Origin: Bradyrhizobium stylosanthis | GTDB taxonomy: Bacteria; Pseudomonadota; Alphaproteobacteria; Rhizobiales; Xanthobacteraceae | Reading direction: 5' to 3' | Assembly: GCF_001641335.1 (NCBI RefSeq) | Contig: NZ_LVEM01000004.1 | Location: 748,100 to 812,099 of the forward strand | Length of the DNA stretch: 64,000 nucleotides | Part shown: positions 1 through 64,000 of the stretch, in pieces | Layout of the letters: each line of letters opens with the position of its first letter | Numbering within the stretch: the stretch's first letter is position 1 | Program-made: the position numbers and the translations under genes | The notes under the pieces: model-generated | Databases searched by the model: none | What the model was told of the DNA's origin: nothing | The model's input: only the letters and a program-made list of their open reading frames with translations

Positions 1-170
1 GAGGTCGCCACTTCGTGATGCCGTACATAACCCGAAGCCGATAAGGTGGGGATAGGTTAATTCAACGAATACATGGCCTTCCTGCAAGTCTAGCATAGGC
101 CCATGATCTGGCGTGATGACCTGACGTGACCACGCAAGCGAGCCGCATGGCGGGCTGAAGGAGCGAGCGA

Positions 171-1169
171 ATGGCGGAGAGTGTCGAGAAACTCGAGGAC
201 GGGATCGTTCGTTCGGCCGAGCAGGTGTCGGGTCAGATTCGCGCGGCGAAAGAGGCGATCGGCTCCGTCATCTTCGGCCAGGACCGCGTGGTCGAGAACA
301 CGCTGGTCACGATCCTCTCCGGCGGCCACGCGCTGCTGATTGGCGTGCCGGGCCTTGCCAAGACCAAGCTCGTCGAGACGCTCGGCGTCACGCTCGGTCT
401 GGACGCCAAGCGCATCCAGTTCACGCCCGACCTGATGCCCTCCGACATCCTCGGCGCCGAGGTGCTGGACGAGAGCACCGCGGGCAAGCGCGCGTTCCGC
501 TTCATCTCCGGTCCGGTGTTCGCGCAGCTCCTGATGGCCGACGAGATCAACCGCGCCTCACCGCGCACGCAGTCGGCGCTGCTGCAGGCGATGCAGGAGC
601 AGCACATTACTGTCGCCGGCGCGCGTCATGACCTGCCAAAACCCTTCCACGTGCTCGCGACGCAAAACCCGCTGGAGCAGGAAGGCACCTATCCACTGCC
701 GGAAGCGCAGCTCGACCGCTTCCTGATGGAGATCGACGTCGACTATCCCGACCGCGACGCCGAGCGCCGCATCCTGTTCGAGACCACAGGCGCGGAAGAG
801 ACGCTCGCCAAGGGCTCGATGAGCGCGGATGCGCTGATCACCGCGCAGCGGCTGGTCCGCCGCCTGCCGGTCGGCGATTCCGTGGTGGAGGCGATCCTGT
901 CGCTGGTGCGCTCGGCCCGTCCGGGCGCGGAGAGCGGCGAAGCCGGCAAGTTCATCGCCTGGGGCCCCGGCCCGCGCGCCAGCCAATCCCTGATGCTCGC
1001 CGTGCGCGCCCGCGCGCTGATCGACGGCCGCCTCGCGCCCTCGATCGACGACGTGCTCGACCTCGCCGAGCCCGTGCTCAAGCACCGCATGGCGCTGACG
1101 TTCCAGGCGCGCGCCGAAGGCCGCACGATTCCGGACGTGATCCGGCAATTGAAGACACGGATCGGTTGA
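171..1169 (+). CDS. MoxR-family AAA+ ATPase
   Basis: A 332-residue MoxR-type AAA+ ATPase, a chaperone-like ATPase that usually acts on partners with von Willebrand factor A (vWA) domains. Visible motifs are Walker A GVPGLAKT at residues 58-65 (the GxPGxAKT form typical of MoxR), Walker B LLMADEIN near 120-127, sensor-1 ATQN at 163-166 and QLDRF near 180. The ATG at 171 is preceded by AAGGAG at good spacing, which supports this start. The stop overlaps the next gene by 4 bp, so it is the first gene of a four-gene operon reaching 7126. The family assignment is firm; the client protein is inferred from context. Confidence 0.95.
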   Translation: MAESVEKLEDGIVRSAEQVSGQIRAAKEAIGSVIFGQDRVVENTLVTILSGGHALLIGVPGLAKTKLVETLGVTLGLDAKRIQFTPDLMPSDILGAEVLDESTAGKRAFRFISGPVFAQLLMADEINRASPRTQSALLQAMQEQHITVAGARHDLPKPFHVLATQNPLEQEGTYPLPEAQLDRFLMEIDVDYPDRDAERRILFETTGAEETLAKGSMSADALITAQRLVRRLPVGDSVVEAILSLVRSARPGAESGEAGKFIAWGPGPRASQSLMLAVRARALIDGRLAPSIDDVLDLAEPVLKHRMALTFQARAEGRTIPDVIRQLKTRIG

Positions 1170-2113
1170 TGGCGGCAGAGAACGGGCACACGGCGAAGGA
1201 GATCATCGCGATCCGACGTGCCGATGGCGAAAGCCGCACGCTCGCCGCTTCCCTGCCGCGCCTGGTGCTCGAAGCCCGCCGCATCGCCGCCAACGTCATT
1301 CACGGCCTGCACGGACGGCGCCGCGCGGGCTCCGGCGAGAATTTCTGGCAGTACCGCCGCTTCGTCTCCGGTGAGCCGGCGCAGAACGTCGACTGGCGCC
1401 GCTCGGCGCGCGACGACCATCTCTATGTCCGCGAGCTCGAATGGGAAGCCTCGCACACGGTGTGGATCTGGCCGGACCGCTCGCCCTCGATGGCCTTCGC
1501 CTCGAAGGCCGCGCGCGAGTCCAAGCTCGAGCGCACGCTGATCGTCGCGTTCGCACTGGCCGAGCTGCTGGTCTCCGGCGGCGAGCGCGTCGGCATTCCC
1601 GGGCTGATGGCACCGACCGCGAGCCGCAGCGTCATCGACAAGATGGCGCAGGCGATGCTGCATGACGATGCCGACCGCCTCAGCCTGCCGCCGTCCTTCG
1701 TTCCGGCCGCACTCGCCGAAATCATCGTGCTGTCGGATTTCTGGTCGCCGATCTCAGAGATCAAGACCACGCTCGCGGGACTATCCAGCTCCGGCGCGCA
1801 CGGCACGCTGGTGCAGGTCGTCGATCCCGCCGAGGAATCGTTCCCCTATTCCGGCCGCGTCGAATTCGTCGAGCCGGAAGGCTTTGGCGTCATCACCGCC
1901 GGCCGCGCCGAGACATGGGCGCAAGACTACACCGCGCGCCTCGCGCTGCACCGCGACCAGATCCGCGCCGAGACAACCAAGCTTGACTGGCTGTTCACGA
2001 CGCACGCGACCGACCGCTCCGCCGCCGAGCTGCTGCTGTATCTGCACGCCGGCATGCAGGTGAGCAAATCGGGTGCGCGCACCACCACCATCAAGGCGGG
2101 GCCGGCCGCATGA
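1166..2113 (+). CDS. DUF58 domain-containing protein
   Basis: A 315-residue protein with the DUF58 signature: an N-terminal basic stretch followed by the segment GENFWQYRRFVSGEPAQNVD and then WRRSARDD around residues 52-80. DUF58 proteins are regularly encoded next to moxR and are thought to be partners of the ATPase with a vWA-like fold. No membrane anchor is obvious, so it is probably cytosolic. Start and stop overlap the neighbouring genes by 4 bp on each side (ATGA type), indicating translational coupling. The biochemical role is unknown for the family. Confidence 0.92.
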   Translation: MMAAENGHTAKEIIAIRRADGESRTLAASLPRLVLEARRIAANVIHGLHGRRRAGSGENFWQYRRFVSGEPAQNVDWRRSARDDHLYVRELEWEASHTVWIWPDRSPSMAFASKAARESKLERTLIVAFALAELLVSGGERVGIPGLMAPTASRSVIDKMAQAMLHDDADRLSLPPSFVPAALAEIIVLSDFWSPISEIKTTLAGLSSSGAHGTLVQVVDPAEESFPYSGRVEFVEPEGFGVITAGRAETWAQDYTARLALHRDQIRAETTKLDWLFTTHATDRSAAELLLYLHAGMQVSKSGARTTTIKAGPAA

Positions 2114-4923
2114 TGGGATTGCCGCTCGCCTTCACCGAACCGCTGCTCCTGATCGGCCTCGTCAGCCTGCCGGTGCTGTGGTGGCTCTTGCGCGTGATGC
2201 CGCCGCGACCGCGCCGGATCGAGTTTCCGCCGACCCGCCTGTTGTTCGACATCGCCCCGCGCGAAGAGACGCCGTCGCGGACGCCGTGGTGGCTGACCGC
2301 GCTGCGCCTTTTGGCTGCGGCTCTCGTCATTTTCGCCGCCGCCGGGCCGATCTGGAATCCGCAGGTTGGAGCTGCCGGCAGCAAGGCGCCGCTGATGATC
2401 ATGCTCGACGACGGCTGGAGCGCGGCCTCGAACTGGGACGTCAGGGTCCGGGCCGCCGACGAGCTGATCGCCAATGCCGACAACGACCGCCGCGCCATCG
2501 CGCTGGTGCCGCTGTCCGAGCCGAACCGCGACATCACCCTGATGCCGGCGGGCGCCGCGCGCGTCGCGCTGCGCCAGCTCGCGCCAAAACCCTATTCGAT
2601 CGACCGCGTCGAGACGCTCGCCGCCGTCGACCGTTTCCTGAAAGCCACCGGCGATTGCGAGATCGCCTGGCTCTCCGACGGCGTCGACACCGGCCGCGGC
2701 GAGGAGTTTGTCGCCGGCCTTGGCAAGACCTTGGGGGATCGCAGCCTGACCATCTTCGAAGGCGGTACCTCCTCGCCGCTTGCGCTGGTGGCCGCCGAGA
2801 ACGCCGCAGCAAAGATGACGGTGAAGGTGCTGCGCACCGACAGCGGCTTCGCCGCCGGCACCGTGCGCGCGCTCGACCAGAAGGCCTCGCCGATCGGCGA
2901 AGCTCGCTTCGCCTTCGGGCCGCAGGACAAGGAGACCGACGCATCGTTCGACCTGCCGGTCGAGCTGCGCAACGACATCACCCGGCTCGAGATCTCGGGC
3001 GAGCGTTCCGCCGGCGCGGTACAGCTGCTGGACAAGCGCTGGCGCCGCCGCGCCATCGGCATCGTCTCGGGCTCGACCAGCGAGACCGCGCAGCCGCTGC
3101 TGGCGCCGACCTTCTACCTCACCCGCGCGCTGGCGCCGTTCGCCGACGTCAGGCTCGCCGACAAGGGCTCGCCGCAGCAGGGCATCACGCAGTTCCTCGA
3201 CCAGAAGCTGCCGATGATCATCCTCGCCGATGTCGGCACCATCGCTCCCGAGATCCGCGAGCGCCTCAATGCCTGGATCGACCAGGGCGGCGTGCTGGTG
3301 CGGTTCGCAGGGCCCCGCCTGGCGCAAGCCGAAGACGATCTCGTGCCGGTCAAGCTGCGCAAGGGCGGCCGCACACTCGGCGGCAGCCTGACCTGGGAGA
3401 AGCCGCAGCATCTCGCCTCCTTCGCCGCCGACGGCCCGTTCGCCGGCGTCGTGGTGCCCAAGGACGTCACCGTGAGCCGGCAGGTACTGGCCGAGCCCGA
3501 CGCCGTGCTCGCCACCAAGAGCTGGGCCTCGCTCGAGGACGGCACGCCGCTCGTCACCGGCGAGCATCGCGGCAAGGGCGTCGTCAGCCTGTTCCACGTC
3601 AGCGCCGACATGCGCTGGTCGGACCTGCCGATGTCCGGCATCTTCGTCGAGATGCTGCGGCGTGTCGTCGACATGTCCGGCTACACCTCCAAGCCCGGCG
3701 CCGGCGTGGCCAGCGAAGGGACCACTGAAACGGTGGCGCCGCTGCATATCCTCGACGGCTTTGGCGCCTTCGGCCCGCCGCCGGCCACCGCGAAGCCCCT
3801 GCCTGCGGATTACCGCGACCGCGCCACATCAGATCATCCGCCGGGCTTCTATGGTCCTGCAGAAGGACCGCTCGCCGTGAACACGCTTGCCAGCGCCGAC
3901 CGCATCGCCGCCCTGAACACTGCGAGCCTGCGCGCCCGGCACGCCACCTACACCAATGCCGAGCCGCGCGATCTGCGCGGCTGGCTGCTGTCGACCGCGC
4001 TCGGCCTGTTCCTGATCGACGCCATCATCGTCGCGCTGCTCGGCGGCGGCCTTGCCGCGCTGCTGCGCCGCCGTGCCGCCCCCGCGATGATCATCCTGAG
4101 CCTCGTGCTTGCGGGCACCGTCGCGCTGTCGCCGGCGCCGTCGCTTGCCGACAGCGCCGCCGACGAGTTCGCGATGAAGGCAGTGTCGCAGACGCGCCTC
4201 GCCTATGTCGTGACAGGCAATGCCGACGTCGATTCCATCGTGAAGGCCGGGCTCACCGGGCTGACGTTGTTCCTGGCGCAGCGCACTGCGCTGGAAGCCG
4301 GCGATCCCGTCGGCATCGATCCCGCGCGCGACGAGCTCGCCTTCTTCCCGCTGATCTACTGGCCCATCGTGCCCGGCGCGCCGAAGCCGCCGCAGGACGC
4401 CATCAACAAGATCGACGCGTACATGAAGCAGGGCGGCACCGTGCTGTTCGACACCCGCGACGCCTACGAGGCACCTCCGGGCGACAACGGCGCCTCGCAG
4501 ACGCCGGGCATGCGCACCTTGCGCGATATCCTGTCCTCGCTCGATGTGCCTGAGCTCGAGCCGGTGCCGCGCGAGCACGTGCTGACCAAGACCTTCTACC
4601 TCCTGCGCGACTTCCCCGGCCGCTTCAACACCGGCCAGACCTGGGTCGAGACCCTGCCGCGCGATGAGGACGACGACAGCGCGCAGCGCCCGGCACGCGG
4701 CGGCGACGGCGTCTCGCCGATCATCATCACCTCGAACGACCTTGCCGGCGCCTGGGCCGTGCGTCCCGACGGCCAGTACATGCTGCCGGTGACCAGCGGC
4801 GACCCGCGCCAGCGCGAGTTCGCCTACCGCGCCGGCGCCAACATCGTGATGTACACGCTGACCGGCAACTACAAGGCCGACCAGGTACACGCGCCGGCCT
4901 TGATCGAACGGCTGGGGCAATGA
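2110..4923 (+). CDS. BatA-like N-terminus / DUF4159 large membrane protein
   Basis: A 937-residue membrane protein. The first 85 residues form a BatA-type N-terminus: two hydrophobic helices around 10-28 and 62-80 flanking the FPPTRLLFD segment. A vWA-like segment follows, with LDDGWS at residues 99-104 where an intact MIDAS would read DxSxS, so metal binding is doubtful, and WLSDG near 190. Another hydrophobic helix pair lies near 630-690. The last 230 residues are a DUF4159 domain (LAYVVTGN, GGTVLFDTRD). It is coupled to the DUF58 gene by a 4-bp overlap. Probably an inner-membrane platform acted on by the MoxR ATPase; the function is not known. Confidence 0.88.
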   Translation: MMGLPLAFTEPLLLIGLVSLPVLWWLLRVMPPRPRRIEFPPTRLLFDIAPREETPSRTPWWLTALRLLAAALVIFAAAGPIWNPQVGAAGSKAPLMIMLDDGWSAASNWDVRVRAADELIANADNDRRAIALVPLSEPNRDITLMPAGAARVALRQLAPKPYSIDRVETLAAVDRFLKATGDCEIAWLSDGVDTGRGEEFVAGLGKTLGDRSLTIFEGGTSSPLALVAAENAAAKMTVKVLRTDSGFAAGTVRALDQKASPIGEARFAFGPQDKETDASFDLPVELRNDITRLEISGERSAGAVQLLDKRWRRRAIGIVSGSTSETAQPLLAPTFYLTRALAPFADVRLADKGSPQQGITQFLDQKLPMIILADVGTIAPEIRERLNAWIDQGGVLVRFAGPRLAQAEDDLVPVKLRKGGRTLGGSLTWEKPQHLASFAADGPFAGVVVPKDVTVSRQVLAEPDAVLATKSWASLEDGTPLVTGEHRGKGVVSLFHVSADMRWSDLPMSGIFVEMLRRVVDMSGYTSKPGAGVASEGTTETVAPLHILDGFGAFGPPPATAKPLPADYRDRATSDHPPGFYGPAEGPLAVNTLASADRIAALNTASLRARHATYTNAEPRDLRGWLLSTALGLFLIDAIIVALLGGGLAALLRRRAAPAMIILSLVLAGTVALSPAPSLADSAADEFAMKAVSQTRLAYVVTGNADVDSIVKAGLTGLTLFLAQRTALEAGDPVGIDPARDELAFFPLIYWPIVPGAPKPPQDAINKIDAYMKQGGTVLFDTRDAYEAPPGDNGASQTPGMRTLRDILSSLDVPELEPVPREHVLTKTFYLLRDFPGRFNTGQTWVETLPRDEDDDSAQRPARGGDGVSPIIITSNDLAGAWAVRPDGQYMLPVTSGDPRQREFAYRAGANIVMYTLTGNYKADQVHAPALIERLGQ

Positions 4924-4960
4924 TGCGGGTGTTGAAACTCGATACCAGTCAAAACAAAGC

Positions 4961-5046
4961 CGTCATGGCCGGGCTTGTCCCGGCCATCCACGCCTTGCCG
5001 CACGGCACGGAGAACGTGGATGCCCGGGACAAGCCCGGGCATGACG
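4961..5046. repeat. Intergenic palindromic repeat, family GTCATGGCCGGGCTTGTCCC
   Basis: An 86-bp imperfect inverted repeat. The left arm runs from GTCATGGCCGGGCTTG to CATCCACG and the right arm from CGTGGATGCCCGGGAC to GGGCATGAC. A near-identical element lies at 20123-20208. It fills the gap between the DUF4159 gene and the next gene of the same operon, so the transcript would carry a long hairpin here. Confidence 0.85.
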
Positions 5047-5062
5047 AGGATAGGCTTACGCC

Positions 5063-7126
5063 ATGAATTACGGCATCGCGTTCACGCCGCTTGTTCCCTC
5101 GATCGTGCTCTGGCTCGCGCTGGCTGCGATCGTCGTCATCGCGCTGCTGCTGGCGGTGGCGCGTGCGCGCGGCGCAGCCGTGCGCGTCGCCGCGCTGGCG
5201 CTGTTCCTGCTGGCGCTCGCCAATCCCTCCTTCACCCGCGAGGACCGCGATCCCCTCACCTCGGTCGCGGCGGTCGTCGTCGACAAGAGCCCGAGCCAGA
5301 ATTTCGGCAACCGCAATCGCGAGGCCGCGCAGGCGCAGGAAGCGCTGGTCGACGGGCTGAAGAAGATCAAGGGCCTTGAAGTCCGCGTCGTCGAGGCCGG
5401 GCAGGCCGACGGCGAGACCGACGGCACACGGCTGTTCGGCGCGCTCGCCTCGGCCCTGGCGGACGTGCCGGTCGATCGCGTCGCCGGCGCGTTCCTGATC
5501 ACCGACGGCCGCGTCCACGACATTCCCGCGAGCGCCGCCGCGCTCGGCTTCCAGGCGCCGGTGCATGCACTGATCACCGGGCAGAAGGACGAGCGCGACC
5601 GCCGCATCGCGATCACGGCCGCGCCGCGCTTCGGCATCGTCGGCCAGACCCAGACCATCACCTATCGCCTCGACGACCAGGGCGTTTCAGGCGAGCGCGC
5701 CAAGGTCACGGTGCGCCGCGACGGCGAGGTCATCAACGAGCGCACGCTCTCGAGCGGCCAGAGTGCGAGCGTCGACGTCGACATCAAGCATGCCGGCCCG
5801 AACATCGTCGAGATCGAGGCCTCGCCGCTCGAGAAGGAACTGACGCCGGTCAACAACCGCGCCGTCGTCGCCATCGACGGCGTGCGCGACAAGCTGCGCG
5901 TGCTGCTGGTCTCGGGCGAGCCGCATTCGGGCGAGCGCACCTGGCGCAACCTCTTGAAGTCCGACGCCAGCGTCGACCTCGTGCACTTCACCATCCTGCG
6001 CCCGCCGGAGAAGCAGGACGGCACGCCGATCAACGAGCTGTCGCTGATCGCGTTTCCGACCCGCGAGCTGTTCCAGCAGAAGATCAACGAATTCCAGCTG
6101 ATCATCTTCGACCGCTATGCCCGCCAGGGCGTGCTGCCGATCGCCTATTTCGACAACATCGCGCGCTATGTCCGCGCGGGCGGAGCCGTGCTGGTCTCGG
6201 CCGGTCCCGACTATGCCTCCAACACCAGCATCTGGCGCACGCCGCTGGATTCGGTGCTGCCGGCGGAGCCGGTCGGCGTGAGCGAGAAGCCGTTCTATGC
6301 GCATTTGTCCGACATCGGCAAACGCCATCCGGTCACGCGCGGGCTGGAAGGCTCCGCATCCGAGCCGCCGCGCTGGAGCCGCTTCTTCCGCACCGTCGAC
6401 ACCCGCAATTCCGTCAACCCGCCGGTGATGACGGGCCTCGACGGCAAGCCGCTGTTGTTCCTGTCGCGCTTCGGCGAGGGCCGCGTCGCGTTGCTGCTCT
6501 CTGACCACATCTGGCTGTGGGCGCGCGGCTATGAAGGCGGCGGGCCGCATCTCGATCTGCTCAGGCGGATGTCGCACTGGCTGATGAAGCAGCCGGATTT
6601 GGACGAGGAGGCACTGCGCCTCCAGGTGCAGGGCAAGAATCTCGTCGTGGTTCGCCAGACCATGTCGGACAGCGTCCAGCCCGTGAGCGTGACCTCGCCG
6701 TCGGGCGTGTCGCAGGACCTCACGCTGAGCGCCGGCGATCCCGGCGAGTGGCGCGCCACCCTGCCCGCCAACGAGCTCGGCCTGTGGCAGGCGACCGACG
6801 GCACGCTGAAGGCGCTGATCAATGTAGGACCGACCAATCCGAAGGAGTTTTCGGAGGTCACCTCCACCACCGAGACCCTGAAGCCGCTGACGCAAGCGAC
6901 CGGCGGCAATGCCGTGCGCGTCGTCGACGGCAACAGCGTCGAGCTGCCGCGCATCGTGCCGTCGCGCTCGACCAGCGTCTTCGCCGGCGACGGCTGGATG
7001 GGCGTGCGCATGCGCGACGCCAGCGTCGTGAAGGGCGTCGGCGTGCTGCCGATCTTCGCCGGCCTGATCGGCCTCCTGCTGCTGCTCGGCGCGTTCGCGG
7101 CGACGTGGATGCGCGAGGGGCGGTGA
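5063..7126 (+). CDS. Membrane protein with vWA-like and glutamine-amidotransferase-like regions
   Basis: A 687-residue protein ending the MoxR operon. Two N-terminal helices (about 10-32 and 38-54) are followed by a vWA-like domain with a DxSxS motif (DKSPS, residues 74-78) and LITDG at 145-149. A middle region (roughly 280-470) resembles the class I glutamine-amidotransferase-like domains annotated in this group (VLLVSGEPHSG, FDRYARQG). A single C-terminal helix near 660-680 precedes a short basic tail. The topology suggests the globular part is periplasmic or cytosolic between membrane anchors. It is separated from the previous gene only by a palindromic repeat. Specific function unknown; the DxSxS motif makes it the best metal-binding vWA candidate of the operon. 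Confidence 0.85.
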   Translation: MNYGIAFTPLVPSIVLWLALAAIVVIALLLAVARARGAAVRVAALALFLLALANPSFTREDRDPLTSVAAVVVDKSPSQNFGNRNREAAQAQEALVDGLKKIKGLEVRVVEAGQADGETDGTRLFGALASALADVPVDRVAGAFLITDGRVHDIPASAAALGFQAPVHALITGQKDERDRRIAITAAPRFGIVGQTQTITYRLDDQGVSGERAKVTVRRDGEVINERTLSSGQSASVDVDIKHAGPNIVEIEASPLEKELTPVNNRAVVAIDGVRDKLRVLLVSGEPHSGERTWRNLLKSDASVDLVHFTILRPPEKQDGTPINELSLIAFPTRELFQQKINEFQLIIFDRYARQGVLPIAYFDNIARYVRAGGAVLVSAGPDYASNTSIWRTPLDSVLPAEPVGVSEKPFYAHLSDIGKRHPVTRGLEGSASEPPRWSRFFRTVDTRNSVNPPVMTGLDGKPLLFLSRFGEGRVALLLSDHIWLWARGYEGGGPHLDLLRRMSHWLMKQPDLDEEALRLQVQGKNLVVVRQTMSDSVQPVSVTSPSGVSQDLTLSAGDPGEWRATLPANELGLWQATDGTLKALINVGPTNPKEFSEVTSTTETLKPLTQATGGNAVRVVDGNSVELPRIVPSRSTSVFAGDGWMGVRMRDASVVKGVGVLPIFAGLIGLLLLLGAFAATWMREGR

Positions 7127-7203
7127 TCCCTGATGCGTGATGCGATGCGCACCGCGATGGCGGTGCGTTTCGCCTGAGCTTGGCAAGGCCTGAGCAAGCG
7201 CCT

Positions 7204-7327
7204 CGTCCTTCGAGACGCCCGCGGCGGTCTCCTCAGGATGAGGCTGGGCGACAGCTTTGCTTGTCGAAATTGCAGCAGCGCACTCCGACCTCATCCTGAG
7301 GGCCCGCCGCGGGCGTCTCGAAGGATG
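7204..7327. repeat. Intergenic palindromic repeat, family CGTCCTTCGAGACGCCC / CCTCAGGATGAGG
   Basis: A roughly 124-bp inverted repeat. The left arm CGTCCTTCGAGACGCCCGCG ends in CTCCTCAGGATGAGG; the right arm starts CCTCATCCTGAGG and ends GCGTCTCGAAGGATG. It closes the MoxR operon and lies before the Zur-like site. A related, more degenerate copy is at 20617-20780. Confidence 0.8.
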
Positions 7328-7401
7328 GGCCACGGGCAAGCTGCCTAGTTGCCCGAACGACACATCGGATCGACCGCCTGCCGCCACCGATCTCCCTGCC
7401 G

Positions 7402-7446
7402 TTGACATAAGCGGACCAATCAGGCGATGTTACATTATAACATCGC
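7402..7446 (+). promoter_or_regulatory. Candidate Zur box with TTGACA element upstream of zinc-type TonB locus
   Basis: Positions 7424-7446 form a 23-bp palindrome whose outer 9-bp arms GCGATGTTA and TAACATCGC match perfectly. The core TGTTACATTATAACA agrees well with the Zur (zinc uptake repressor) operators known from proteobacteria (GTTATA-type dyads). A perfect TTGACA hexamer lies at 7402-7407. The site is 46 bp upstream of the DUF2946 start and would control it and the TonB receptor. Zur identity is inferred from the motif and the neighbours. Confidence 0.7.
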
Positions 7447-7491
7447 GACGCCCTCGGATTGGCGCCTCGCGATGTGGGGTGGCGTTTGCAG

Positions 7492-7896
7492 ATGAAGTGG
7501 TTCCGGTCGCATATCAGGCATGGTGCCCGGCTCGCGTTGTTCGCGATGCTGGTGCAATTCGCGCTGACGTTCGGCCATACCCATTGGTTCGCCCAGGCCG
7601 CCCCGCTCGCTACGAGCTCTTTCCAGCAGACCGACGGCGCCAAGGCGGCCGGCTCGGCCGACCGGCTTGCGGTCCAGAAGCAATCGCCCTCCGCGCCCGA
7701 CCGCGAGCAGCCGGGCGACGATAATTGCGCCATCTGCGCCATCATCGCGATGGCCGGCACGGTCCTGTCGGCGACGCCGCCTTTGCTGCAGCTGCCGCAG
7801 GCGATCGAGCTGCTCTACCGCACCACCGATGCCGAATTCATCCATCTGAAATCGGCCAGCACGGCGTTCCAGCCGCGCGCTCCTCCCGCGTCCTGA
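7492..7896 (+). CDS. DUF2946 family protein
   Basis: A 134-residue small protein with an N-terminal signal or anchor helix (ALFAMLVQFALTFGHTHWF), a central polar region and a CAIC motif followed by a hydrophobic stretch, the usual arrangement of DUF2946. Such proteins are often encoded beside TonB-dependent metal receptors. The HTH and CxxC residues could touch a metal, but this is inference. I prefer the ATG at 7492 over one 33 bp upstream because homologous proteins begin close to the basic-hydrophobic signal and GGGGTGG sits before 7492. It lies directly under the Zur-like box and 148 bp before the receptor gene. Confidence 0.8.
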   Translation: MKWFRSHIRHGARLALFAMLVQFALTFGHTHWFAQAAPLATSSFQQTDGAKAAGSADRLAVQKQSPSAPDREQPGDDNCAICAIIAMAGTVLSATPPLLQLPQAIELLYRTTDAEFIHLKSASTAFQPRAPPAS

Positions 7897-8044
7897 CTCC
7901 AGCCATCACTTGATCACGCCCGCCCTCGCCGCTTGCAGGCGATCGGCCGGGAGAAGCTGAAGTCGAATTCCGTCGCGCCGCGACGGCAGGCCGCCTCCGA
8001 TCAACACACCCATATGCGGACGGCGCCTGAGTGGAATCAGGACC

Positions 8045-10435
8045 ATGTCATTTGAATTGCGACGCGTGCAGCGTCTGGGCGGAGCGAGCCTGCTCCTGCT
8101 CGGTGCCGCCGCCACATCTGCGTTCGCCCAGGAGCTCGCACAGGCACCGACACAGGCGCCTGCCCAGGACAAGTCGTCGACGGAGATCCCGGCCGTCACC
8201 GTGACGGCGCCGAGCCCCATCGTGCGCCGGGTGGTGCCGACCCGCAGCCCGGTCCGCGTCGCCCGCACCGGACGCTCCCGCAGCCAGCAACGCACGGCGG
8301 AAGCAGCGCCGGCGACGCCGATGGCGACCGCGCCTCAGCAGGGCGTTCTCCCTGTTGTGACCAACCAGTTCGCCACGGTCACCGTGGTGCCGAACGAGGA
8401 GATCCGCCGCGAGGGCGGCGGCCAGCTCGGCGATCTCCTGTTCTCGAAGCCCGGAATCACCGGCTCGAGCTTCGCGCCCGGCGCCTCCAGCCGGCCGATC
8501 ATCCGGGGTCTCGACGTCAACCGCGTCGGCATCGTCGAGAACGGCACCAATTCGGGCGGCGCCTCCGATCTCGGCGAGGATCATTTCGTCCCGATCGATC
8601 CGCTCGCGACCAACCAGGTCGAAGTGGTGCGCGGCCCGGCCGCGCTGCGCTACGGCTCGACCTCGATCGGCGGCGTCGTCAGCGCCACCAACAACCGGAT
8701 TCCGGATGCGCTGCCGTCCTGCGCGCCGTCGTTCCAGACCTGGGGCTTGCCGACCAAGGCCCCGCTCGCAAGCGCCGCGACGTCGCCGTGCGTTACCGCC
8801 GAGACGCGCACGGCGTTCTCTTCGGTCGATCGCGGCGTCGAGAGCGGCGTGCTGCTCGACACCGGCGGCGGCAATTTCGCCTTCCATGCCGACGCCTATG
8901 GCCGCACCACCTCGGACTACAACATTCCCGCCTATCCCTACCTGAACGACCAGACGCGTCCCGTGAACGGACGCCAGCCGAACTCGGCGACGCGCTCGGA
9001 CGGCGCCTCGATCGGCGGCTCCTATTTTTTCCAGGGCGGCTATATCGGCGCCGCGATCACGCAGAACGACTCGCTCTACCACATCCCGGGCATCGACGGC
9101 GCCGACCACCAGACGCGGATCGACGGTCACCAGACCAAGATCAACGTCAAGGGCGAGTACCGCCCCGACGCGACCGCGATCGACACCATCCGCTTCTGGG
9201 CCGGGGCGACCGACTACCGCCACAACGAGATTGGCCTGCTTGACCCCGCCGACCTCAACAGCGACGGCATACGGCAGACCTTCACCAACAAGGAGCAGGA
9301 GATCCGCACCGAGGTGCAGTTGATGCCGTTCAACGCGCGCTTCGCCGAGGTGACGACGGCGCTGGGCTTCCAGGTCGGCCATCAGGAACTGAGCGCGCCG
9401 AGCCCGGACAATCCCGGCACGCTGTTCAACGGGTTGTGGGACCCGAACAACAGCACGCGCGTTGCCGGTTACGCCTTCAACGAGTTCAGGTTCACGGAAG
9501 CGACGCGGGCGCAGATCGCCGGACGCATCGAGCATGTCGAGCTGCACGGCACGACGCCCGACTTCCCCGCGGACTATCTGCCCGACGGTACGCCGCAGGC
9601 GGCGATCTCGCGCAATCCCTCCTTCACGCCCAAGAGCGGCAGCATCGGCCTGCTGCAGGACTTGCCGGGCGGCATGGTCGGCAGCATCACCGCGCAATAT
9701 GTCGAGCGTGCGCCGAAGGCGGCCGAGCTGTTCTCCCGCGGCGGCCATGATGCGACGGCGACCTTCGACATCGGCAATCCCAATCTCACCATCGAGACCG
9801 CCAAGTCGGTCGAGCTCGGCGTGCGCAGGGCGACGGGACCGTTCCGTTTCGAGGCGACCGTCTACTACACGCATTTCGACAATTTCATCTATCGCCGCCT
9901 CACCGGCGTGATGTGCGACGACGACTTCGCCTCGTGCGGCAATCCCGGCGCCGAGCTGAACCAGGCGGTCTATTCGCAACGCAATGCCAACTTCCGCGGC
10001 GGCGAATTCCAGTCGCAGCTCGACGTCGGCGCGTTCCAGGGCGGAATCTGGGGTATCGAGAACCAGTTCGACTTCGTCCGCGCCACGTTCAGCGACGGCA
10101 CCAACGTGCCGCGCATTCCGCCCCTGCGGATGGGCGGCGGCGTGTTCTGGCGCGACGACAACTGGCTGATGCGCGTCAACCTGTTGCACGCCTTCGCGCA
10201 GGACAATGTCGCCGTGATCGCGGAGACGCCGACAGCGGGCTACAATCTGTTGAAAGCCGAGGTCAGCTACAAGACCAAGCTCGATCCGAGCCGGTTCGGC
10301 GCACGCGAGATGATCGCCGGCATCGTCGGCAACAACCTCCTCAACGAAAGCATCCGCAACTCGGTGTCCTACACCAAGGACGAGGTCTTGATGCCCGGCA
10401 TCGGCGTGCGGGCGTTTGCGAACTTCAAGTTCTGA
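8045..10435 (+). CDS. TonB-dependent receptor, probable zinc (ZnuD-type) uptake
   Basis: A 796-residue outer-membrane receptor. After the signal peptide (cleavage near AFAQ-EL, about residue 30) comes a TonB-box-like segment EIPAVTVTAP, then an unusually long basic linker (RRVVPTRSP through RTGRSRSQQR) before the plug domain (NQFATVTVVPNEEI, PIIRGLDVNRV, VEVVRGPAALRYGS). The remainder is a 22-strand barrel ending in phenylalanine (AFANFKF), the BAM recognition signal. A loop around residues 222-248 carries two cysteines. The Zur-like operator and DUF2946 neighbour suggest zinc as substrate; copper or another metal complex is the alternative. The ATG at 8045 directly precedes the signal peptide. 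Confidence 0.88.
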   Translation: MSFELRRVQRLGGASLLLLGAAATSAFAQELAQAPTQAPAQDKSSTEIPAVTVTAPSPIVRRVVPTRSPVRVARTGRSRSQQRTAEAAPATPMATAPQQGVLPVVTNQFATVTVVPNEEIRREGGGQLGDLLFSKPGITGSSFAPGASSRPIIRGLDVNRVGIVENGTNSGGASDLGEDHFVPIDPLATNQVEVVRGPAALRYGSTSIGGVVSATNNRIPDALPSCAPSFQTWGLPTKAPLASAATSPCVTAETRTAFSSVDRGVESGVLLDTGGGNFAFHADAYGRTTSDYNIPAYPYLNDQTRPVNGRQPNSATRSDGASIGGSYFFQGGYIGAAITQNDSLYHIPGIDGADHQTRIDGHQTKINVKGEYRPDATAIDTIRFWAGATDYRHNEIGLLDPADLNSDGIRQTFTNKEQEIRTEVQLMPFNARFAEVTTALGFQVGHQELSAPSPDNPGTLFNGLWDPNNSTRVAGYAFNEFRFTEATRAQIAGRIEHVELHGTTPDFPADYLPDGTPQAAISRNPSFTPKSGSIGLLQDLPGGMVGSITAQYVERAPKAAELFSRGGHDATATFDIGNPNLTIETAKSVELGVRRATGPFRFEATVYYTHFDNFIYRRLTGVMCDDDFASCGNPGAELNQAVYSQRNANFRGGEFQSQLDVGAFQGGIWGIENQFDFVRATFSDGTNVPRIPPLRMGGGVFWRDDNWLMRVNLLHAFAQDNVAVIAETPTAGYNLLKAEVSYKTKLDPSRFGAREMIAGIVGNNLLNESIRNSVSYTKDEVLMPGIGVRAFANFKF

Positions 10436-10468
10436 TGTGGGGACGGTCGGGGCCACGGCCCCGACCAC

Positions 10469-10951
10469 TCACGCCGAGCGCGTCAGCCGCTTCTCGAAGC
10501 GCCATTGATCCACCGGAAACGGCCCGTTCGACGTGTCCGACATCATCACGAATTGGCCGGCGTTGCGCCAGCCGCTCTTCTCGTAGAACCGCGCAGCGCG
10601 ATTGTTGCCGATGGCGCAGGCCAGCCACGCCAGTTCGACGCCGCGCGCGGCGAGGCGCGCCTCTGCGTCGGCGATCAGCGCCGCGGCGATGCCCGTGCCG
10701 TGGGCCTGCGACGACACGAAGAGCTGGTACAATTCGTCATTCCTGATGGCGCAGAAGCCGAGCGGTGCGCCGGCTGGCCCCGCAACGCTGATGCCGGGAA
10801 GCATGACCGCCAACCGGTCGCGAAAGCTTGCGAGCGTACGGAGGCGGACCAGTTCGGGCGGTGCCAGCGCGGCATGCGATCCATGCCAGGCGTCGTGCCA
10901 GACTTGTGCGAGATGATCGATCTCACCGGTACTAGCGGGCCGCACCTGCAT
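10469..10951 (-). CDS. GNAT family N-acetyltransferase
   Basis: A 160-residue acetyltransferase. It starts with MQVRPASTGEIDHL, the typical GNAT N-terminal beta-alpha unit, and contains the acetyl-CoA loop SSQAHGTGIAAALIADAEARL followed by ACAIGNNRAARFYEKSGWRN, the canonical motif B. The frame stays open upstream, but that part is encoded by the intergenic repeat at 10971-11057, so I set the start at 10951. The substrate cannot be read from the sequence. It is followed, 33 bp away and convergent, by the TonB receptor gene. Confidence 0.88.
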   Translation of the reverse strand: MQVRPASTGEIDHLAQVWHDAWHGSHAALAPPELVRLRTLASFRDRLAVMLPGISVAGPAGAPLGFCAIRNDELYQLFVSSQAHGTGIAAALIADAEARLAARGVELAWLACAIGNNRAARFYEKSGWRNAGQFVMMSDTSNGPFPVDQWRFEKRLTRSA

Positions 10952-10970
10952 CGCCGTGACTCCGAATGAT

Positions 10971-11057
10971 CGTAGCCCGGATGAGCGAAGCGACATCCGG
11001 GAAACCCGTCGCAACAGAGGCGCTGTCCCGGATTTCGCTTCGCTCATCCGGGCTACG
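10971..11057. repeat. Intergenic palindromic repeat, family CGTAGCCCGGATGAGCGAAG
   Basis: An 87-bp inverted repeat with outer arms CGTAGCCCGGATGAGCGAAG and CTTCGCTCATCCGGGCTACG. It separates the two GNAT genes. A second copy of this family is at 50810-50895. Confidence 0.9.
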
Positions 11058-11068
11058 AAAGACGATCC

Positions 11069-11587
11069 CTACCCTGCCCGCGCCTTGCTCCAGTCGGGGA
11101 TCACCTGCCCCGACACGCCCTCGAAGGCGCCGTCGACGAGCTCGAACACCAGGATGCGGGCAGCATCGACCGGGCCCGGCATGGTGACGCGGCCCTTGGG
11201 GACCGGCTTGAAGCCGACGCGGCTATAATAGGGCTCGTCGCCGACCAGCAGCACCAGGCGGTGGCCTTTCTCCCGGGCGTCCTTCAGCGCTCGCTCCATC
11301 AGCTGGCGGCCGATGCCGCGGTCGCGGAACGGCGGCTCGACCGTGAGCGGCCCGAGCAGCAGCGCCGGCGTGTCGCCGACCAGCACCGGCAATTGCCGGA
11401 CCGAACCCACCAGCAGCGTGCCGATGCGGGCCGTGAAGGACACGTCGAGCAGATGGTCGACATGCTCGCGGATGCGGTAGGCGCTGAGCACGAAGCGGCC
11501 CGGACCGAAGGTGCGCTCGTGCAGCCGTTCGATCGCCTGGGCATCGCCGGCGGCTTCAGGAAGGATAGTGACCGAGAGATCGTTCAT
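11069..11587 (-). CDS. GNAT family N-acetyltransferase (YhbS-like)
   Basis: A 172-residue acetyltransferase. The motif A loop reads LLLGPLTVEPPFRDRGIGRQ and is followed by VLLVGDEPYYSRVGFKPVPK, typical of the YhbS group. I start it at ATG 11587 (MNDLSVTILPEA) because the upstream extension is polar and not GNAT-like and would overlap the next gene. It lies downstream of the membrane protein gene at 11641-12813 on the same strand, so the two may share a transcript. Substrate unknown. Confidence 0.87.
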   Translation of the reverse strand: MNDLSVTILPEAAGDAQAIERLHERTFGPGRFVLSAYRIREHVDHLLDVSFTARIGTLLVGSVRQLPVLVGDTPALLLGPLTVEPPFRDRGIGRQLMERALKDAREKGHRLVLLVGDEPYYSRVGFKPVPKGRVTMPGPVDAARILVFELVDGAFEGVSGQVIPDWSKARAG

Positions 11588-11640
11588 TTGGGCATGCGTC
11601 TTCGAGCGAAATAGACCCGGGTTCGCGTCACGAAAACGCG

Positions 11641-12813
11641 TCAACGAGGGGAGCGGGATAACATCTCGGCGGGCCGGGGTCCATCGGGCTTGTGGCCGGC
11701 CAGCGCCGGTGCCGGACCGGAGGTCAGAACGGACCCGAACAGCAGGGTCCAGAGCGACAGCATCAGAACGGGAATGACGTAATACTGCGTGAAGACCGGG
11801 TGCGTGGCGAAGAACGCGAGGTTCAGCACTAAATTCGCGGCGACCAACAACGTAAGCTGCCTGACGCCGTCATGGCTTGCAAAACGCCACAGCAACGCAG
11901 TCCAGACGCAGGCGATCAGGATCACCGGCATCTGCGTATAGTCGCGAAGATAGGCCTGCAGGACGGCCGGATCGAGGTGCGGTGGGGCCGTGTCCGGGCC
12001 GCCATAGGCCGAGACCAGCGGATTGCCCGAATTGACGAGGTTCGCCGCCAAGACCGGCAACAAACCGACGAGGAACGCGAAGCCGAGCGCGAGGCCCGAC
12101 ACGAAGCTTTCGCGGTTGCGCTGGATCAGGAACGACAATCCGAAGAACAGGAAATAGCCGGCCGCAAGCACGACGTTGGCGATCCTGAAGCTCGCGGACA
12201 GGCCGAGCAGAACACCAACGATGGCGATCGTCGGCAAGCGGCGGCCTTGGCCGGCGAACAGCCTTGCCGTGAAAAGACCGGTCAACGCACAGACGACCAT
12301 GGTCGGCGCCATCGAATAGCTGGCCTTGGTCGGATTGATCATGAAGTAGATCGAGAGCAGGCCGAACAATGCGGCGAGCGCCAGCGATACGGACTCCCGC
12401 GCCCGCCACACGCCGTACAGCGCAAATCCGGCGATGATCATGTTCGCCAGCGCGTAGAGCGGAACGACCTGGAACCCCTCGGGGAACAGTGCCAGCACGA
12501 ACCCAGTGCCCGGCGGCGGTGTCATCACCGACTTGCTGCCGTCGGCGGTCTGGGTGTGGCAAGGCGCGCGCGTCGCGTCGTTCCAGTCCGGATAACCGAT
12601 GCTGCGCAACTTGCCCGCAAGATAGCCGTCGGTTTCATGGGCGAGATTGGTGTCGAGCCCCTGCCATCCGAAGCGCTGGAACAAATGCGCCTGCCTGAGA
12701 TAGCAGATGTCGTCATAGACGCCGCGGCTCTCGCTCCAATACGAGATGAGGCGAACATTGCTGGCCAGAATTGCCAGAAACAAAATCGAAATTAGTATTT
12801 TTACGGATCTCAT
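11641..12813 (-). CDS. Polytopic membrane protein, possible GT-C glycosyltransferase
   Basis: A 390-residue protein with about nine to ten hydrophobic helices. After the first helix comes the loop YDDICYLRQAHLFQRFGWQG, an acidic DD motif in the first periplasmic loop as in GT-C (polyprenyl-phosphate-sugar) glycosyltransferases. The second loop carries PPGTGFVLALFPEG. The helix layout resembles the dolichyl-phosphate-mannose transferase-like group. It is divergent, across 175 bp, from a DPM-type GT2 gene, which would make the lipid-linked sugar it uses. GT-C identity is inferred; it might simply be an uncharacterised membrane protein. Confidence 0.7.
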   Translation of the reverse strand: MRSVKILISILFLAILASNVRLISYWSESRGVYDDICYLRQAHLFQRFGWQGLDTNLAHETDGYLAGKLRSIGYPDWNDATRAPCHTQTADGSKSVMTPPPGTGFVLALFPEGFQVVPLYALANMIIAGFALYGVWRARESVSLALAALFGLLSIYFMINPTKASYSMAPTMVVCALTGLFTARLFAGQGRRLPTIAIVGVLLGLSASFRIANVVLAAGYFLFFGLSFLIQRNRESFVSGLALGFAFLVGLLPVLAANLVNSGNPLVSAYGGPDTAPPHLDPAVLQAYLRDYTQMPVILIACVWTALLWRFASHDGVRQLTLLVAANLVLNLAFFATHPVFTQYYVIPVLMLSLWTLLFGSVLTSGPAPALAGHKPDGPRPAEMLSRSPR

Positions 12814-12988
12814 AATGGTCTGCCAGGCGCGCCTGGCGCAGCTTGAAAAGGGTTCTGCCGCCTGTACAGGAAAAGCATCGGCAAGTATAGCAAGGCTGGA
12901 GCGCGATCAGACCTTGATCAATCGTCATCACGCTCAGGATTGTTGGGGCATGATAATTTCGGAAAATCGATAGACATCTTTCCGGATC

Positions 12989-13777
12989 ATGCGCCAGGAT
13001 TTGCGGGGGCAAGGGGGCGTGGCCAACAGGGAATTGGATTCGACCGGCATGTGCGGTGCTGATGCACCGTCGGGTTCCGCACCGCGGATCCTGCTCGTCA
13101 TCCCCTGTTTTAACGAAGCGGACTCGATCGGCAATTTGCTGAGCGAGGTCGCGGCGACCGGCTGCGACTACCACACGCTGGTCGTCGACGACGGCTCGTC
13201 GGACGCGACGTCCGCGGTGGCAAGCCGCTCCTCGCCGGTGGCGCGCCTCGCGCAGAATCTCGGCATCGGCGGCGCGGTGCAGACCGGCATCAAATACGCG
13301 GCGCGTCAGGACTTCGATTTCTGCATCCAGATCGACGGCGACGGCCAGCACGATCCGCGCGCGATCGCGACGCTCCTGAACGCCTATAGCAAGGACCCCG
13401 CCAACATCACCATCGGAAGCCGCTTCATCGACAATGCCGGCTTCTGCTCCACGCGCATGCGCCGCGCCGGCATCCGCCTGATCGTGCTTGCGCTCAACGG
13501 TCTCTTTGCGGGCGGCCGCATCACCGATCCGACCAGCGGCATGCGGCTGCTCGACCGTTCCGCCATCGCCTTCTTCGCCAAGTCTTATCCGACGGATTTT
13601 CCGGAGCCGATCTCGCTGGCCTGGGCCATGCGCGCAGGGCTAACGGTGAACGAGGTCCCGGTCGAGATGCGTCCGCGCGAGACCGGCGTCAGCTCGATCG
13701 ACGGACTGAAATCGGCGAGCTACATGATCCGCGTGCTCGGCTACATCCTGCTCGCGCGCCTGGTGCGAGCGCCATGA
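12989..13777 (+). CDS. Glycosyltransferase family 2 (DPM1/polyprenyl-phosphate sugar synthase type)
   Basis: A 262-residue GT-A enzyme. Motifs are VIPCFNEADSIGNLL near residues 36-50, LVVDDGSSDAT near 66-77 and the metal-binding IQIDGDGQHDPR near 113-124. The arrangement matches dolichol/undecaprenyl-phosphate hexose synthases, which transfer a sugar from a nucleotide to a polyprenyl phosphate. The C-terminus lacks long helix pairs, so the enzyme is likely peripheral and supported by the DUF2304 protein encoded 62 bp downstream. The first about 20 residues are polar and the true start could be the ATG nearer residue 21. Confidence 0.88.
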   Translation: MRQDLRGQGGVANRELDSTGMCGADAPSGSAPRILLVIPCFNEADSIGNLLSEVAATGCDYHTLVVDDGSSDATSAVASRSSPVARLAQNLGIGGAVQTGIKYAARQDFDFCIQIDGDGQHDPRAIATLLNAYSKDPANITIGSRFIDNAGFCSTRMRRAGIRLIVLALNGLFAGGRITDPTSGMRLLDRSAIAFFAKSYPTDFPEPISLAWAMRAGLTVNEVPVEMRPRETGVSSIDGLKSASYMIRVLGYILLARLVRAP

Positions 13778-13839
13778 CGCCGCGAACCCGGTTTCCCCAT
13801 TCGAACCCAGCAACCATCAAAACAGTCTGAGGAAGCGCC

Positions 13840-14217
13840 ATGACAATCGTCCTTCCGAGCCTGGAGACCGTCGTCGTCATCTCCGCTTTCGCGTTGATCT
13901 ACATGCTGGTGCTGCTGAGGAAGACGATGCAGGGAAAGTTCGATCTCTACGACTTCCTGATGCTGTCCATGGTGGCGATCATCCCCGCGGGCTTCGCGCT
14001 GTTTCCCAGCCTCGCCTATCTCGTCAGCCACCTGACCGGCGTTGTGTTCCCGTTCGTCGTGATGTTCGGCGCGCTGTTCCTCGTGGTGTTCGCCTTCATG
14101 CACAACATGACAGCGCGCCTGCACAAGCTCGAGCGGCAGAACTGCGCGCTGATCCAGGAGCAGAGCCTGATGGCGCTGGAGCTGCAGGCGAAGGAGCGCG
14201 GCCGTTCCGGCGGCTAG
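13840..14217 (+). CDS. DUF2304 domain-containing membrane protein
   Basis: A 125-residue protein with three hydrophobic helices (about 10-25, 38-60, 66-88) and a charged coiled-coil-like tail from MHNMTARLHKLERQN onward. This is the DUF2304 layout, and the family is very often encoded directly after DPM-type GT2 genes, as here. A likely role is membrane partner of the glycosyltransferase; direct evidence is lacking. The stop is 3 bp from the convergent Nudix gene. Confidence 0.85.
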   Translation: MTIVLPSLETVVVISAFALIYMLVLLRKTMQGKFDLYDFLMLSMVAIIPAGFALFPSLAYLVSHLTGVVFPFVVMFGALFLVVFAFMHNMTARLHKLERQNCALIQEQSLMALELQAKERGRSGG

Positions 14218-14220
14218 ATC

Positions 14221-14712
14221 TCAGCGCCACGTCGCGATCAGCTCCTGTCCGCCCATCACCTCGGCGATACGCTGCCGCGTGCCCTGCGTGGTGCCCTCCG
14301 GCAGCGCCGTGACCGTGAAGAATCCGCATTCGACGATCTCGTGGTTGGGCGCAGGCAGCCGGTCCTGCCGGAAATGCCTGACGACATAGACCGCGACGTG
14401 GTCGCGGCGCGAGACGTGGTCGTTGAAGAAGATGCCGTGCAGCACGGCCTCGCCGGTGAGGTCGATGTCGCCCTCCTCCTTGAGCTCGCGCCGCATCGCC
14501 TGCTCCATGGTCTCGCCGAGATCGACGCCGCCGCCGGGCAGATACCAGCCCTGGATGTAGCTGTGCCTGACCAGGAACACCCGGTTCTCGGCGTCCAGCA
14601 CCACGGCGCGGACGCCGAGGGTCATGCCGCGCGCCAGCAGGAACCAGGTGTGGAAGATCCGCCGCAGCAGCGGCTCGAACTTCCGTCGGACGCGGTTCAG
14701 ACGCTCCCCCAT
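14221..14712 (-). CDS. NUDIX hydrolase
   Basis: A 163-residue Nudix protein. The Nudix box spans residues 61-83: G61-x5-E67-x7-R75-E76-L77-K78-E79-E80, with the metal-binding glutamates intact. The glycine that usually follows the EE pair after one residue is D82 here, with G81 before it, a small departure from the consensus. Such enzymes hydrolyse nucleoside diphosphates linked to another group; the substrate is not predictable. The ATG is at 14712, convergent with DUF2304. Confidence 0.9.
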   Translation of the reverse strand: MGERLNRVRRKFEPLLRRIFHTWFLLARGMTLGVRAVVLDAENRVFLVRHSYIQGWYLPGGGVDLGETMEQAMRRELKEEGDIDLTGEAVLHGIFFNDHVSRRDHVAVYVVRHFRQDRLPAPNHEIVECGFFTVTALPEGTTQGTRQRIAEVMGGQELIATWR

Positions 14713-14804
14713 CAGGCTCTCTCAAATTCCCTCGTCAGGCCCTGCTTGCGCAGTTCGCGCGACCTTGCCATTACAGCGCAGCAATAGCGAGGCAATCGCG
14801 CGCC

Positions 14805-15686
14805 ATGACTTCCTTCACGCTCGCCCATCTGTCCGACCCGCATCTGCCGCCGCTGCCGAAGCCGCGGCTGGTCGAGCTCGCCGGCAAGCGCGTGCTCGGC
14901 TACGTCAACTGGACGCGCAACCGCCACAAATACCAGCGCCGCGAGGTGCTCGACGCGCTCGTCGCCGACGTCAGGGCGCAGGCGCCCGACCACATCGCGG
15001 TGACGGGCGATCTCGTCAACCTCGCCATGGAGGCCGAGTTCGCGCCGGCGCGCGCCTGGCTCGACGGGGTCGGGCCGCCCGACCGCGTCACCACGATTCC
15101 CGGCAATCACGACGCCTATGTCCGCGCTACCTTTCATCGCTTCGGCGAGACCTTCGCGCCATATCTTGCGGGCGACGACGGCAGCATCGGATTTCCGAGC
15201 CTGCGCCGGCGCGGGCCGCTGGCACTGATCAGCCTGTCCACGGCGGTGCCGACCCTGCCGTTGATGGCAACGGGCACGCTCGGGCGCGATCAGCTCGCGG
15301 CCCTCGAACGGGTGCTCGAACGGCTCGCGACTGAAGACGTCTTTCGCGTGCTGCTGGTGCATCATCCACTGAAATCCAAGGCGCGCCAGAAGCGGATGAC
15401 GGACTCCGCCGATCTGCTGGCGCTGCTGAAGCGCCACGGCGTCGAGCTGGTCCTGCACGGGCACGACCACATTCATTCGACCATGTGGTTCGAGGGTCCC
15501 AACGGCAACATTCCCGCGATCGGCGTGCCCTCGGCCTCCGCGCTCGCGCACGGCCACTATCCGGCGGCGGCGTATAATCTGTTCAGCATCGAGAAAGACA
15601 ACACCGGCTGGCGCTGCGAGCAGACCGTGCGGGCGCTGGGGTCGGGATTCCAGATCGGGCAGATCAAGCAGGTGAGGTTGGTGTAG
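14805..15686 (+). CDS. Calcineurin-like metallophosphoesterase
   Basis: A 293-residue phosphoesterase with all five metal motifs: DPH at 11-13, VTGDLVN near 65, PGNHDAY near 100, LLVHHPLKS near 185 and LHGHDHIH near 220. It resembles the DNA-repair exonuclease/cAMP phosphodiesterase-like group without a signal peptide, so it is cytosolic. Substrate unknown. The gene is divergent from the Nudix gene and is followed by a palindromic repeat. Confidence 0.92.
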   Translation: MTSFTLAHLSDPHLPPLPKPRLVELAGKRVLGYVNWTRNRHKYQRREVLDALVADVRAQAPDHIAVTGDLVNLAMEAEFAPARAWLDGVGPPDRVTTIPGNHDAYVRATFHRFGETFAPYLAGDDGSIGFPSLRRRGPLALISLSTAVPTLPLMATGTLGRDQLAALERVLERLATEDVFRVLLVHHPLKSKARQKRMTDSADLLALLKRHGVELVLHGHDHIHSTMWFEGPNGNIPAIGVPSASALAHGHYPAAAYNLFSIEKDNTGWRCEQTVRALGSGFQIGQIKQVRLV

Positions 15687-15692
15687 CTGGCT

Positions 15693-15772
15693 GTCATTGC
15701 GAGCGAAGCGAAGCAATCCAGAGTCCCTCCGCGGAAAGATTCCTGGATTGCCTCGCTTCGCTCGCAATGACG
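15693..15772. repeat. Intergenic palindromic repeat, family GTCATTGCGAGCGAAGCGAA
   Basis: An 80-bp inverted repeat. The left arm GTCATTGCGAGCGAAGCGAA ends in GCAATCCAG; the right arm is CTGGATTGC followed by CTTCGCTCGCAATGAC. Three further copies are at 32142-32227, 51551-51630 and, degenerate, 55541-55600. Confidence 0.92.
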
Positions 15773-15784
15773 GCGGAGGAAGCC

Positions 15785-16339
15785 TCACCAGCTCCGCAGG
15801 GCCGCCAGTAAGGCGAGGCCGAACAGCGCGGCCGCCCCGAGCACGAAGCCAAGCACGAACGGCCAGAAGCGCGAACGTCGTGGCGGCGGCGCGACCTCGG
15901 CCTGCGGCTCGGGCGGGACCACCATCGCGCGCTCGCGCTCGACGATGCGCCGCGCGACATAGTCGGTGACGGCCTCGACGATGACCGCCGTGTCGTGCGA
16001 CTCGGCCAGCACGATGCGGCCGAAGCGCGTGTCCTGCACGAAGCGGTACATCCGCTTGTCGCGCCCCATCATGATGTGGGCGACGACGTCGATCCAGAGC
16101 CGCGGCGTATCGCCCTGGCTGATGCCGCGGTCGAACAGGTCGATCTGATCGGGCACCTGGGCGAACAGCGGATCGAGCGCGTCGTTGAGGATCTCGAGCC
16201 GCGCCACCTCGGCGTCCCTGAGGTCGACGACCACGCCGGTCCGGTCGGCGGCCTCGATCCGCGCGCGCAGCAGCGCATCGCGCAGCCGCACCGGGCGCGG
16301 CTGGCCGGGATGGGTCCCGCTGGTCTCGGGCTCTGACAT
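15785..16339 (-). CDS. Hypothetical protein with C-terminal membrane anchor
   Basis: A 184-residue protein I do not recognise. Residues 15-140 are soluble and regular, with RLEILNDALDPLFAQVPDQI and LWIDVVAHIMMGRDKRMYRF, and a DTRFGRIVLAESHD segment. A proline-rich linker (VPPEPQAEVAPPP) and RRSR precede a single hydrophobic helix (WPFVLGFVLGAAALFGLALL) ending 7 residues from the C-terminus. The shape is that of a tail-anchored cytosolic protein. No neighbour clearly explains it. Confidence 0.75.
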   Translation of the reverse strand: MSEPETSGTHPGQPRPVRLRDALLRARIEAADRTGVVVDLRDAEVARLEILNDALDPLFAQVPDQIDLFDRGISQGDTPRLWIDVVAHIMMGRDKRMYRFVQDTRFGRIVLAESHDTAVIVEAVTDYVARRIVERERAMVVPPEPQAEVAPPPRRSRFWPFVLGFVLGAAALFGLALLAALRSW

Positions 16340-16443
16340 TGTCGGCCTCGTCCTCGACTTTTCGCGGTTAACCTATCAGCAACCAAGCTACCCGCAAAGG
16401 CCCTATAATTCCAGATACTTACGGCACCCACAGGCGCGCAACC

Positions 16444-16490
16444 TGTGCCAAAAACAGACGATCCCACCCAGGCAGAGCCTGGATGGGACC
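16444..16490 (-). terminator. Probable rho-independent terminator after the aceA-DUF4170 unit
   Basis: On the minus strand a 14-bp stem with one mismatch (positions 16490-16477 pairing with 16473-16460, loop 3) is followed within nine bases by a T-run at 16454-16450. It is 46 bp downstream of the DUF4170 stop, on the correct strand. Confidence 0.6.
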
Positions 16491-16535
16491 ATCCGTCCTT
16501 GGACGTCTTCTTAGTTCAGGTCGGCGACCCGGCCC

Positions 16536-16745
16536 TTAAGCCGAGACGCGCGAGGGCTCTTCCACGATCGAGAAGCGGACGCCGGCCTTGTGGCGGCTCT
16601 CTTCCGAGACCTCACGCCAGCAGTCCTCGGCTTCCTTGCGGGTCTTGAACGGACCTTTGACCTGGGCCGAGCCTTCCACGAGCTTGTGGAAGTTCATCGA
16701 ACCGAACTCGCCGCCGATCACCCAGAAATTGCTGCCTTTGGTCAT
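16536..16745 (-). CDS. DUF4170 domain-containing protein
   Basis: A 69-residue protein that is almost all DUF4170: FWVIGGEFGSMNF at the start, then GPFKTRKEAEDCWREVSEES and a short VRFSIVEEP end, a compact beta-alpha-beta-like layout. It begins 30 bp after the aceA stop on the same strand, and the only terminator-like hairpin is after it, so it is likely co-transcribed with isocitrate lyase. Function unknown; a role tied to acetate growth is only suggested by position. Confidence 0.85.
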   Translation of the reverse strand: MTKGSNFWVIGGEFGSMNFHKLVEGSAQVKGPFKTRKEAEDCWREVSEESRHKAGVRFSIVEEPSRVSA

Positions 16746-16775
16746 TGTCAGTCTCCTCTCGAAACTCGTGGTGCG

Positions 16776-18410
16776 TTAGCCGAACTGGTTCATCGTGTTG
16801 TGGGCGCCGCCCGCCTTCAGGGCCGCCTCACCCGCGAAGTACTCCTTGTGGTCGTCGCCGATGTCGGAGCCGGCCATGTTCTGGTGCTTGGCGCAGGCGA
16901 TGCCCTGACGGATCTCCTGGCGTTGCACGTTCTTCACGTAGCCGAGCATGCCCTGGTCACCGAAATACTCCTTGGCAAGGTTGTCGGTGGACAGCGCGGC
17001 CGTGTGATAGGTCGGCAGCGTGATCAGGTGGTGGAAGATGCCGGCGCGCTTGGCCGAATCCGCCTGGAAGGTGCGGATGCGCTCGTCGGCTTCGATCGCC
17101 AGCGGCGTGCTGTCGTACTCCGGCTTCATCAGCTCGGCGCGGTTGTACATGCTGACATCCTTGCCGGCTTCCTTCATCGCGTCGTAGACCTGCCAACGGA
17201 AGTTGATGGTCCAGTTGAACGACGGCGAGTTGTTGTAGGCGAGCTTGGCGTTCGGGATGACCTTGCGGATGCGGTCGACCATCTTGGCGATCTGCTCGAT
17301 ATGCGGCTTCTCGGTCTCGATCCACAGCAGGTCCGCGCCGTTCTGCAGCGAGGTGATGCTGTCGAGCACGCAGCGGTCTTCGCCGGTGCCCGGACGGAAC
17401 TGGTAGAGGTTCGAGGGCAGCCGCTTCGGGCGCATCATCTTGCCGTTGCGGTTGATGATGACGTCGCCGTTGCGGGCGTTCTCCGCGGTGATTTCCTCGC
17501 AATCGAGGAAGCTGTTGTACTGATCGCCGATGTCGCCCGGCTTGTGGCTGACGGCGATCTGCTGCGTCAGGCCGGCGCCGAGCGAGTCGGTGCGGGTGAC
17601 GATGATGCCGTCTTCGATGCCGAGCTCGAGGAAGGCGTGGCGGCACGCGCGGATCTTCGCGATGAACACCTCATGCGGCACGGTGACCTTGCCGTCCTGA
17701 TGGCCGCACTGCTTCTCGTCCGAGACCTGGTTCTCGATCTGCAGCGCGCAGGCGCCCGCCTCGATCATCTTCTTGGCGAGCAGATAGGTCGCCTCCGCGT
17801 TGCCGAAGCCGGCGTCGATGTCGGCGATGACGGGGACGACATGGGTCTGGAAGTTGTCGATCTTCGCGATCAGCTCCTGCTCGCGGGCCTTGTCGCCTTC
17901 CTTGCGCGCCTTGTCGAGCAGACGGAAGATGTCGTTGAGCTCGCGGGAATCCGCCTGACGCAGGAAGGTGTAGAGCTCCTCGATCAGGGCCGGCACCGAA
18001 GTCTTCTCGTGCATCGACTGGTCGGGCAGCGGGCCGAACTCGGAGCGCAGCGCCGCGATCATCCAGCCCGAGAGGTACAGGTAGGTGCGATCGGTCTTGC
18101 CGCCGAAATGCTTCTTGACCGAGATCAGCTTCTGCTGGGCGATGAAGCCATGCCAGCAGCCCAGCGACTGCGTGTACTTGGTCGGGTCCTTGTCATAGGC
18201 CGCCATGTCGGCGCGCATCAGCGCCGCAGTGTAGCGGGCGACGTCGAGACCGGTCTTGAAGCGGTTCTGCAGGCGCATGCGCGCGACAGCTTCGGCCGAC
18301 ACGCCGTTCCAGGTCGGCTGGGTCTCGAGGAGCGCCTGGGCCGCCTTGACCTCGTCCTGGTACGAGGACGGGCCCTGGAGGGTGCTGATGCCGCGGGGCT
18401 GGTAGTTCAT
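16776..18410 (-). CDS. aceA: Isocitrate lyase
   Basis: A 544-residue isocitrate lyase, splitting isocitrate into glyoxylate and succinate in the glyoxylate shunt. The catalytic loop is KQCGH at 233-237 (C235 the acid/base), in the longer subfamily where the usual KKCGH is varied; DIDAGFGN at 198-205 provides the metal-binding aspartates, and NNSPSFNW and related C-terminal motifs are present. I set the start at 18410 (MNYQPRGIST) rather than an in-frame ATG 57 bp upstream. The divergent ScfR/RamB-type regulator across 231 bp and the palindrome at 18460-18479 suggest acyl-CoA-responsive control. Confidence 0.97.
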   Translation of the reverse strand: MNYQPRGISTLQGPSSYQDEVKAAQALLETQPTWNGVSAEAVARMRLQNRFKTGLDVARYTAALMRADMAAYDKDPTKYTQSLGCWHGFIAQQKLISVKKHFGGKTDRTYLYLSGWMIAALRSEFGPLPDQSMHEKTSVPALIEELYTFLRQADSRELNDIFRLLDKARKEGDKAREQELIAKIDNFQTHVVPVIADIDAGFGNAEATYLLAKKMIEAGACALQIENQVSDEKQCGHQDGKVTVPHEVFIAKIRACRHAFLELGIEDGIIVTRTDSLGAGLTQQIAVSHKPGDIGDQYNSFLDCEEITAENARNGDVIINRNGKMMRPKRLPSNLYQFRPGTGEDRCVLDSITSLQNGADLLWIETEKPHIEQIAKMVDRIRKVIPNAKLAYNNSPSFNWTINFRWQVYDAMKEAGKDVSMYNRAELMKPEYDSTPLAIEADERIRTFQADSAKRAGIFHHLITLPTYHTAALSTDNLAKEYFGDQGMLGYVKNVQRQEIRQGIACAKHQNMAGSDIGDDHKEYFAGEAALKAGGAHNTMNQFG

Positions 18411-18459
18411 GTGCCTGATCCTTCTCGAGTGATGGCGAACTAAGCTCGTCATCGACATT

Positions 18460-18479
18460 TTTGACAATGCATTGCGAAA
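18460..18479. promoter_or_regulatory. Candidate RamB/ScfR operator upstream of aceA
   Basis: A 20-bp inverted repeat TTTGACAATGCATTGCGAAA with a perfect 10-bp core CAATGCATTG and matching TTT/AAA ends. Its half sites resemble the TTTGCAAA-type sites bound by RamB/PrpR regulators. It is 49 bp upstream of the aceA start, consistent with control of that promoter. The assignment is inferred from the motif and the divergent regulator. Confidence 0.5.
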
Positions 18480-18540
18480 TGCGTGTCATGAGATAAACGC
18501 GAGAAAGAGAAGCTCGTACAGATGGCTTGTATTCGAATGG

Positions 18541-18596
18541 TGATGTCATGTAACATCAGAACATGTAATAGATGTTATTTTGTAAAATATGTAACA
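18541..18596. promoter_or_regulatory. AT-rich dyad cluster upstream of the RamB-like regulator
   Basis: Two dyads lie in a strongly AT-rich stretch: TGATGT-N6-ACATCA at 18541-18558 and TGTTA-N14-TAACA at 18573-18596, the latter with ATTTTGTAAAAT in its centre. They end 45 bp before the regulator start, so this is probably its promoter and possibly an autoregulatory site. No single hexamer pair is clear enough to name. Confidence 0.45.
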
Positions 18597-18641
18597 AATA
18601 GGTCAGCTAGACTGTCCTTTACGCGCACGGAGATCTGAGAC

Positions 18642-20087
18642 ATGCCCGCCGAGTCCGGGAAGAAACTGTTCGTCGGCCCACGCTTCCGGCGGATCCGGCA
18701 GCAATTGGGGCTGTCGCAGACCCAGATCGCCGAGGGGCTCGGGATCTCGCCCAGCTACGTCAACCTGATCGAGCGCAACCAGCGCCCGGTGACCGCCCAG
18801 ATCCTGCTCCGGCTGGCTGAAACCTATGACCTCGATCTGCGCGACCTCGCCACCGCCGACGAGGATCGCTTCTTCGCCGAGCTGAACGAGATCTTCTCCG
18901 ATCCGCTGTTCCGCCAGATCGACGTTCCCAAGCAGGAACTGCGCGACCTCGCCGAGCTCTGTCCCGGCGTTACCCATGCGCTGCAGCGGCTCTACGCCGC
19001 CTATACCGAGGCACGCCAGGGCGAGACGCTGGCCGCGGCCCAGATGGCCGACCGCGACGTCGGCACGCGCTTCGAGGCCAACCCGGTCGAACGCGTGCGC
19101 GAGCTGATCGAGGCCAACCGCAACTATTTTCCGGAACTCGAGCAGGCCGCGGAAAACCTGCGCGACGAGCTGAACGTGCCGGCCGAAAGCCTTTACGCGG
19201 CGCTCGTCGCGCGTCTGCGTGAAAAGCACTCGATCCAGACCCGCATCATGCCCGTCGACGTGATGCGCGAGACGCTCAGGCGCTTCGATCGCCATCGCCG
19301 CCAGCTGCTGATCTCCGAGCTGGTGGACCCGCCCGGCCGCGCGTTCCAGCTCGCCTTCCAGCTCGGGCTTGGCGAATGCGCGCAAGCCATGGAGACCATC
19401 ATCGGCCGCGCCGGTCCGCTCGACGATGCGCCACGGCGGCTGTTCAGGATCACGCTCGGCAATTACTTCGCGGCCGCGGTGATGATGCCCTACCCGGCCT
19501 TCCTCGCCGCCGCCGAAGCGCTCAACTACGACATCCACGTGCTGGCGCAGCGCTTCAATTCCGGCTTCGAGCAGGTCTGCCATCGCCTCACCACCTTGCA
19601 GCGGCCGAACGCGCGCGGCATTCCGTTCTTCCTGCTGCGCGTCGACAATGCCGGCAACGTCTCCAAGCGCTTCTCATCAGGCACGTTCCCGTTCTCCAAG
19701 TTCGGCGGCACCTGTCCGCTGTGGAACGTGCATTCGACCTTCGACACGCCGGATCGCCTGCTCAAGCAGGTGATCGAGCTGTCCGACGGCACGCGCTATT
19801 TCTCGATCGCGCAGATGGTGCGACGTCCCGTGGCGCCGCATCCGCTGCCGCAACCGCGCTTTGCGATCGGCCTCGGCTGCGAGATCCGCCACGCCGCACG
19901 CCTGACCTATGCGGCCGGCATGGACCTGGAGAAAACCGAGGGCACGCCGATCGGCGTCAACTGCCGCCTCTGCGAACGCGAAAACTGCGCCCAGCGCGCC
20001 GAACCGCCGATCACGCGCACGCTGATCCTGGACGAGACGACGCGGCGTGTGTCGAGCTTCGCGTTCTCGAACGCGCGGGAGTTGTGA
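18642..20087 (+). CDS. Short-chain fatty acyl-type transcriptional regulator (ScfR/RamB/PrpR family)
   Basis: A 481-residue regulator. Residues 11-66 form an XRE-type helix-turn-helix (RQQLGLSQTQIAEGLGISPS). The centre is the ImmA/IrrE-like domain, in which the HExxH zinc motif is absent (AFQLAFQLGLGE), as usual for this subfamily. The C-terminal DUF2083 region has FGGTCPLW and later CRLC-x4-C; in the mycobacterial relative PrpR such cysteines hold an iron-sulfur cluster and the region binds acyl-CoA. Divergent from aceA, it most likely controls the glyoxylate shunt. ATG 18642 is the first start before the HTH. Confidence 0.92.
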   Translation: MPAESGKKLFVGPRFRRIRQQLGLSQTQIAEGLGISPSYVNLIERNQRPVTAQILLRLAETYDLDLRDLATADEDRFFAELNEIFSDPLFRQIDVPKQELRDLAELCPGVTHALQRLYAAYTEARQGETLAAAQMADRDVGTRFEANPVERVRELIEANRNYFPELEQAAENLRDELNVPAESLYAALVARLREKHSIQTRIMPVDVMRETLRRFDRHRRQLLISELVDPPGRAFQLAFQLGLGECAQAMETIIGRAGPLDDAPRRLFRITLGNYFAAAVMMPYPAFLAAAEALNYDIHVLAQRFNSGFEQVCHRLTTLQRPNARGIPFFLLRVDNAGNVSKRFSSGTFPFSKFGGTCPLWNVHSTFDTPDRLLKQVIELSDGTRYFSIAQMVRRPVAPHPLPQPRFAIGLGCEIRHAARLTYAAGMDLEKTEGTPIGVNCRLCERENCAQRAEPPITRTLILDETTRRVSSFAFSNAREL

Positions 20088-20122
20088 GGGGGATGCAGGT
20101 CTCGTGTCCCGGCTCTCTCATC

Positions 20123-20208
20123 CGTCATGGCCGGGCTTGTCCCGGCCATCCACGCGCTTTCGCATGCAAAGAAGAACGTGGATGCCCGGGACAAGCCCGG
20201 GCATGACG
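20123..20208. repeat. Intergenic palindromic repeat, family GTCATGGCCGGGCTTGTCCC
   Basis: Second copy of the 86-bp element at 4961-5046, with the same outer arms (CGTCATGGCCGGGCTTGTCC and its complement GGGCATGACG) and a different centre. It lies between the convergent regulator and the small gene at 20252-20545. Confidence 0.9.
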
Positions 20209-20251
20209 ACCAAAAATGCAGCCGCCCCTCGTCACTCTCGGCGACAAGGCC

Positions 20252-20545
20252 TCACGCCAGCGTATGCACGATCACCGGCCCGGCGGCCGCGCTCGCGTGG
20301 CCTGCCAGCAGCGGGCCGAGATCCTTCTCGATCCAGGCGATGGCGCGCTTGTTGGCCTCCTCGGCCTGCTCGAACTTGTCGAAGATCGAGATCGCGGTGA
20401 CCGTGTCGTCGCCGGCATAGACGACGTAATAGGCGCGGAAACCGTCGACGTCGCTGATGATGGGAACGGCGCCGTCCTTGATGCGGCGCGCGAGCTCTTC
20501 CGCGCTCCCGCTTTTCGCCTTGGCCTGACGGATGGCGGCATACAT
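20252..20545 (-). CDS. Small monooxygenase-like (dimeric alpha-beta barrel) hypothetical protein
   Basis: A 97-residue protein. IRQAKAKSGSAEELARRIKD, then FRAYYVVYAGDDTVTAISIF and FEQAEEANKRAIAWIEKDL, give an alternating helix/strand pattern like the antibiotic-biosynthesis-monooxygenase-type ferredoxin-like folds. No catalytic residue set is visible and no partner is near. The ATG at 20545 is preceded by GGAAGGGAGG on the minus strand, a strong ribosome-binding site. Confidence 0.75.
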   Translation of the reverse strand: MYAAIRQAKAKSGSAEELARRIKDGAVPIISDVDGFRAYYVVYAGDDTVTAISIFDKFEQAEEANKRAIAWIEKDLGPLLAGHASAAAGPVIVHTLA

Positions 20546-20951
20546 GGCTTCCTCCCTTCCGGCTGTCTAATCGGGGCTTGCTGCCCTCTGGTGAATCTAC
20601 ACCCTCGGTGCCCACCCCGTCATCTCCGCGCAACGGCGAAGCCGTTGTCGCTGAAGGTGCGAGGCATAGGACGCATCGCGTCCCAGGGGGAGCCTCGAAG
20701 GATGCACGGTCCGGATTGCAGCCGGGCCGTGCATCCTTCGAGGACCGCAAGAGGCGGCCACCTCAGGATGACGGAGATGGGCCGGCGCTCGCGGCGGCGT
20801 CGCCTTGGTTAACCCGTTCCTAATCCATCCCCGTGATCTGCAACCAGCGGTTAAGCACGCCTCAACATCGCTGCCCTAGTCTCGCCGCACTCACTTTTCG
20901 CAAATAACGGCGGCCTATCCTGCCGGGCGAAGTGACATCAGGGGGTTCATC
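20546..20951. other. Gene-free stretch with a repeat
   Basis: This 406-bp interval between two divergent genes holds the repeat at 20617-20780 and then about 170 bp rich in TTAAC/GTTAA steps leading to the metallopeptidase gene. I see no further open frame with gene-like composition and no clear promoter hexamers. Confidence 0.6.
20617..20780. repeat. Degenerate intergenic repeat with CCTCGAAGGATGCACGG dyad
   Basis: A long dyad region. The inner inverted repeat, CCTCGAAGGATGCACGG at 20693 against GTGCATCCTTCGAGG ending at 20743, is nearly perfect. The outer parts CCGTCATCTCCG and CCTCAGGATGACGGAGATGG also pair. It shares the CCTTCGAGG and CCTCAGGATGA blocks with the element at 7204-7327. Confidence 0.7.
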
Positions 20952-21758
20952 ATGCGCATTGCGTTGCTGCTGACCGCGACCATCGTCGGCGCGCTCTTTG
21001 CCAATCCATCCATTGCCGGCTCGCTCGATGCGTCCGGGGAGACCGCGCAGGCGCTGCCGCCGGGCTTCCAGAGCTATCGCGGCTACATGTTCGACATTTC
21101 CGAGAACCGCGACCGCAAGGATGTCGACAAGCTCACCGACAATCTGAAGGCCCAGATCGACGTGGTCGAGGGCGTCGGCCTGTCGCCGCGCGTGCTGCGC
21201 TTCTTCCACACGGTTCCGATCGTCGCGAGCGAGCTCGCCTGTCTCGACGAGGGCGCCGCCACCGCCTGCTACGGCCGGGTCACGCCGGACATGCAGCGCA
21301 CCGCGCCGCGGACGCTGACGGTCTGGGATCCCGCCAAGCAGCGCTGGACCAATCCCAACGCAGTCGACCTCGCGGTTGATTCGGGCCTCGGCGTCATCAT
21401 GCTGCGGCCCGACATGATGCGTTACGAGAAGGAGGCCGTGCTGCTGCACGAGCTGCTGCACGCCTTTCACGCGCGGCTTCTGCCGGACGGCTACGCCAAC
21501 AAGGGCGTGATCGGCTATTACGCCCTCGCCAAGTCCAAGGACCTGCTGCCCAAGGAATCCTACGCGCTGAAGAACCCCATGGAGTTCTTCGCCGTGACCG
21601 CCAGCATCTTCCTCTCCGGAAAGAGCGAATTCCACGACCCCAAGTCGCGCGAGATGATCAAGGAGAAGATGCCGGACTATTACAAATACCTGGTCGGCGT
21701 GTTCGGCTTCGACCCCGACCCGGCAGCGTCGAGCGGCCCGGTTGCCTCGCTGAAATAA
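20952..21758 (+). CDS. Secreted putative zinc metallopeptidase (gluzincin-like)
   Basis: A 268-residue protein with a signal peptide (cleavage near PSIAG-SL, about residue 22). Residues 166-170 are HELLH, a HExxH zinc motif on a predicted helix (EAVLLHELLHAFHARLL). Forty residues later NPMEFFAVTAS supplies a conserved-looking glutamate (E211), the spacing and NPxEFFA form seen as third ligand in anthrax-lethal-factor-like gluzincins. Two cysteines (C97, C106) could form a disulfide. It is therefore likely a periplasmic or secreted peptidase, or a binding protein derived from one. A strong terminator follows the gene. Confidence 0.75.
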   Translation: MRIALLLTATIVGALFANPSIAGSLDASGETAQALPPGFQSYRGYMFDISENRDRKDVDKLTDNLKAQIDVVEGVGLSPRVLRFFHTVPIVASELACLDEGAATACYGRVTPDMQRTAPRTLTVWDPAKQRWTNPNAVDLAVDSGLGVIMLRPDMMRYEKEAVLLHELLHAFHARLLPDGYANKGVIGYYALAKSKDLLPKESYALKNPMEFFAVTASIFLSGKSEFHDPKSREMIKEKMPDYYKYLVGVFGFDPDPAASSGPVASLK

Positions 21759-21780
21759 GGCGGCGGCACTCAACCACCCC

Positions 21781-21812
21781 AAAAGCCGCGCAAAAAATGC
21801 GCGGCTTTTTTG
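21781..21812 (+). terminator. Rho-independent terminator
   Basis: The sequence AAAAGCCGCGC, a short A-rich loop, then GCGCGGCTTTTTTG form a perfect GC-rich stem with a T-run, 22 bp after the metallopeptidase stop. Confidence 0.92.
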
Positions 21813-21922
21813 TTTTGCGGGCCGGAAGCTGCGGATGACGGGCGGCCGGCAATTGCCAAGGTGGGGCCCGATCTGCATAGTCCCGCCCGCATCGATACCT
21901 GTTTTCAAGAGGATGGAAGAAC

Positions 21923-22279
21923 ATGGCGGACGCCGACCTGGATGTCGTGATCCGGCAATTGGCCAGACAGCTGCATACGGGCCTGATGACCCGCGCCAAG
22001 GAGCGGCGGGATCGCTTCAACGGCCTTGCGGCCAAGGCCAAGGGCAAGGAGACCGGCGACCGCTTCAAGATGATGGCCAAGGCCACCATGGAGCAGGCTA
22101 ACGCCGCCGCCAAGCGCCTGCAGATGTCCGCCGACAACGTCGCCGACAGCTACGCCCGCGCGATGCGGCTTGCCGCCAGCACGCCGGTCGCGGTGAAGGT
22201 CGAGAAGAAGGCCAAGGAAGAGAAGCCGGCGAAGAAGGCCGCCAAGGCCAAGAAGGCGAAGGCCAAGAAAGCGAAGTAG
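21923..22279 (+). CDS. Small protein with Lys/Ala-rich histone-H1-like tail
   Basis: A 118-residue protein. The first 85 residues are predicted helical and charged (DVVIRQLARQLHTGLMTRAK, MMAKATMEQANAAAKRLQMS). The last 30 residues are almost only Lys, Ala, Glu and Pro (EKKAKEEKPAKKAAKAKKAK and more), like histone H1-type tails of bacterial nucleoid proteins. This suggests nucleic-acid or polyanion binding; no known family is recognised in the helical part. It follows a strong terminator and is followed by a hairpin repeat. Confidence 0.75.
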   Translation: MADADLDVVIRQLARQLHTGLMTRAKERRDRFNGLAAKAKGKETGDRFKMMAKATMEQANAAAKRLQMSADNVADSYARAMRLAASTPVAVKVEKKAKEEKPAKKAAKAKKAKAKKAK

Positions 22280-22293
22280 GTGAAGGTGCTTTC

Positions 22294-22435
22294 ACCTCTC
22301 CCCGCTTGCGGGGAGAGGTCGGATCGCTCTTGCGATCCGGGTGAGGGGGTACAGGTACCTCGACAGTCGCGTATGTGGAGAGAGGCCCCTCACCCCAACC
22401 CTCTCCCGGTAAGAACGGGGAGAGGGAGAGAATCC
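22294..22435. repeat. Intergenic palindromic repeat, family CCTCTCCCCGC / GGGGAGAGG
   Basis: A 142-bp composite. The first hairpin, CCTCTCCCCGCTTGCGGGGA then GAGG, lies directly after the Lys-rich gene; a second GATCGCTCTTGCGATC dyad follows; then CCCTCACCCCAACCCTCTCC reads into GGGGAGAGGGAGAG. Related blocks flank the NTF2-like genes near 43235 and 43890. Confidence 0.8.
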
Positions 22436-22438
22436 TTT

Positions 22439-23074
22439 TCACCGTCTCGGCGCCGGCGCCGCCTCAGCGCTCGCGAGTTCGGCGAGCTTGGCGCGCGCCG
22501 CCTCGCGGGTCCGGGCATCCTTGCCGGGCGGCAGCGCCAGGGCGGCTTCGAAATCGGCGCGCGCATCGTCGGCCTGGCCGCGGGCGAGGAATGCGAGGCC
22601 CCGATCGAGGCGGGCCTGCGCATCGGAGGGATCGAGGCGCACCGCCGTGTTGTAGCTCAGGATGGCACGGTCGAGATCGCCGGTGGCGGCGAGCGCGAGG
22701 CCGCGCTGGTGATAGGGCGCGGCGAGCTTCGGATCATGCGCGATCGCCTCGTCGTAATCCTCGATGGCCAGCTCCAGATCGCCGTTCTGCCGGCGCGCAA
22801 GCGCGCGGTCGCGATAGAGCGCGGCGCGGTTGGGATTGAGATGGATGGCCTCGTCGAAATCCGCGATCGCCCGCTGCCAGTCGCCATGGCGCAGCGCAAT
22901 CCGCCCGCGCCCCTCATAGGCAAAGGCGATCAGCGAGCCCCGCAGCGGCGAGAAGCCGATCACCGCGGCGCAGATGTCGGGATCGTCCTCGTCCCCGCAA
23001 TTGACGACCATATGCGTGGACAGGCCCATGAGCACGGCCAGGACGATCAGCAATGGTACGGCAACTCTGGTCAT
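22439..23074 (-). CDS. Tetratricopeptide-repeat protein, membrane-anchored
   Basis: A 211-residue protein. An N-terminal hydrophobic segment (MTRVAVPLLIVLAVLMGLST) works as signal or anchor. From about residue 60, four TPR units follow with the recurrent A-Y-G-A-P pattern (GDWQRAIADFDEAIHLNPNR, GDLELAIEDYDEAIAHDPKL, GDLDRAILSYNTAVRLDPSD, GQADDARADFEAALALPPGK). It should be a periplasmic protein-interaction scaffold. Three cysteine/aspartate-rich residues (CGDEDDPDIC) precede the repeats. I start it at 23074 because the upstream in-frame part is polar and would hide the signal helix. Confidence 0.87.
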   Translation of the reverse strand: MTRVAVPLLIVLAVLMGLSTHMVVNCGDEDDPDICAAVIGFSPLRGSLIAFAYEGRGRIALRHGDWQRAIADFDEAIHLNPNRAALYRDRALARRQNGDLELAIEDYDEAIAHDPKLAAPYHQRGLALAATGDLDRAILSYNTAVRLDPSDAQARLDRGLAFLARGQADDARADFEAALALPPGKDARTREAARAKLAELASAEAAPAPRR

Positions 23075-23209
23075 CTTCGACCGTGGCCAGCTGAGGGCCG
23101 GCCACGCATCCCCTTTCGAAGCAAATCTCACGGCGAGGTGTTAGCACCCGCCGCAACAATCCTGTGTGCGCCAGGTCACAAAGCCCAGCGCAAAACCCCG
23201 AGGGTCCCG

Positions 23210-24169
23210 TCAGCCCCAAGGACCACGTGAAGGACCACCAGAAGGACCGCGCGAGGACGAACGGCCCCAGGGGCCCTGCGACGGATAATTCTCGTTGGCG
23301 CCGACCGAGGGCGCCGCATGCGCGCCGAGTTCGGCCGCAAGCCGCTGAAGCGCCGCAATGCGGTTCTGCGTCGAGGGATGGGTGGCGAACAGATTGTCCA
23401 CGCCGTGGCCCGACAGCGGATTGATGATGAACATGTGCGCGGTCGCGGGGTTTCGCTCGGCCTCGAGATTCGGCACCTGATGCGCAGCGCCCTCGATCTT
23501 CATCAGCGCCGACGCCAGCCACATCGGCTGTCCGACGATGCGCCCGCCGAGATCGTCCGCGGCATATTCGCGGGTGCGGCTGATCGCCATCTGCACCAGC
23601 ATGGCGCCGAGCGGCGCCAGGATCATCATCAGGATCGAGCCGACGATGCCCGGGCCGTTGTTGTTGCCGCGGTGGCCGCCGAAGAACATGCCGAACTGGG
23701 CGAGCATGGAGATGGCACCGGCAATGGTCGCGGTGATCGTCATCAGCAGCGTGTCGTGATGCTTGATGTGGGCGAGCTCGTGCGCGAGCACGCCGGCGAG
23801 CTCCTCGCGGCTGAGCTGGTGCATCAGGCCGGTGGTGACGGCGACGGCGGCGTTCTCGGGATTGCGGCCGGTCGCGAACGCGTTGGGCTGCGCCTCGTCC
23901 ATCACGAACACGCGCGGCATCGGCAGACCGGCACGGCCCGCCAGCTCGGCAACGAGGCCGACCAGTTCCGGCGCGCTCGAACGGTCGACCTGATGGGCGC
24001 CGTACATCGACAGCACCATGCGGTCGGAGTTCCAGTAGGTGAAGAGATTGGTCGCGGCCGCAATCACGAGCGCGATCATGGCGCCTGAGGCTCCGCCGAT
24101 CAGATAGCCCACGCCCATGAACAGGGCGGTGAGGCCTGCGAGCAGCATTGCGGTACGAAGATAGTTCAT
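23210..24169 (-). CDS. htpX: Zinc metalloprotease HtpX
   Basis: A 319-residue membrane protease of family M48. Two N-terminal helices (about 6-22 and 28-45) precede [15 protein letters not shown]-type sequence (here [13 protein letters not shown]), the active site HELAH at 130-134, two further helices (about 145-165, 178-195) and the ligand segment [10 protein letters not shown]. It degrades misfolded membrane proteins. The C-terminal 25 residues are an unusual Gly/Pro/Ser/Trp-rich tail ([20 protein letters not shown]). The ATG at 24169 has AGGAGACGGCC just before it. It stands alone between divergent units. Confidence 0.93.
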
Positions 24170-24454
24170 GGCCGTCTCCTGGGGCGGCCGCGGGCAAGCC
24201 TCCGGCCGGCACCTTCGAAGTATGAACGCAGGATACCACTGCAAGGTTCGTGCGTCGCCGGGCCGCAGATGTATCGCCGCACGGCCAGCCTTTCCCGCCT
24301 CGCTAAAGCTTGACCGGGATTTGCGCAAAAACACGCGTGCGGGCTTAGCAACCTGGAAAGCGCAGCTTGGGCTTAATCCGCGGTAACCGGGCACGCTGCA
24401 CGGACCTTGCGCATTGACCGGTTCCGTTGGCCTTTCGTCAACAAGGTGACCGTC

Positions 24455-25801
24455 ATGGCAGATCGCTCGTTCGCCGCTTCCGTCGACCCGGCATCCACAC
24501 CCTCCCCTCAGGACACGAAGACCGACGCGAAAGGATTGCAGGACGCGCTGCACGAGCAGCTGTTCGCCAATGACGAGCCCGGCCACCCGCCCGAAGCGCA
24601 GGCAGGACCCGAACCCGGACCGCGCTGGCCGCATCTGCGACGTGGCGCCAAGATCGCGATCGGACTTGCGCTCGTCGCTGTGTTCGGCTGGCTGCCGCTG
24701 CGCGCGATCTGGGAATATTCCAGCGTCGAAGCCGTGCTGAATTCCCGCCTGGTCACCCTGCGCTCGCCGATCGGCGGCCGCGTCGCAGCCGCGCAGCGCA
24801 TCACCGATCAGGCCAAGCTGGATGCCGGCACCGTGATCCTGCGTGTCGTGAATTCGCGCGGCGACCGCACCCGCCTCGACGATCTCCGGCGACAGAAATC
24901 GCGCCTGGAGAACGAGCGGCCGAGCCTTGCCGCCAAGCTCGCCTCCGCGCAGGCCGCGCAGAAGGATCTGGCCCGGCAGGCCGCGCAGTTCCGCGACGGA
25001 CGGGTGCTCCAGCTGGAGGCCCGCATCGCCGAGATCCAGACCTCGATCGAGGCGGCGGCGGCGCGGCGGGACGAGGCCAGCGCCGCCGTCGAGCGCGCTT
25101 CGTCGCTGGCGAAGACCGGCAACGTCTCGACCGTGGAGCTGGCGCGGTTGACGCGCGAGCTTTCGGTGTCGCAGCAGACCGAGCTCGGCGCACGCAAGCG
25201 GCTGGACGCTGCCAAGGTCGAACTGACCGCGGCACAGAACGGCTCCTTCCTCGGCGACAGCTACAACGACCGCCCGAGCTCGGTGCAGCGCGAGGAGGAG
25301 ATGCGCCAGCGCGCGGCCGACCTCGAGGCCGATCTCGCGCGCACCGACACCGAGATCGCCTGGCTCGCCAACGAAATCATCGTCGAGGAGGTCCGCTTCT
25401 CTGATCTCGCCGAGGCCAACATCACGACGCCCGTCGCGGGCCGCGTCTGGGAGATGATGACCTCGCCGGGCGAGGACGTGCAGGCCGGTCAGCCGCTGCT
25501 CAAGGTGCTCGATTGCAGCAGCGCGGTCATCACGGCCAACGTCACCGAGAGCGTCTACAACCGCCTGCAGCTCGGGGACCGCGCCACGTTCGAGCCGAAC
25601 GACGGGGGCGCGCCGATCTCCGGCACCGTCGTCAACCTCACCGGCGCCGCGGGCGCGCCGGCCAATCTCGCCATCAATCCCGACGCGCTCAGCAAGGAGC
25701 CATATCGCGTCACCGTCGCGCTTGCCGATGCCGCCGCCCACGGCTGCACGGTGGGCCGCACCGGCCGCGTCGTGTTTGGCCAGCGTGCGAGCGCATCGTG
25801 A
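24455..25801 (+). CDS. HlyD-like membrane fusion protein for glycan export
   Basis: A 448-residue membrane fusion protein. One helix near residues 60-80 ([20 protein letters not shown]), a first biotinyl-lipoyl-like half ([20 protein letters not shown]), a long coiled coil (about 145-275), the second half ([20 protein letters not shown]) and a beta domain with [20 protein letters not shown]. The stop at 25801 almost touches the next gene, a PilZ-containing polysaccharide synthase, so it is likely the periplasmic conduit of that synthase, comparable in role to Alg44 in alginate export. I use ATG 24455, nearer the N-terminal polar tail of homologues. Confidence 0.85.
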
Positions 25802-25803
25802 CG

Positions 25804-27738
25804 ATGGCACTGACGCCCGGCCTGATTGCGCTCGGCGCCTTCATGGCGATCGTGCCGCTGCTCAAACGCGACAGCACCATGGCGCGCTCATTGCTGGCGG
25901 TGGTGTCGCTGGCTTTGCTGCTCCGTTATCTCCATTGGCGCGTGACGTCGACGCTGCCTCCGCCGCACCTGACATGGGACGCCGTGATCGGCTACCCCTT
26001 CATGCTGCTGGAAGGCGCCTCGCTCGTCGCGGTCGCGCTGTCGCTGCTGTTCCTCAGCCGCACGCGAGACCGCACCAAGGCGGCCAGGATCGACGGCCGC
26101 GCCACCGACCCGCACGCGCCGCTGATCGACGTCTTCATCTGCACCTACAACGAGGAGCGGTCGATCCTCGAGCGCACCATCATCGGCGCGACCGGGATGG
26201 AGTACGGCAATTATCGCGTCTGGGTGCTCGACGACGGCCGGCGGCCCTGGCTGCGGCGGCTCGCAAGCGAGCTAGGCTGCCACTATCTGACGCGGCCGGA
26301 CAACCGCCACGCCAAGGCGGGCAACATCAATCATGCGCTCCGGCATGTCGGCGCGCTGCCGCAGCCGCCGCAATTCGTCGCCATCCTCGATGCCGATTTC
26401 GTGCCGCGGCCCGACTTCCTCGCCCGGACCGTCTCGCTGATGGACGATGCTTCGGTCGGCGTGGTGCAGACGCCGCAGCACTTCATCAATCCCGACCCGA
26501 TCCAGACCAACCTCGCCGCGACCGACGTCTGGCCCGACGAGCAGCGCTTCTTCTTCGACATCCTGATGCCGGCCAAGGACGCCTGGGGCGTCGCCTTCTG
26601 CTGCGGCACGTCATCTCTGATCCGCTATGAGGGGCTGGTGCAGATCGGCGGTTTCCCGACCGACTCCGTCACGGAGGATTATCTCGTCACGCTGCGCCTG
26701 AAGGAACACGGCCTCACCACCATCTATCTCAACGAGCGGCTGACGATCGGGCTCGCGCCGGAGGGGCTGAAGGAATACATCACCCAGCGCGCCCGCTGGT
26801 GCCTTGGCTTCATGCAGATCATCCGCGGCCGCAGCGGCCCGCTCTCGCGGGAGTCGAAATTGACTTTCATCGACCGGCTCTCGCTGGTGGATGCCTTCAT
26901 GAGCTGGTCCGCGGTCTACACGTCGAAGACGGCGGGTTTGATCGTGCCATGGCTGTTCCTGCTGTTCGGCATCAAGGCGGTGCAGGCTGATCTTATCGAG
27001 CTGCTGCGTTTCTTCCTGCCGTTCTATGTCTGGCACGGCCTCACCATGGCCTGGCTGTCGCGCGGCCGTTCGCTGGCGATGATGACGGACGTCTCGCAGT
27101 TGATCGCCGCGCCCGCCGTGCTGAAGGCGGTGGCGGCCGGCCTGCTGAAGCCGCGGGGACACAAATTCAAGGTCACCGCAAAAGGCGGTGACCGCGACAA
27201 CAGGTTCGTCGAATGGCCGCTGCTGCGACTCTACGGCACCGCGCTCCTCATCACGCTCGCGTCGATCGCCTATGCCTTCATCCTGCATTTGCGCGGCGAG
27301 AACATCGCCTATGGCGGGCTGGCGCTGGCGTGGAGTCTCTACAACGCGTTCATTCTCACCGTGGTCTGCTTCGTCTGCATCGAGCAGCCGCGCAAGCGCA
27401 AGGCGGAACGCTTTGACCGCAACGAGCCGGTGCTGCTGCGCCAGGACGGCAGGTCGCATCTGGCCAAGCTCGCCGACATCTCGATCACCGGCGCGCGGCT
27501 GATCGATCCCGCCCCGCCGCTCCCGGGCAGCACGATCGAATGCCGGATCTATGGCCGCTCGATCGCGGCCATCGTGGTGCGGCGGACGGCGGACGGCTTT
27601 GCGGTGCGCTTCGAGGAAGGCATGGACACGCGCGTGCACGCGATCCGGGCGTTCTATGCCGGAGAATATGTGCGCGCCTATCGCGGCGTCAGGGCGCTGC
27701 CGGTCGGAAAGGCGCTGCTGATGCGGCTATTCGGATAG
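25804..27738 (+). CDS. Cellulose-synthase-like GT2 with C-terminal PilZ domain
   Basis: A 644-residue inner-membrane processive glycosyltransferase. N-terminal helices (about 5-20, 28-45, 60-85), then the catalytic motifs DDG 143-145, DAD 196-198, TED 290-292 and QRARW 328-332, further helices to about 525, and a PilZ domain with R532-x3-R536 and DxSxxG at 558-563, the two c-di-GMP contact motifs. It should polymerise a beta-linked glycan from UDP-sugar in response to c-di-GMP. No bcsB, bcsZ or bcsC accompanies it, only the HlyD-like gene, so the product may not be classical cellulose. Start could be GTG 25798 (overlapping the previous stop) or ATG 25804. Confidence 0.9.
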
Positions 27739-27863
27739 GATAACGCAGTCTTCGCGAACGTCGACACAGCAAAAGATGGTTAACGCTTTCAGAGTCCGAG
27801 CGCTTCGAGGTTTGTTAAAATTTGCTGGGTACGTCTTCCAGGCATCGTGAGCTGGAGGACGAC

Positions 27864-28721
27864 ATGGGTAAGCGGGCCAAGCGCGGAAAGGCAGAGACGC
27901 TCGCAATACCGATGGTCGCGAGAGTTGGCATCGGCGCCGTCGCCGTCGCCGCACTGGGATACGGTCTGCTGTCGTCCCCGGAGAGCGCCCAACCGGCACG
28001 GAAACCCGCCGCGCAGCAAGCCCGGGCATCGTCCTCTCCGGTTTACGTGGCAGCTCCAGTTCCCGCATCGGTACCAGTGCCGACGCCTGCTCCGGTTCCG
28101 GCTCCGGCGCCTCTGGTCGAACCACCAAAGGCCGCTGAAGGTCCCGGCGCATTCGTCCGGCAGGTGGTTGACTACGCCAGCCGCCAGCCCGCGGGCACCG
28201 TGATCATCGATACCGGCAACACGTTCCTCTATTACGTCCTGAACGACAGGCAGGCGATGCGCTATGGCATCGGCGTCGGCCGCGAAGGTTTCACATGGTC
28301 CGGCGAGCAGACTGTGGCCCGTAAGGCGGAATGGCCGGACTGGCATCCGCCCGTAGAGATGATCGGGCGTCAGCCTTATCTGCCGCGGTTCATGGCAGGC
28401 GGTCCCGGCAATCCGCTCGGCGCGCGGGCGATGTATCTCGGCGAGACCGAATATCGAATTCACGGCACCAACAAGCCCGACACGATCGGCAAGCGGGTCT
28501 CGTCCGGCTGCATCAGGCTGACCAACGAGGACGTCACGGACCTCTACGAGCGGGTCAAGGTCGGTGCGAAAGTGATCGTAATGCCGGCCAATCGGCCATC
28601 CCCGGCCCCGATGCCCGACGCCGCGTCGCGAGCGCCCGACCCGGCATCGTCGTCGAAGCGGCCCCTGGCAGCCAACGCGCAGATGCTGTCACCCCAGGCA
28701 AAGATCGCCGACGCCCAGTAA
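27864..28721 (+). CDS. L,D-transpeptidase (YkuD family)
   Basis: A 285-residue protein. A basic N-terminus and hydrophobic anchor (about 15-38) are followed by a long Pro/Ala/Val linker (APVPASVPVPTPAPVPAPAP) and a YkuD catalytic domain from about residue 110. The active-site segment has HGT at 200-202 and SSGC at 213-216 with C216 as nucleophile and IR following. These enzymes form 3-3 peptidoglycan crosslinks or attach proteins to peptidoglycan. The proline linker would let the domain reach the wall from the inner membrane. Start at 27864 chosen because the upstream part is polar. Confidence 0.92.
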   Translation: MGKRAKRGKAETLAIPMVARVGIGAVAVAALGYGLLSSPESAQPARKPAAQQARASSSPVYVAAPVPASVPVPTPAPVPAPAPLVEPPKAAEGPGAFVRQVVDYASRQPAGTVIIDTGNTFLYYVLNDRQAMRYGIGVGREGFTWSGEQTVARKAEWPDWHPPVEMIGRQPYLPRFMAGGPGNPLGARAMYLGETEYRIHGTNKPDTIGKRVSSGCIRLTNEDVTDLYERVKVGAKVIVMPANRPSPAPMPDAASRAPDPASSSKRPLAANAQMLSPQAKIADAQ

Positions 28722-28838
28722 CCGCAATTTCTCTATCGAGAAGGCGAGCGGGCCTGAGCCCTGAAGGGATGGCCTGAGGCCGTCACTTCCCCTAGACTTC
28801 CGGCGAATCCACGCCTGCCCCTCCCCGCCGGAACCCTT

Positions 28839-30140
28839 ATGCTCCAGACCCGATTTGCAATCGCGGCCGTCGCGCTCCTTGCATGCTCCGCCACCGCCTC
28901 CGCCCAGTTCGCACCGCCGCCGGCAAGGCCCGCGGCGCCCAAGGCCAGCGCGCCGTCGCCGCGCGCGGCCTCGTGCCATAACGGGGCGAGCTTCGATCGC
29001 TTCCTCGCCGACGTGAAGAGCCAGGCGGTCGCAGCCGGCGTGTCGCAGCGGACGATGTCGGAGGCTGCACCCTACCTCGTCTACGATCAGGGCATCGTCA
29101 ACCGCGACCGCGGCCAGCGCGTGTTCGGCCAGCTCTTCACCGAGTTCGCCGGACGCATGGCCGCGCCCTATCGCATGCAGAACGGCCAGCAGCACATCAA
29201 GAACCACGCCTCTGCATTCGCGCGCGCGGAAAAGGAATACGGCGTGCCGCCGGCCGTGATCGCCGCGTTCTGGGGGCTCGAGAGCGATTTCGGCGTCAAC
29301 ATGGGCAATCTGCCGACGCTGAAATCGCTGGTGTCGCTGGCCTATGACTGCCGCCGCTCGGAGATGTTCGTGAAAGAGACCATCGCCGCGCTGAAGATCA
29401 TCGACCGCGGCGATCTCACGCCCGACGAGATGGTCGGCTCCTGGGCCGGCGAGCTCGGCCAGACGCAATTCCTGCCGGTGCACTATGTCAACTATGCCGT
29501 CGATTATGACGGCGACGGACGGCGCGATCTGTTGCGCAGCGAGGACGACGTGATCGGCTCGACCGCGAACTACATCGCCAACGGCCTGAAGTGGCGCCGC
29601 GGCGAGCCGTGGCTCGAGGAGATCAAGGTGCCGCAGAACCTGCCGTGGGATCAGACCGATCTCACCGTGCAGCTGCCGCGCTCGAAATGGGCGCAGCTCG
29701 GGGTCACCTATCCCGACGGCCGCGCGCTGCCGAACGACAATCTGCCGGCCTCCGTGCTGCTGCCGATGGGACGCTCCGGCCCGGCCTTCATGGCGTATGC
29801 GAATTTCGCGGCCTATACCGAATGGAACAACTCGCTGATCTACTCGACCACCGCGGGCTATCTCGCCACCCGCATCGCGGGCGCGCCGCCGATGCGCAAG
29901 CCGGCCCAGCCGGTCGCGCAACTGCCGTATAGCGAGCTCAAGCAATTGCAGCAGCTGCTGGTCCAGGCCGGCTTCAACGTCGGCAAGGTGGACGGCGTGC
30001 TCGGCCAGCAGAGCCGCGCCGCAGTAAAAGCGATGCAGATCAAGTTCGGCCTGCCGGCGGATTCCTGGCCGACCGCCGAGCTGCTCGCGCGGATGCGCGG
30101 CGGCACGGCGCAGGCGCAGCCGGGGGCGGTGGTGCGGTAA
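28839..30140 (+). CDS. Lytic murein transglycosylase (MltB-type) with peptidoglycan-binding domain
   Basis: A 433-residue secreted enzyme. Signal peptide cleaved near ASAQ-FA (about residue 23), then an SLT_2/MltB domain with the catalytic glutamate in AAFWGLESDFGVNMG and the family segments GSWAGELGQTQFLPVHYVNY and DYDGDGRRDLLRSEDDVIGS, and a C-terminal PG_binding_1 domain (LKQLQQLLVQAGFNVGKVDG, QQSRAAVKAMQIKFGLPAD). It cleaves glycan strands to 1,6-anhydromuramic ends. It lies 118 bp after the L,D-transpeptidase, a plausible cell-wall remodelling pair. Confidence 0.95.
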   Translation: MLQTRFAIAAVALLACSATASAQFAPPPARPAAPKASAPSPRAASCHNGASFDRFLADVKSQAVAAGVSQRTMSEAAPYLVYDQGIVNRDRGQRVFGQLFTEFAGRMAAPYRMQNGQQHIKNHASAFARAEKEYGVPPAVIAAFWGLESDFGVNMGNLPTLKSLVSLAYDCRRSEMFVKETIAALKIIDRGDLTPDEMVGSWAGELGQTQFLPVHYVNYAVDYDGDGRRDLLRSEDDVIGSTANYIANGLKWRRGEPWLEEIKVPQNLPWDQTDLTVQLPRSKWAQLGVTYPDGRALPNDNLPASVLLPMGRSGPAFMAYANFAAYTEWNNSLIYSTTAGYLATRIAGAPPMRKPAQPVAQLPYSELKQLQQLLVQAGFNVGKVDGVLGQQSRAAVKAMQIKFGLPADSWPTAELLARMRGGTAQAQPGAVVR

Positions 30141-30155
30141 AATCGTCTCTCCGTA

Positions 30156-30200
30156 GTCATGCCCCGCCTAGTGCGCAATTGCGCACAAGCGGGCGATGAC
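30156..30200. repeat. 45-bp intergenic inverted repeat with TGCGCAATTGCGCA core
   Basis: GTCATGCCCCGC against GCGGGCGATGAC as outer arms around a perfect 14-bp palindrome TGCGCAATTGCGCA at 30172-30185. It lies 15 bp after the transglycosylase stop and may act as an RNA hairpin, but it has no T-run. Confidence 0.65.
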
Positions 30201-30285
30201 ACCGAGTTTGTGGCGCGATAGAATTTTCGCATCGCACAAGCCCTCCCCGCGATTGTATTTTTCCATGAGGCTCCCATGTGAGTGA

Positions 30286-30303
30286 CTCAGGTTTTCTCCT
30301 GAG
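30286..30303. promoter_or_regulatory. Inverted repeat CTCAGG-N6-CCTGAG before DUF1993 gene
   Basis: A perfect 6+6 bp dyad with a 6-bp T-rich spacer, centred 36 bp before the gene start. It is enclosed by a wider GAGTG ... CACTC pair (about 30279-30313). It could be an operator or a leader hairpin; nothing else identifies the regulator. Confidence 0.4.
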
Positions 30304-30330
30304 ATTTCCACTCATTGAAGCGAGCATCAC

Positions 30331-30834
30331 ATGTCCTTTTACGACGCGGTCGTCCCCGCCTACCTGCAAATGCTGAACAGCCTCACCGGCCTGCTCACCA
30401 AAGCCGAGGCGCATTGCGCGGCGAAGAAGATCGACCCGAGCGTGCTGCTCGGCTCGCGCCTGTTTCCGGACATGCTGCCGCTGTCGAAGCAGATCCAGCT
30501 CGTCAGCGATTTCGCCACCAAGGGCTGTGCGCGGCTGACCCATAGCGAGGTGCCCTCGAACCCCGACACCGAAAAGACGTTCGAGGAATTGAAGCAGCGG
30601 CTCGCCAAGACGATCGACTATGTGAAGTCGTTCAAGCCGGAACAGTTTGCGGGCGCAGAGGCCAAGGACGTCACTTTCCCGACCGGGCCCGACAGGACCA
30701 CGACCCTGAAGGGCCAGCAGTTCCTGAGCGCGTTCTCGCTGCCGAACTTCTATTTCCACTGCGCGACCGCCCACGGCATCCTGCGCCACAACGGCGTCGA
30801 GGTCGGCAAGCGCGATTTCATGGGCCAGACCTGA
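30331..30834 (+). CDS. DUF1993 domain-containing protein
   Basis: A 167-residue protein that is entirely DUF1993, a four-helix-bundle, DinB-like family of unknown role: it begins FYDAVVPAYLQMLNSLTGLL and ends in FYFHCATAHGILRHNGVEVG. The conserved histidines near the C-terminus (FHCATAHGILRHNG) could bind metal, as in DinB-type bundles; this is inference. It is followed 192 bp later by an old-yellow-enzyme gene. Confidence 0.9.
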   Translation: MSFYDAVVPAYLQMLNSLTGLLTKAEAHCAAKKIDPSVLLGSRLFPDMLPLSKQIQLVSDFATKGCARLTHSEVPSNPDTEKTFEELKQRLAKTIDYVKSFKPEQFAGAEAKDVTFPTGPDRTTTLKGQQFLSAFSLPNFYFHCATAHGILRHNGVEVGKRDFMGQT

Positions 30835-30900
30835 TGGGCCTGACCTGATTTGCGCAATCGCACGGCCGCGTAGTGGAATTCTGCTGCCGCGGACGAAATT

Positions 30901-30915
30901 GCACATCAATTGTGC
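30901..30915. promoter_or_regulatory. Inverted repeat GCACA-N5-TGTGC before alkene reductase gene
   Basis: A perfect 5+5 bp dyad GCACATCAATTGTGC, 112 bp upstream of the reductase start, with a related GCACAAGTGTG at about 30984-30994 nearer the gene. The pair could be operators of a local regulator of the xenobiotic-reductase type, but no regulator gene is adjacent. Confidence 0.35.
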
Positions 30916-31026
30916 TGCGCGGGGCTTGCCGCGCAGCTCGCTTGCACTTTCCGTATGGCTCGTCACTTGCGCTGGATATCGCGATGCACAAGTGTGATTG
31001 ACCTCTCACCGCCTGGAAGCATTCAC

Positions 31027-32127
31027 ATGAGCCGTTCGACCAAATTGTTTGAGACCTACAAGCTCGGCCCGATCACGCTGGCCAACCGCTTCGTGATGGC
31101 GCCGCTGACGCGCAACCGCGCCGTTCCCGGCACCTTCGTCCCCGGCACGCTCGCCGCCGACTATTACAGCCAGCGCGCGTCCGCAGGGCTCCTGATCACC
31201 GAAGCAAGCCAGATCTCGCAACAGGGCCAGGGCTACCAGGACACCCCCGGCATCTATTCCAAGGAGCAGGTCGCGGGCTGGCGCAAGGTCACCGACCAGT
31301 TCCATGAGCGCGGCGGCAAGATCTTCATCCAGCTCTGGCATGTCGGCCGCATCTCGCATGTCGATCTGCAGGCGAATGGCGCAGCCCCGGTGGCGCCGAG
31401 CGCGATCCGCGCCAAGGGCAAGACCTTCGTGAACGGCACCTTCGCCGACGTCTCCGAGCCCCGTGCGCTCGATCTCTCCGAAATTCCCGGGATCATCGAC
31501 GACTTCAAGCGCGCGACGAAGAACGCGCTCGAAGCCGGCTTCGACGGCGTCGAGATCCACGGTGCCAACGGCTACCTGCTCGAACAGTTCGCCAAGGACG
31601 GCACCAACAAGCGCACCGACGCTTACGGCGGCTCGATCGAGAACCGCGCCAAGCTGATGCTCGAGGTCTCCAAGGCCGTCGTCGCTGAAGCCGGCGCCGA
31701 CCGCACCGGCATCCGCATCTCGCCCGTGACGCCCGCCAACGACATCTCGGATTCCAATCCGCAGGCGCTGTACGATCACATCGTCGACGGCCTCAGCGCG
31801 CTCAAGCTCGTCTATCTCCACGTCGTCGAGGGCGCCACCGGCGGGCCGCGCGACATCGCGCCGTTCGACTATGCCTCCCTGCGCAAGCGCTTCAGCGGCG
31901 CCTACGTCGCCAACAACGGCTACGACTTCGATCTCGCCACCAAGGTGCTGGACGCGAACGCGGCCGACCTCATCGCCTTCGGCAAGCCGTTCATCTCCAA
32001 CCCCGACCTCGTCGAGCGGCTGAAGAAGGGCGCGGCGCTGAACGACTGGGACAAGAACACCTTCTACGGCGGCGGCGCCAAGGGCTACACGGATTACCCG
32101 GCGCTGGCGGCCGAGCCGGCGGAGTAG
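31027..32127 (+). CDS. Old yellow enzyme / alkene reductase (NemA-like)
   Basis: A 366-residue FMN-dependent ene-reductase. Hallmarks are LANRFVMAPLTRNRA near residue 20, QLWHVGRISH near 100, the substrate-binding HGANGYLLEQFAKDGTNKRT near 180, RIRISPV-type FMN segment (TGIRISPVTP) near 230 and a C-terminal FGKPFISNPDLVERLKKGA. It reduces activated C=C bonds and nitro compounds with NAD(P)H. I start at ATG 31027 (MSRSTKLFETYKLG), where homologues begin. No redox partner is nearby. Confidence 0.95.
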   Translation: MSRSTKLFETYKLGPITLANRFVMAPLTRNRAVPGTFVPGTLAADYYSQRASAGLLITEASQISQQGQGYQDTPGIYSKEQVAGWRKVTDQFHERGGKIFIQLWHVGRISHVDLQANGAAPVAPSAIRAKGKTFVNGTFADVSEPRALDLSEIPGIIDDFKRATKNALEAGFDGVEIHGANGYLLEQFAKDGTNKRTDAYGGSIENRAKLMLEVSKAVVAEAGADRTGIRISPVTPANDISDSNPQALYDHIVDGLSALKLVYLHVVEGATGGPRDIAPFDYASLRKRFSGAYVANNGYDFDLATKVLDANAADLIAFGKPFISNPDLVERLKKGAALNDWDKNTFYGGGAKGYTDYPALAAEPAE

Positions 32128-32141
32128 AACGCTCTCTCCTT

Positions 32142-32227
32142 CGTCATTGCGAGGAGCGTAGCGACGAAGCAATCCAGACGGCCTCCGTGGAAAGACTCTG
32201 GATTGCTTCGCTTCGCTCGCAATGACG
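32142..32227. repeat. Intergenic palindromic repeat, family GTCATTGCGAGCGAAGCGAA
   Basis: Copy with arms CGTCATTGCGAGGAGCGTAG and CTTCGCTTCGCTCGCAATGA and the common GCAATCCAG/CTGGATTGC inner pair. It lies between the reductase stop and the shared terminator. Confidence 0.9.
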
Positions 32228-32253
32228 AGGTGGTGGCGGTGCGCGCAAGCCAC

Positions 32254-32287
32254 CAAAACAAAAAGGCCGGGATCGCTCCCGGCCTTT
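32254..32287. terminator. Bidirectional rho-independent terminator at the glp operon end
   Basis: AAAAAGGCCGGGA-TCGC-TCCCGGCCTTT with A-rich sequence on the left gives TTTTTGTTTTGG after the stem on the minus strand. It is 26 bp past the glpV stop and also closes the reductase gene. Confidence 0.88.
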
Positions 32288-32312
32288 CGCATTTGATGAG
32301 GCTATACGGCGC

Positions 32313-34106
32313 TTACTTCGCTTCCGCGCGCTTGGGCGGGGTCGCCGGCCACGACTTGATCAGCGTGTCGTAGTCGACCGTCTCGCCCTTCGGCTTCTCG
32401 TTGGCGAGCTTGCGCTGCGGGGCGATGGTGCCGTCCTTCTGGGCCTTGGCGAACCAGTACTCGGCCGACTCCTTCTTGTGCAGCTTCGGACCGCACTCCT
32501 TCTGCACGCCGGACTTCTCCAGGCGCTCCATCACGGAGTCCTGGGCCGCAGCGAGAGCGTCCATCGCCTGCTGCGGCGTCTTCGCACCGGACGACGCATC
32601 GCCGATGTTCTGCCACCAGAGCTGCGCGAGCTTCGGATAGTCGGGCACGTTGTTGCCGGTCGGGGTCCACTGCACGCGCGCGGGCGAGCGGTAGAACTCG
32701 ATCAGGCCGCCGAGCTTCGGCGCGCGCTCGGTGAACGACTTGTCCCAGATGTCGGATTCACGGATGAAGGTGAGACCGACATGGCTCTTCTTCAGCGACA
32801 CCGTCTTGGAGACGATGAACTGCAGATAGAGCCAGGCCGCCTTGCGGCGGTCAGCCGGGGTCGACTTCAACAGCGTGAGCGAGCCGGCATCCTGGTAGCC
32901 GAGCTTCATGCCTTCCTTCCAGTACGATCCGTGCGGCGACGGAGCCATACGCCATTTCGGCGTACCGTCCGCGTTCATCACGGCGATGCCCGGCTTCACC
33001 ATGTCGGCGGTGAAGGCGGTGTACCAGAACATCTGCTGGGCGATGTTACCCTGCGCCGGCACCGGACCGGACTCGGAGAAGGTCATGCCCTGAGCCTGCG
33101 GCGGAGCATACTTCTTCATCCACTCGAGATACTTGGTGATCGAGTAGACCGCGGCGGGACCATTGGTGTCGCCACCACGCTCCACGCTCGAGCCGACCGG
33201 ACGGCAGCCTTCCATGCGGATGCCCCATTCGTCGACCGGCAGACCGTTCGGAATGCCCTTGTCGCCGTTGCCGGCCATCGACAGCCAGGCGTCGGTGAAA
33301 CGCCAGCCAAGCGAGGGGTCCTTCTTGCCATAGTCCATATGGCCGTAGACCTTGACGCCGTTGATCTCCTTGATGTCGTTCGTGAAGAACTCGGCGATGT
33401 CCTCGTAGGCCGACCAGTTCACGGGAACGCCGAGTTCGTAGCCATACTTGGCCTTGAACTTGGCCTTGTAGTCGGGGTTGGTGAACCAGTCGTAGCGGAA
33501 CCAGTAGAGGTTGGCGAACTGCTGGTCGGGCAGCTGATAGAGCTTGCCGTCCGGCGCGGTGCCGAACGACTTGCCGATGAAGTCGTTGACGTCGAGCATC
33601 GGGTCGGTGACGTCCTTGCCCTCGCCGGTCATGTAGTCCGACAGCGCGATGGTCTGGCCGTAGCGGAAGTGCGTGCCGATCAGGTCGGAATCGTTGATCC
33701 AGCCGTCATAGACGTTCTTGCCGGACTGCATCTGGGTCTGCAGCTTCTCGACGACGTCACCTTCCTGGATGATGTCGTGCTTGAGCTTGATGCCGGTGAG
33801 CTCGGAGAACGCCTTGGCCAGCGTCTGCGATTCATATTCGTGGGTGGTGATGGTCTCGGAGACGACGTTGATCTCCATGCCCTTGAACGGTTCGGCGGCC
33901 TTCGCGAACCACTCCAGCTCCTTCTTCTGGTCGTCCTTCGACAAGGTCGAGGGCTGGAATTCGGTGATCCACTTCTGGATCGTGGCATCGTCGGCGGCGC
34001 GGACCGGCGCCGAGACGGTGAACGACACCGCAAGCGCGGCGACGCTGGACATGGTCAGAAAGCTGTTCTTGGTCAATGGACCTTTCCTTCTCCTAAACTG
34101 TCGCAT
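32313..34106 (-). CDS. glpV: Glycerol ABC transporter substrate-binding protein
   Basis: A 597-residue periplasmic solute-binding protein, long for the family as in the rhizobial glycerol transporter. The N-terminus has several arginines before the hydrophobic core (FLTMSSVAALAVSFTVSAPV) and a cleavage site near VRAA-DD. Later segments such as FLMKPGIAVMNADGTPKWRM-like sequence and LYLQFIVSKTV are typical of extracellular binding proteins. A perfect GGAGG six bases before ATG 34106 fixes this start over other candidates inside the signal. It is the last gene of the glpDSTPQUV order known from Rhizobium. Confidence 0.9.
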   Translation of the reverse strand: MRQFRRRKGPLTKNSFLTMSSVAALAVSFTVSAPVRAADDATIQKWITEFQPSTLSKDDQKKELEWFAKAAEPFKGMEINVVSETITTHEYESQTLAKAFSELTGIKLKHDIIQEGDVVEKLQTQMQSGKNVYDGWINDSDLIGTHFRYGQTIALSDYMTGEGKDVTDPMLDVNDFIGKSFGTAPDGKLYQLPDQQFANLYWFRYDWFTNPDYKAKFKAKYGYELGVPVNWSAYEDIAEFFTNDIKEINGVKVYGHMDYGKKDPSLGWRFTDAWLSMAGNGDKGIPNGLPVDEWGIRMEGCRPVGSSVERGGDTNGPAAVYSITKYLEWMKKYAPPQAQGMTFSESGPVPAQGNIAQQMFWYTAFTADMVKPGIAVMNADGTPKWRMAPSPHGSYWKEGMKLGYQDAGSLTLLKSTPADRRKAAWLYLQFIVSKTVSLKKSHVGLTFIRESDIWDKSFTERAPKLGGLIEFYRSPARVQWTPTGNNVPDYPKLAQLWWQNIGDASSGAKTPQQAMDALAAAQDSVMERLEKSGVQKECGPKLHKKESAEYWFAKAQKDGTIAPQRKLANEKPKGETVDYDTLIKSWPATPPKRAEAK

Positions 34107-34184
34107 GTTGTTCCTCCGTTGCAGCGACAAACTTTTATATACAGACCCGGTTGCCCCCGGATCTGGCCGTCCCTTCGCGAAGCG

Positions 34185-34514
34185 TCAGACCGTGCGGAAA
34201 ATGAGCACGGCCGTGGCCAGCGAAATTCCTGATGCGAGCCACAGGCTCGAAATCTCAAAACCCTCCTCACCGATCGGCAGCGTGGCGATCGCGTCGGTGC
34301 CGGCGAAGGCGATCCATAGCAGGTGGATGACGGCCGCCGTGATCAGGGAAACGAACAGGCGATCGCCCCGCGTCGTCGGAATGCTGAGCACGCCAACGCG
34401 CTCGGCTTCGGGATAGACCGCGGCCAGGTAGGTCATGACCCCGAGGGTGCAGGCGAGCGCCACGAAGAAAATCGCCGTCGGCAGCGTCCAGGCCATCCAT
34501 GCAATAGATTCCAT
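34185..34514 (-). CDS. glpU: Glycerol transporter-associated small membrane protein (DUF2160)
   Basis: A 109-residue protein with three hydrophobic helices (about 4-28, 48-68, 82-102) and the DUF2160 pattern MESIAWMAWTLPTAIFFVAL. In Rhizobium the corresponding gene between glpQ and glpV is called glpU; its exact role is not established. AGGGAGG lies just before ATG 34514, which fixes the start. It starts 10 bp after the glpQ stop. Confidence 0.85.
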   Translation of the reverse strand: MESIAWMAWTLPTAIFFVALACTLGVMTYLAAVYPEAERVGVLSIPTTRGDRLFVSLITAAVIHLLWIAFAGTDAIATLPIGEEGFEISSLWLASGISLATAVLIFRTV

Positions 34515-34524
34515 TGATGCCTCC

Positions 34525-35330
34525 CTAGACGCGACCGAGCGCAAAGCCGCTCGCGATGTAGTTGCGGACGAACCAGATCACGAGAGCGCCCGGAATGATG
34601 GTGAGCACGCCGGCGGCCGCGAGCAAGCCCCAATCCATGCCGGCCGCCGAGACCGTGCGCGTCATGATCGCCGCGATTGGCTTGGCATGAACGGAGGTCA
34701 GCGTGCGCGCGAGCAGCAGCTCGACCCAGGAGAACATGAAGCAGAAGAAGGCGGCGACGCCGATGCCGCTCGCGATCAGCGGCACCAGGATCTTGATGAA
34801 GAAGCGCGGGAAGGAATAGCCGTCGAGGAAAGCGGTCTCGTCGATCTCGCGCGGCACGCCGGAGACGAAACCTTCGAGGATCCACACCGCCAGCGGAACG
34901 TTGAAGATGCAATGCGCGAGCGCGACGGCCCAGGGCGTATCGAACAGCCCGATCGCCGAATAGAGATTGAAGAACGGCAGCGCATAGACCGCGGCCGGCG
35001 CCATGCGGTTGGACAGCAGCCAGAAGAACAGGTGCTTGTCGCCGAGGAAGCGGTAGCGCGAGAAGGCGTAGGCCGCCGGCAACGCCACCGAGATCGAGAT
35101 GATGGTGTTGAGGACGACGTATTCGAGCGAGTTGATGTAGCCGGAATACCAGCTCTCGTCGGTGAAGATACGCTTGTAGTGCTGCAGCGTCGGGGTGTGC
35201 GGCCACAAGGTCATCGTCGAGACGATCTCGGCGTTGGTCTTGAAGCTCATGTTGACGAGCCAGTAGATCGGCAACAGCAGGAAGATCAGGAACAGCCCCA
35301 TGATGAGGCGGCGGCCGGGAATCGAATGCA

Positions 35331-35331
<1 letters not shown>
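34525..35331 (-). CDS. glpQ: Glycerol ABC transporter permease
   Basis: A 268-residue permease of the carbohydrate-uptake (MalG) type with six predicted helices. The EAA loop that docks to the ATPases is DETAFLDGYSFPRFFIKILV near residues 170-189. Its start overlaps the glpP stop in a TGATG arrangement, indicating translational coupling. It forms the channel together with GlpP. Confidence 0.93.
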
Positions 35332-36304
<973 letters not shown>

Positions 36305-36305
<1 letters not shown>

Positions 36306-37390
36306 CAGGCGGCTCCCTCCACCAGAAGGCTGTCGGCATAGACGTGAACATGCGACGGGTCGAACTTCAGCCCGGCCGTGCCGTCGGATGACGTGAAGCC
36401 CGCCGGCGCGCGCGCCGCGAGCTTGGCCTCGCCAAGACGGGTCCGCGCAAAACGGATGCGGCCGAGATCGTCGATACGCTCGATCCTGGCGGTGAGCAGG
36501 CCCGGCCCGGGCGCGACGGCCTCGACGAACTCCGGACGGACGCCGATCTCGATCTTGGCACCGGCCGGAATGCTGTCGTAGCTGCGGTTGAGCGCAATGA
36601 CGTGACCGTCGATCCGCGCCTCGCGCCCCCTCACCTCCGCCGGCAGGATGTTCATGCCGGGTGAGCCGATGAAATATCCAACGAAGGTGTGCGCGGGCTT
36701 GTCGAACAGCTCGGCGGGCGTGCCGCTCTGCACCACGCGGCCGTCATGCATGACGACGACGGTGTCGGCGAAGGTCAGCGCCTCGGTCTGGTCGTGGGTG
36801 ACGTAGATCATCGTGAGGTCGAGCTCGCGATGCAGCGCCTTCAGCTTGGAGCGGAGCTGCCATTTCAGCTCGGGATCGATCACCGTCAGCGGCTCGTCGA
36901 ACAGCACGGCGGCGACGTCATTGCGCACGAGGCCGCGGCCGAGCGAGATCTTCTGCTTGGCGTCGGCCGTGAGGCGCGTTGCCTTGCGGTTCAGATAAGG
37001 CTCGAGGTCGAGCAGGCGGCCGATCTCGGCGACGCGCCTGTCGATATCCGCCTTCGGCACGCCGCGGTTCTTCAGCGGAAAAGCCAGGTTCTGCCCCACC
37101 GTCATGGTGTCGTAGATCACCGGAAACTGGAACACCTGGGCGATGTTGCGCTTCTGGGTTGACAGCGGTGTGATGTCGACGCCGTCGAACAGGATTTTCC
37201 CCCGCGACGGCGTGATGATGCCGGAGATGACGTTGAGCAGCGTGGTCTTGCCGCAGCCGCTCGGGCCGAGCAGCGCATAGGCGCCGCCCTGCCGCCAGGT
37301 CATGGTGACAGGCTTCAGCGCAAAGCTTTCCTGCGGCGCAGCATTGCCGCCGTAGGAATGGGCGAGATCGACGAGGTCAATGCGGGCCAT
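36305..37390 (-). CDS. glpT: Glycerol ABC transporter ATP-binding protein with degenerate signature
   Basis: A 361-residue ABC ATPase of the sugar-importer class with a C-terminal TOBE-type regulatory domain. Walker A GPSGCGKT at 42-49, Walker B AVLFDEP at 161-167 and the switch histidine H199 (YVTHDQTEA) are intact. The signature, normally LSGGQ, reads LTADA at 140-144 followed by KQKISLGRGL. Paired with GlpS, which has the signature but not the histidine, it should supply the catalytic Walker half of the one competent ATP site. Twelve bases separate it from the glpS stop. Confidence 0.93.
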
Positions 37391-37402
37391 GGCGCATCTC
37401 CC

Positions 37403-38479
37403 TCAGGAAGCCGGTGCAGCGACCAGGCGGTCGGCCGCATCGAACACGAAGACATCGTTGGGGTCGAGCACGGCATCGATGGTCTGGCCGGGCTCGAACT
37501 CGTGCACGCCGTGCAGCACCGCAACCCAGTTCGATCCGTCGCGGGTCAAATGCACAAAGCTCTCCGAACCGGTGATCTCGGTCACCGTGACAGTGGCATG
37601 GAAGGCGTGGCGGTTGGCCTCGCCATTGGCGAGCGCAAGCTGATGGGCGCGGAAGCCGACGCGATAGGCGCCGTCGGCCAGCGACGAATAGAGGCCCGAG
37701 GCCGGCGAGGACGTGCCGCCGGCATAGGCGACGTGCCCGTTCTTCTTCTCGATGCCGACGAGATTGAGCGGCGGATCGGAGAAGACCTGCGCGACGCGCA
37801 AGGTCTGCGGCCGGCGGTAGACGTTGGCGGTCTCGCCCATCTGCAGCGCCTGGCCCTCCCACATGCAGACCGTGTTGCCGCCAAGCAGCAGCGCCTCGGT
37901 CGGCTCGGTGGTGGCATAGACGAAGATCGCGCCGGAGGCCTCGAAGATGCGCGGCAGCTCGGCACGCAGCTCCTCGCGCAGCTTGTAGTCGAGATTGGCG
38001 AGCGGCTCGTCGAGCAGCACGAGATCGGCACCCTTGACCAGCGCGCGTGCGATCGCGGTGCGCTGCTGCTGGCCGCCGGAGAGCTGGAGCGGCGTACGCT
38101 TCAGGAACGGCTCGAGCCGCAGCAGCTTTGCCGCTTCCGCCACCCGCGTCTCGATCTCTTCGCGCGGCTTGCCCTGCACGCGCAGGGGCGAGGCGATGTT
38201 CTCGTAGACCGTCAGCGAAGGGTAGTTGATGAACTGCTGATAGACCATGGCGACCGAACGCTGGCGCACGTCGGCACCGGTGACGTCCTTGCCATTGACC
38301 AGGACCTTGCCCGTGGTCGGCTTGTCGAGACCGGCGAGCAGCCGCATGATCGAGGTCTTACCCGACAGCGTCGGCCCGAGCAGCACGTTGAGCGTGCCGC
38401 TCTCGAGCGTCAGCGAGACGTCGCGGATGTGCGCGACACCCTCGACGGTCCGGGTCACGTGATCGAGTGTCACGCTCAT
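37403..38479 (-). CDS. glpS: Glycerol ABC transporter ATP-binding protein lacking switch histidine
   Basis: A 358-residue ABC ATPase of the sugar-importer class. Walker A GPTLSGKT at 35-42, signature LSGGQ at 133-137 and Walker B VLLDEP at 154-159 are present, but the switch histidine is T191 (VYATTEPTEA where YVTHDQTEA is expected). The C-terminus is a regulatory TOBE-like region. It overlaps glpD by 4 bp (ATGA). I start at ATG 38479; the open frame upstream lies within glpD. Confidence 0.92.
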   Translation of the reverse strand: MSVTLDHVTRTVEGVAHIRDVSLTLESGTLNVLLGPTLSGKTSIMRLLAGLDKPTTGKVLVNGKDVTGADVRQRSVAMVYQQFINYPSLTVYENIASPLRVQGKPREEIETRVAEAAKLLRLEPFLKRTPLQLSGGQQQRTAIARALVKGADLVLLDEPLANLDYKLREELRAELPRIFEASGAIFVYATTEPTEALLLGGNTVCMWEGQALQMGETANVYRRPQTLRVAQVFSDPPLNLVGIEKKNGHVAYAGGTSSPASGLYSSLADGAYRVGFRAHQLALANGEANRHAFHATVTVTEITGSESFVHLTRDGSNWVAVLHGVHEFEPGQTIDAVLDPNDVFVFDAADRLVAAPAS

Positions 38480-40026
38480 GAGCGTCCTCCTGCTTCCAGC
38501 AGGGGAGTTTGCGGCACGGCGTGGGTCCTGATCCAGTCGTCCAGGGCAGCGATCTCGTCGGCAGATAGTCGCAGGCCGAGCTTGGAACGGCGCCAGACGA
38601 CGTCCTCCGCGGTGACGGCCCATTCATTGGCCATGAGGTAGCGGACCTCGCGTTCGGTCAGCGTCGCGCCGAAGGCCTGGCCGAGATCGGCGGCCGATTT
38701 GGCATCGCCGAGCAGCTTGATGGCGCGGGTGCCGTAGGCACGCGCCAGGCGCCGCGCGTGCTCATGACTGAGGAAAGGATAGCCGCGCTGGAGCTCGGCG
38801 ATCAGGCCGTCGATATCGGACACATTCATGTCGCCGCCCGGCAGCGGCCATTTGCCGGTCCAGCCCTCGCGCGCCTTCGCACTGCGAAGATAGGGCGCGA
38901 GCCGCTCCAGCGCCTCCTCGGCGAGGCGGCGATAGGTCGTGATCTTGCCGCCATAGATCGACAGCAGCGGCACCCCGCCGGGCGTGTCGAGCTCGAACAC
39001 GTAGTCGCGCGTCGCGGCCTTGGCCTCGCTGGCGCCGTCGTCATAGAGCGGCCGCACGCCGGAATAGGTCCAGACCACGTCCTCCGGGGTCACCGGCTTG
39101 GCCAGATATTCGCTCGCCGCGGTGCAGAGATACTGGATCTCCTCGGCCGTCGCCTTCACCTTGGCGGGGTCGCCGTCATAGTCGCGGTCGGTGGTGCCGA
39201 TCAGCGTGAAATCGTCCTGGTACGGGATCACGAAAATGATGCGGCCGTCCGCGTTCTGGAACATGTAGGCACGGTCGTGATCGTAGAGTTTCCTGACCAC
39301 GATGTGCGAGCCCTGCACCAGGCGCACCTTGGCTTTCGCATTGACGCCGGCACCGCGGCCGAGCACGTCCTCGACCCACGGGCCGCCGGCGTTGACCAAG
39401 GCCTTCGCCTTGATCGAGGAACGCTCGCCGGTCAGCGTGTTGACCATGCTGACGGTCCAGACGCCGTCGGATTGCTTGATGTCCGTCGCGCGGGTGCGGG
39501 TGCGGATCTCGGCGCCCTTGTCGGCGGCATCGCGCGCGTTGAGCACGACGAGACGGGCATCGTCGACGAAGCAGTCGGAATATTCGAATGCGCGGCTGTA
39601 GCGATTCGGGATCAGCGGCTTGCCGACCTCGTCCCGCTTGAGATCGACCGAGCGCGTCGCGGGCAAGAGATGGCGGCCGCCGATGTGGTCATAGAGGAAG
39701 AGGCCGAGGCGCAGCAGCCAGGCCGGGCGAAGGCCGGCGTGATGCGGCAGAACGAAACGCAGCGGGCGGATGATGTGGGGCGCGATGCCCCAGAGAATCT
39801 CGCGCTCGATCAGCGCCTCGCGGACCAGGCGAAACTCGTAATATTCGAGGTAGCGCAGGCCGCCATGCACCAGCTTGGTCGACCAGGACGACGTCCCGCT
39901 CGCCAGATCGTTCATTTCACACAGGAAAACCGTGTTGCCGCGGCCCACCGCATCGCGCGCGATGCCGCAGCCGTTAACACCGCCTCCAATGATGGCGAGA
40001 TCGAAAATACGCTCCAACAGACGCAT
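38476..40026 (-). CDS. glpD: Glycerol-3-phosphate dehydrogenase (FAD)
   Basis: A 516-residue aerobic glycerol-3-phosphate dehydrogenase, oxidising glycerol 3-phosphate to dihydroxyacetone phosphate with quinone as acceptor. The FAD motif IIGGGVNGCGIARDAVGRG is at 13-31, followed by SSWSTKLVHGGLRYLEYYEF near 47-66, and GTTDRDYDGDP and YGGKITTYRRLAEEAL later. It begins the glp operon; no glycerol kinase gene is in the window. ATG 40026 is preceded by a GGGGG tract and a hairpin leader (40036-40057). Confidence 0.96.
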   Translation of the reverse strand: MRLLERIFDLAIIGGGVNGCGIARDAVGRGNTVFLCEMNDLASGTSSWSTKLVHGGLRYLEYYEFRLVREALIEREILWGIAPHIIRPLRFVLPHHAGLRPAWLLRLGLFLYDHIGGRHLLPATRSVDLKRDEVGKPLIPNRYSRAFEYSDCFVDDARLVVLNARDAADKGAEIRTRTRATDIKQSDGVWTVSMVNTLTGERSSIKAKALVNAGGPWVEDVLGRGAGVNAKAKVRLVQGSHIVVRKLYDHDRAYMFQNADGRIIFVIPYQDDFTLIGTTDRDYDGDPAKVKATAEEIQYLCTAASEYLAKPVTPEDVVWTYSGVRPLYDDGASEAKAATRDYVFELDTPGGVPLLSIYGGKITTYRRLAEEALERLAPYLRSAKAREGWTGKWPLPGGDMNVSDIDGLIAELQRGYPFLSHEHARRLARAYGTRAIKLLGDAKSAADLGQAFGATLTEREVRYLMANEWAVTAEDVVWRRSKLGLRLSADEIAALDDWIRTHAVPQTPLLEAGGRS

Positions 40027-40035
40027 CCCCCGGCG

Positions 40036-40057
40036 ACCGCTCGTTCCTTCGAGCGGT
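40036..40057 (-). promoter_or_regulatory. Leader hairpin in the glpD 5-prime region
   Basis: A perfect 8-bp stem, ACCGCTCG / CGAGCGGT, with loop AAGGAA on the minus strand, ends 9 bp before the glpD start. It would sit in the mRNA leader close to the ribosome-binding region. It has no T-run, so it is not a terminator. Confidence 0.6.
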
Positions 40058-40060
40058 TAC

Positions 40061-40129
40061 TTTCGTTTTTGATTAGATCACACCGAAAAACGAAAGCAAG
40101 ATGAAAGAGAGGCGAAAGCAAGTGAAAGC
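40061..40129 (-). promoter_or_regulatory. glpD promoter with array of CTTTCR repeats (DeoR/GlpR-type operators)
   Basis: On the minus strand four CTTTCG/CTTTCA hexamers start at positions 40128, 40118, 40107 and 40096, spaced 10, 11 and 11 bp, one helical turn each. A further TTTTTCGG follows and an inverted CGAAAG lies at 40066-40061. A -10-like TCTAAT is at 40078-40073 on that strand, 16 bp after TTGCTT. DeoR-family repressors often bind such TTTCG repeats, and the GlpR-like gene is upstream. Confidence 0.6.
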
Positions 40130-40237
40130 GGAACTTTTTCAACGTCAATTCGGCGGGAAAATCGGCAGAATACCGGGCGAATTCGAAGGCAGATGAGCCG
40201 ATTGAGCAGCACGACCCGCGGCATAGGCTGTCAGACC

Positions 40238-40266
40238 TTGAATGTAGCAACATATCTACATATAGT
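40238..40266 (+). promoter_or_regulatory. Sigma-70-type promoter of the toxin-antitoxin pair with dyad in spacer
   Basis: TTGAAT at 40238-40243, 17 bp, TATAGT at 40261-40266. An inverted repeat TGTAG-N8-CTACA at 40243-40260 fills the spacer, the usual position for autorepression by an antitoxin. The implied transcript start near 40273 lies downstream of an in-frame ATG at 40269, so the antitoxin must begin at 40308. Confidence 0.7.
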
Positions 40267-40307
40267 TTTTGACCGTACGGGATTGCTACGGCGAGGACGC
40301 GCTGACG

Positions 40308-40559
40308 ATGGTGACCACCCTGACCAGCCGGGAATTCAACCAGGATACGAGCGGCGCCAAGAAGGCGGCGTCGCAGGGCCCCGTCTTCATTACGGATCGC
40401 GGCCGTCCGGCCCATGTCCTGCTGACGATCGAGGACTATCTGCGCCTGAGCGGTGGACACATGAGCCTAGCCGAAGCTCTGGCGCAAACGAACGCGGACT
40501 TTGATTTCGATCCGCCTCGAATCGATGGCGGCATCTCCAGGCCCGCCGATCTCGACTGA
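40308..40559 (+). CDS. Phd/YefM-family antitoxin
   Basis: An 83-residue antitoxin. The DNA-binding N-terminal half reads VTTLTSREFNQDTSGAKKAA with FITDRGRPAHVLLTIEDYLR, the Phd/YefM pattern. The polar C-terminal tail (ALAQTNADFDFDPPRIDGGI) should neutralise the toxin. Its TGA overlaps the ATG of the toxin (TGATG). Start 40308 is chosen from the promoter position. The pair sits on the opposite strand between glpR and glpD. Confidence 0.9.
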   Translation: MVTTLTSREFNQDTSGAKKAASQGPVFITDRGRPAHVLLTIEDYLRLSGGHMSLAEALAQTNADFDFDPPRIDGGISRPADLD

Positions 40560-40975
40560 TGTTCCTGCTGGACACCAATGTCATTTCCGAACTGAGGCGA
40601 CCGGACAAGGCTGATCACAATGTGCTCGCCTGGGCCAATGCCGTGCCTGTGGCGAATTTTTTCATGTCCGTCATCTCGATTCTTGAAATTGAACTTGGCG
40701 CGCGCCTGATCGAGCGCAAAGACGCGGTGCAAGGTGCCGTCCTGCGCGCCTGGATCAACGATCACATTCTGCCCCGCTTCGACGGGCGAATCCTGGCGAT
40801 CGATACGGCCGTGGCGCAGCGCTGTGCCCAACTCCACGTACCCGACCCGCGGGCTGAACGCGACGCACTCATTGCAGCAACCGCGCTTGTCCACGGCTTG
40901 ACTGTCGTGACGCGCAATGTCGGGGATTTCGAACCAACGGGCGTGACGTTGCTCAACCCGTGGGGGCGTAGCTGA
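40559..40975 (+). CDS. PIN-domain toxin (VapC/FitB-like)
   Basis: A 138-residue PIN-domain ribonuclease. The acidic catalytic set is visible: D5 in LLDTNVISE, E43 in ILEIELGARL, D98-like acidic residues around RAERDALIAATA, and DFEP near the end (VGDFEPTGV), with TRNVGDF as typical for VapC. It should cleave RNA when free of its antitoxin. The stop is 3 bp from the end of the convergent DeoR-type gene. Confidence 0.92.
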   Translation: MFLLDTNVISELRRPDKADHNVLAWANAVPVANFFMSVISILEIELGARLIERKDAVQGAVLRAWINDHILPRFDGRILAIDTAVAQRCAQLHVPDPRAERDALIAATALVHGLTVVTRNVGDFEPTGVTLLNPWGRS

Positions 40976-40978
40976 GCC

Positions 40979-41824
40979 TTAGCGCAGCCGCACCACCGGT
41001 GCGGCCTCGGGCGCGGCGTCCTGGACATCGGCGGGCGCATCATCGATGTCCGCGCCCTTCGGCATCGCTTCCACCACCTCGATGCCCTTGCTGTGACAGA
41101 TGGTGGCGAGGCGCTCGGGCAGCTCCTGGTCCGTCACGAATGTCTGGATCTGGGTGATGTGAGCGATACGCACCGGCGCGCTGCGGCGGAGTTTTGTGGA
41201 ATCGGCGACCAGCATGACGCTGCGGGCATTGGCGATGATGGCCTGCGCCACCTGCACCTCGCGATAGTCGAAGTCGAGCAAAGCGCCCTCTTCATCAATC
41301 GCGGACGCACCGATGATGGCGTAGTCGACCTTGAACTGGCCGATGAGTTGCGTTGCGGTCGAGCCGACCACGGCGCCGTCGGCGCGCCGCACCGTGCCGC
41401 CGGCGACAACCACCTCGATGCGGGGATGGCGGTACAGCAGCATCGCGACGTTGAGGTTGTTGGTGATGACGAGCAGATCCTCGTGCGAGGTCAGCGCGCT
41501 CGCGACCTCCTCGGTCGTGGTGCCGATGTTGATGAAGAGCGAGCAGCCGTTCGGGATCAGCGAGGCGGCGGCAGCGCCGATCGCCTTCTTCTCGTCGGCG
41601 GCGACGAAGCGGCGTGCCTCATAGGCGAGGTTTTCCACGCCCGAAGCGATGATGGCGCCGCCATGGATGCGGGTCAGCGATCTCCGTTCGCAGAGATCGT
41701 TGAGATCCTTGCGGATGGTCTGCGCCGAGACCTCGAACCGGCGCGCGAGCTCCTCGACCATGACGCGGCCGGAGGCGCGCGCGATATTGAGGATTTCGGC
41801 TTGGCGATGGGTCAATCCGGTCAC
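40979..41824 (-). CDS. glpR: DeoR/GlpR-family transcriptional regulator
   Basis: A 281-residue regulator. The N-terminal winged helix (THRQAEILNIARASGRVMVE, VSAQTIRKDLNDLCERRSLT, RIHGGA) matches DeoR; the sugar-phosphate sensing domain has INIGTTTEEVASAL and LVADSTKLRRSAPVRI. It begins with GTG. In rhizobia a DeoR-type gene upstream of glpD regulates glycerol use, and the CTTTCR array before glpD fits. Here a toxin-antitoxin pair lies between. The C-terminal tail (GADIDDAPADVQDAAPEAAP) is an acidic extension. The glpR name rests on position. Confidence 0.85.
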   Translation of the reverse strand: MTGLTHRQAEILNIARASGRVMVEELARRFEVSAQTIRKDLNDLCERRSLTRIHGGAIIASGVENLAYEARRFVAADEKKAIGAAAASLIPNGCSLFINIGTTTEEVASALTSHEDLLVITNNLNVAMLLYRHPRIEVVVAGGTVRRADGAVVGSTATQLIGQFKVDYAIIGASAIDEEGALLDFDYREVQVAQAIIANARSVMLVADSTKLRRSAPVRIAHITQIQTFVTDQELPERLATICHSKGIEVVEAMPKGADIDDAPADVQDAAPEAAPVVRLR

Positions 41825-41926
41825 GGCAACGGCCTCAAGTCAGGATGATGCATGGTGCGGCGGATCGCGGCTTCGGTCAATGCGCGCGCCGATCACGGTT
41901 AACGACAGCGCTCACCACGCCGTTTC

Positions 41927-42613
41927 TTACCAAGTCATGGCGCGCGCCAGATGCGCGAGCAGCTGCGGATCGTCGAAGGCGCTGGCGGAGGCGACCGCGC
42001 CTGACGCAACCAGGTCAGCATGGCTGAGGCTGGTGCGGATGCCGATGGTCGGAATGCCGGCCGCCGTGGCGGATTGCACGCCGGTGCGGGAATCCTCGAA
42101 GGCGACCGAGGTCTCCGGCCGCGCACCGACGAAACGCAGCCCCTCCTGATAGGGCAGCGGATGCGGCTTGCCGTGCGGCAGCTCGGCGCCGATCACGAGC
42201 GCCTTGAAACGGTGGGTGATGCCGAGGCCGGACAGCAGCAGCTCGGCGTTGAGACGCGGCGCGTTGGTGACAGCGACCATGGGAATGCCGGCGCCGTCGG
42301 CCCGGTCGAGCAGCGCCATCAGGCCCGGCAGCGGGGCGATCTGCCCGGCCACCAGCGCGCGGAAGACCTCCTCCTTCTCATCGAGGATCAGGGCGCGCCG
42401 TTCCGGCGCCTCGTGAGGCAGAAAGCGCTCGCCGATCGCGACATTGGCGAAGCCTTGCAGCTCCCTGGAGAAGCGCGCGTGGTCGAAGACATGGCCGTGC
42501 GGGCCGAGCACCTGGTTGAATGCCTTCAGGTGCAACGGGTCAGTGTCGGCAAGCGTACCGTCGATGTCGAACAGCAACGCCCTGCCCGTCGCATCCTGTT
42601 TTGCCTCGATCAT
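41927..42613 (-). CDS. HAD-superfamily phosphatase
   Basis: A 228-residue HAD hydrolase. Motif I LLFDIDGTLADTDPLHL carries the nucleophile and acid aspartates; MVAVTNAPR is motif II; KPHPLPYQEGL motif III; and SVAFEDSRTGVQSA motif IV. The cap is helical, as in phosphoglycolate/beta-phosphoglucomutase-like enzymes. It lies 102 bp upstream of glpR on the same strand and could share its transcript, so a sugar- or glycerol-phosphate substrate is possible but unproven. Confidence 0.9.
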   Translation of the reverse strand: MIEAKQDATGRALLFDIDGTLADTDPLHLKAFNQVLGPHGHVFDHARFSRELQGFANVAIGERFLPHEAPERRALILDEKEEVFRALVAGQIAPLPGLMALLDRADGAGIPMVAVTNAPRLNAELLLSGLGITHRFKALVIGAELPHGKPHPLPYQEGLRFVGARPETSVAFEDSRTGVQSATAAGIPTIGIRTSLSHADLVASGAVASASAFDDPQLLAHLARAMTW

Positions 42614-42768
42614 TTCCGTACTTTCCCAAATGCGCGACGCATCGATGCGCGAGACGTATCAATACGGCCTCGATCGCGCAATGACGCATCCACATGACCC
42701 CAATGCGACACTCGACAAAGTCGCGCGCGACTGCAACACTTGGGTCAAGATCAAAAAGGAGGAAACGA

Positions 42769-43221
42769 ATGACGATCAACCGACGCGATCTGGCTCTCTC
42801 GACTCTAGCCCTCTCGGCGCTCGCACTCACGACACCAGTGCTGGCGGCCTCGGCCGAGGAAGAGGCCGTGGCGAAGAAGGTCGAGGCCTTCCGCCTCGCC
42901 CAGATCGCGGCCGACCCGAAGGCGCTCGGCGCGCTGTGCTGGGACGATCTCAGCTACAGCCATTCCAGCGGCAAGGTCGAGGACAAGGCAACCTTCATCA
43001 CCAACGCCACCGACGGCAAATCGAAGTTCCTGTCGATCGAATACAAGGACCCGACCATCAAGGTCGTGGGTCCCACCGCGATCGTCCGCTTCCACTGGCT
43101 GGGCGAGCAGGAAATGGCGGCCGATGGGAAAAAAGTATCGACCAACCTTCACATCCTGATGAACTGGCAGAAGCAGGGCGACGAGTGGAAGCTGTTGTCG
43201 CGTGCCGCGACGAAATTGTGA
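42769..43221 (+). CDS. NTF2-like (nuclear transport factor 2) protein with Tat-like signal
   Basis: A 150-residue protein, one of a tandem pair. The N-terminus TINRRDLALSTLALSALALT has a twin arginine before the hydrophobic core and a cleavage site after LA (VLAAS), so export by Tat is likely. The NTF2/SnoaL-like fold follows: VEAFRLAQIAADPKALGALC, DDLSYSHSSGKVEDKA, IVRFHWLGEQ and LHILMNWQKQGDEWKLLSRA. AAGGAGG lies 8 bp before ATG 42769. Substrate unknown. Divergent from the HAD gene. Confidence 0.85.
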   Translation: MTINRRDLALSTLALSALALTTPVLAASAEEEAVAKKVEAFRLAQIAADPKALGALCWDDLSYSHSSGKVEDKATFITNATDGKSKFLSIEYKDPTIKVVGPTAIVRFHWLGEQEMAADGKKVSTNLHILMNWQKQGDEWKLLSRAATKL

Positions 43222-43325
43222 TGTGACTATTCACCCTCTCCCGTCATGTCCGCCGAAGCCTGGGCGAAGGCGGATGAGGGAGAGGGTGGCATAGGCGGCT
43301 TCGGCCGCCATTCTTAAGAACGCCG

Positions 43326-43445
43326 AAGCTTTGCTTCGGCGTTTGCTTAGGAACGACCGCCCGAGGCGGCCGATATCACCTTCTCCCACAAGGGGGAGAA
43401 GGAAAGCGCAGCGGCATCAAGGGCGGCAAAAAATTCCGACCACGC
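43326..43445. repeat. Direct repeat copy A of the NTF2-gene tandem duplication
   Basis: A 120-bp segment (AAGCTTTGCTTCGGCGTT ... CACCTTCTCCCACAAGGGG ... TTCCGACCACGC) that recurs at 44011-44130 with an estimated 75-80% identity. It follows the first NTF2-like gene as copy B follows the second, marking the repeated unit as gene plus downstream DNA. Confidence 0.8.
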
Positions 43446-43486
43446 GCGGTGCAACAGCGGGCGCAAAATCAAGAACGGAGAATACG

Positions 43487-43879
43487 ATGACATCAAATCG
43501 CGATCATACTGCCGCGGCGGACCACGAGGCGGTGGCAAGGAACGTCGAGGCATTTCGCCTCGCCCAGATCGCAGCCGATCCGAAGGCGCTCACCGCGTTG
43601 TGCGCTGATGATCTGAGCTACAGCCACTCCAACGGCTTCCTGGAGGACAAGGCGGCCTTCGTCGCCAACGCCACCGACGGCAAGACGGAGTTCCTGTCGA
43701 TCACGTACAAGGACCCGACCATCAAGATCGTCGGCCCCGCCGCGATCGTGCGCTTCCACTGGCAGGCCGAGATGATGACCGGCGGACAGAAAGTGGCAAA
43801 CAGCCTTCACATCCTGATGAACTGGCTAAAGCAGGGCGACGAATGGAAGCTGCTGTCGCGCTCCGCGACGAAGCTGTGA
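43487..43879 (+). CDS. NTF2-like protein, second copy without signal peptide
   Basis: A 130-residue paralogue of the preceding gene, roughly three-quarters identical over residues 10-130 (VEAFRLAQIAADPKAL, DDLSYSHSNGFLEDKA, IVRFHWQAEM, LHILMNWLKQGDEWKLLSRS). The N-terminus is a short polar stretch (MTSNRDHTAAADHEAVARNV) with no signal, so it should be cytosolic. GAACGGAG sits before ATG 43487. This copy therefore works in a different compartment from the first. Confidence 0.85.
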   Translation: MTSNRDHTAAADHEAVARNVEAFRLAQIAADPKALTALCADDLSYSHSNGFLEDKAAFVANATDGKTEFLSITYKDPTIKIVGPAAIVRFHWQAEMMTGGQKVANSLHILMNWLKQGDEWKLLSRSATKL

Positions 43880-44010
43880 TGGTGCGCTTCCCCTCTCCCC
43901 TTGTGGGAGAGGGGTGGCTCACCTCGATAGTGGCGAGACGGATGAGGGGTATCTATCCTCACGAACGATCGTGCGAATTGGAAAGATACCCTCATCCGGC
44001 GCCATAGCCC

Positions 44011-44130
44011 AAGCTTTGCTTCGGCGTTCTCTTGAGAACGGTCGCCCCTTGGCGGGCTCTGCCACCTTCTCCCACAAGGGGAGAAGGAAAGTGCAGCCGC
44101 ATCAAGGGCTGCAAAAATTTCCGACCGCGC
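44011..44130. repeat. Direct repeat copy B of the NTF2-gene tandem duplication
   Basis: The counterpart of 43326-43445. Shared blocks include AAGCTTTGCTTCGGCGTT at the start, CACCTTCTCCCACAAGGGG in the middle and GCATCAAGGGC and TTCCGACC near the end. Confidence 0.8.
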
Positions 44131-44162
44131 TCTGCGCGTCGGAAAACCACGGCGGCAGGCGT

Positions 44163-44354
44163 TTACGCCGCTTCCTTCACATCGCCGTTAACCAGCTTGC
44201 GTGCAGCGCGCTCGGCCTCGCGGGCGTTGCGGAAAAGCTGGCCTTCGAGGCGGTTGAACTGGTTGGACGAGGCGAAGAAGCAGTAGCCACCCTGGCCGCG
44301 AACGACGATGCCCGCGGTCTGCGAGTTGACTTCGATGATGTAGCTGTCCGGCAT
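44163..44354 (-). CDS. Small hypothetical protein, 63 residues
   Basis: A compact protein, MPDSYIIEVNSQTAGIVVRG, then QGGYCFFASSNQFNRLEGQL and FRNAREAERAARKLVNGDVK: three strands and a helix, similar in length and pattern to DUF4170-like or YegP-like small domains. I do not assign a family. An open frame upstream could start at 44444, but the ATG at 44354 begins the regular fold and is followed by no atypical sequence. Confidence 0.65.
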   Translation of the reverse strand: MPDSYIIEVNSQTAGIVVRGQGGYCFFASSNQFNRLEGQLFRNAREAERAARKLVNGDVKEAA

Positions 44355-44574
44355 GCCCGTAGATTCCTCAATGCGGGCAGATAACGGCATCTCTGCCCTT
44401 TGGTTCCTAGGGCAAATCAACCGGTTTCCACCCCGAATCGACACGCAATTGAGTACGCCGGGACCTCATCCGTTTTATGACTTGTTGTTGGCGAAGCCGC
44501 GACGCGTTGACTCATCGGCGCCGCGTTTGGCGTGCTGCAACTCTTCGTGAGATGGGACGCAAAGCCGCGCGCGA

Positions 44575-44985
44575 TTACGTCGCGATCGGCGTCTCGGTCG
44601 AGCGGACTTCCTGCGGCCGGCCGTGCTCGTCAATCGACACATAGGTAAAATTGCCGTCGGTGACGAGGAACGGATGCTCCTCCCCGCGCCGCAGCGCCCA
44701 GGCTTCCAGATGCACGGTCATCGACGTGCGGCCGACGCGGACGAGGTTGGCATAGACCGAGACGAGATCGCCGACATAGACGGCCTTGCGAAAGTTCATC
44801 GCCTCGATCGCGACGGTCACGGTGCGCGACTTCGCGACCTTCGAGGCGAATACGCCGCCGCCGACGTCCATCTGGCTGAGCAACCAGCCGCCGAAAATGT
44901 CGCCATTGGCGTTGGTGTCGGCGGGCATCGCCAGCGTGCGGATGCAGAGATCGCCGCGCGGTGCGCTGTCGGTCTTCTCGGTCAT
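44575..44985 (-). CDS. Acyl-CoA thioesterase (YciA-like hot-dog fold)
   Basis: A 136-residue thioesterase with the hot-dog signature ADTNANGDIFGGWLLSQMDV near residues 22-41, where the aspartate in the helix is catalytic, followed by VAIEAMNFRKAVYVGDLVSV. It hydrolyses acyl-CoA to free acid and CoA. The gene follows the hydratase/dehydrogenase gene by 7 bp and so belongs to the beta-oxidation operon that starts at 50642. Confidence 0.92.
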   Translation of the reverse strand: MTEKTDSAPRGDLCIRTLAMPADTNANGDIFGGWLLSQMDVGGGVFASKVAKSRTVTVAIEAMNFRKAVYVGDLVSVYANLVRVGRTSMTVHLEAWALRRGEEHPFLVTDGNFTYVSIDEHGRPQEVRSTETPIAT

Positions 44986-44992
44986 GCGTCTC

Positions 44993-47089
44993 TCACTTGA
45001 AATTGTCCCAGCCCGGATCGGGCGCGAAGCGCTCGCCGAATCGCTCAGTCAGCGCACGCAGGGTGGATACAATGTTTTCCACGCCGCGCGTGCGCGCGTA
45101 ATTCAGCGGACCACCGCGGAACGGTGCATAACCCGTGCCGAAGATCATGGCGCCGTCGACCGTATCAGGGTCGTCAACGATACCTTCGCGAAGGGCTGCG
45201 ACGCAGACGTTGGACATCGGCAGCACCAGCCGGTCGATCATCTGGTCGGTGACGCGCGGGCCGGTCTCGGCGAGCTGTGCCTTCTCCGCCTTGCCGTCCT
45301 TCCAGACGTAAAAACCCTTGCCGGTCTTGCGGCCGAGCTCGCCCTTGGCGACCTTCTCGCGCAGCCAGGCCGGCGTCGGCGGCAGCAGGTCGCCGAACTT
45401 GGCGCGCAGCATGTCGCCGACGTCGAGGCAGATGTCGAGACCGACCTGGTCGGCGAGCTCGATCGGCCCCATCGGCATGCCGAACTGCTCGGCCGCGGCG
45501 TCGATCAGGCGCTGGTCGGTCTTCTCGTCCAGCATCACCATCGCTTCGAGCATGTAGGGCGTCAGCGCGCGGTTGACGAGGAAGCCGGGCGAGCTCTTCA
45601 CGGATAGCGGCAGGCGATCGATCGCGCCGACAAAGGCGAGCGCTTCCTTCAACACCTGCGCCTCGTTGCCGTCATGGCTGACGACCTCGACCAGTTGCAG
45701 GCGCGAGACCGGATTGAAGAAGTGCAGGCCGACCAGCCGTTCGGGCCGCGCCAAGGTGGTGCGCAGGTCCTGAAGCGGAATGCTGGAGGTGTTGGTCGCC
45801 AGGATCGCGCCTGGCTTCATCCGCGGCTCGAGGCCGCCATAGACCTTCTGCTTCAGCTCGAGCTTTTCCGGTACCGCCTCGATGATGAGATCGGCATTGC
45901 GGACGCCCTCGCCGTCCATGTCGGGGATCAGGCGATCGAGCGCGTCGCGCACCTCGGTCGGTCTGCGGATGATCTTGCCGTAGAGCTCGGCAGCGCGCTT
46001 CACCGCGCCCGCGATCGGCTCCGGCTTCATGTCGGCGAGCGAGACGCGAAGCCCCTGCCCGGCGACCCAAGCCGCGATGTCGCCGCCCATGGCGCCGGCG
46101 CCGATGACGTGGACATGCTTGACGGTGTTGCCGGAGCCTGCGGCCTTCTTCATCTGCTCGCGCAGGAAGAAGACGCGGATCAGGTTCTGCGCGGTCGGCG
46201 TCACCATCAGCTTGGCGAACGAGGCCTGCTCGGCCTTCAGCATCGCGGCCTTGCTGCCGCCATGGGCCTCCCAGAGATCGATCAGCGCATAGGGCGCCGG
46301 ATAGTGCTCGCGGGACGCGGCCTTTGCCGCCTCCGCGCGCATGCGCTTTGCGAGCAGCCCACGCACGGGCCCGAGATTGGCGGCGCGCGTCAGCAGGCCG
46401 GGCCTGGTCCGCTTCTGCCGGCCGAACAGCACGTCCTTCACGGCGCCGCGGACATGGCGCTCCTGCGTCACGGTATCGACGAGGCCGAGCGATTTGGCGC
46501 GGCGCGCATCGATGGTGCGGCCGGTCAGCATCAGCGCCATCGACTGCGTCGGATTGACCAGCGCGGTGAAACGCGCGGTACCGCCGAGACCTGGGTGCAG
46601 GCCCAGCATCACCTCCGGGAAGCCGAAGCGCGCATTGTCGATGGCGATGCGCGACTGGCAGGCGAGCGCAACCTCGAGGCCGCCGCCGAGACAGAAGCCG
46701 TGGATCACCGCGACCGTCGGAAGCTTCAAGGCTTCCAGATGGTCCACCACCGCATGCGCGGCGCGGATGCGCGTCTCCACCATCTCGGTATCGCTGGCGC
46801 CGCGGAATTCGTTGACGTCGGCGCCCGCGATGAAGCCGGAGGGCTTTGCGGAACGGATGACGAGACCGGCCGGGCGCTCGGTCTCGATCGCCGCAAGCAC
46901 GGCGTCGAACTCCTCCATCACGTCCGAGGAGAGCGTGTTGGCGCTGGCATCGGCGCGGTCGAACAGCAGCCAGGCGACGCCGTCGGCATCGCGCGTCAGC
47001 TTGAAGTGCTTGTAGGGGCTGTCGGCCGAGGCTTGCGGCCCGAGCGTGAGGACGCGATCGCCGAGCGCGGTCATGATCCTGGAATCCAT
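44993..47089 (-). CDS. Trifunctional-type fatty acid oxidation protein (enoyl-CoA hydratase / 3-hydroxyacyl-CoA dehydrogenase, FadJ-like)
   Basis: A 698-residue fusion. Residues 10-200 form a crotonase domain (RSAKPSGFIAGADVNEFRGA, IHGFCLGGGLEVALACQSRI, FPEVMLGLHPGLGG); from about 320 the NAD-binding domain begins (HVIGAGAMGGDIAAWVAGQG) and continues with GLHFFNPVSRLQLVEVVSHD and two C-terminal 3HCDH helical regions (NRALTPYMLEAMVMLDE). It hydrates and dehydrogenates acyl-CoA intermediates. The ATG at 47089 is two bases from the thiolase stop. Confidence 0.95.
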   Translation of the reverse strand: MDSRIMTALGDRVLTLGPQASADSPYKHFKLTRDADGVAWLLFDRADASANTLSSDVMEEFDAVLAAIETERPAGLVIRSAKPSGFIAGADVNEFRGASDTEMVETRIRAAHAVVDHLEALKLPTVAVIHGFCLGGGLEVALACQSRIAIDNARFGFPEVMLGLHPGLGGTARFTALVNPTQSMALMLTGRTIDARRAKSLGLVDTVTQERHVRGAVKDVLFGRQKRTRPGLLTRAANLGPVRGLLAKRMRAEAAKAASREHYPAPYALIDLWEAHGGSKAAMLKAEQASFAKLMVTPTAQNLIRVFFLREQMKKAAGSGNTVKHVHVIGAGAMGGDIAAWVAGQGLRVSLADMKPEPIAGAVKRAAELYGKIIRRPTEVRDALDRLIPDMDGEGVRNADLIIEAVPEKLELKQKVYGGLEPRMKPGAILATNTSSIPLQDLRTTLARPERLVGLHFFNPVSRLQLVEVVSHDGNEAQVLKEALAFVGAIDRLPLSVKSSPGFLVNRALTPYMLEAMVMLDEKTDQRLIDAAAEQFGMPMGPIELADQVGLDICLDVGDMLRAKFGDLLPPTPAWLREKVAKGELGRKTGKGFYVWKDGKAEKAQLAETGPRVTDQMIDRLVLPMSNVCVAALREGIVDDPDTVDGAMIFGTGYAPFRGGPLNYARTRGVENIVSTLRALTERFGERFAPDPGWDNFK

Positions 47090-47091
47090 GG

Positions 47092-48375
47092 TCACACCGC
47101 CTCGATCAGCATGGCGCCGCCGAGGCCGCCGCCGATGCATTCGGTGGCAACCCCTCGCCGCGTGCCGAGCCGCTTCATCGCGTTGACGAGATGCAGCACG
47201 ATGCGGTTGCCGGAGGTGCCGACGGGATGGCCGAGCGAGATGGCGCCGCCATCGACATTGAGCCTTTCACGGTCGATCTCGCCGGCCGCGCCGTCAAGGC
47301 CCAATATCTCGCGGCAGAATTTGTCGTCGTTCCAGGCGGCGAGGCAGCCGAGCACCTGCGTCGCAAAGGCTTCGTTCAACTCCCAAGTCTCGACGTCCTT
47401 GACGGTGAGGTCGTTGCGCTGGAGCAGCGGCGTGGCCGACATCACGGGGCCAAGGCCCATGATGCTGGGATCGAGCGCGGCCCAGTTGCTGTCGACGATC
47501 GCCGCTTTCGGCGTCAGCTTGTGTTTCGCCACCGCCGCGTCGGACGCGAGGATCACCCATGACGCGCCGTCAGTGATCTGCGAGGAATTCCCCGCGGTGA
47601 CCTGGCCCCAGGGACGTTCGAACACCGGCCGAAGTCTTGCGAGCGTCTCCGCCGTCGAGTCCGGACGCACGCCGTCATCGTGATCGAAGAATTTTCCGTT
47701 GCGGGAGAACGCGGTCTCGACCTCGCCTTTCAGATAGCCTTCGGCCTGCGCATGCGCGAGGCGACGATGGCTCTCGGCGGCATAGGCGTCGGACTGCGCA
47801 CGGGTGATGCCGAAGAGATGGCCGACGACCTCGGCGGTCTGGCCCATGTTGAGGTCGGTGATGGGATCGGTGAGCCCGCGCTCGAGGCCGATGATCGGCT
47901 TGAGATCACGCGGCCGCAGCTTGAACGCGGCGGCGAGCTTCGCCGCCATGCCCTTGGCGGTGGCAAGGCCGGCGAACCAGCGCACGCCGGAATTCGGCCA
48001 GACCAGCGGCGCGTGGCTGAGCGCCTCGGTGCCGCCGGCGAGGATCATGTCGGCATGGCCCTCGCGAATGTAGCGGTAGGCGGTGTCGATCGACTGCATG
48101 CCCGAGCCGCAATTGATCTGCACCGTGAAGGCGACCATGTCCTCGCCCATGCCGAGCCGGAGCGCGGCAACGCGGGCCGGGTTCATCTCGTCGGCGATCA
48201 CGTTGACGCAGCCGAGGATGACCTGGTCGAAATCGGCAGGCGAGAACGGCTGCCGCGCCAGGAGCGGCCATCCGCACTGCACGGCGAGATCGACCGGCGT
48301 GAACGGGCCCGGCCCGGAGCGCGCTTTCAGGAACGGCGTCCGGCTGCCGTCGACGATGAATACCGGTCGTGCCAT
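47092..48375 (-). CDS. Acetyl-CoA C-acyltransferase (thiolase, FadI-like)
   Basis: A 427-residue thiolase completing the cycle by thiolytic cleavage of 3-ketoacyl-CoA. The nucleophilic cysteine is in INCGSGMQSIDTA near residue 94, NVDGGAISLGHPVGTSGNRI supplies the active-site histidine region near 380, and CIGGGLGGAMLIE is the C-terminal catalytic cysteine loop. Start ATG 48375 overlaps the stop of the acyl-CoA dehydrogenase gene (TGATG). Confidence 0.95.
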   Translation of the reverse strand: MARPVFIVDGSRTPFLKARSGPGPFTPVDLAVQCGWPLLARQPFSPADFDQVILGCVNVIADEMNPARVAALRLGMGEDMVAFTVQINCGSGMQSIDTAYRYIREGHADMILAGGTEALSHAPLVWPNSGVRWFAGLATAKGMAAKLAAAFKLRPRDLKPIIGLERGLTDPITDLNMGQTAEVVGHLFGITRAQSDAYAAESHRRLAHAQAEGYLKGEVETAFSRNGKFFDHDDGVRPDSTAETLARLRPVFERPWGQVTAGNSSQITDGASWVILASDAAVAKHKLTPKAAIVDSNWAALDPSIMGLGPVMSATPLLQRNDLTVKDVETWELNEAFATQVLGCLAAWNDDKFCREILGLDGAAGEIDRERLNVDGGAISLGHPVGTSGNRIVLHLVNAMKRLGTRRGVATECIGGGLGGAMLIEAV

Positions 48376-50642
48376 CAGCTCGCCGCCCTCTGTTCACCGA
48401 GTTCCTGGAAGAACTGATGCACGTCGGCGGTTTTCTTGTAAATCGGCGACAGCGCCTCCGGCGCAAAATCGTCGACCTCTATCACTTTTGTGACGGCTTC
48501 ATGAGCCGCGGCAAGCTGCTCGCCTTCGGCCTGCGTGATCACGCCCTTGGTGACCGCCTCCTTCCAGTCGCGGATATGAGCCCCACGCATGCGCTTGGCG
48601 ATCGCGTCGGTCGCCGCCACCAGCTTGAACGCGCGCTCCAGCCGTGCAAAGCCGCCGTCGTCGTCGACATGAGCGAGATCCGGCGTCAGCCGCTCGCGTG
48701 CTGCCGACGGCTCCAACACGAGGCCTGCGCATTGGTGCACGACGCGGTCGGACGGGCCGAGCACGCGGGCACCGAATGGCTGGACGACGAACTTCAGAAA
48801 AGCCGCGACGAAGCGGTTGGGCAGATTGGCGAGGATCTCGGCCAGCCGGTTCTCGATGGTCCTGAAGCCGGTCGCCATGCACCATTCCAGCGCAGCGAAA
48901 TCCTCTTTCTGCCGGCCCTCATCCTGCCAACGCTTCAGCGCGGCCGAGAGCAGGTACAGCTCGGAGAGGATGTCGCCGAAGCGCGCCGACAGCATCTCCT
49001 TGCGCTTGAGCGCGCCGCCGAGCGTGAGCAGCGCCATGTCGGCGCAGAGCGCAAACGCCGCAGAGTAGCGCGAGAGCTGGCGATAGAACGGCGTGGCATC
49101 GCCCGCATCGGGCGCCATGGCGAACATGCCGAAGCTCCAGCTCCGGCCGAAGGCGCGGAGCAGCGTCTCAAAACTGTGGCCGACATGCTTCCAGAACGCC
49201 TTGTCGAACGCGGTCAGCCCGCGTTCGCGATCGGTGTCGGCGAGCGCGTTCATCTCGTCGAGCAGATAGGGATGGGCGCGGATGGCGCCCTGCCCGAACA
49301 CGATGAGGTTGCGGGTCAGGATGTTGGCGCCCTCGACCGTGATGCCGACAGGCACGGCGCGATGCAGATTGCCGAGATAGTTTTGCGGGCCGTCGATCAC
49401 GCCCTTGCCGCCATGGATGTCCATGGCGTCGTCGATCGCGGTGCGCATCCGCTCGGTCGCGTGCAGCTTCATGATGCCGGAGATGACGGCGGGATGAACG
49501 CCGGCGTTCAGCGCCGCGCAGGTCAGCCGCCGTGCTGCGTCGAGCTGATAGGCGGTGGCGACGATGCGCGCGAGCGGCTCTTCAACGCCCTCGAACTTGG
49601 AGATGGAGATGCCGAACTGCTCGCGGATGCGGGCATAGGCGCCGGTGGTGCGCGCGGCATAGGCGGCGCCGGCCGCCGACAGCGAGGGCAGCGAGATGCC
49701 GCGGCCCGCCGCGAGCGCGGTCATGAGCATCTTCCAGCCCTGCCCGAGGCGCTCCTGGCCGCCGATGACGTAGTCGAGCGGGATGAAGACGTCGCGGCCC
49801 CAATTGGGACCGTTCTGGAATACCTGCATCGACGGCAGATGACGCTGGCCGATCTCGACGCCCGGCAGATTGGTCGGGATCAGCGCGACGGTGATGCCGA
49901 GCTCTTCCCGATCACCCACGAGATGGTCGGGATCATAGGCCTTGAAGGCAAGACCAAGCAGCGTCGCGACGGGACCGAGCGTGATGTAGCGCTTGTGCCA
50001 GTTCAGCCTGAGGCCGATGACCTCGCGGCCCTCAAAGTTGCCCTTGCAGATGATGCCGGTGTCGACCATCGAGGCGGCATCAGAGCCGGCTTCCGGGCTG
50101 GTGAGGCCGAAGCAGGGAATGTCGCGGCCGTCGGCAAGGCGCGGCAGCCAGCGCTCCTGCTGCTCCTTCGTGCCGAAGCGCATCAGGAGCTCGCCGGGCC
50201 CGAGCGAGTTCGGCACCATCACCGTGACGGCGGCGGCGATCGAGCGGGTCGAGATTTTCCGCACCACTTCCGAATGCGCATAGGGCGAGAAGCCGAGGCC
50301 GCCGAACTCCTTCGGAATGATCATGCCGAAGAATTTCTCGCGCTTGACGAAATGCCAGACGTCCTGCGGCAGGTCGCGCATTTCCCAGAAGATCTTCCAT
50401 TCGTCGAGCATGGCGCAGAGCTTGTCGACGGGACCGCTGAGGAAGGCCTGCTCCTCGTCGGTCAATTTTGCCGGTGCAATTTTCAGCAGTTTCGTCCAGT
50501 CGGGATCGCCGGTGAAGAGATCGGCATCCCACCAGACATCGCCCGCCTCCAGCGCCTCGCGCTCGGTGTCGGACATCGCCGGCAGCACGCCGCGCGCCCA
50601 GGAGAAGATCGGCTTTGTGATGTTGTCGCGGCGGAAGCTCAT
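48375..50642 (-). CDS. fadE: Acyl-CoA dehydrogenase, FadE-like
   Basis: A 755-residue FAD-dependent acyl-CoA dehydrogenase of the large FadE group, which carries an additional C-terminal region (DUF1974) beyond the usual 380-residue core. Core motifs include CFGLTSPEAGSDAASMVDTG, DVFIPLDYVIGGQERLGQGW and GKGVIDGPQNYLGNLHRAVP. It starts the beta-oxidation operon. I start it at ATG 50642 (MSFRRDNITKPIFSWARG) rather than 120 bp upstream, where the sequence is low-complexity. Confidence 0.93.
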   Translation of the reverse strand: MSFRRDNITKPIFSWARGVLPAMSDTEREALEAGDVWWDADLFTGDPDWTKLLKIAPAKLTDEEQAFLSGPVDKLCAMLDEWKIFWEMRDLPQDVWHFVKREKFFGMIIPKEFGGLGFSPYAHSEVVRKISTRSIAAAVTVMVPNSLGPGELLMRFGTKEQQERWLPRLADGRDIPCFGLTSPEAGSDAASMVDTGIICKGNFEGREVIGLRLNWHKRYITLGPVATLLGLAFKAYDPDHLVGDREELGITVALIPTNLPGVEIGQRHLPSMQVFQNGPNWGRDVFIPLDYVIGGQERLGQGWKMLMTALAAGRGISLPSLSAAGAAYAARTTGAYARIREQFGISISKFEGVEEPLARIVATAYQLDAARRLTCAALNAGVHPAVISGIMKLHATERMRTAIDDAMDIHGGKGVIDGPQNYLGNLHRAVPVGITVEGANILTRNLIVFGQGAIRAHPYLLDEMNALADTDRERGLTAFDKAFWKHVGHSFETLLRAFGRSWSFGMFAMAPDAGDATPFYRQLSRYSAAFALCADMALLTLGGALKRKEMLSARFGDILSELYLLSAALKRWQDEGRQKEDFAALEWCMATGFRTIENRLAEILANLPNRFVAAFLKFVVQPFGARVLGPSDRVVHQCAGLVLEPSAARERLTPDLAHVDDDGGFARLERAFKLVAATDAIAKRMRGAHIRDWKEAVTKGVITQAEGEQLAAAHEAVTKVIEVDDFAPEALSPIYKKTADVHQFFQELGEQRAAS

Positions 50643-50809
50643 GGCGGACCTCATGGATCGGCGCGGTCTGGGCATTTTAGCGGAAACTGGCCGGAGTGAG
50701 TGAACACTTCGCAGGCAAAAAGAAGCGAATTGACGCGGCCGGGCGGCCGCCCCGGGGACCATAACGGCCGGGGCGTGGGGGCAGTTCCGGGAGGGGGATG
50801 ACGGGTGAT

Positions 50810-50895
50810 CGTAGCCCGGATGGAGCGAAGCGTAATCCGGGGTGGTCCATCCGCGAGGAGAGAACCCGGATTTCGCTTCGCTCCATCCGGGCTAC
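50810..50895. repeat. Intergenic palindromic repeat, family CGTAGCCCGGATGRAGCGAAG
   Basis: An 86-bp copy with outer arms CGTAGCCCGGATGGAGCGAA and TTCGCTCCATCCGGGCTAC and a TGGTCCATCCGC-like centre. It has the same family features as 10971-11057 and lies between the acyl-CoA dehydrogenase and flavin reductase genes. Confidence 0.9.
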
Positions 50896-50913
50896 AGGGC
50901 CTGATCGGCTGGC

Positions 50914-51537
50914 CTAATCCGGCCGGACCATCTCGAACATGTTTTCCGGCTTGATCTCGAAATAGTCGCCGCGGCGGCCGGCGCGGACGATCGGGCGGGC
51001 GGCGGCAGTCTGATAGACGCCGTCCTTGATCATGGCCTTGTCGATATGGACGGCGACGACCTCGCCCAGGGTCAGCCAGGCGTCGGCCACCTTGCCGTCG
51101 GCGCCCTTGAGGCGGACGATGTCGGACATCTTGCACTCGAAGGCGACGGGGCTCTCGGCCACGCGCGGCACGTTGACGAGCTTGCCGGGGACGGCGGTCA
51201 GGCCTGCGATCTCGAACTCGTCGACCTCAGGGGCGACATGCGCGGCGGTCGCGTTCATGTGCTTGGCGAGGTCCATCGTGGTGAGATTCCAGACGAACTC
51301 GCGGGTCTGCTCCATGTTCGACACCGTGTCCTTCCAGTTGGTGGAGGAGAAGCCGATGATCGGCGGCACGTAGCAGAAAGCATTGAAGAAGCTGTAGGGC
51401 GCCAGGTTGACGTGGCCCTTGGTGTCGCGGGAGGAGATCCAGCCGATCGGACGCGGCGCGATGATGGCGTTGAAGGGATCGTGCTTGAGGCCGTGGCCCT
51501 TGGAGGGCTCGTAGAAGTACAGGTCTTTGTCGGTCAC
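50914..51537 (-). CDS. Flavin reductase family protein (FMN-binding split barrel)
   Basis: A 207-residue protein. The split-barrel pattern is clear: FNAIIAPRPIGWISSRDTKG near residues 22-41, NLAPYSFFNAFCYVPPIIGF near 45-64 and TREFVWNLTTMDLAKHMNAT near 80-100. Such enzymes bind FMN and reduce it with NAD(P)H or act on related substrates. The gene begins with GTG, preceded by AGGAGG at good spacing. It is followed by the 50810 repeat. Confidence 0.92.
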   Translation of the reverse strand: MTDKDLYFYEPSKGHGLKHDPFNAIIAPRPIGWISSRDTKGHVNLAPYSFFNAFCYVPPIIGFSSTNWKDTVSNMEQTREFVWNLTTMDLAKHMNATAAHVAPEVDEFEIAGLTAVPGKLVNVPRVAESPVAFECKMSDIVRLKGADGKVADAWLTLGEVVAVHIDKAMIKDGVYQTAAARPIVRAGRRGDYFEIKPENMFEMVRPD

Positions 51538-51550
51538 GCTGTTTCCTCCT

Positions 51551-51630
51551 CGTCATTGCGAGCGCAGCGAAGCAATCCAGAATCCCTCTGCGGAGACAGT
51601 CTGGATTGCTTCGCTGCGCTCGCAATGACG
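51551..51630. repeat. Intergenic palindromic repeat, family GTCATTGCGAGCGAAGCGAA
   Basis: An 80-bp copy with arms CGTCATTGCGAGCGCAGCGA and TCGCTGCGCTCGCAATGACG. It lies in the gap between the flavin reductase and the TetR gene. Confidence 0.92.
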
Positions 51631-51714
51631 GAGTTTGTTGGTCCGTCCTGGGCTGCCGCCGGCCGGTCATTCCGGGACGGCAGGTGAGCTTATAGGAGGA
51701 AACCCGCCGGCCCG

Positions 51715-52314
51715 TCAGTGGCGCGGCGACAGACCCGCGATGACGAAATCGATCATCTGGTCGATGGTCGGGCCCGGCTTGGTGGCGCACTGGGCGATCA
51801 TCTGGGGGTGGAAGAAGCGAATCATCGCGGTGCAGGCGCACAGCGAGGCCAGCTGCAAATCGGGCGCCTCGAACTCGCCGGAGGCGACGCCTTGCGCGAT
51901 CATCTGGCCGATCACGCCGGCAATGCACTCCATATGGGCGACGCAGACGTCCCAGTCCTCCTCCATCGCGACCGCGACCATCTCGTGCAGCTTGTTGTGG
52001 CCGACATAGCGCTCGGTGTTCATGCGATGGATGGTGGTGAGCAGCTCGCGGAAGCGCGGCAGCACCGGACCGGGCCGGGTCACGATCCGCTGCGCCTCCA
52101 GCTCGACCTCGCCCATCAGCCCCCGTGCCACCGCCTGGTGGATCGCCTTCTTCGATTCGAAGAAGCGATACACGTTGGCGGGGCTCATCCGGAGCTCCTT
52201 GGCGATGTCGCCGACCGTGGTCTTCTGGTAGCCGATCACACGGAACAGCCGCTCGGCCACCTCGAGGATGCGATCCCGGGTGTCGACTTCGATATGTTCC
52301 GAAACAAGGGCCAT
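51715..52314 (-). CDS. TetR/AcrR-family regulator of the adjacent RND efflux system
   Basis: A 199-residue regulator. The TetR helix-turn-helix is at 12-58 (RILEVAERLFRVIGYQKTTV, AKELRMSPANVYRFFESKKA). The C-terminal ligand region is unremarkable. It follows the RND permease gene by 33 bp on the same strand and so probably belongs to the efflux operon, controlling its own transcription. The inducing compound cannot be predicted. Confidence 0.92.
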   Translation of the reverse strand: MALVSEHIEVDTRDRILEVAERLFRVIGYQKTTVGDIAKELRMSPANVYRFFESKKAIHQAVARGLMGEVELEAQRIVTRPGPVLPRFRELLTTIHRMNTERYVGHNKLHEMVAVAMEEDWDVCVAHMECIAGVIGQMIAQGVASGEFEAPDLQLASLCACTAMIRFFHPQMIAQCATKPGPTIDQMIDFVIAGLSPRH

Positions 52315-52347
52315 CAGTCAGGACTCGCTGGTCAGCAGTCTTCTCAT

Positions 52348-55300
52348 CTATTCAGCCGCTTGGGCAAGCGGAATTGCGTGCTGGTCATCGCTCCCATGCT
52401 GCGGCGCGGCAGGCTGCTCGGGGGTCCCCGCCTCGTCCAGGCTCTTGCGGAACCACAGGGCATAGAGGCCCGGCAGGTACAGGAGCGTCAGGAATGTCGC
52501 GACAAACAGGCCTCCCATGATCGTGATCGCCATCGGGCCCCAGAAGGCCGAACGCGACAGCGGGATCATGGCGAGGATCGCGGCCAGCGCCGTCAGCACC
52601 ACCGGGCGGGCCCGGCGGACGGTCGCCTCCACGATCGCCTCGCGCCGGGTCAGGCCGTGGCTGACGTCGGTCTCGATCTGGTCGACCAGGATGACCGTGT
52701 TGCGCATGATCATGCCGGCGAGCGCGATCAGACCGAGCAGCGCCACGAAGCCGAACGGGGCATTGGCGACGTTGAGGCCGAACGAGGCGCCGACGATGCC
52801 GAGCGGCGCGGTCAGGAACACCAGGATCAGGCGCGAGAAGCTCTGCAGCTGGATCATCAGCAGCGTCAGCATCACCATGACCATCACCGGGAAGAGGATG
52901 AAGATCGAGGCGTTGCCCTTGGCGGATTCCTCGAACGCGCCGCCCGCCTCGATGCGGTAGGCCGGCTCGAGGTGATCCTTGATCGCCTTCAGCTTCGGCG
53001 TGATCTGGTTGGTCACGTCGGGCGCCTGCACGCCGTCGACGACGTCGGAGCGCACGGTGATCGCCATGTCGCGGTTACGCCGCCACATGATCGGCTCCTC
53101 GTGGGCATATTCGATCTTGGCGATCTGCTGCAGCGGCACGGCGACGCCGTTACGCGAGGTGATGGTGAGATCGCCGACGCCGCCGAGGTCGAGCCGCTCG
53201 GACGGGATCGCACGGGCGACCACGCCGACCTTCTCGATGCCGTCGCGCACGGTGGTGACCTGCGAGCCCGAGATCAGCATCGCGAGCGCCTGCGAGACCT
53301 CCTGCGGGGTCAGGCCCATGGCGCGGGCGCGATCCTGGTCGACGACGAGCTTGAGATAAGGCGACTGCTCGTTCCAGTCGAGCTGGACGTCCTTGACGCT
53401 CTTGTTCTGCCGCATGACGTCGCGGACCTGGTAGGCGATCTCGCGCACCTTGTTGGCGTCGGGGCCGATCACGCGGAACTGCACGGGGAAGCCGACCGGC
53501 GGACCGAAGTTGAAGCGGTCGACGCGCACGCGCGCCTCAGTCAGGAAGCCATCGGCAGCTGCGTTCTCGATCTTGGCCTTGATGCGCTCGCGTGCCTCGA
53601 CGCCCTTGGCGACGATGACGATCTCGGCGAAGGCCTCGTTCGGCAGCTGCGGGTTGAGGCCGAGCCAGAAGCGCGGCGAACCCTGGCCGACATAGGAAGT
53701 GTAGGTCTCGATGTCCTTGTCGTCCTTGAGCAGCGTCTCGGCCTTCTTGACGGCCTTCTCGGTGACGTTGAACGCGGTGCCCTCGGGCAGGCGCAGCTGC
53801 AGGAACAGCTCGGGCCGCTCCGACAGCGGGAAGAACTGCTGCTGGACATGACCGAAGCCGACGATCGAGGCAATGAAGACGCCGACGGTCGCGACCACCA
53901 CCGTGATGCGGTGGTTGACGCACCATTGCACGATGGCGCGCAGGCCGCGGTACATGCGGGTCTCGTACACCGCGTGCGGGTCGTGGTTGTGGTGCGCCTT
54001 CATCTCCGGCAGCAGCTTGACGCCGATATAGGGCGTGAAGATCACCGCCACGAACCAGGAGGCAACCAGCGCGATCGCCACGATCCAGAAGATGCTGCCG
54101 GCATATTCGCCGACCGCCGAATTGGCAAAGCCGATGGGGAGGAAGCCAGCGGCCGTGACCAGCGTTCCCGTGAGCATCGGAAACGCAGTGGACTCCCAGG
54201 CGAAGGACGCCGCACGCATGCGGTCCCAGCCCTGCTCCATCTTCACCACCATCATCTCGACCGCGATGATGGCGTCGTCGACGAGCAGGCCGAGCGCGAT
54301 GATCAGCGCACCCAGCGTGATGCGGTGCAGGTCGAGCGACATCGTGTTCATGACGACGAAGACGATGCCGAGCACGAGCGGAACCGACAGTGCGACCACG
54401 ATACCGGTGCGCCAGCCGAGCGCCAGGAACGAGACGAACAGCACGATGACGAGCGCCTCCATGAAGGAGTGCACGAACTCGCCGACGGCGTGCTCGACCA
54501 CCTTGGGCTGGTCGGCGATCAGCTTGACGTCGATGCCCTGAGGCACGGCCTTCATGAACTCACTGGTGGCCTTCTCGACCTCCTTGCCGAGCTCGAGGAT
54601 GTTGGCACCCTTGGCGGTGACGACGCCGATGCCAATCGCGGCCTTGCCTTCCTGACGAACGACGAAGCTCGGCGGATCGACATAGCCGTGGGTGACGGTG
54701 GCGATATCGCCGAGGCGGAAGACGCGGCCATTGCTCTCGACCGGGGTTTCGGCCACGGCCTTGGCGCCGTCGAGTGCGCCGGTGACGCGCAGCGGCACGC
54801 GTTGCGAGGAGGTCTCGACCGTGCCGGCGGGGGTCACGTTGTTCTGCTTGGCGAGCGAGTCGAACAGCGCCTGCGGCGTGATGCCGAGGGTCGCAAGCTT
54901 GGCGTGGCTGAACTCGACGAAGATGCGCTCATCCTGGTTGCCGTAGACGTCGACCTTGGTCACACCGGGCACCTTCAGCAGGCGCTGGCGGAAACCTTCG
55001 GAGACCTTTTTGAGCTGGGCATAGTCGGCGCCGTCGCCGGTCATCATGTACAGGATGGAATCGACGTCGGAGAACTCGTCGTTGACGACGGGTCCGAGGA
55101 TACCTGCGGGCAGCTGGCCCTGCACGTCGGCAAGCTTCTTGCGCAGCAGGTAGAAGAGATACGGCACGTCCTTCGGCGGCGTGGAGTCGCGGAAGGTGAC
55201 CTGGAGCGCGGTGAAGCCGGGCTTCGAATAGGTCTGCACCTTCTCGAAATAGGGCAGCTCCTGGATCTTCTTCTCGATGGGATCGGCGACCTGCGCCTGC

Positions 55301-55485
55301 ATCTCCTGCGCGGTCGCGCCCGGCCACAACACGGAGACGTTGACCACCTTCACGGTGAAGAACGGATCCTCGGCGCGGCCGAGCTTCTCATAGGAGAAGA
55401 AGCCGGCAACGCCGAGAATGATCATCAGGAAGAGAACCAGCGTCGGATGGCTGACGGCCCAGGCCGAAAGGTTGAAGCGCTTCAT
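52348..55485 (-). CDS. RND-type efflux permease (HAE-1 family)
   Basis: A 1045-residue proton-driven efflux pump. There are twelve transmembrane helices in two groups with two large periplasmic loops; the proton-relay aspartates appear in LIIALGLLVDDAIIAVEMMV (TM4). The N-terminus MKRFNLSAWAVSHPTLVLFL and periplasmic segments such as PIEKKIQELPYFEKVQTYSK are typical of multidrug HAE-1 members. It pairs with the adaptor at 55663 and an unlinked TolC-like outer-membrane channel. Confidence 0.96.
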   Translation of the reverse strand: MKRFNLSAWAVSHPTLVLFLMIILGVAGFFSYEKLGRAEDPFFTVKVVNVSVLWPGATAQEMQAQVADPIEKKIQELPYFEKVQTYSKPGFTALQVTFRDSTPPKDVPYLFYLLRKKLADVQGQLPAGILGPVVNDEFSDVDSILYMMTGDGADYAQLKKVSEGFRQRLLKVPGVTKVDVYGNQDERIFVEFSHAKLATLGITPQALFDSLAKQNNVTPAGTVETSSQRVPLRVTGALDGAKAVAETPVESNGRVFRLGDIATVTHGYVDPPSFVVRQEGKAAIGIGVVTAKGANILELGKEVEKATSEFMKAVPQGIDVKLIADQPKVVEHAVGEFVHSFMEALVIVLFVSFLALGWRTGIVVALSVPLVLGIVFVVMNTMSLDLHRITLGALIIALGLLVDDAIIAVEMMVVKMEQGWDRMRAASFAWESTAFPMLTGTLVTAAGFLPIGFANSAVGEYAGSIFWIVAIALVASWFVAVIFTPYIGVKLLPEMKAHHNHDPHAVYETRMYRGLRAIVQWCVNHRITVVVATVGVFIASIVGFGHVQQQFFPLSERPELFLQLRLPEGTAFNVTEKAVKKAETLLKDDKDIETYTSYVGQGSPRFWLGLNPQLPNEAFAEIVIVAKGVEARERIKAKIENAAADGFLTEARVRVDRFNFGPPVGFPVQFRVIGPDANKVREIAYQVRDVMRQNKSVKDVQLDWNEQSPYLKLVVDQDRARAMGLTPQEVSQALAMLISGSQVTTVRDGIEKVGVVARAIPSERLDLGGVGDLTITSRNGVAVPLQQIAKIEYAHEEPIMWRRNRDMAITVRSDVVDGVQAPDVTNQITPKLKAIKDHLEPAYRIEAGGAFEESAKGNASIFILFPVMVMVMLTLLMIQLQSFSRLILVFLTAPLGIVGASFGLNVANAPFGFVALLGLIALAGMIMRNTVILVDQIETDVSHGLTRREAIVEATVRRARPVVLTALAAILAMIPLSRSAFWGPMAITIMGGLFVATFLTLLYLPGLYALWFRKSLDEAGTPEQPAAPQHGSDDQHAIPLAQAAE

Positions 55486-55540
55486 CGCTCTCTCCGAAAA
55501 GACGATCCAGTTGCAAAAACGGCAGCCGCCCGTTCAAACC

Positions 55541-55600
55541 GTCGTCGCGAGGCAGCGAAGCAATCCAGGGGGCTGGGCAGGTTCTGGATCGCTTCGCCGC
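55541..55600. repeat. Degenerate intergenic repeat, family GTCATTGCGAGCGAAGCGAA
   Basis: A decayed copy: GTCGTCGCGAGGCAGCGAAG with CAATCCAG and later TTCTGGATCGCTTCG, but the terminal CTCGCAATGAC arm is lost. It lies between the RND permease and its adaptor gene, within one operon. Confidence 0.6.
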
Positions 55601-55662
55601 TTCAGCCTCTGCTTAGGGACACAGGCCGAAACTCACCTCACACGACGTAACTCGTACGAAAA

Positions 55663-56769
55663 CTAGAACGACAGTGACGACACGACCCGCACCCGCTGGC
55701 CCGGATCGAGCTTCTGCACGCCGAGCGCGACGATCTTCGCGCCCTCGTCGACACCGCTGGTGATGACGACGTCGTTGCTCTCGTAGGACTTCACCACGAC
55801 CGGCCTGAGCGTGACCGAACCGTTGTCGTCGACGACGTAGAAGGACGGCTTGCCGCCTTCGTTGAACAGCGCCGACAGCGGCAACCGCGCGACGCGCTCG
55901 GTCGCAGCGTCCGACAGCGACAGCGTCGCGGTCATGCCGAGCGCGACCTTGTCGTCGGCTTCGGGCAGCGAGAACTTGGCGAGATAGGTGCGGGTGGCGG
56001 GATCCGCCGCCGGCGCAATCTCGCGAAGCTTCGCCGTGTATTTCTTGTTCGGCTCGGACCAAAGAGTGACGCTGGCGACGCCCGACTTGGCGCGTCCGAC
56101 CAGCGTCTCAGGGATCGCGACGACCGCTTCCTTTTCGGCAAAGCGGGCGACACGGATCGAAGCCTGGCCCGCGGCGACCACCTGGCCGGGCTCGATCAGC
56201 GTTGCGGTGACGACGCCACGGGCGTCGGCAACAAGCGTCGCGTAGGAAAGGGAATTCTTGGTCAGTTCGACCGAGCGGACGGCGCGGTCGAGGCGCGCAC
56301 GTGCCTCGTCGGCGGCGGCCCGGCTCGAATCGAGCTGCGCATCCGTGGTCCAGCCCTTGGCCTTCAGATCCTTGGCGCGCTGCTCGGCGGCGCCAGCCTG
56401 GGCCAGGACGCCGGTGGCGGCGGTCTGCTCGGCGACGGCCTGCTCCGCCTGGAGCTTGAGGTCCACCTCGTCGAGGGTGGCGAGCGGCTGGCCGATCTCG
56501 ACGGTCTGGCCGACCTCCACGAGGCGTTTTGCAACTTTACCGGCGACGCGGAAGCCCAGGTCACTCTCGATCCGGGGCCGCACGGTACCGACGAAGCTGC
56601 GCTCCGGGGTCTCGGCATCATAATGGGCGGTCGCCACCAGGACCGGCCGCGGCGGCTCGGCCTTCTCGGCGACGGTGTCATTGCATCCAGCCAGGGCCGC
56701 GGCCATCAGGGCCAGCGAAACACCTGCCAACAGCTTGGAATAGTTGGACAAAACGGACCGGACGAACAT
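55663..56769 (-). CDS. RND efflux periplasmic adaptor, lipoprotein
   Basis: A 368-residue membrane fusion protein. The signal ends in a lipobox AALAGC with the modified cysteine in LAGCND, so it is anchored to the inner membrane by lipid. Coiled-coil arms (DLKLQAEQAVAEQTAATGVL, ARARLDRAVRSVELTKNSLS), a lipoyl-like domain (DLGFRVAGKVAKRLVEVGQT) and beta-barrel domains follow. It connects the RND permease to the outer-membrane channel. The ATG at 56769 has AGGAG nine bases before it; an upstream TTG is less likely. Confidence 0.94.
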   Translation of the reverse strand: MFVRSVLSNYSKLLAGVSLALMAAALAGCNDTVAEKAEPPRPVLVATAHYDAETPERSFVGTVRPRIESDLGFRVAGKVAKRLVEVGQTVEIGQPLATLDEVDLKLQAEQAVAEQTAATGVLAQAGAAEQRAKDLKAKGWTTDAQLDSSRAAADEARARLDRAVRSVELTKNSLSYATLVADARGVVTATLIEPGQVVAAGQASIRVARFAEKEAVVAIPETLVGRAKSGVASVTLWSEPNKKYTAKLREIAPAADPATRTYLAKFSLPEADDKVALGMTATLSLSDAATERVARLPLSALFNEGGKPSFYVVDDNGSVTLRPVVVKSYESNDVVITSGVDEGAKIVALGVQKLDPGQRVRVVSSLSF

Positions 56770-56800
56770 CGGAGGACACTCCTGCGGCTGCAATGAGAGG

Positions 56801-56829
56801 AATGTCGACTAATCACTGATAAAAGTCAA
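56801..56829 (-). promoter_or_regulatory. Possible promoter/operator of the RND operon
   Basis: On the minus strand TTGACT (56829-56824), a 17-bp spacer and GACATT (56806-56801) form a possible sigma-70 promoter ending 32 bp before the adaptor gene. Upstream, on the same strand, TGACTGAC and a CTGAT ... ATCAG pair resemble half sites of TetR-type operators. The -10 match is weak, so the call is tentative. Confidence 0.35.
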
Positions 56830-56957
56830 TAATCGTCAGTCATCAGGAAAGCGTGATCGTTAAGGGGTGGTAAGGATTGGGAGGATTGTCAGGAAGGTGT
56901 GATGGTAGGGCGACCTGAGGCCCCTAGCCTGGGTCACGCGCCTCAGGCGAGGTGCCG

Positions 56958-57053
56958 TAGGGTAGGCAAAGGCGCGCTAGCGCCGTGCCCAGCGTCTCTC
57001 ATTTACAGATCGCAATAACGGTCTGGTGGGCACGCTACGCTTGCCCACCCCAC
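56958..57053. repeat. Intergenic palindromic repeat, family GTAGGGTRGGCAAAGGCGCG
   Basis: A 96-bp element. The left arm GTAGGGTAGGCAAAGGCGCG leads into CTAGCGCCGTGCCC and the right arm is GGTGGGCACGCTACGCTTGC followed by CCACCCCAC. The best relative is 58907-58999. Confidence 0.75.
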
Positions 57054-57070
57054 AGGGCCGGTCGCTCGGC

Positions 57071-58402
57071 TTACCGCTTCTGCTCGACGAACTCGTGCTT
57101 GGTCTCGTGGCCGCCGATGAAGACGAGAATACCGGCGATCAGGGGCAGCACGGCGAGCACCAGCAAGCCGTGCGAGGTCTGACCGGTCGCTTCCTTGACC
57201 CAGCCGATCAGATAGGGGCCACCGAAGCCGGCGAGATTGCCGATCGAGTTGATCAGCGCGATGCCGCCGGCCGCCGCGGTGCCCGAGAGCCATGCCGTCG
57301 GCAACGTCCAGAATACGCCGAAGACGCAGAACACGCCGACGGCGGCGAAGGTCAGCGCCACCATCGTCATGGTGGGGTCGGTGAGATAGCTGGAGACGGC
57401 GAGCGCGATCGCGATCAGGATCATGGGCGCACCGACATGCATCACGCGCTCACGCGTGGCATCCGAATGCCGCGCCCACAGGATCATCGCGATGGTGCCG
57501 AACAGATAGGGGATCGCGGTGACGAAGCCGGTCTGCGCGTTGGTGAGACCGAACGCCTTGACGATCTGCGGCAGCCAGAACTGCATGCCGTAGAGCGCGC
57601 CGACGAAGCCGAAATAGATCAGGCTCAGCATGATCACCTTGGGCGAGGACAGCGCCTCGCCCAGCGTCAGATGCTTTGCGGCCTGCTTGGCCGCGGTCTC
57701 GGCATCAAGCTTCGTCTTGAGCCAGGCCTTCTGCTCGGCCGAGAGCCAGTCCGCCTTCTCCGGCCTGTCGGTCAGGTAAAACCAGGTGACGATGCCGAGC
57801 AGCACCGAGGGGATGCCCTCGAGAATGAACAGCCACTGCCACCCCTTCAGGCCCATCAGGCCGTCGAGCCCGAGCAGCAGGCCCGAGATCGGGGCACCGA
57901 TCACGGTCGAGATCGGCACGGCGACGGCGAAGGCGGCGAGGAAGCGGGCGCGATATTCGGCCGGGTACCAATAGGTGAGATAGAGGATGATGCCGGGGAA
58001 GAAGCCGGCTTCGGCGACGCCGAGCAGGAAGCGCAGGACGTAGAAGCTGGTGACGCCGCTGACCATCGCCATCAGCGCCGAGATGATGCCCCAGGTCACC
58101 ATGATGCGGGCGATCCAGCGGCTGGCGCCGAACTTCTCCAGCGCCAGATTGCTCGGCACCTCGAAGATGAAATAGCCGATGAAGAAGATGCCGGCGCCCC
58201 AGGAGAAGATCAGCGGCGTGAACTTCAGCTCCGCGTTCATGGTCAGCGCGGCGAAGCCGAGATTGACGCGGTCGAGATAGGAGAAGAAGTAGGCCAGCAC
58301 CAGGAACGGAATCAGGCGCCATGAGATGGCGCGGATGGTCGAGGTCTCGATTTCGCTCTTGGCTCCGCCGGCGGAACCGGCATAGGTCGTGGTCTGGCTC
58401 AT
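57071..58402 (-). CDS. MFS transporter, anion:cation symporter (ACS) type
   Basis: A 443-residue major-facilitator carrier with twelve helices. The first helix contains FFSYLDRVNLGFAALTMNAE, the typical ACS start with a conserved DRVN; the second has GYFIFEVPSNLALEKFGA, and YYLLRFLLGVAEAGFFPGII-like segment VTSFYVLRFLLGVAEAGFFP follows. Such carriers import organic anions such as phthalate, tartrate, hexuronate or glucarate; the substrate is not clear. It is divergent from the DUF2809 gene across 77 bp. ATG 58402 is the start (MSQTTTYAGSAGGAKSEI). Confidence 0.93.
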   Translation of the reverse strand: MSQTTTYAGSAGGAKSEIETSTIRAISWRLIPFLVLAYFFSYLDRVNLGFAALTMNAELKFTPLIFSWGAGIFFIGYFIFEVPSNLALEKFGASRWIARIMVTWGIISALMAMVSGVTSFYVLRFLLGVAEAGFFPGIILYLTYWYPAEYRARFLAAFAVAVPISTVIGAPISGLLLGLDGLMGLKGWQWLFILEGIPSVLLGIVTWFYLTDRPEKADWLSAEQKAWLKTKLDAETAAKQAAKHLTLGEALSSPKVIMLSLIYFGFVGALYGMQFWLPQIVKAFGLTNAQTGFVTAIPYLFGTIAMILWARHSDATRERVMHVGAPMILIAIALAVSSYLTDPTMTMVALTFAAVGVFCVFGVFWTLPTAWLSGTAAAGGIALINSIGNLAGFGGPYLIGWVKEATGQTSHGLLVLAVLPLIAGILVFIGGHETKHEFVEQKR

Positions 58403-58479
58403 GGCTTCCCCCGGGGTTGTTGCTTTTATGGGCTTGAGCCGTTTTGAGCATCGCGGGCCAAGAGTCAATGGAGCGAGCA

Positions 58480-58932
58480 ATGCATGGGGCGCAACCGGTC
58501 AACTCCGCAGCCCCGCTCCGGACATCGCTGATCCGCGCCGCCCTCGCCCTGGTCGTGATCGCCTGCGGGCTGTCCTTGCGCTGGTACGGCTTTCCCCTCG
58601 GCCTTCCCGCCTTCGTGGTGAAGTATGGCGGCTCGCTGCTGTGGGCGACGATGGTATTCTTGTTGGTCGGTGTTCTGTTGCCGCGACTGCCCCGGGCACA
58701 GCTCGCGGCCATTGCGATGGCGATGGCGATCGCGCTCGTGGTCGAACTCTCCCGGCTGGTCCACACGCCATGGCTCGACGCCTTCCGTCTGACCACGGCC
58801 GGCGCGCTGCTGCTCGGGCGCATCTTCTCGCTGTGGAATCTGGTGGCGTATGCGGCGGGGATCGGGTTTGGGGTTTGGCTCGATCGGCTCGCCGCAATGC
58901 GCGGTCTCGTAGGGTGGGCGAAGGCGCGCTAG
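58480..58932 (+). CDS. DUF2809 membrane protein
   Basis: A 150-residue protein with four hydrophobic helices (about 14-32, 38-58, 66-86, 120-138), matching DUF2809 (LRWYGFPLGLPAFVVKYGGS, AMAIALVVELSRLVHTPWLD). The 7 C-terminal codons and the stop (LVGWAKAR) come from the repeat at 58907-58999. GGAG seven bases before ATG 58480 supports this start over a TTG 36 bp upstream. Function unknown for the family. Confidence 0.8.
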   Translation: MHGAQPVNSAAPLRTSLIRAALALVVIACGLSLRWYGFPLGLPAFVVKYGGSLLWATMVFLLVGVLLPRLPRAQLAAIAMAMAIALVVELSRLVHTPWLDAFRLTTAGALLLGRIFSLWNLVAYAAGIGFGVWLDRLAAMRGLVGWAKAR

Positions 58933-58999
58933 CGCCATGCCCACGATCTCTCTCGTAACATGACCATGGTGGGCACGCTTCGCTTGGCCCACCCTACGG
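58907..58999. repeat. Palindromic repeat, family GTAGGGTRGGCAAAGGCGCG, overlapping a gene end
   Basis: CGTAGGGTGGGCGAAGGCGC then GCTAGCGCCATGCCC on the left and GGTGGGCACGCTTCGCTTGG with CCCACCCTACGG on the right. It overlaps the 3-prime end of the DUF2809 gene and provides its stop codon. Confidence 0.88.
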
Positions 59000-59014
59000 G
59001 ACCGGTGCCTGGTC

Positions 59015-60181
59015 TCACTCCGCGAGTTGAAACCGCTCGAACCGATCGAGCTCCTCTTCGATCACGCGCTTCAGCTCCTTGCGCCCAGCCGTCTTCTTGC
59101 CCTGCCCGACCCAGGTCCATTTCTGCATCAGCAGCTTCTTCGCCTGCCTGTCGGTCTTGAGGTCGAGCGCGGCGACGATCTCGTCGCCGACCAGCACCGG
59201 CAGCGCGAAATAGCCGAGCTTGCGCTTGGCCTTGGGCACATAGGCTTCGAACAGATGGTTGTAGCCGAAGATGAGGTTGGTGCGCTTGCGCTGGATAATC
59301 AGGGGATCGAACGGCGAGAGGATGTGGACGAGGTCGGGCGACGGCCCCTCGCCGCCCGCCTCCAGCACCGCGGGCTGCCCCCAATGCTCCTGCTTGCCGG
59401 CGCCGTCGATCGCGACAGGCACGAGCTCGCCGCGGCGGACGCGCGCGGCGATCAGGCTGGCGACCGCCTTCTTGCTCGGCGCGTCGAGATGGCAGATCGA
59501 ATCGAGGCTGACGACACCTTGCGAGCGCAGCGCCCGGTCGAGCAGGTAGGTTGTGATGTCCCTGGCCGATGCCGGCTTCGGCAGCTTGTCCCAGCCGAAA
59601 TGCCGCGTCATCAGCTCATAGGTCTTGAGCATGCCCTGGCGCTCGCTGACGGTCGCAACGCCGGTATAGAAGGCGAGCTGCAAGGCGCGCTTGGAGGGCT
59701 TGCGGCTCTGCCAGAGGTGCTCCTTCTCGGTGAGCACGTCATCCTCGATGTCGCGGATCGTCAGCGGGCCGGCGCGCAACAGCCGCATCACCTTGCGCGT
59801 GTCGGCCGGCTTGACCGAGGCGTACCATTTGTGCCCCTCGCGCTTGTGCTCGCGCATAGCGGGGAGGAAGAAGCGGAAGTCGCCGGCCGGCACGTAGGAG
59901 AGCGCGTGGGTCCAGTATTCGAACACGCTCCTGTCGGCGCTCTGGGCCTGGCGCAGATCGGCGCGGCGATAGGACGGGATGCGGCTGAACAGGATGTGGT
60001 GGTGGCAGCGCTCGATGACGTTGATGGTGTCGATCTGGACATAGCCGAGATGGGAGACTGCATCCGCGACGGCCTGCGCGCCCTCGCCGAAAGGGGTGCG
60101 CTCATCCAGGCGCTGGGCACGCAGCCAGATCTGCCGGGCCTTGTTGGTGCTGAGGGGGAGCGGTTTGGGCGCGCGTGACAT
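59015..60181 (-). CDS. Winged-helix DNA glycosylase of the YcaQ/AlkX type
   Basis: A 388-residue protein. It carries the QID motif in HLGYVQIDTINVIERCHHHI near residue 45, characteristic of YcaQ enzymes that unhook DNA interstrand crosslinks, followed by the winged-helix region and VHILSPFDPLIIQRKRTNLI and AYVPKAKRKLGYFALPVLVG. It is therefore a likely DNA repair glycosylase. The ATG is at 60181; a TTG 12 bp upstream is less likely. No repair genes are adjacent. Confidence 0.88.
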   Translation of the reverse strand: MSRAPKPLPLSTNKARQIWLRAQRLDERTPFGEGAQAVADAVSHLGYVQIDTINVIERCHHHILFSRIPSYRRADLRQAQSADRSVFEYWTHALSYVPAGDFRFFLPAMREHKREGHKWYASVKPADTRKVMRLLRAGPLTIRDIEDDVLTEKEHLWQSRKPSKRALQLAFYTGVATVSERQGMLKTYELMTRHFGWDKLPKPASARDITTYLLDRALRSQGVVSLDSICHLDAPSKKAVASLIAARVRRGELVPVAIDGAGKQEHWGQPAVLEAGGEGPSPDLVHILSPFDPLIIQRKRTNLIFGYNHLFEAYVPKAKRKLGYFALPVLVGDEIVAALDLKTDRQAKKLLMQKWTWVGQGKKTAGRKELKRVIEEELDRFERFQLAE

Positions 60182-60287
60182 TGCGGGACACAATGTAGCG
60201 GGATTCGCGTCGGGAAAAAGGGAGATCGAAAAGACGAAGCCGCGCTGCCATCTGCTAACAGCGCGGCTGGTGGTGCGCGCGGCGCGC

Positions 60288-60542
60288 CTACTTCATCGAC
60301 ATCGCCTTCTGCGACTTCATGTAGTGCATGCAGGCGCTCTTCATCTTGCCATTGCTCATGTCGGTGTTGGCCATGGCCATTTCCTTGTTCGCCGCCATCT
60401 TGGCAGGCGTGTCCGGCGTGCCGCCCATCGCGGCGGCGGACTTCATCATGTTGTCCGTGGTGCACGCCATCATCGCGGCGGATGCGGGGGACAGCGAAAG
60501 AGTGAACGCGACAAAGGCTGCGGTCGTGAGCAAAATCTTCAT
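60288..60542 (-). CDS. Small secreted methionine-rich protein
   Basis: An 84-residue protein. The signal peptide (MKILLTTAAFVAFTLSLSPA, cleavage near ASA-AM) is followed by a mature part of about 60 residues with 14 methionines (AMMACTTDNMMKSAAAMG, KEMAMANTDMSNGKM, KSACMHYMKSQKAMSMK) and two cysteines. Such Met-rich segments can bind copper or silver ions, but no family is recognised. GGAGGAGACTTTTCG precedes the ATG at 60542. Confidence 0.78.
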   Translation of the reverse strand: MKILLTTAAFVAFTLSLSPASAAMMACTTDNMMKSAAAMGGTPDTPAKMAANKEMAMANTDMSNGKMKSACMHYMKSQKAMSMK

Positions 60543-60655
60543 CGAAAAGTCTCCTCCGTAAAACGAAACCGGCGTCATGCCGGCCTCGCAGTTACGTATT
60601 CTCTCGCGCAGACGTTTCCCGGAGAAGACAATTTTCTTGCTGCATTGCGAAGGGA

Positions 60656-60970
60656 TCAGCGCCCATCCTTCGGCGCCCTGGGCTGGCCTCCGATGCTGCC
60701 GGTCGCAACGTCGGGTTCGCAGGCCGCCTTGCCGCGCCCCTCGGCCTGGCAGCGATAGACGCTGCCGGTGAGGCGGTCCACCAGCCACATGTTCTCGTCG
60801 TTCGGCGCTTCGAGGCCGACATAGCGGGAGGTCAGCCCCGTGATCAGCGTCGACAACAGGATCGCCACCGCGATCATGGCCGCGCCGACATAGATGGGCA
60901 GGGAATTCAGGAACACAGTCCGATCCGGCGGGCCGCTGCGATAGAATTGATAATCACTCGGCCTCGGCAC
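60656..60970 (-). CDS. Hypothetical membrane protein, 104 residues
   Basis: A short N-terminal region leads into one hydrophobic helix (IYVGAAMIAVAILLSTLITG, about 27-46) and a polar C-terminus with two cysteines (YRCQAEGRGKAACEPD). The frame begins with GTG at 60970. It is not a recognised family. No neighbour suggests a function. Confidence 0.6.
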   Translation of the reverse strand: MPRPSDYQFYRSGPPDRTVFLNSLPIYVGAAMIAVAILLSTLITGLTSRYVGLEAPNDENMWLVDRLTGSVYRCQAEGRGKAACEPDVATGSIGGQPRAPKDGR

Positions 60971-61434
60971 TGGACGGAACTCGGCTCCTTCGTCTGCGAT
61001 TGATGGCGAAGACCCCTGCTAGGCGCGCATCTGGCCGATTTGTTGTTCGCGAGCAGGCCGCGCCGGGACGGCTTTGCGACGATCGGTGTGCAGAGGTTTC
61101 CGCAAGTGAACCGGGCCGCGTGGTCCGGCGCGCGCCGGCTTCGACTTTTGCCGCCGGGCCGCCGGACGACGCCAACGTGATCCGGATCACGCCGGCGCTG
61201 CAGCGCTTCGAACCTCTCGGGGGAGCGGGCGCGACCATCGAAGTTCACCCACCGCGCCGGCTCGAGGACCAGAGCACCGGTGGCCTGCTTCCGGCAGCCA
61301 AAACGCCCCGAAACCCAAGGGATCGCCACGGAAGCTGCCGGCGGCACCGTGACCAAGATCACACCCGGGCTTTTGAACCTCTCCTATGCTCGCAGCATCA
61401 AATCGCCATCAGGCGTAACATCGAGGATACGACA
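60971..61434. other. Gene-free stretch holding the ompA-type gene promoter
   Basis: A 464-bp interval. Two dyads GTGA-N6-TCAC are at 61177-61190 and 61349-61362, each followed by TTYGAACCTCTC. The rest shows no gene-like frame apart from a continuation of the OmpA-like frame upstream, which lacks a signal-like composition. Confidence 0.6.
61349..61390 (+). promoter_or_regulatory. Candidate CRP-type class II promoter of the OmpA-like gene
   Basis: GTGACCAAGATCAC at 61349-61362 matches the GTGA-N6-TCAC form of CRP sites; TATGCT at 61385-61390 lies exactly where the -10 box falls if the site is centred at -41.5 (implied transcript start near 61397). An upstream, perfect GTGATCCGGATCAC at 61177-61190 has no -10 at the equivalent spot. 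Regulator identity is inferred. Confidence 0.45.
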
Positions 61435-62076
61435 ATGACCCGTTTCGATAAGTTTTTTGGACTGAAGGCGATTACTCTCTCCGCGGCGCTGTCGATGACC
61501 GCAGGCCTGGCTCTGGCCGGCGACAACAACATCTCGACCGACAAGATCCTGGATGCGCTCAAGCCGAAGCCGGCGACCCGCGGCCTGTCCGTCGGGCCGC
61601 AAGCCGACCCGACCGCGCAGGCCAAGGAAGCGACCTTCCTGAACACGGTGCGCAACCGCTCGACCCGGTCGCTCTCCACGGGCGAGCGCGAGCAGATCGC
61701 CGAGCTCGCTGCGACCAAGCCGAAGATCGATCTGGAGATCCAGTTCGACTACAACTCGGCCGACATCGCCAAGACCTCGGTACCGTCGGTGCAGGCGCTC
61801 GGCAAGGCGCTGTCCGACCCCGCGCTGAAGGGCTCGACCTTCGTGGTCGCAGGCCACACCGACGCGGTCGGCGGCGAGGACTACAATCAGGGCCTCTCCG
61901 AACGGCGCGCAGACACCATCAAGAAGTACCTGGTGCAGAACTACGGCCTCAACGGCACCGATCTCGTCACCGTCGGCTACGGCAAGACCAAGCTGAAGGA
62001 CACCGCCAACGGTGCCGACCCGATCAATCGCCGCGTCCAGGTCGTGAACATGGACACCAAGACCGCGTCGAAATGA
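61435..62076 (+). CDS. OmpA-family outer-membrane/peptidoglycan-binding protein
   Basis: A 213-residue secreted protein. Signal peptide to about residue 29 (LSMTAGLALAG). The C-terminal OmpA domain (about 88-213) has VVAGHTDAVGGEDYNQGLSE, RRADTIKKYLVQNYGLNGTD and PINRRVQVVN, which bind peptidoglycan diaminopimelate. A linker of about 55 residues precedes it, with no barrel, so the protein is probably periplasmic and attached to peptidoglycan. A strong terminator follows. Confidence 0.92.
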   Translation: MTRFDKFFGLKAITLSAALSMTAGLALAGDNNISTDKILDALKPKPATRGLSVGPQADPTAQAKEATFLNTVRNRSTRSLSTGEREQIAELAATKPKIDLEIQFDYNSADIAKTSVPSVQALGKALSDPALKGSTFVVAGHTDAVGGEDYNQGLSERRADTIKKYLVQNYGLNGTDLVTVGYGKTKLKDTANGADPINRRVQVVNMDTKTASK

Positions 62077-62100
62077 TCTGAAAAGTCATCGCCAACCAGC

Positions 62101-62135
62101 AAGCCGCCTGCCGCGCGAACGGCAGGCGGCTTTCT
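62101..62135 (+). terminator. Rho-independent terminator of the OmpA-like gene
   Basis: A GCCGCCTGCC stem with loop GCGCGAAC and GGCAGGCGGC followed by TTTCT, 25 bp after the stop. The symmetric stem may also serve the convergent GT39-like gene. Confidence 0.85.
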
Positions 62136-62139
62136 GCTG

Positions 62140-63507
62140 TCAGATCCAGCTCTGGAATAGCATCAGCCGGTTGAAAGTCTGCATCGACGTGCCGATGAAG
62201 GCGGCCGAGATCGGCAGCATGACCGCAAAGCCGATCGCGGCGATGCCGACATAGGCCCAGAGCAGCCACCGCGGCAGCTCCTCTCTTCGCAGCACATAGA
62301 CCAGCGCAAGTGATGCGAGCGTTGCGGCGGGCAGGTAATAGTAAATGAAGCCAAGCGTGCGCGGCAGCAACGCCCAGGCGAGCCAGCAGCCAAAATAGAA
62401 GGCCGCGATCAGGAACGCATCCCACCGTCGCGCGACGAGGACGTCGCGCAGCACGACGACGAGCGCGGCCAGTGCCGGCCACAGCACCAGCGGATTGCCG
62501 AGGAAGACGATTGCGGCGACGTTCTCGTCCGCCGTCTTGTCGAACAGGAACCACACCGGCCGCGCAAGCAGCGGCCAGGATGGCCACGAGCTCATATAGG
62601 TGTGGCCGGCAATCGCGGTCGTGGTGTTGTCGGCAAAGATCCGGCGCTGCGCCTCGATCAGATCGGACAGCGACAATCCGTAGAGCGGGACGAACGCGGC
62701 AAGATAGGTCAGCGCCGGCAGCACGGCGAAGCAGAGCACGGCATCGCGCGCCCTGAAGTCGGGCCAGAGGTCGGGCCGGTACCAGTCGTCCGGCCTTGCG
62801 TCGGCGAACAGCGTGCGCCAGCCCTGCAGCAGACGGATCAATGCGACGATGACGATGCAGACGCCGAGGGGAAACAGCCCGCTCCATTTGCAGGCGGCGG
62901 CACAGCCGAACAGGGCGCCGGCCACCGCGAACAGCGCATGCGGGCGCTCCCTGCGAAAGCCGTGCATGAAGGCCGCGATCGCGAGCAGGCCGAAACCGAG
63001 CGCAAAGATGTCGAGCATCGCGACGCGCGCCTGCACGTAGAGCATCTGGTTGAAGGCGGCGATCAGCGCGGCGGCGATCGCCGGCCCTTGCGCCGCGAAC
63101 AGCGCAAGGCCGCACAGATAGATCGCGACGACGGCGAGCGCGCCGAACAATGTCGCCGGATAACGCCAGCCCAGCGCATTGTCGCCGAAGGTCGCGATCG
63201 AGGCCGCGATCAGCTCCTTGGCCAGCGGCGGATGCATCGGATTGAGCATCGGCTGCGACATCACAGGCGCCAGCATCTGCCGCGCCGCCGGCACGTAATG
63301 CACCTCGTCAAAGACGAACTTCTCAGGGGTGGTGAGTCCAATCAGCAGCGCCAGATGTGCGATCAGGAAAATCGCGACAGCGATCACTGCGCTTCGCGAC
63401 ATCATCGGAACCGGCGCGGCTTCAAGCGACTCTTGTGGGGATTTTTTACGTGGCAAATCTGCTTCACCGCGGAGAAAAACAGGGACGGCACTTTTCATTG
63501 AACGCAT
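62140..63507 (-). CDS. GT39-type dolichyl-phosphate-mannose--protein mannosyltransferase-like protein
   Basis: A 455-residue GT-C membrane enzyme of the PMT group. An acidic motif FDEVHYVPAARQM follows the first helix; PPLAKELIAASIATFGDNAL, with the conserved ARG-type pattern RVAMLDIFALGFGLLAIAAF, appears later. About eleven helices are visible. The donor should be a polyprenyl-phosphate sugar, possibly made by the DPM-type GT2 at 12989. The start is ATG 63507, with 63498 as alternative; the upstream part of the open frame is antisense to the next gene. Confidence 0.88.
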   Translation of the reverse strand: MRSMKSAVPVFLRGEADLPRKKSPQESLEAAPVPMMSRSAVIAVAIFLIAHLALLIGLTTPEKFVFDEVHYVPAARQMLAPVMSQPMLNPMHPPLAKELIAASIATFGDNALGWRYPATLFGALAVVAIYLCGLALFAAQGPAIAAALIAAFNQMLYVQARVAMLDIFALGFGLLAIAAFMHGFRRERPHALFAVAGALFGCAAACKWSGLFPLGVCIVIVALIRLLQGWRTLFADARPDDWYRPDLWPDFRARDAVLCFAVLPALTYLAAFVPLYGLSLSDLIEAQRRIFADNTTTAIAGHTYMSSWPSWPLLARPVWFLFDKTADENVAAIVFLGNPLVLWPALAALVVVLRDVLVARRWDAFLIAAFYFGCWLAWALLPRTLGFIYYYLPAATLASLALVYVLRREELPRWLLWAYVGIAAIGFAVMLPISAAFIGTSMQTFNRLMLFQSWI

Positions 63508-63621
63508 TCTGCCGCAACTGTCACTAAGCATAGCGCAGGTCCCGCGCCGCTTGTGATAATTTCGCCACATCAGAAGCGCGCGCGATCCGGTACGATCAGG
63601 GACACATCGATCGGTTGCGAA

Positions 63622-64000
63622 ATGAATTTCCGTTTCTGGCTTTTCCCCACACTGCTGTCGGCCGCTCTGTGCGCGGCGCCCTGCGCGCAGGCGCAGACGC
63701 GCGTCGGCGAAGCCGTCGTGATCCAGAATGAAGTGGTGCGCGTCGCCGCGACCACGACGCCGATCAGCGTTGGCGACAGCATGCTGCGCGACGAGACCGT
63801 GCGCACCGGCGCCGACAGCGCCGCGCGGTTCGTCATGGCCGACAGCACCAATCTGTCGCTCGGCCCGAGCGCGACGCTGAAGCTCGACCGCACCGTCTTC
63901 AACGACGAGCACAGCTATCGGGACGTCGCTATCCGCATGACGACCGGCGCATTCCGCTTCGTCACCGGGCATTCCGAAAAAACCGCCTACAAGATCACGA
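63622..64000 (+). CDS. FecR-domain protein, N-terminal part (continues past the edge)
   Basis: The first 126 codons of a gene that runs off the window. A signal peptide (LFPTLLSAALCAAPCAQAQ, cleavage near AQA-QT) is followed by a FecR-type domain: VIQNEVVRVAATTTPISVGD, LRDETVRTGADSAARFVMAD, STNLSLGPSATLKLDRTVFN and MTTGAFRFVTGHSEKTAYKI. Secreted FecR domains of this type are usually followed by further domains (for example VCBS or CHASE2) and act at the periplasmic side. It is divergent from the GT39-like gene. Confidence 0.85.
   Translation, partial: MNFRFWLFPTLLSAALCAAPCAQAQTRVGEAVVIQNEVVRVAATTTPISVGDSMLRDETVRTGADSAARFVMADSTNLSLGPSATLKLDRTVFNDEHSYRDVAIRMTTGAFRFVTGHSEKTAYKIT

Follow-up and report, generated by a model that had tools for sequence, protein, structure and literature searches.

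DUF2946 leaders form a family known for copper sensing during translation. In Bordetella pertussis, according to the available text of the published account, the nascent chain of the leader open reading frame (ORF) CruR senses copper by a CxxC motif and halts at a RAPP motif, and it acts through Rho termination (PMC9426467). In Rhodobacter capsulatus, CutF is described as a translated and exported leader which acts in cis, a stem-loop shields the downstream Shine-Dalgarno (SD) sequence, and the CutF protein itself is undetectable in cells, again as far as the available text of the paper goes (PMC9973294). No zinc-sensing DUF2946 leader was described in the accessible portions of the DUF2946 literature searched, and no arrest peptide linked with zinc and Zur was found in the literature covered, both searches being partial and the former giving no proof of absence.

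In the locus studied here, which lies in a 64-kb stretch of DNA from Bradyrhizobium stylosanthis (hereafter the window), this leader family has apparently been adapted to zinc. We propose that a zinc-uptake receptor is under the control of a two-layer zinc switch, in which Zur would act on the DNA and a translated DUF2946 leader would act thereafter, and we give this reading a probability of roughly one half.

The Zur-type operator and its regulon

An earlier note on this DNA had pointed out a 23-bp dyad with perfect 9-bp arms ahead of a DUF2946 gene and a TonB receptor gene, which we confirm at 7424-7446 (+) as GCGATGTTA-CATTA-TAACATCGC, the arms being separated by a 5-bp spacer. The dyad contains GTTA-n5-TAAC, the consensus for Zur operators given in the available text on Caulobacter crescentus (PMC4176598). 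When up to two mismatches are allowed, ATGTTANNNNNTAACAT has three matches in the 64-kb window against 0.13 expected from shuffles, and only the dyad at 7424-7446 matches it without mismatch. The two other matches, at 18548 and 18572, lie between the genes for isocitrate lyase and for a RamB/ScfR-type regulator and were set aside.

The receptor search covered 98 Bradyrhizobium genomes and gave a hit at 1e-100 in 76 of them. The comparison of upstream DNA included 70 of the 76, the other six being left out as partial or contig-end matches or as not fetched, and the orthologues identified by name are all Bradyrhizobium. The box occurs with at most two mismatches in 69/70 orthologue regions (none in 57, one in 10, two in 2), and the single remaining region (L084) has four; it lies 226-417 bp upstream of the DUF2946 ORF in 10 of the 70 regions and close to it in the others. 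In the ungapped comparison of 69 regions, the mean majority-base frequency is 0.87 over the 23 box columns, while the flanks are less conserved, with 0.52 for 60 bp upstream and 0.48 for 50 bp downstream. A -35-like element, TTGACA, stands at 7402-7407 (+), and TTGAC recurs 22 or 25 bp upstream of the box core in 57/69 orthologue regions, a spacing which puts the box roughly at the position expected for a -10 element or start point. Eight paralogous receptors (about 46% identity), used as negative control, have neither DUF2946 nor the box upstream.

The whole genome (8.8 Mb, with the window in contig C17) was scanned with a pattern derived from the window box, so that the window match is perfect by construction. 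At two mismatches or fewer, 12 hits were obtained against 5 with the reversed control pattern, and at one mismatch or fewer there are three places, namely the DUF2946/receptor operon, a zinc ABC operon and the gene of a ZigA-type GTPase. The products of the ABC operon score 216.6 bits for AztA (cut-off 220), 167.2 bits for AztB (on a cut-off fragment) and 296.8 bits for PF01297; the ZigA-type gene has the box in front of it as an overlapping double site, and its product matches the zinc metallochaperone GTPase ZigA with 616.6 bits (cut-off 600). Five Fur-family proteins are found in the genome, of which three are Irr-like, one is Fur-like and one (L005) is Zur-like, the last having PRK11639 Zur as its best match with 117.1 bits, below the cut-off of 167. 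Both the partners found by the genome scan at zinc genes and the one Zur-like protein support what the earlier note had said of the palindrome, that it is of the Zur type. On these comparisons the reading of the dyad as a Zur-type operator holds, and Zur would be the protein which binds it.

The receptor and the leader reading frame

The second gene of the operon (8045-10435, +) encodes a TonB-dependent receptor of 796 aa, which had been taken as a likely ZnuD-like zinc importer. The database matches agree with this, since the ZnuD model NF038289 gives the best of 23 NCBIfam matches (212 bits) and ZnuD is also the best PDB match (4rdr, E 2.8e-31). However, the score is far below the NCBIfam cut-off of 950, for a model which NCBIfam marks as exception-type, so the receptor would be a distant ZnuD relative, and we claim it only as ZnuD-like. 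A copper receptor of the OprC family was considered as well and ruled out, with 34.3 bits for OprC against 212 for ZnuD.

The DUF2946 ORF (7492-7896, +; 134 aa) comes first in the operon and the receptor next, on the same strand as the box, and the ORF is found upstream of the receptor in all 70 orthologue regions. Its product matches PF11162 with 42.4 bits (cut-off 23.7). The N terminus, hydrophobic as judged by eye, is read as a putative export signal, and the pair H29-x-H31 (7576-7584, +) adjoins this hydrophobic stretch. Farther on there follow C79-A-I-C82 (7726-7737, +), a putative metal site with the CxxC by which CruR senses copper, and R129-A-P-P (7876-7887, +), a putative arrest motif three residues short of the end. 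Both histidines, both cysteines and RAPP are present in 70/70 orthologues and H118 in 68/70, while the other positions are free to vary, with identity down to about 42%. The gap between CxxC and RAPP is 46 residues in 69 orthologues and 45 in one, so the distance of RAPP is fixed, and it agrees with the 45 +/- 2 residues between CxxC and a RAPP near the C terminus by which CruR/CutF leaders are recognised. The second DUF2946 of the genome (L013) lacks H29-x-H31 at the matching place, and the AlphaFold model of the leader, of poor quality (mean pLDDT 52.5), contains no metal site.

This anatomy, in which a putative export signal, CxxC, 46 residues, RAPP and the stop follow one another, suggests a nascent-chain leader which acts in cis, as CruR and CutF do. 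By this analogy, the reading which suits the DUF2946 gene best is that of a CruR/CutF-type leader under Zur, and the gene probably does not encode a zinc-handling protein. The role in zinc homeostasis that the earlier note had assigned to it is therefore kept in a changed sense, as that of a putative nascent-chain leader acting in cis, and given up in the sense of a protein handling zinc.

The leader end and the receptor Shine-Dalgarno region

The leader ends with GTCCTGA (7890-7896, +), that is, the terminal Ser codon TCC and the stop, which is a putative anti-SD strand. Across an intergenic leader of 148 nt (7897-8044, +), it pairs in the minimum-energy fold with TCAGGAC, the receptor SD region at 8037-8043 (+), TCC-TGA being the reverse complement of TCAGGA (UCC-UGA against UC[A/G]GGA in RNA). 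What we regard as new here is this fixed terminal TCC, complementary to the SD region of the receptor, together with the preference of leader ends across the family for their own sites, given below. The last leader residue is Ser in 67/70 orthologues and its codon is TCC in 67/67, compared with 94 of 575 among the other Ser codons of these ORFs (distinct set); among 50 conserved positions it has the strongest codon bias, P131 being second (CCT in 62/70). On the receptor side, 64/69 orthologues have TC[AG]GGA no more than 24 nt from the start, at one of two distances, 8 or about 14 nt. A rough control on 39 long ORFs of the window, each taken at its first ATG, found it at one, possibly the receptor itself.

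The RNA tests, from which L086 is absent as its start was not found, predict a strong pairing between leader end and SD, with a mean probability of 0.88 and at least 0.5 in 56/61, although the intergenic length varies from about 99 to 170 nt. With the leader end free, the start-site core has an unpaired share of 0.05 on average; masking the end, to imitate a halted ribosome, brings this share to 0.51, with a rise in 61/61 and one of at least 0.2 in 51. When 27 nt of the mid-gap are left out as a control, the share is 0.19, and with TCG in place of the terminal TCC it is 0.39 on average. For the window alone, the corresponding values are 0.006 with the end free, 0.70 with it masked and 0.76 with TCG.

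Other tests of the RNA gave less. There is no covariation in the helix of leader end and SD, whose six core pairs hardly vary, and this supports neither side. RNAalifold on 49 gapped intergenic sequences gave no consensus structure, and the fold of the window leader is not more stable than its shuffles (z -0.62). Compared with shuffled start regions, 17/67 orthologues had at most 2 of 50 shuffles equally good, a count over orthologues which are not independent. An intergenic hairpin, CCGTCGC-n3-GCGACGG (7970-7986, +), has perfect CCGTCG/CGACGG arms in 46/69; five of its pairs (CGTCG/CGACG) are mostly kept, with T-A changed to T-G in 10/49, which says little.

In the whole family, pairing was tested over 107 thinned DUF2946 loci, with starts picked by SD strength and not by complementarity. 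The mean pairing energy is -11.5 kcal/mol between a leader end and the start region that follows it and -9.1 kcal/mol between a leader end and the start regions of other loci, a preference reached by none of 20000 permutations. For own-site pairing, 23 loci are in the best 5% against 5.35 expected, compared with 10, 7, 5 and 7 loci for windows shifted by -90, -60, -30 and +30 nt, for which the energy difference is only 0.5-0.7 kcal/mol. At the median locus, the leader end is not preferred over other windows of its own leader (rank 0.48), and at 18/114 loci no other window of the leader does better than its end. The anti-SD feature of the leader end belongs to a subset of the family and not to every member.

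The proposed switch draws on features read from the sequence, namely the operator with its regulon partners, the leader anatomy with its invariant motifs, and the TCC codon with its complementarity and predicted pairing. In the first layer, zinc-loaded Zur would bind the dyad at 7424-7446 over the promoter and repress the operon. The second layer would be the nascent leader chain, with its His-x-His by the signal sequence and its CxxC 46 residues ahead of RAPP. When there is little zinc, the ribosome would halt at RAPP and cover the last codon and the stop (UCCUGA), which then could not pair with the receptor SD (UCAGGA), and the receptor would be translated. With zinc on the nascent chain, the halt would be relieved and the ribosome would depart, leaving UCCUGA free to close the SD region and turn the receptor off.

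Ligand, alternatives and known systems

Whether the leader answers to zinc or to copper was approached by a survey of the family. Searches with the Pfam model found matches in 64 of the 241 genomes covered in the class, with three weak or broken ones left aside, and in at least 91 of 299 genomes of the phylum, from which 90 matches were used (30 as loci, 60 fetched); a search with the Bradyrhizobium alignment, which favours window-like sequences, found matches in 16 of 249 genomes of the order. Among the matches listed, 186 loci were processed. The Pfam searches account for 176 loci, of which 147 that have a PP end together with CxxC or CxxxC were kept and 29 that do not were left out. Downstream genes were grouped by BLAST, and a part of them was scanned with Pfam or NCBIfam.

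A strict [FYW]GHxH motif adjoining the hydrophobic stretch is present at 2 of the 147 loci (L156 and L180), among the matches listed, and both leaders are followed by a porin-like gene and then by ABC-3 permease genes of a zinc-type ABC importer; a ZnuA-type protein was tested for and found at L180, and L156 has a Zur-like box at one mismatch. In the alignment search, the strict motif stands before a ZnuD-like receptor (L189, where the box is perfect), before ZrgA (L190, 181.4 bits) and before a CzcB/CzcA system (L197, CzcA 846.8 bits, cut-off 701), and related His patterns stand before ZrgA (L192) and a ZnuD-like receptor (L194). A looser HxH rule selects 10 of the 147 loci, among the matches listed, four of them being porin-ABC operons (L116, L156, L170 and L180, two pairs of relatives), while the remaining six are not before recognised zinc genes (CopC at L148 and five TonB receptors). 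The loose motif thus occurs at 4/5 recognised zinc-type loci and 6/142 others, the fifth being L169 with ZnuA, for a Fisher p of 5e-5 which ignores relatedness and depends on downstream genes that were partly scanned. GHxH is absent from L169 and from L191, which has a weak ZnuA match, and leaders without the motif include those of PCuAC, PepSY_TM, CopC, YcnI and SCO operons. With these exceptions, the distribution leans to zinc and is not a strict code. In the reverse direction, 30 loci were examined starting from ZrgA genes: none of the 19 with a Zur box at one mismatch or fewer has a convincing DUF2946 ORF, and 2 of the 11 without a box have one (L386 and L395), which is not significant (Fisher p 0.13). 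One box-bearing ZrgA locus, L374, showed a spurious frame which was set aside by eye. From the sequence motifs, the ligand of the leader is likely to be zinc rather than copper.

It is unlikely, in our opinion, that the same two-layer circuit has a leader which senses copper, or several metals, like CruR, with the zinc response coming from Zur only. CxxC and RAPP are the motifs reported for CruR, and the sampled DUF2946 leaders are mostly before TonB receptors, PCuAC, PepSY_TM, CopC, YcnI or SCO genes; furthermore, copper efflux genes of Pseudomonas aeruginosa are lowered by zinc starvation, according to the available text of that study (PMC9431628), which makes cross-talk plausible. However, the invariant H29-x-H31 is missing from L013, the strict motif is found again before zinc-type operons, and the receptor matches ZnuD (212 bits) far better than the OprC copper family (34.3 bits). 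An ordinary Zur operon, in which DUF2946 would aid the receptor as a small, exported protein that binds zinc, seems equally improbable to us: HxH and CxxC could bind zinc, and the gene, with its putative export signal, shares one operon with the receptor in 70/70 orthologue regions, but a RAPP at constant spacing, three residues before the end, together with a fixed terminal codon, suits a nascent-chain device better, and CruR and CutF are both reported to act in cis, CutF being undetectable in cells.

Somewhat less doubtful, though still doubtful, is that the leader works as in B. pertussis cruR-bfrG, through termination by Rho within the 148-nt gap, with the SD complementarity being secondary. 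Rho termination is what has been published for CruR, the nearest leader to have been characterised, whose gap is given as 162 nt; yet such a mechanism does not require an invariant TCC codon or complementarity, and CutF has been published with an SD-shielding stem-loop. The operator itself could be explained away only as a chance palindrome or a site for another Fur-family protein, which we hold to be very improbable: the genome encodes four more such proteins, three Irr-like and one Fur-like, but the dyad is conserved in 69/70 regions and is common only to zinc genes at one mismatch or fewer, and with this conservation and these regulon partners Irr, Fur and chance were ruled out. Our preferred reading remains the two-layer switch with Zur and a zinc-sensing leader.

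For the family at large, we tentatively suggest, at less than even odds, that DUF2946 leaders include a zinc-sensing branch, with CxxC and with His-x-His next to the signal sequence, and under Zur, and that many leaders, copper and zinc ones alike, use their last codons and stop as an anti-SD strand, with the RAPP-halted ribosome as the switch. If this is true, metal-sensing nascent chains would not be confined to copper, and the family would gain a readable signature of metal specificity in H-x-H and CxxC. CruR and CutF would then be linked by a simple general read-out, the stop codon as anti-SD, and it would be explained why, across much of Bradyrhizobium, a Zur box is followed by a small DUF2946 gene and then by a zinc receptor.

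Compared with known systems, the present receptor finds its closest sequence match, in PDB as in NCBIfam, in ZnuD, the zinc receptor of Neisseria, but it is a distant relative (212 bits against a cut-off of 950) and has a leader upstream. The Zur regulon of Caulobacter crescentus likewise has GTTA-n5-TAAC sites before TonB receptors (znuK, znuL and znuM), and a DUF2946 gene, CC2720, is first in the Zur-activated czrCBA operon; however, the available text of that study reports no DUF2946 leader before a Zur-repressed receptor and treats DUF2946 as a hypothetical protein (PMC4176598). CutF of the R. capsulatus cutFOG operon is assigned to the same DUF2946 family, but it is described with CxxxC, copper turns cutO on, and zinc and Zn2+ are absent from the main text of the paper (PMC9973294). 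The closest likeness is to B. pertussis cruR-bfrG, which by the available account shares with our locus the DUF2946 ORF placed first with a TonB receptor in the operon, CxxC, a spacing of about 45 residues (45 in CruR), RAPP close to the C-terminal end, and a long gap ahead of the receptor (162 nt against 148 here). CruR differs in responding to copper, zinc and Zur being absent from the main text of the paper (PMC9426467), whereas our locus has a Zur box ahead of the leader, a ZnuD-like receptor, the invariant H29-x-H31 and a leader end complementary to the SD.

Position of the Zur box and similar matches in the window

Among the Bradyrhizobium orthologue regions of the operon, ten (L058, L063-L065, L067, L070, L073, L076, L081 and L087) carry the Zur box 226-417 bp upstream of the DUF2946 start, as against the usual distance of about 30-70 bp. 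Within the window itself, two further matches resembling the box, with 1 and 2 mismatches, lie at 18548-18588, where they are flanked by an isocitrate lyase gene and the gene of a RamB/ScfR-type regulator; both probably serve this regulator and not Zur.

Paralogous receptors

In some Bradyrhizobium, receptor paralogues of about 46% identity occur (L088-L095), with open frames of about 1055-1190 codons, and neither the leader nor the box was found with them.

DUF2946 leaders in other settings

A second DUF2946 leader of the window's own genome (L013, C1:1017197), in which CxxC and RAPP are present and H-x-H is absent, precedes a different TonB receptor. This leader ends in TTTTCCTGA, which is complementary to the GTCAGGA ahead of the start of that receptor. 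In another Bradyrhizobium genome, a GHxH-type DUF2946 leader heads a CzcB/CzcA efflux system (L197 and L408), a locus without a Zur box. At L116, L156, L170 and L180, with L399-L402, the gene of a porin-like family, OprO/OprP-like or unassigned and with a His-rich C terminus, is placed between a DUF2946 leader on one side and ZnuA/ABC-3 genes on the other, and this family may represent a zinc porin.
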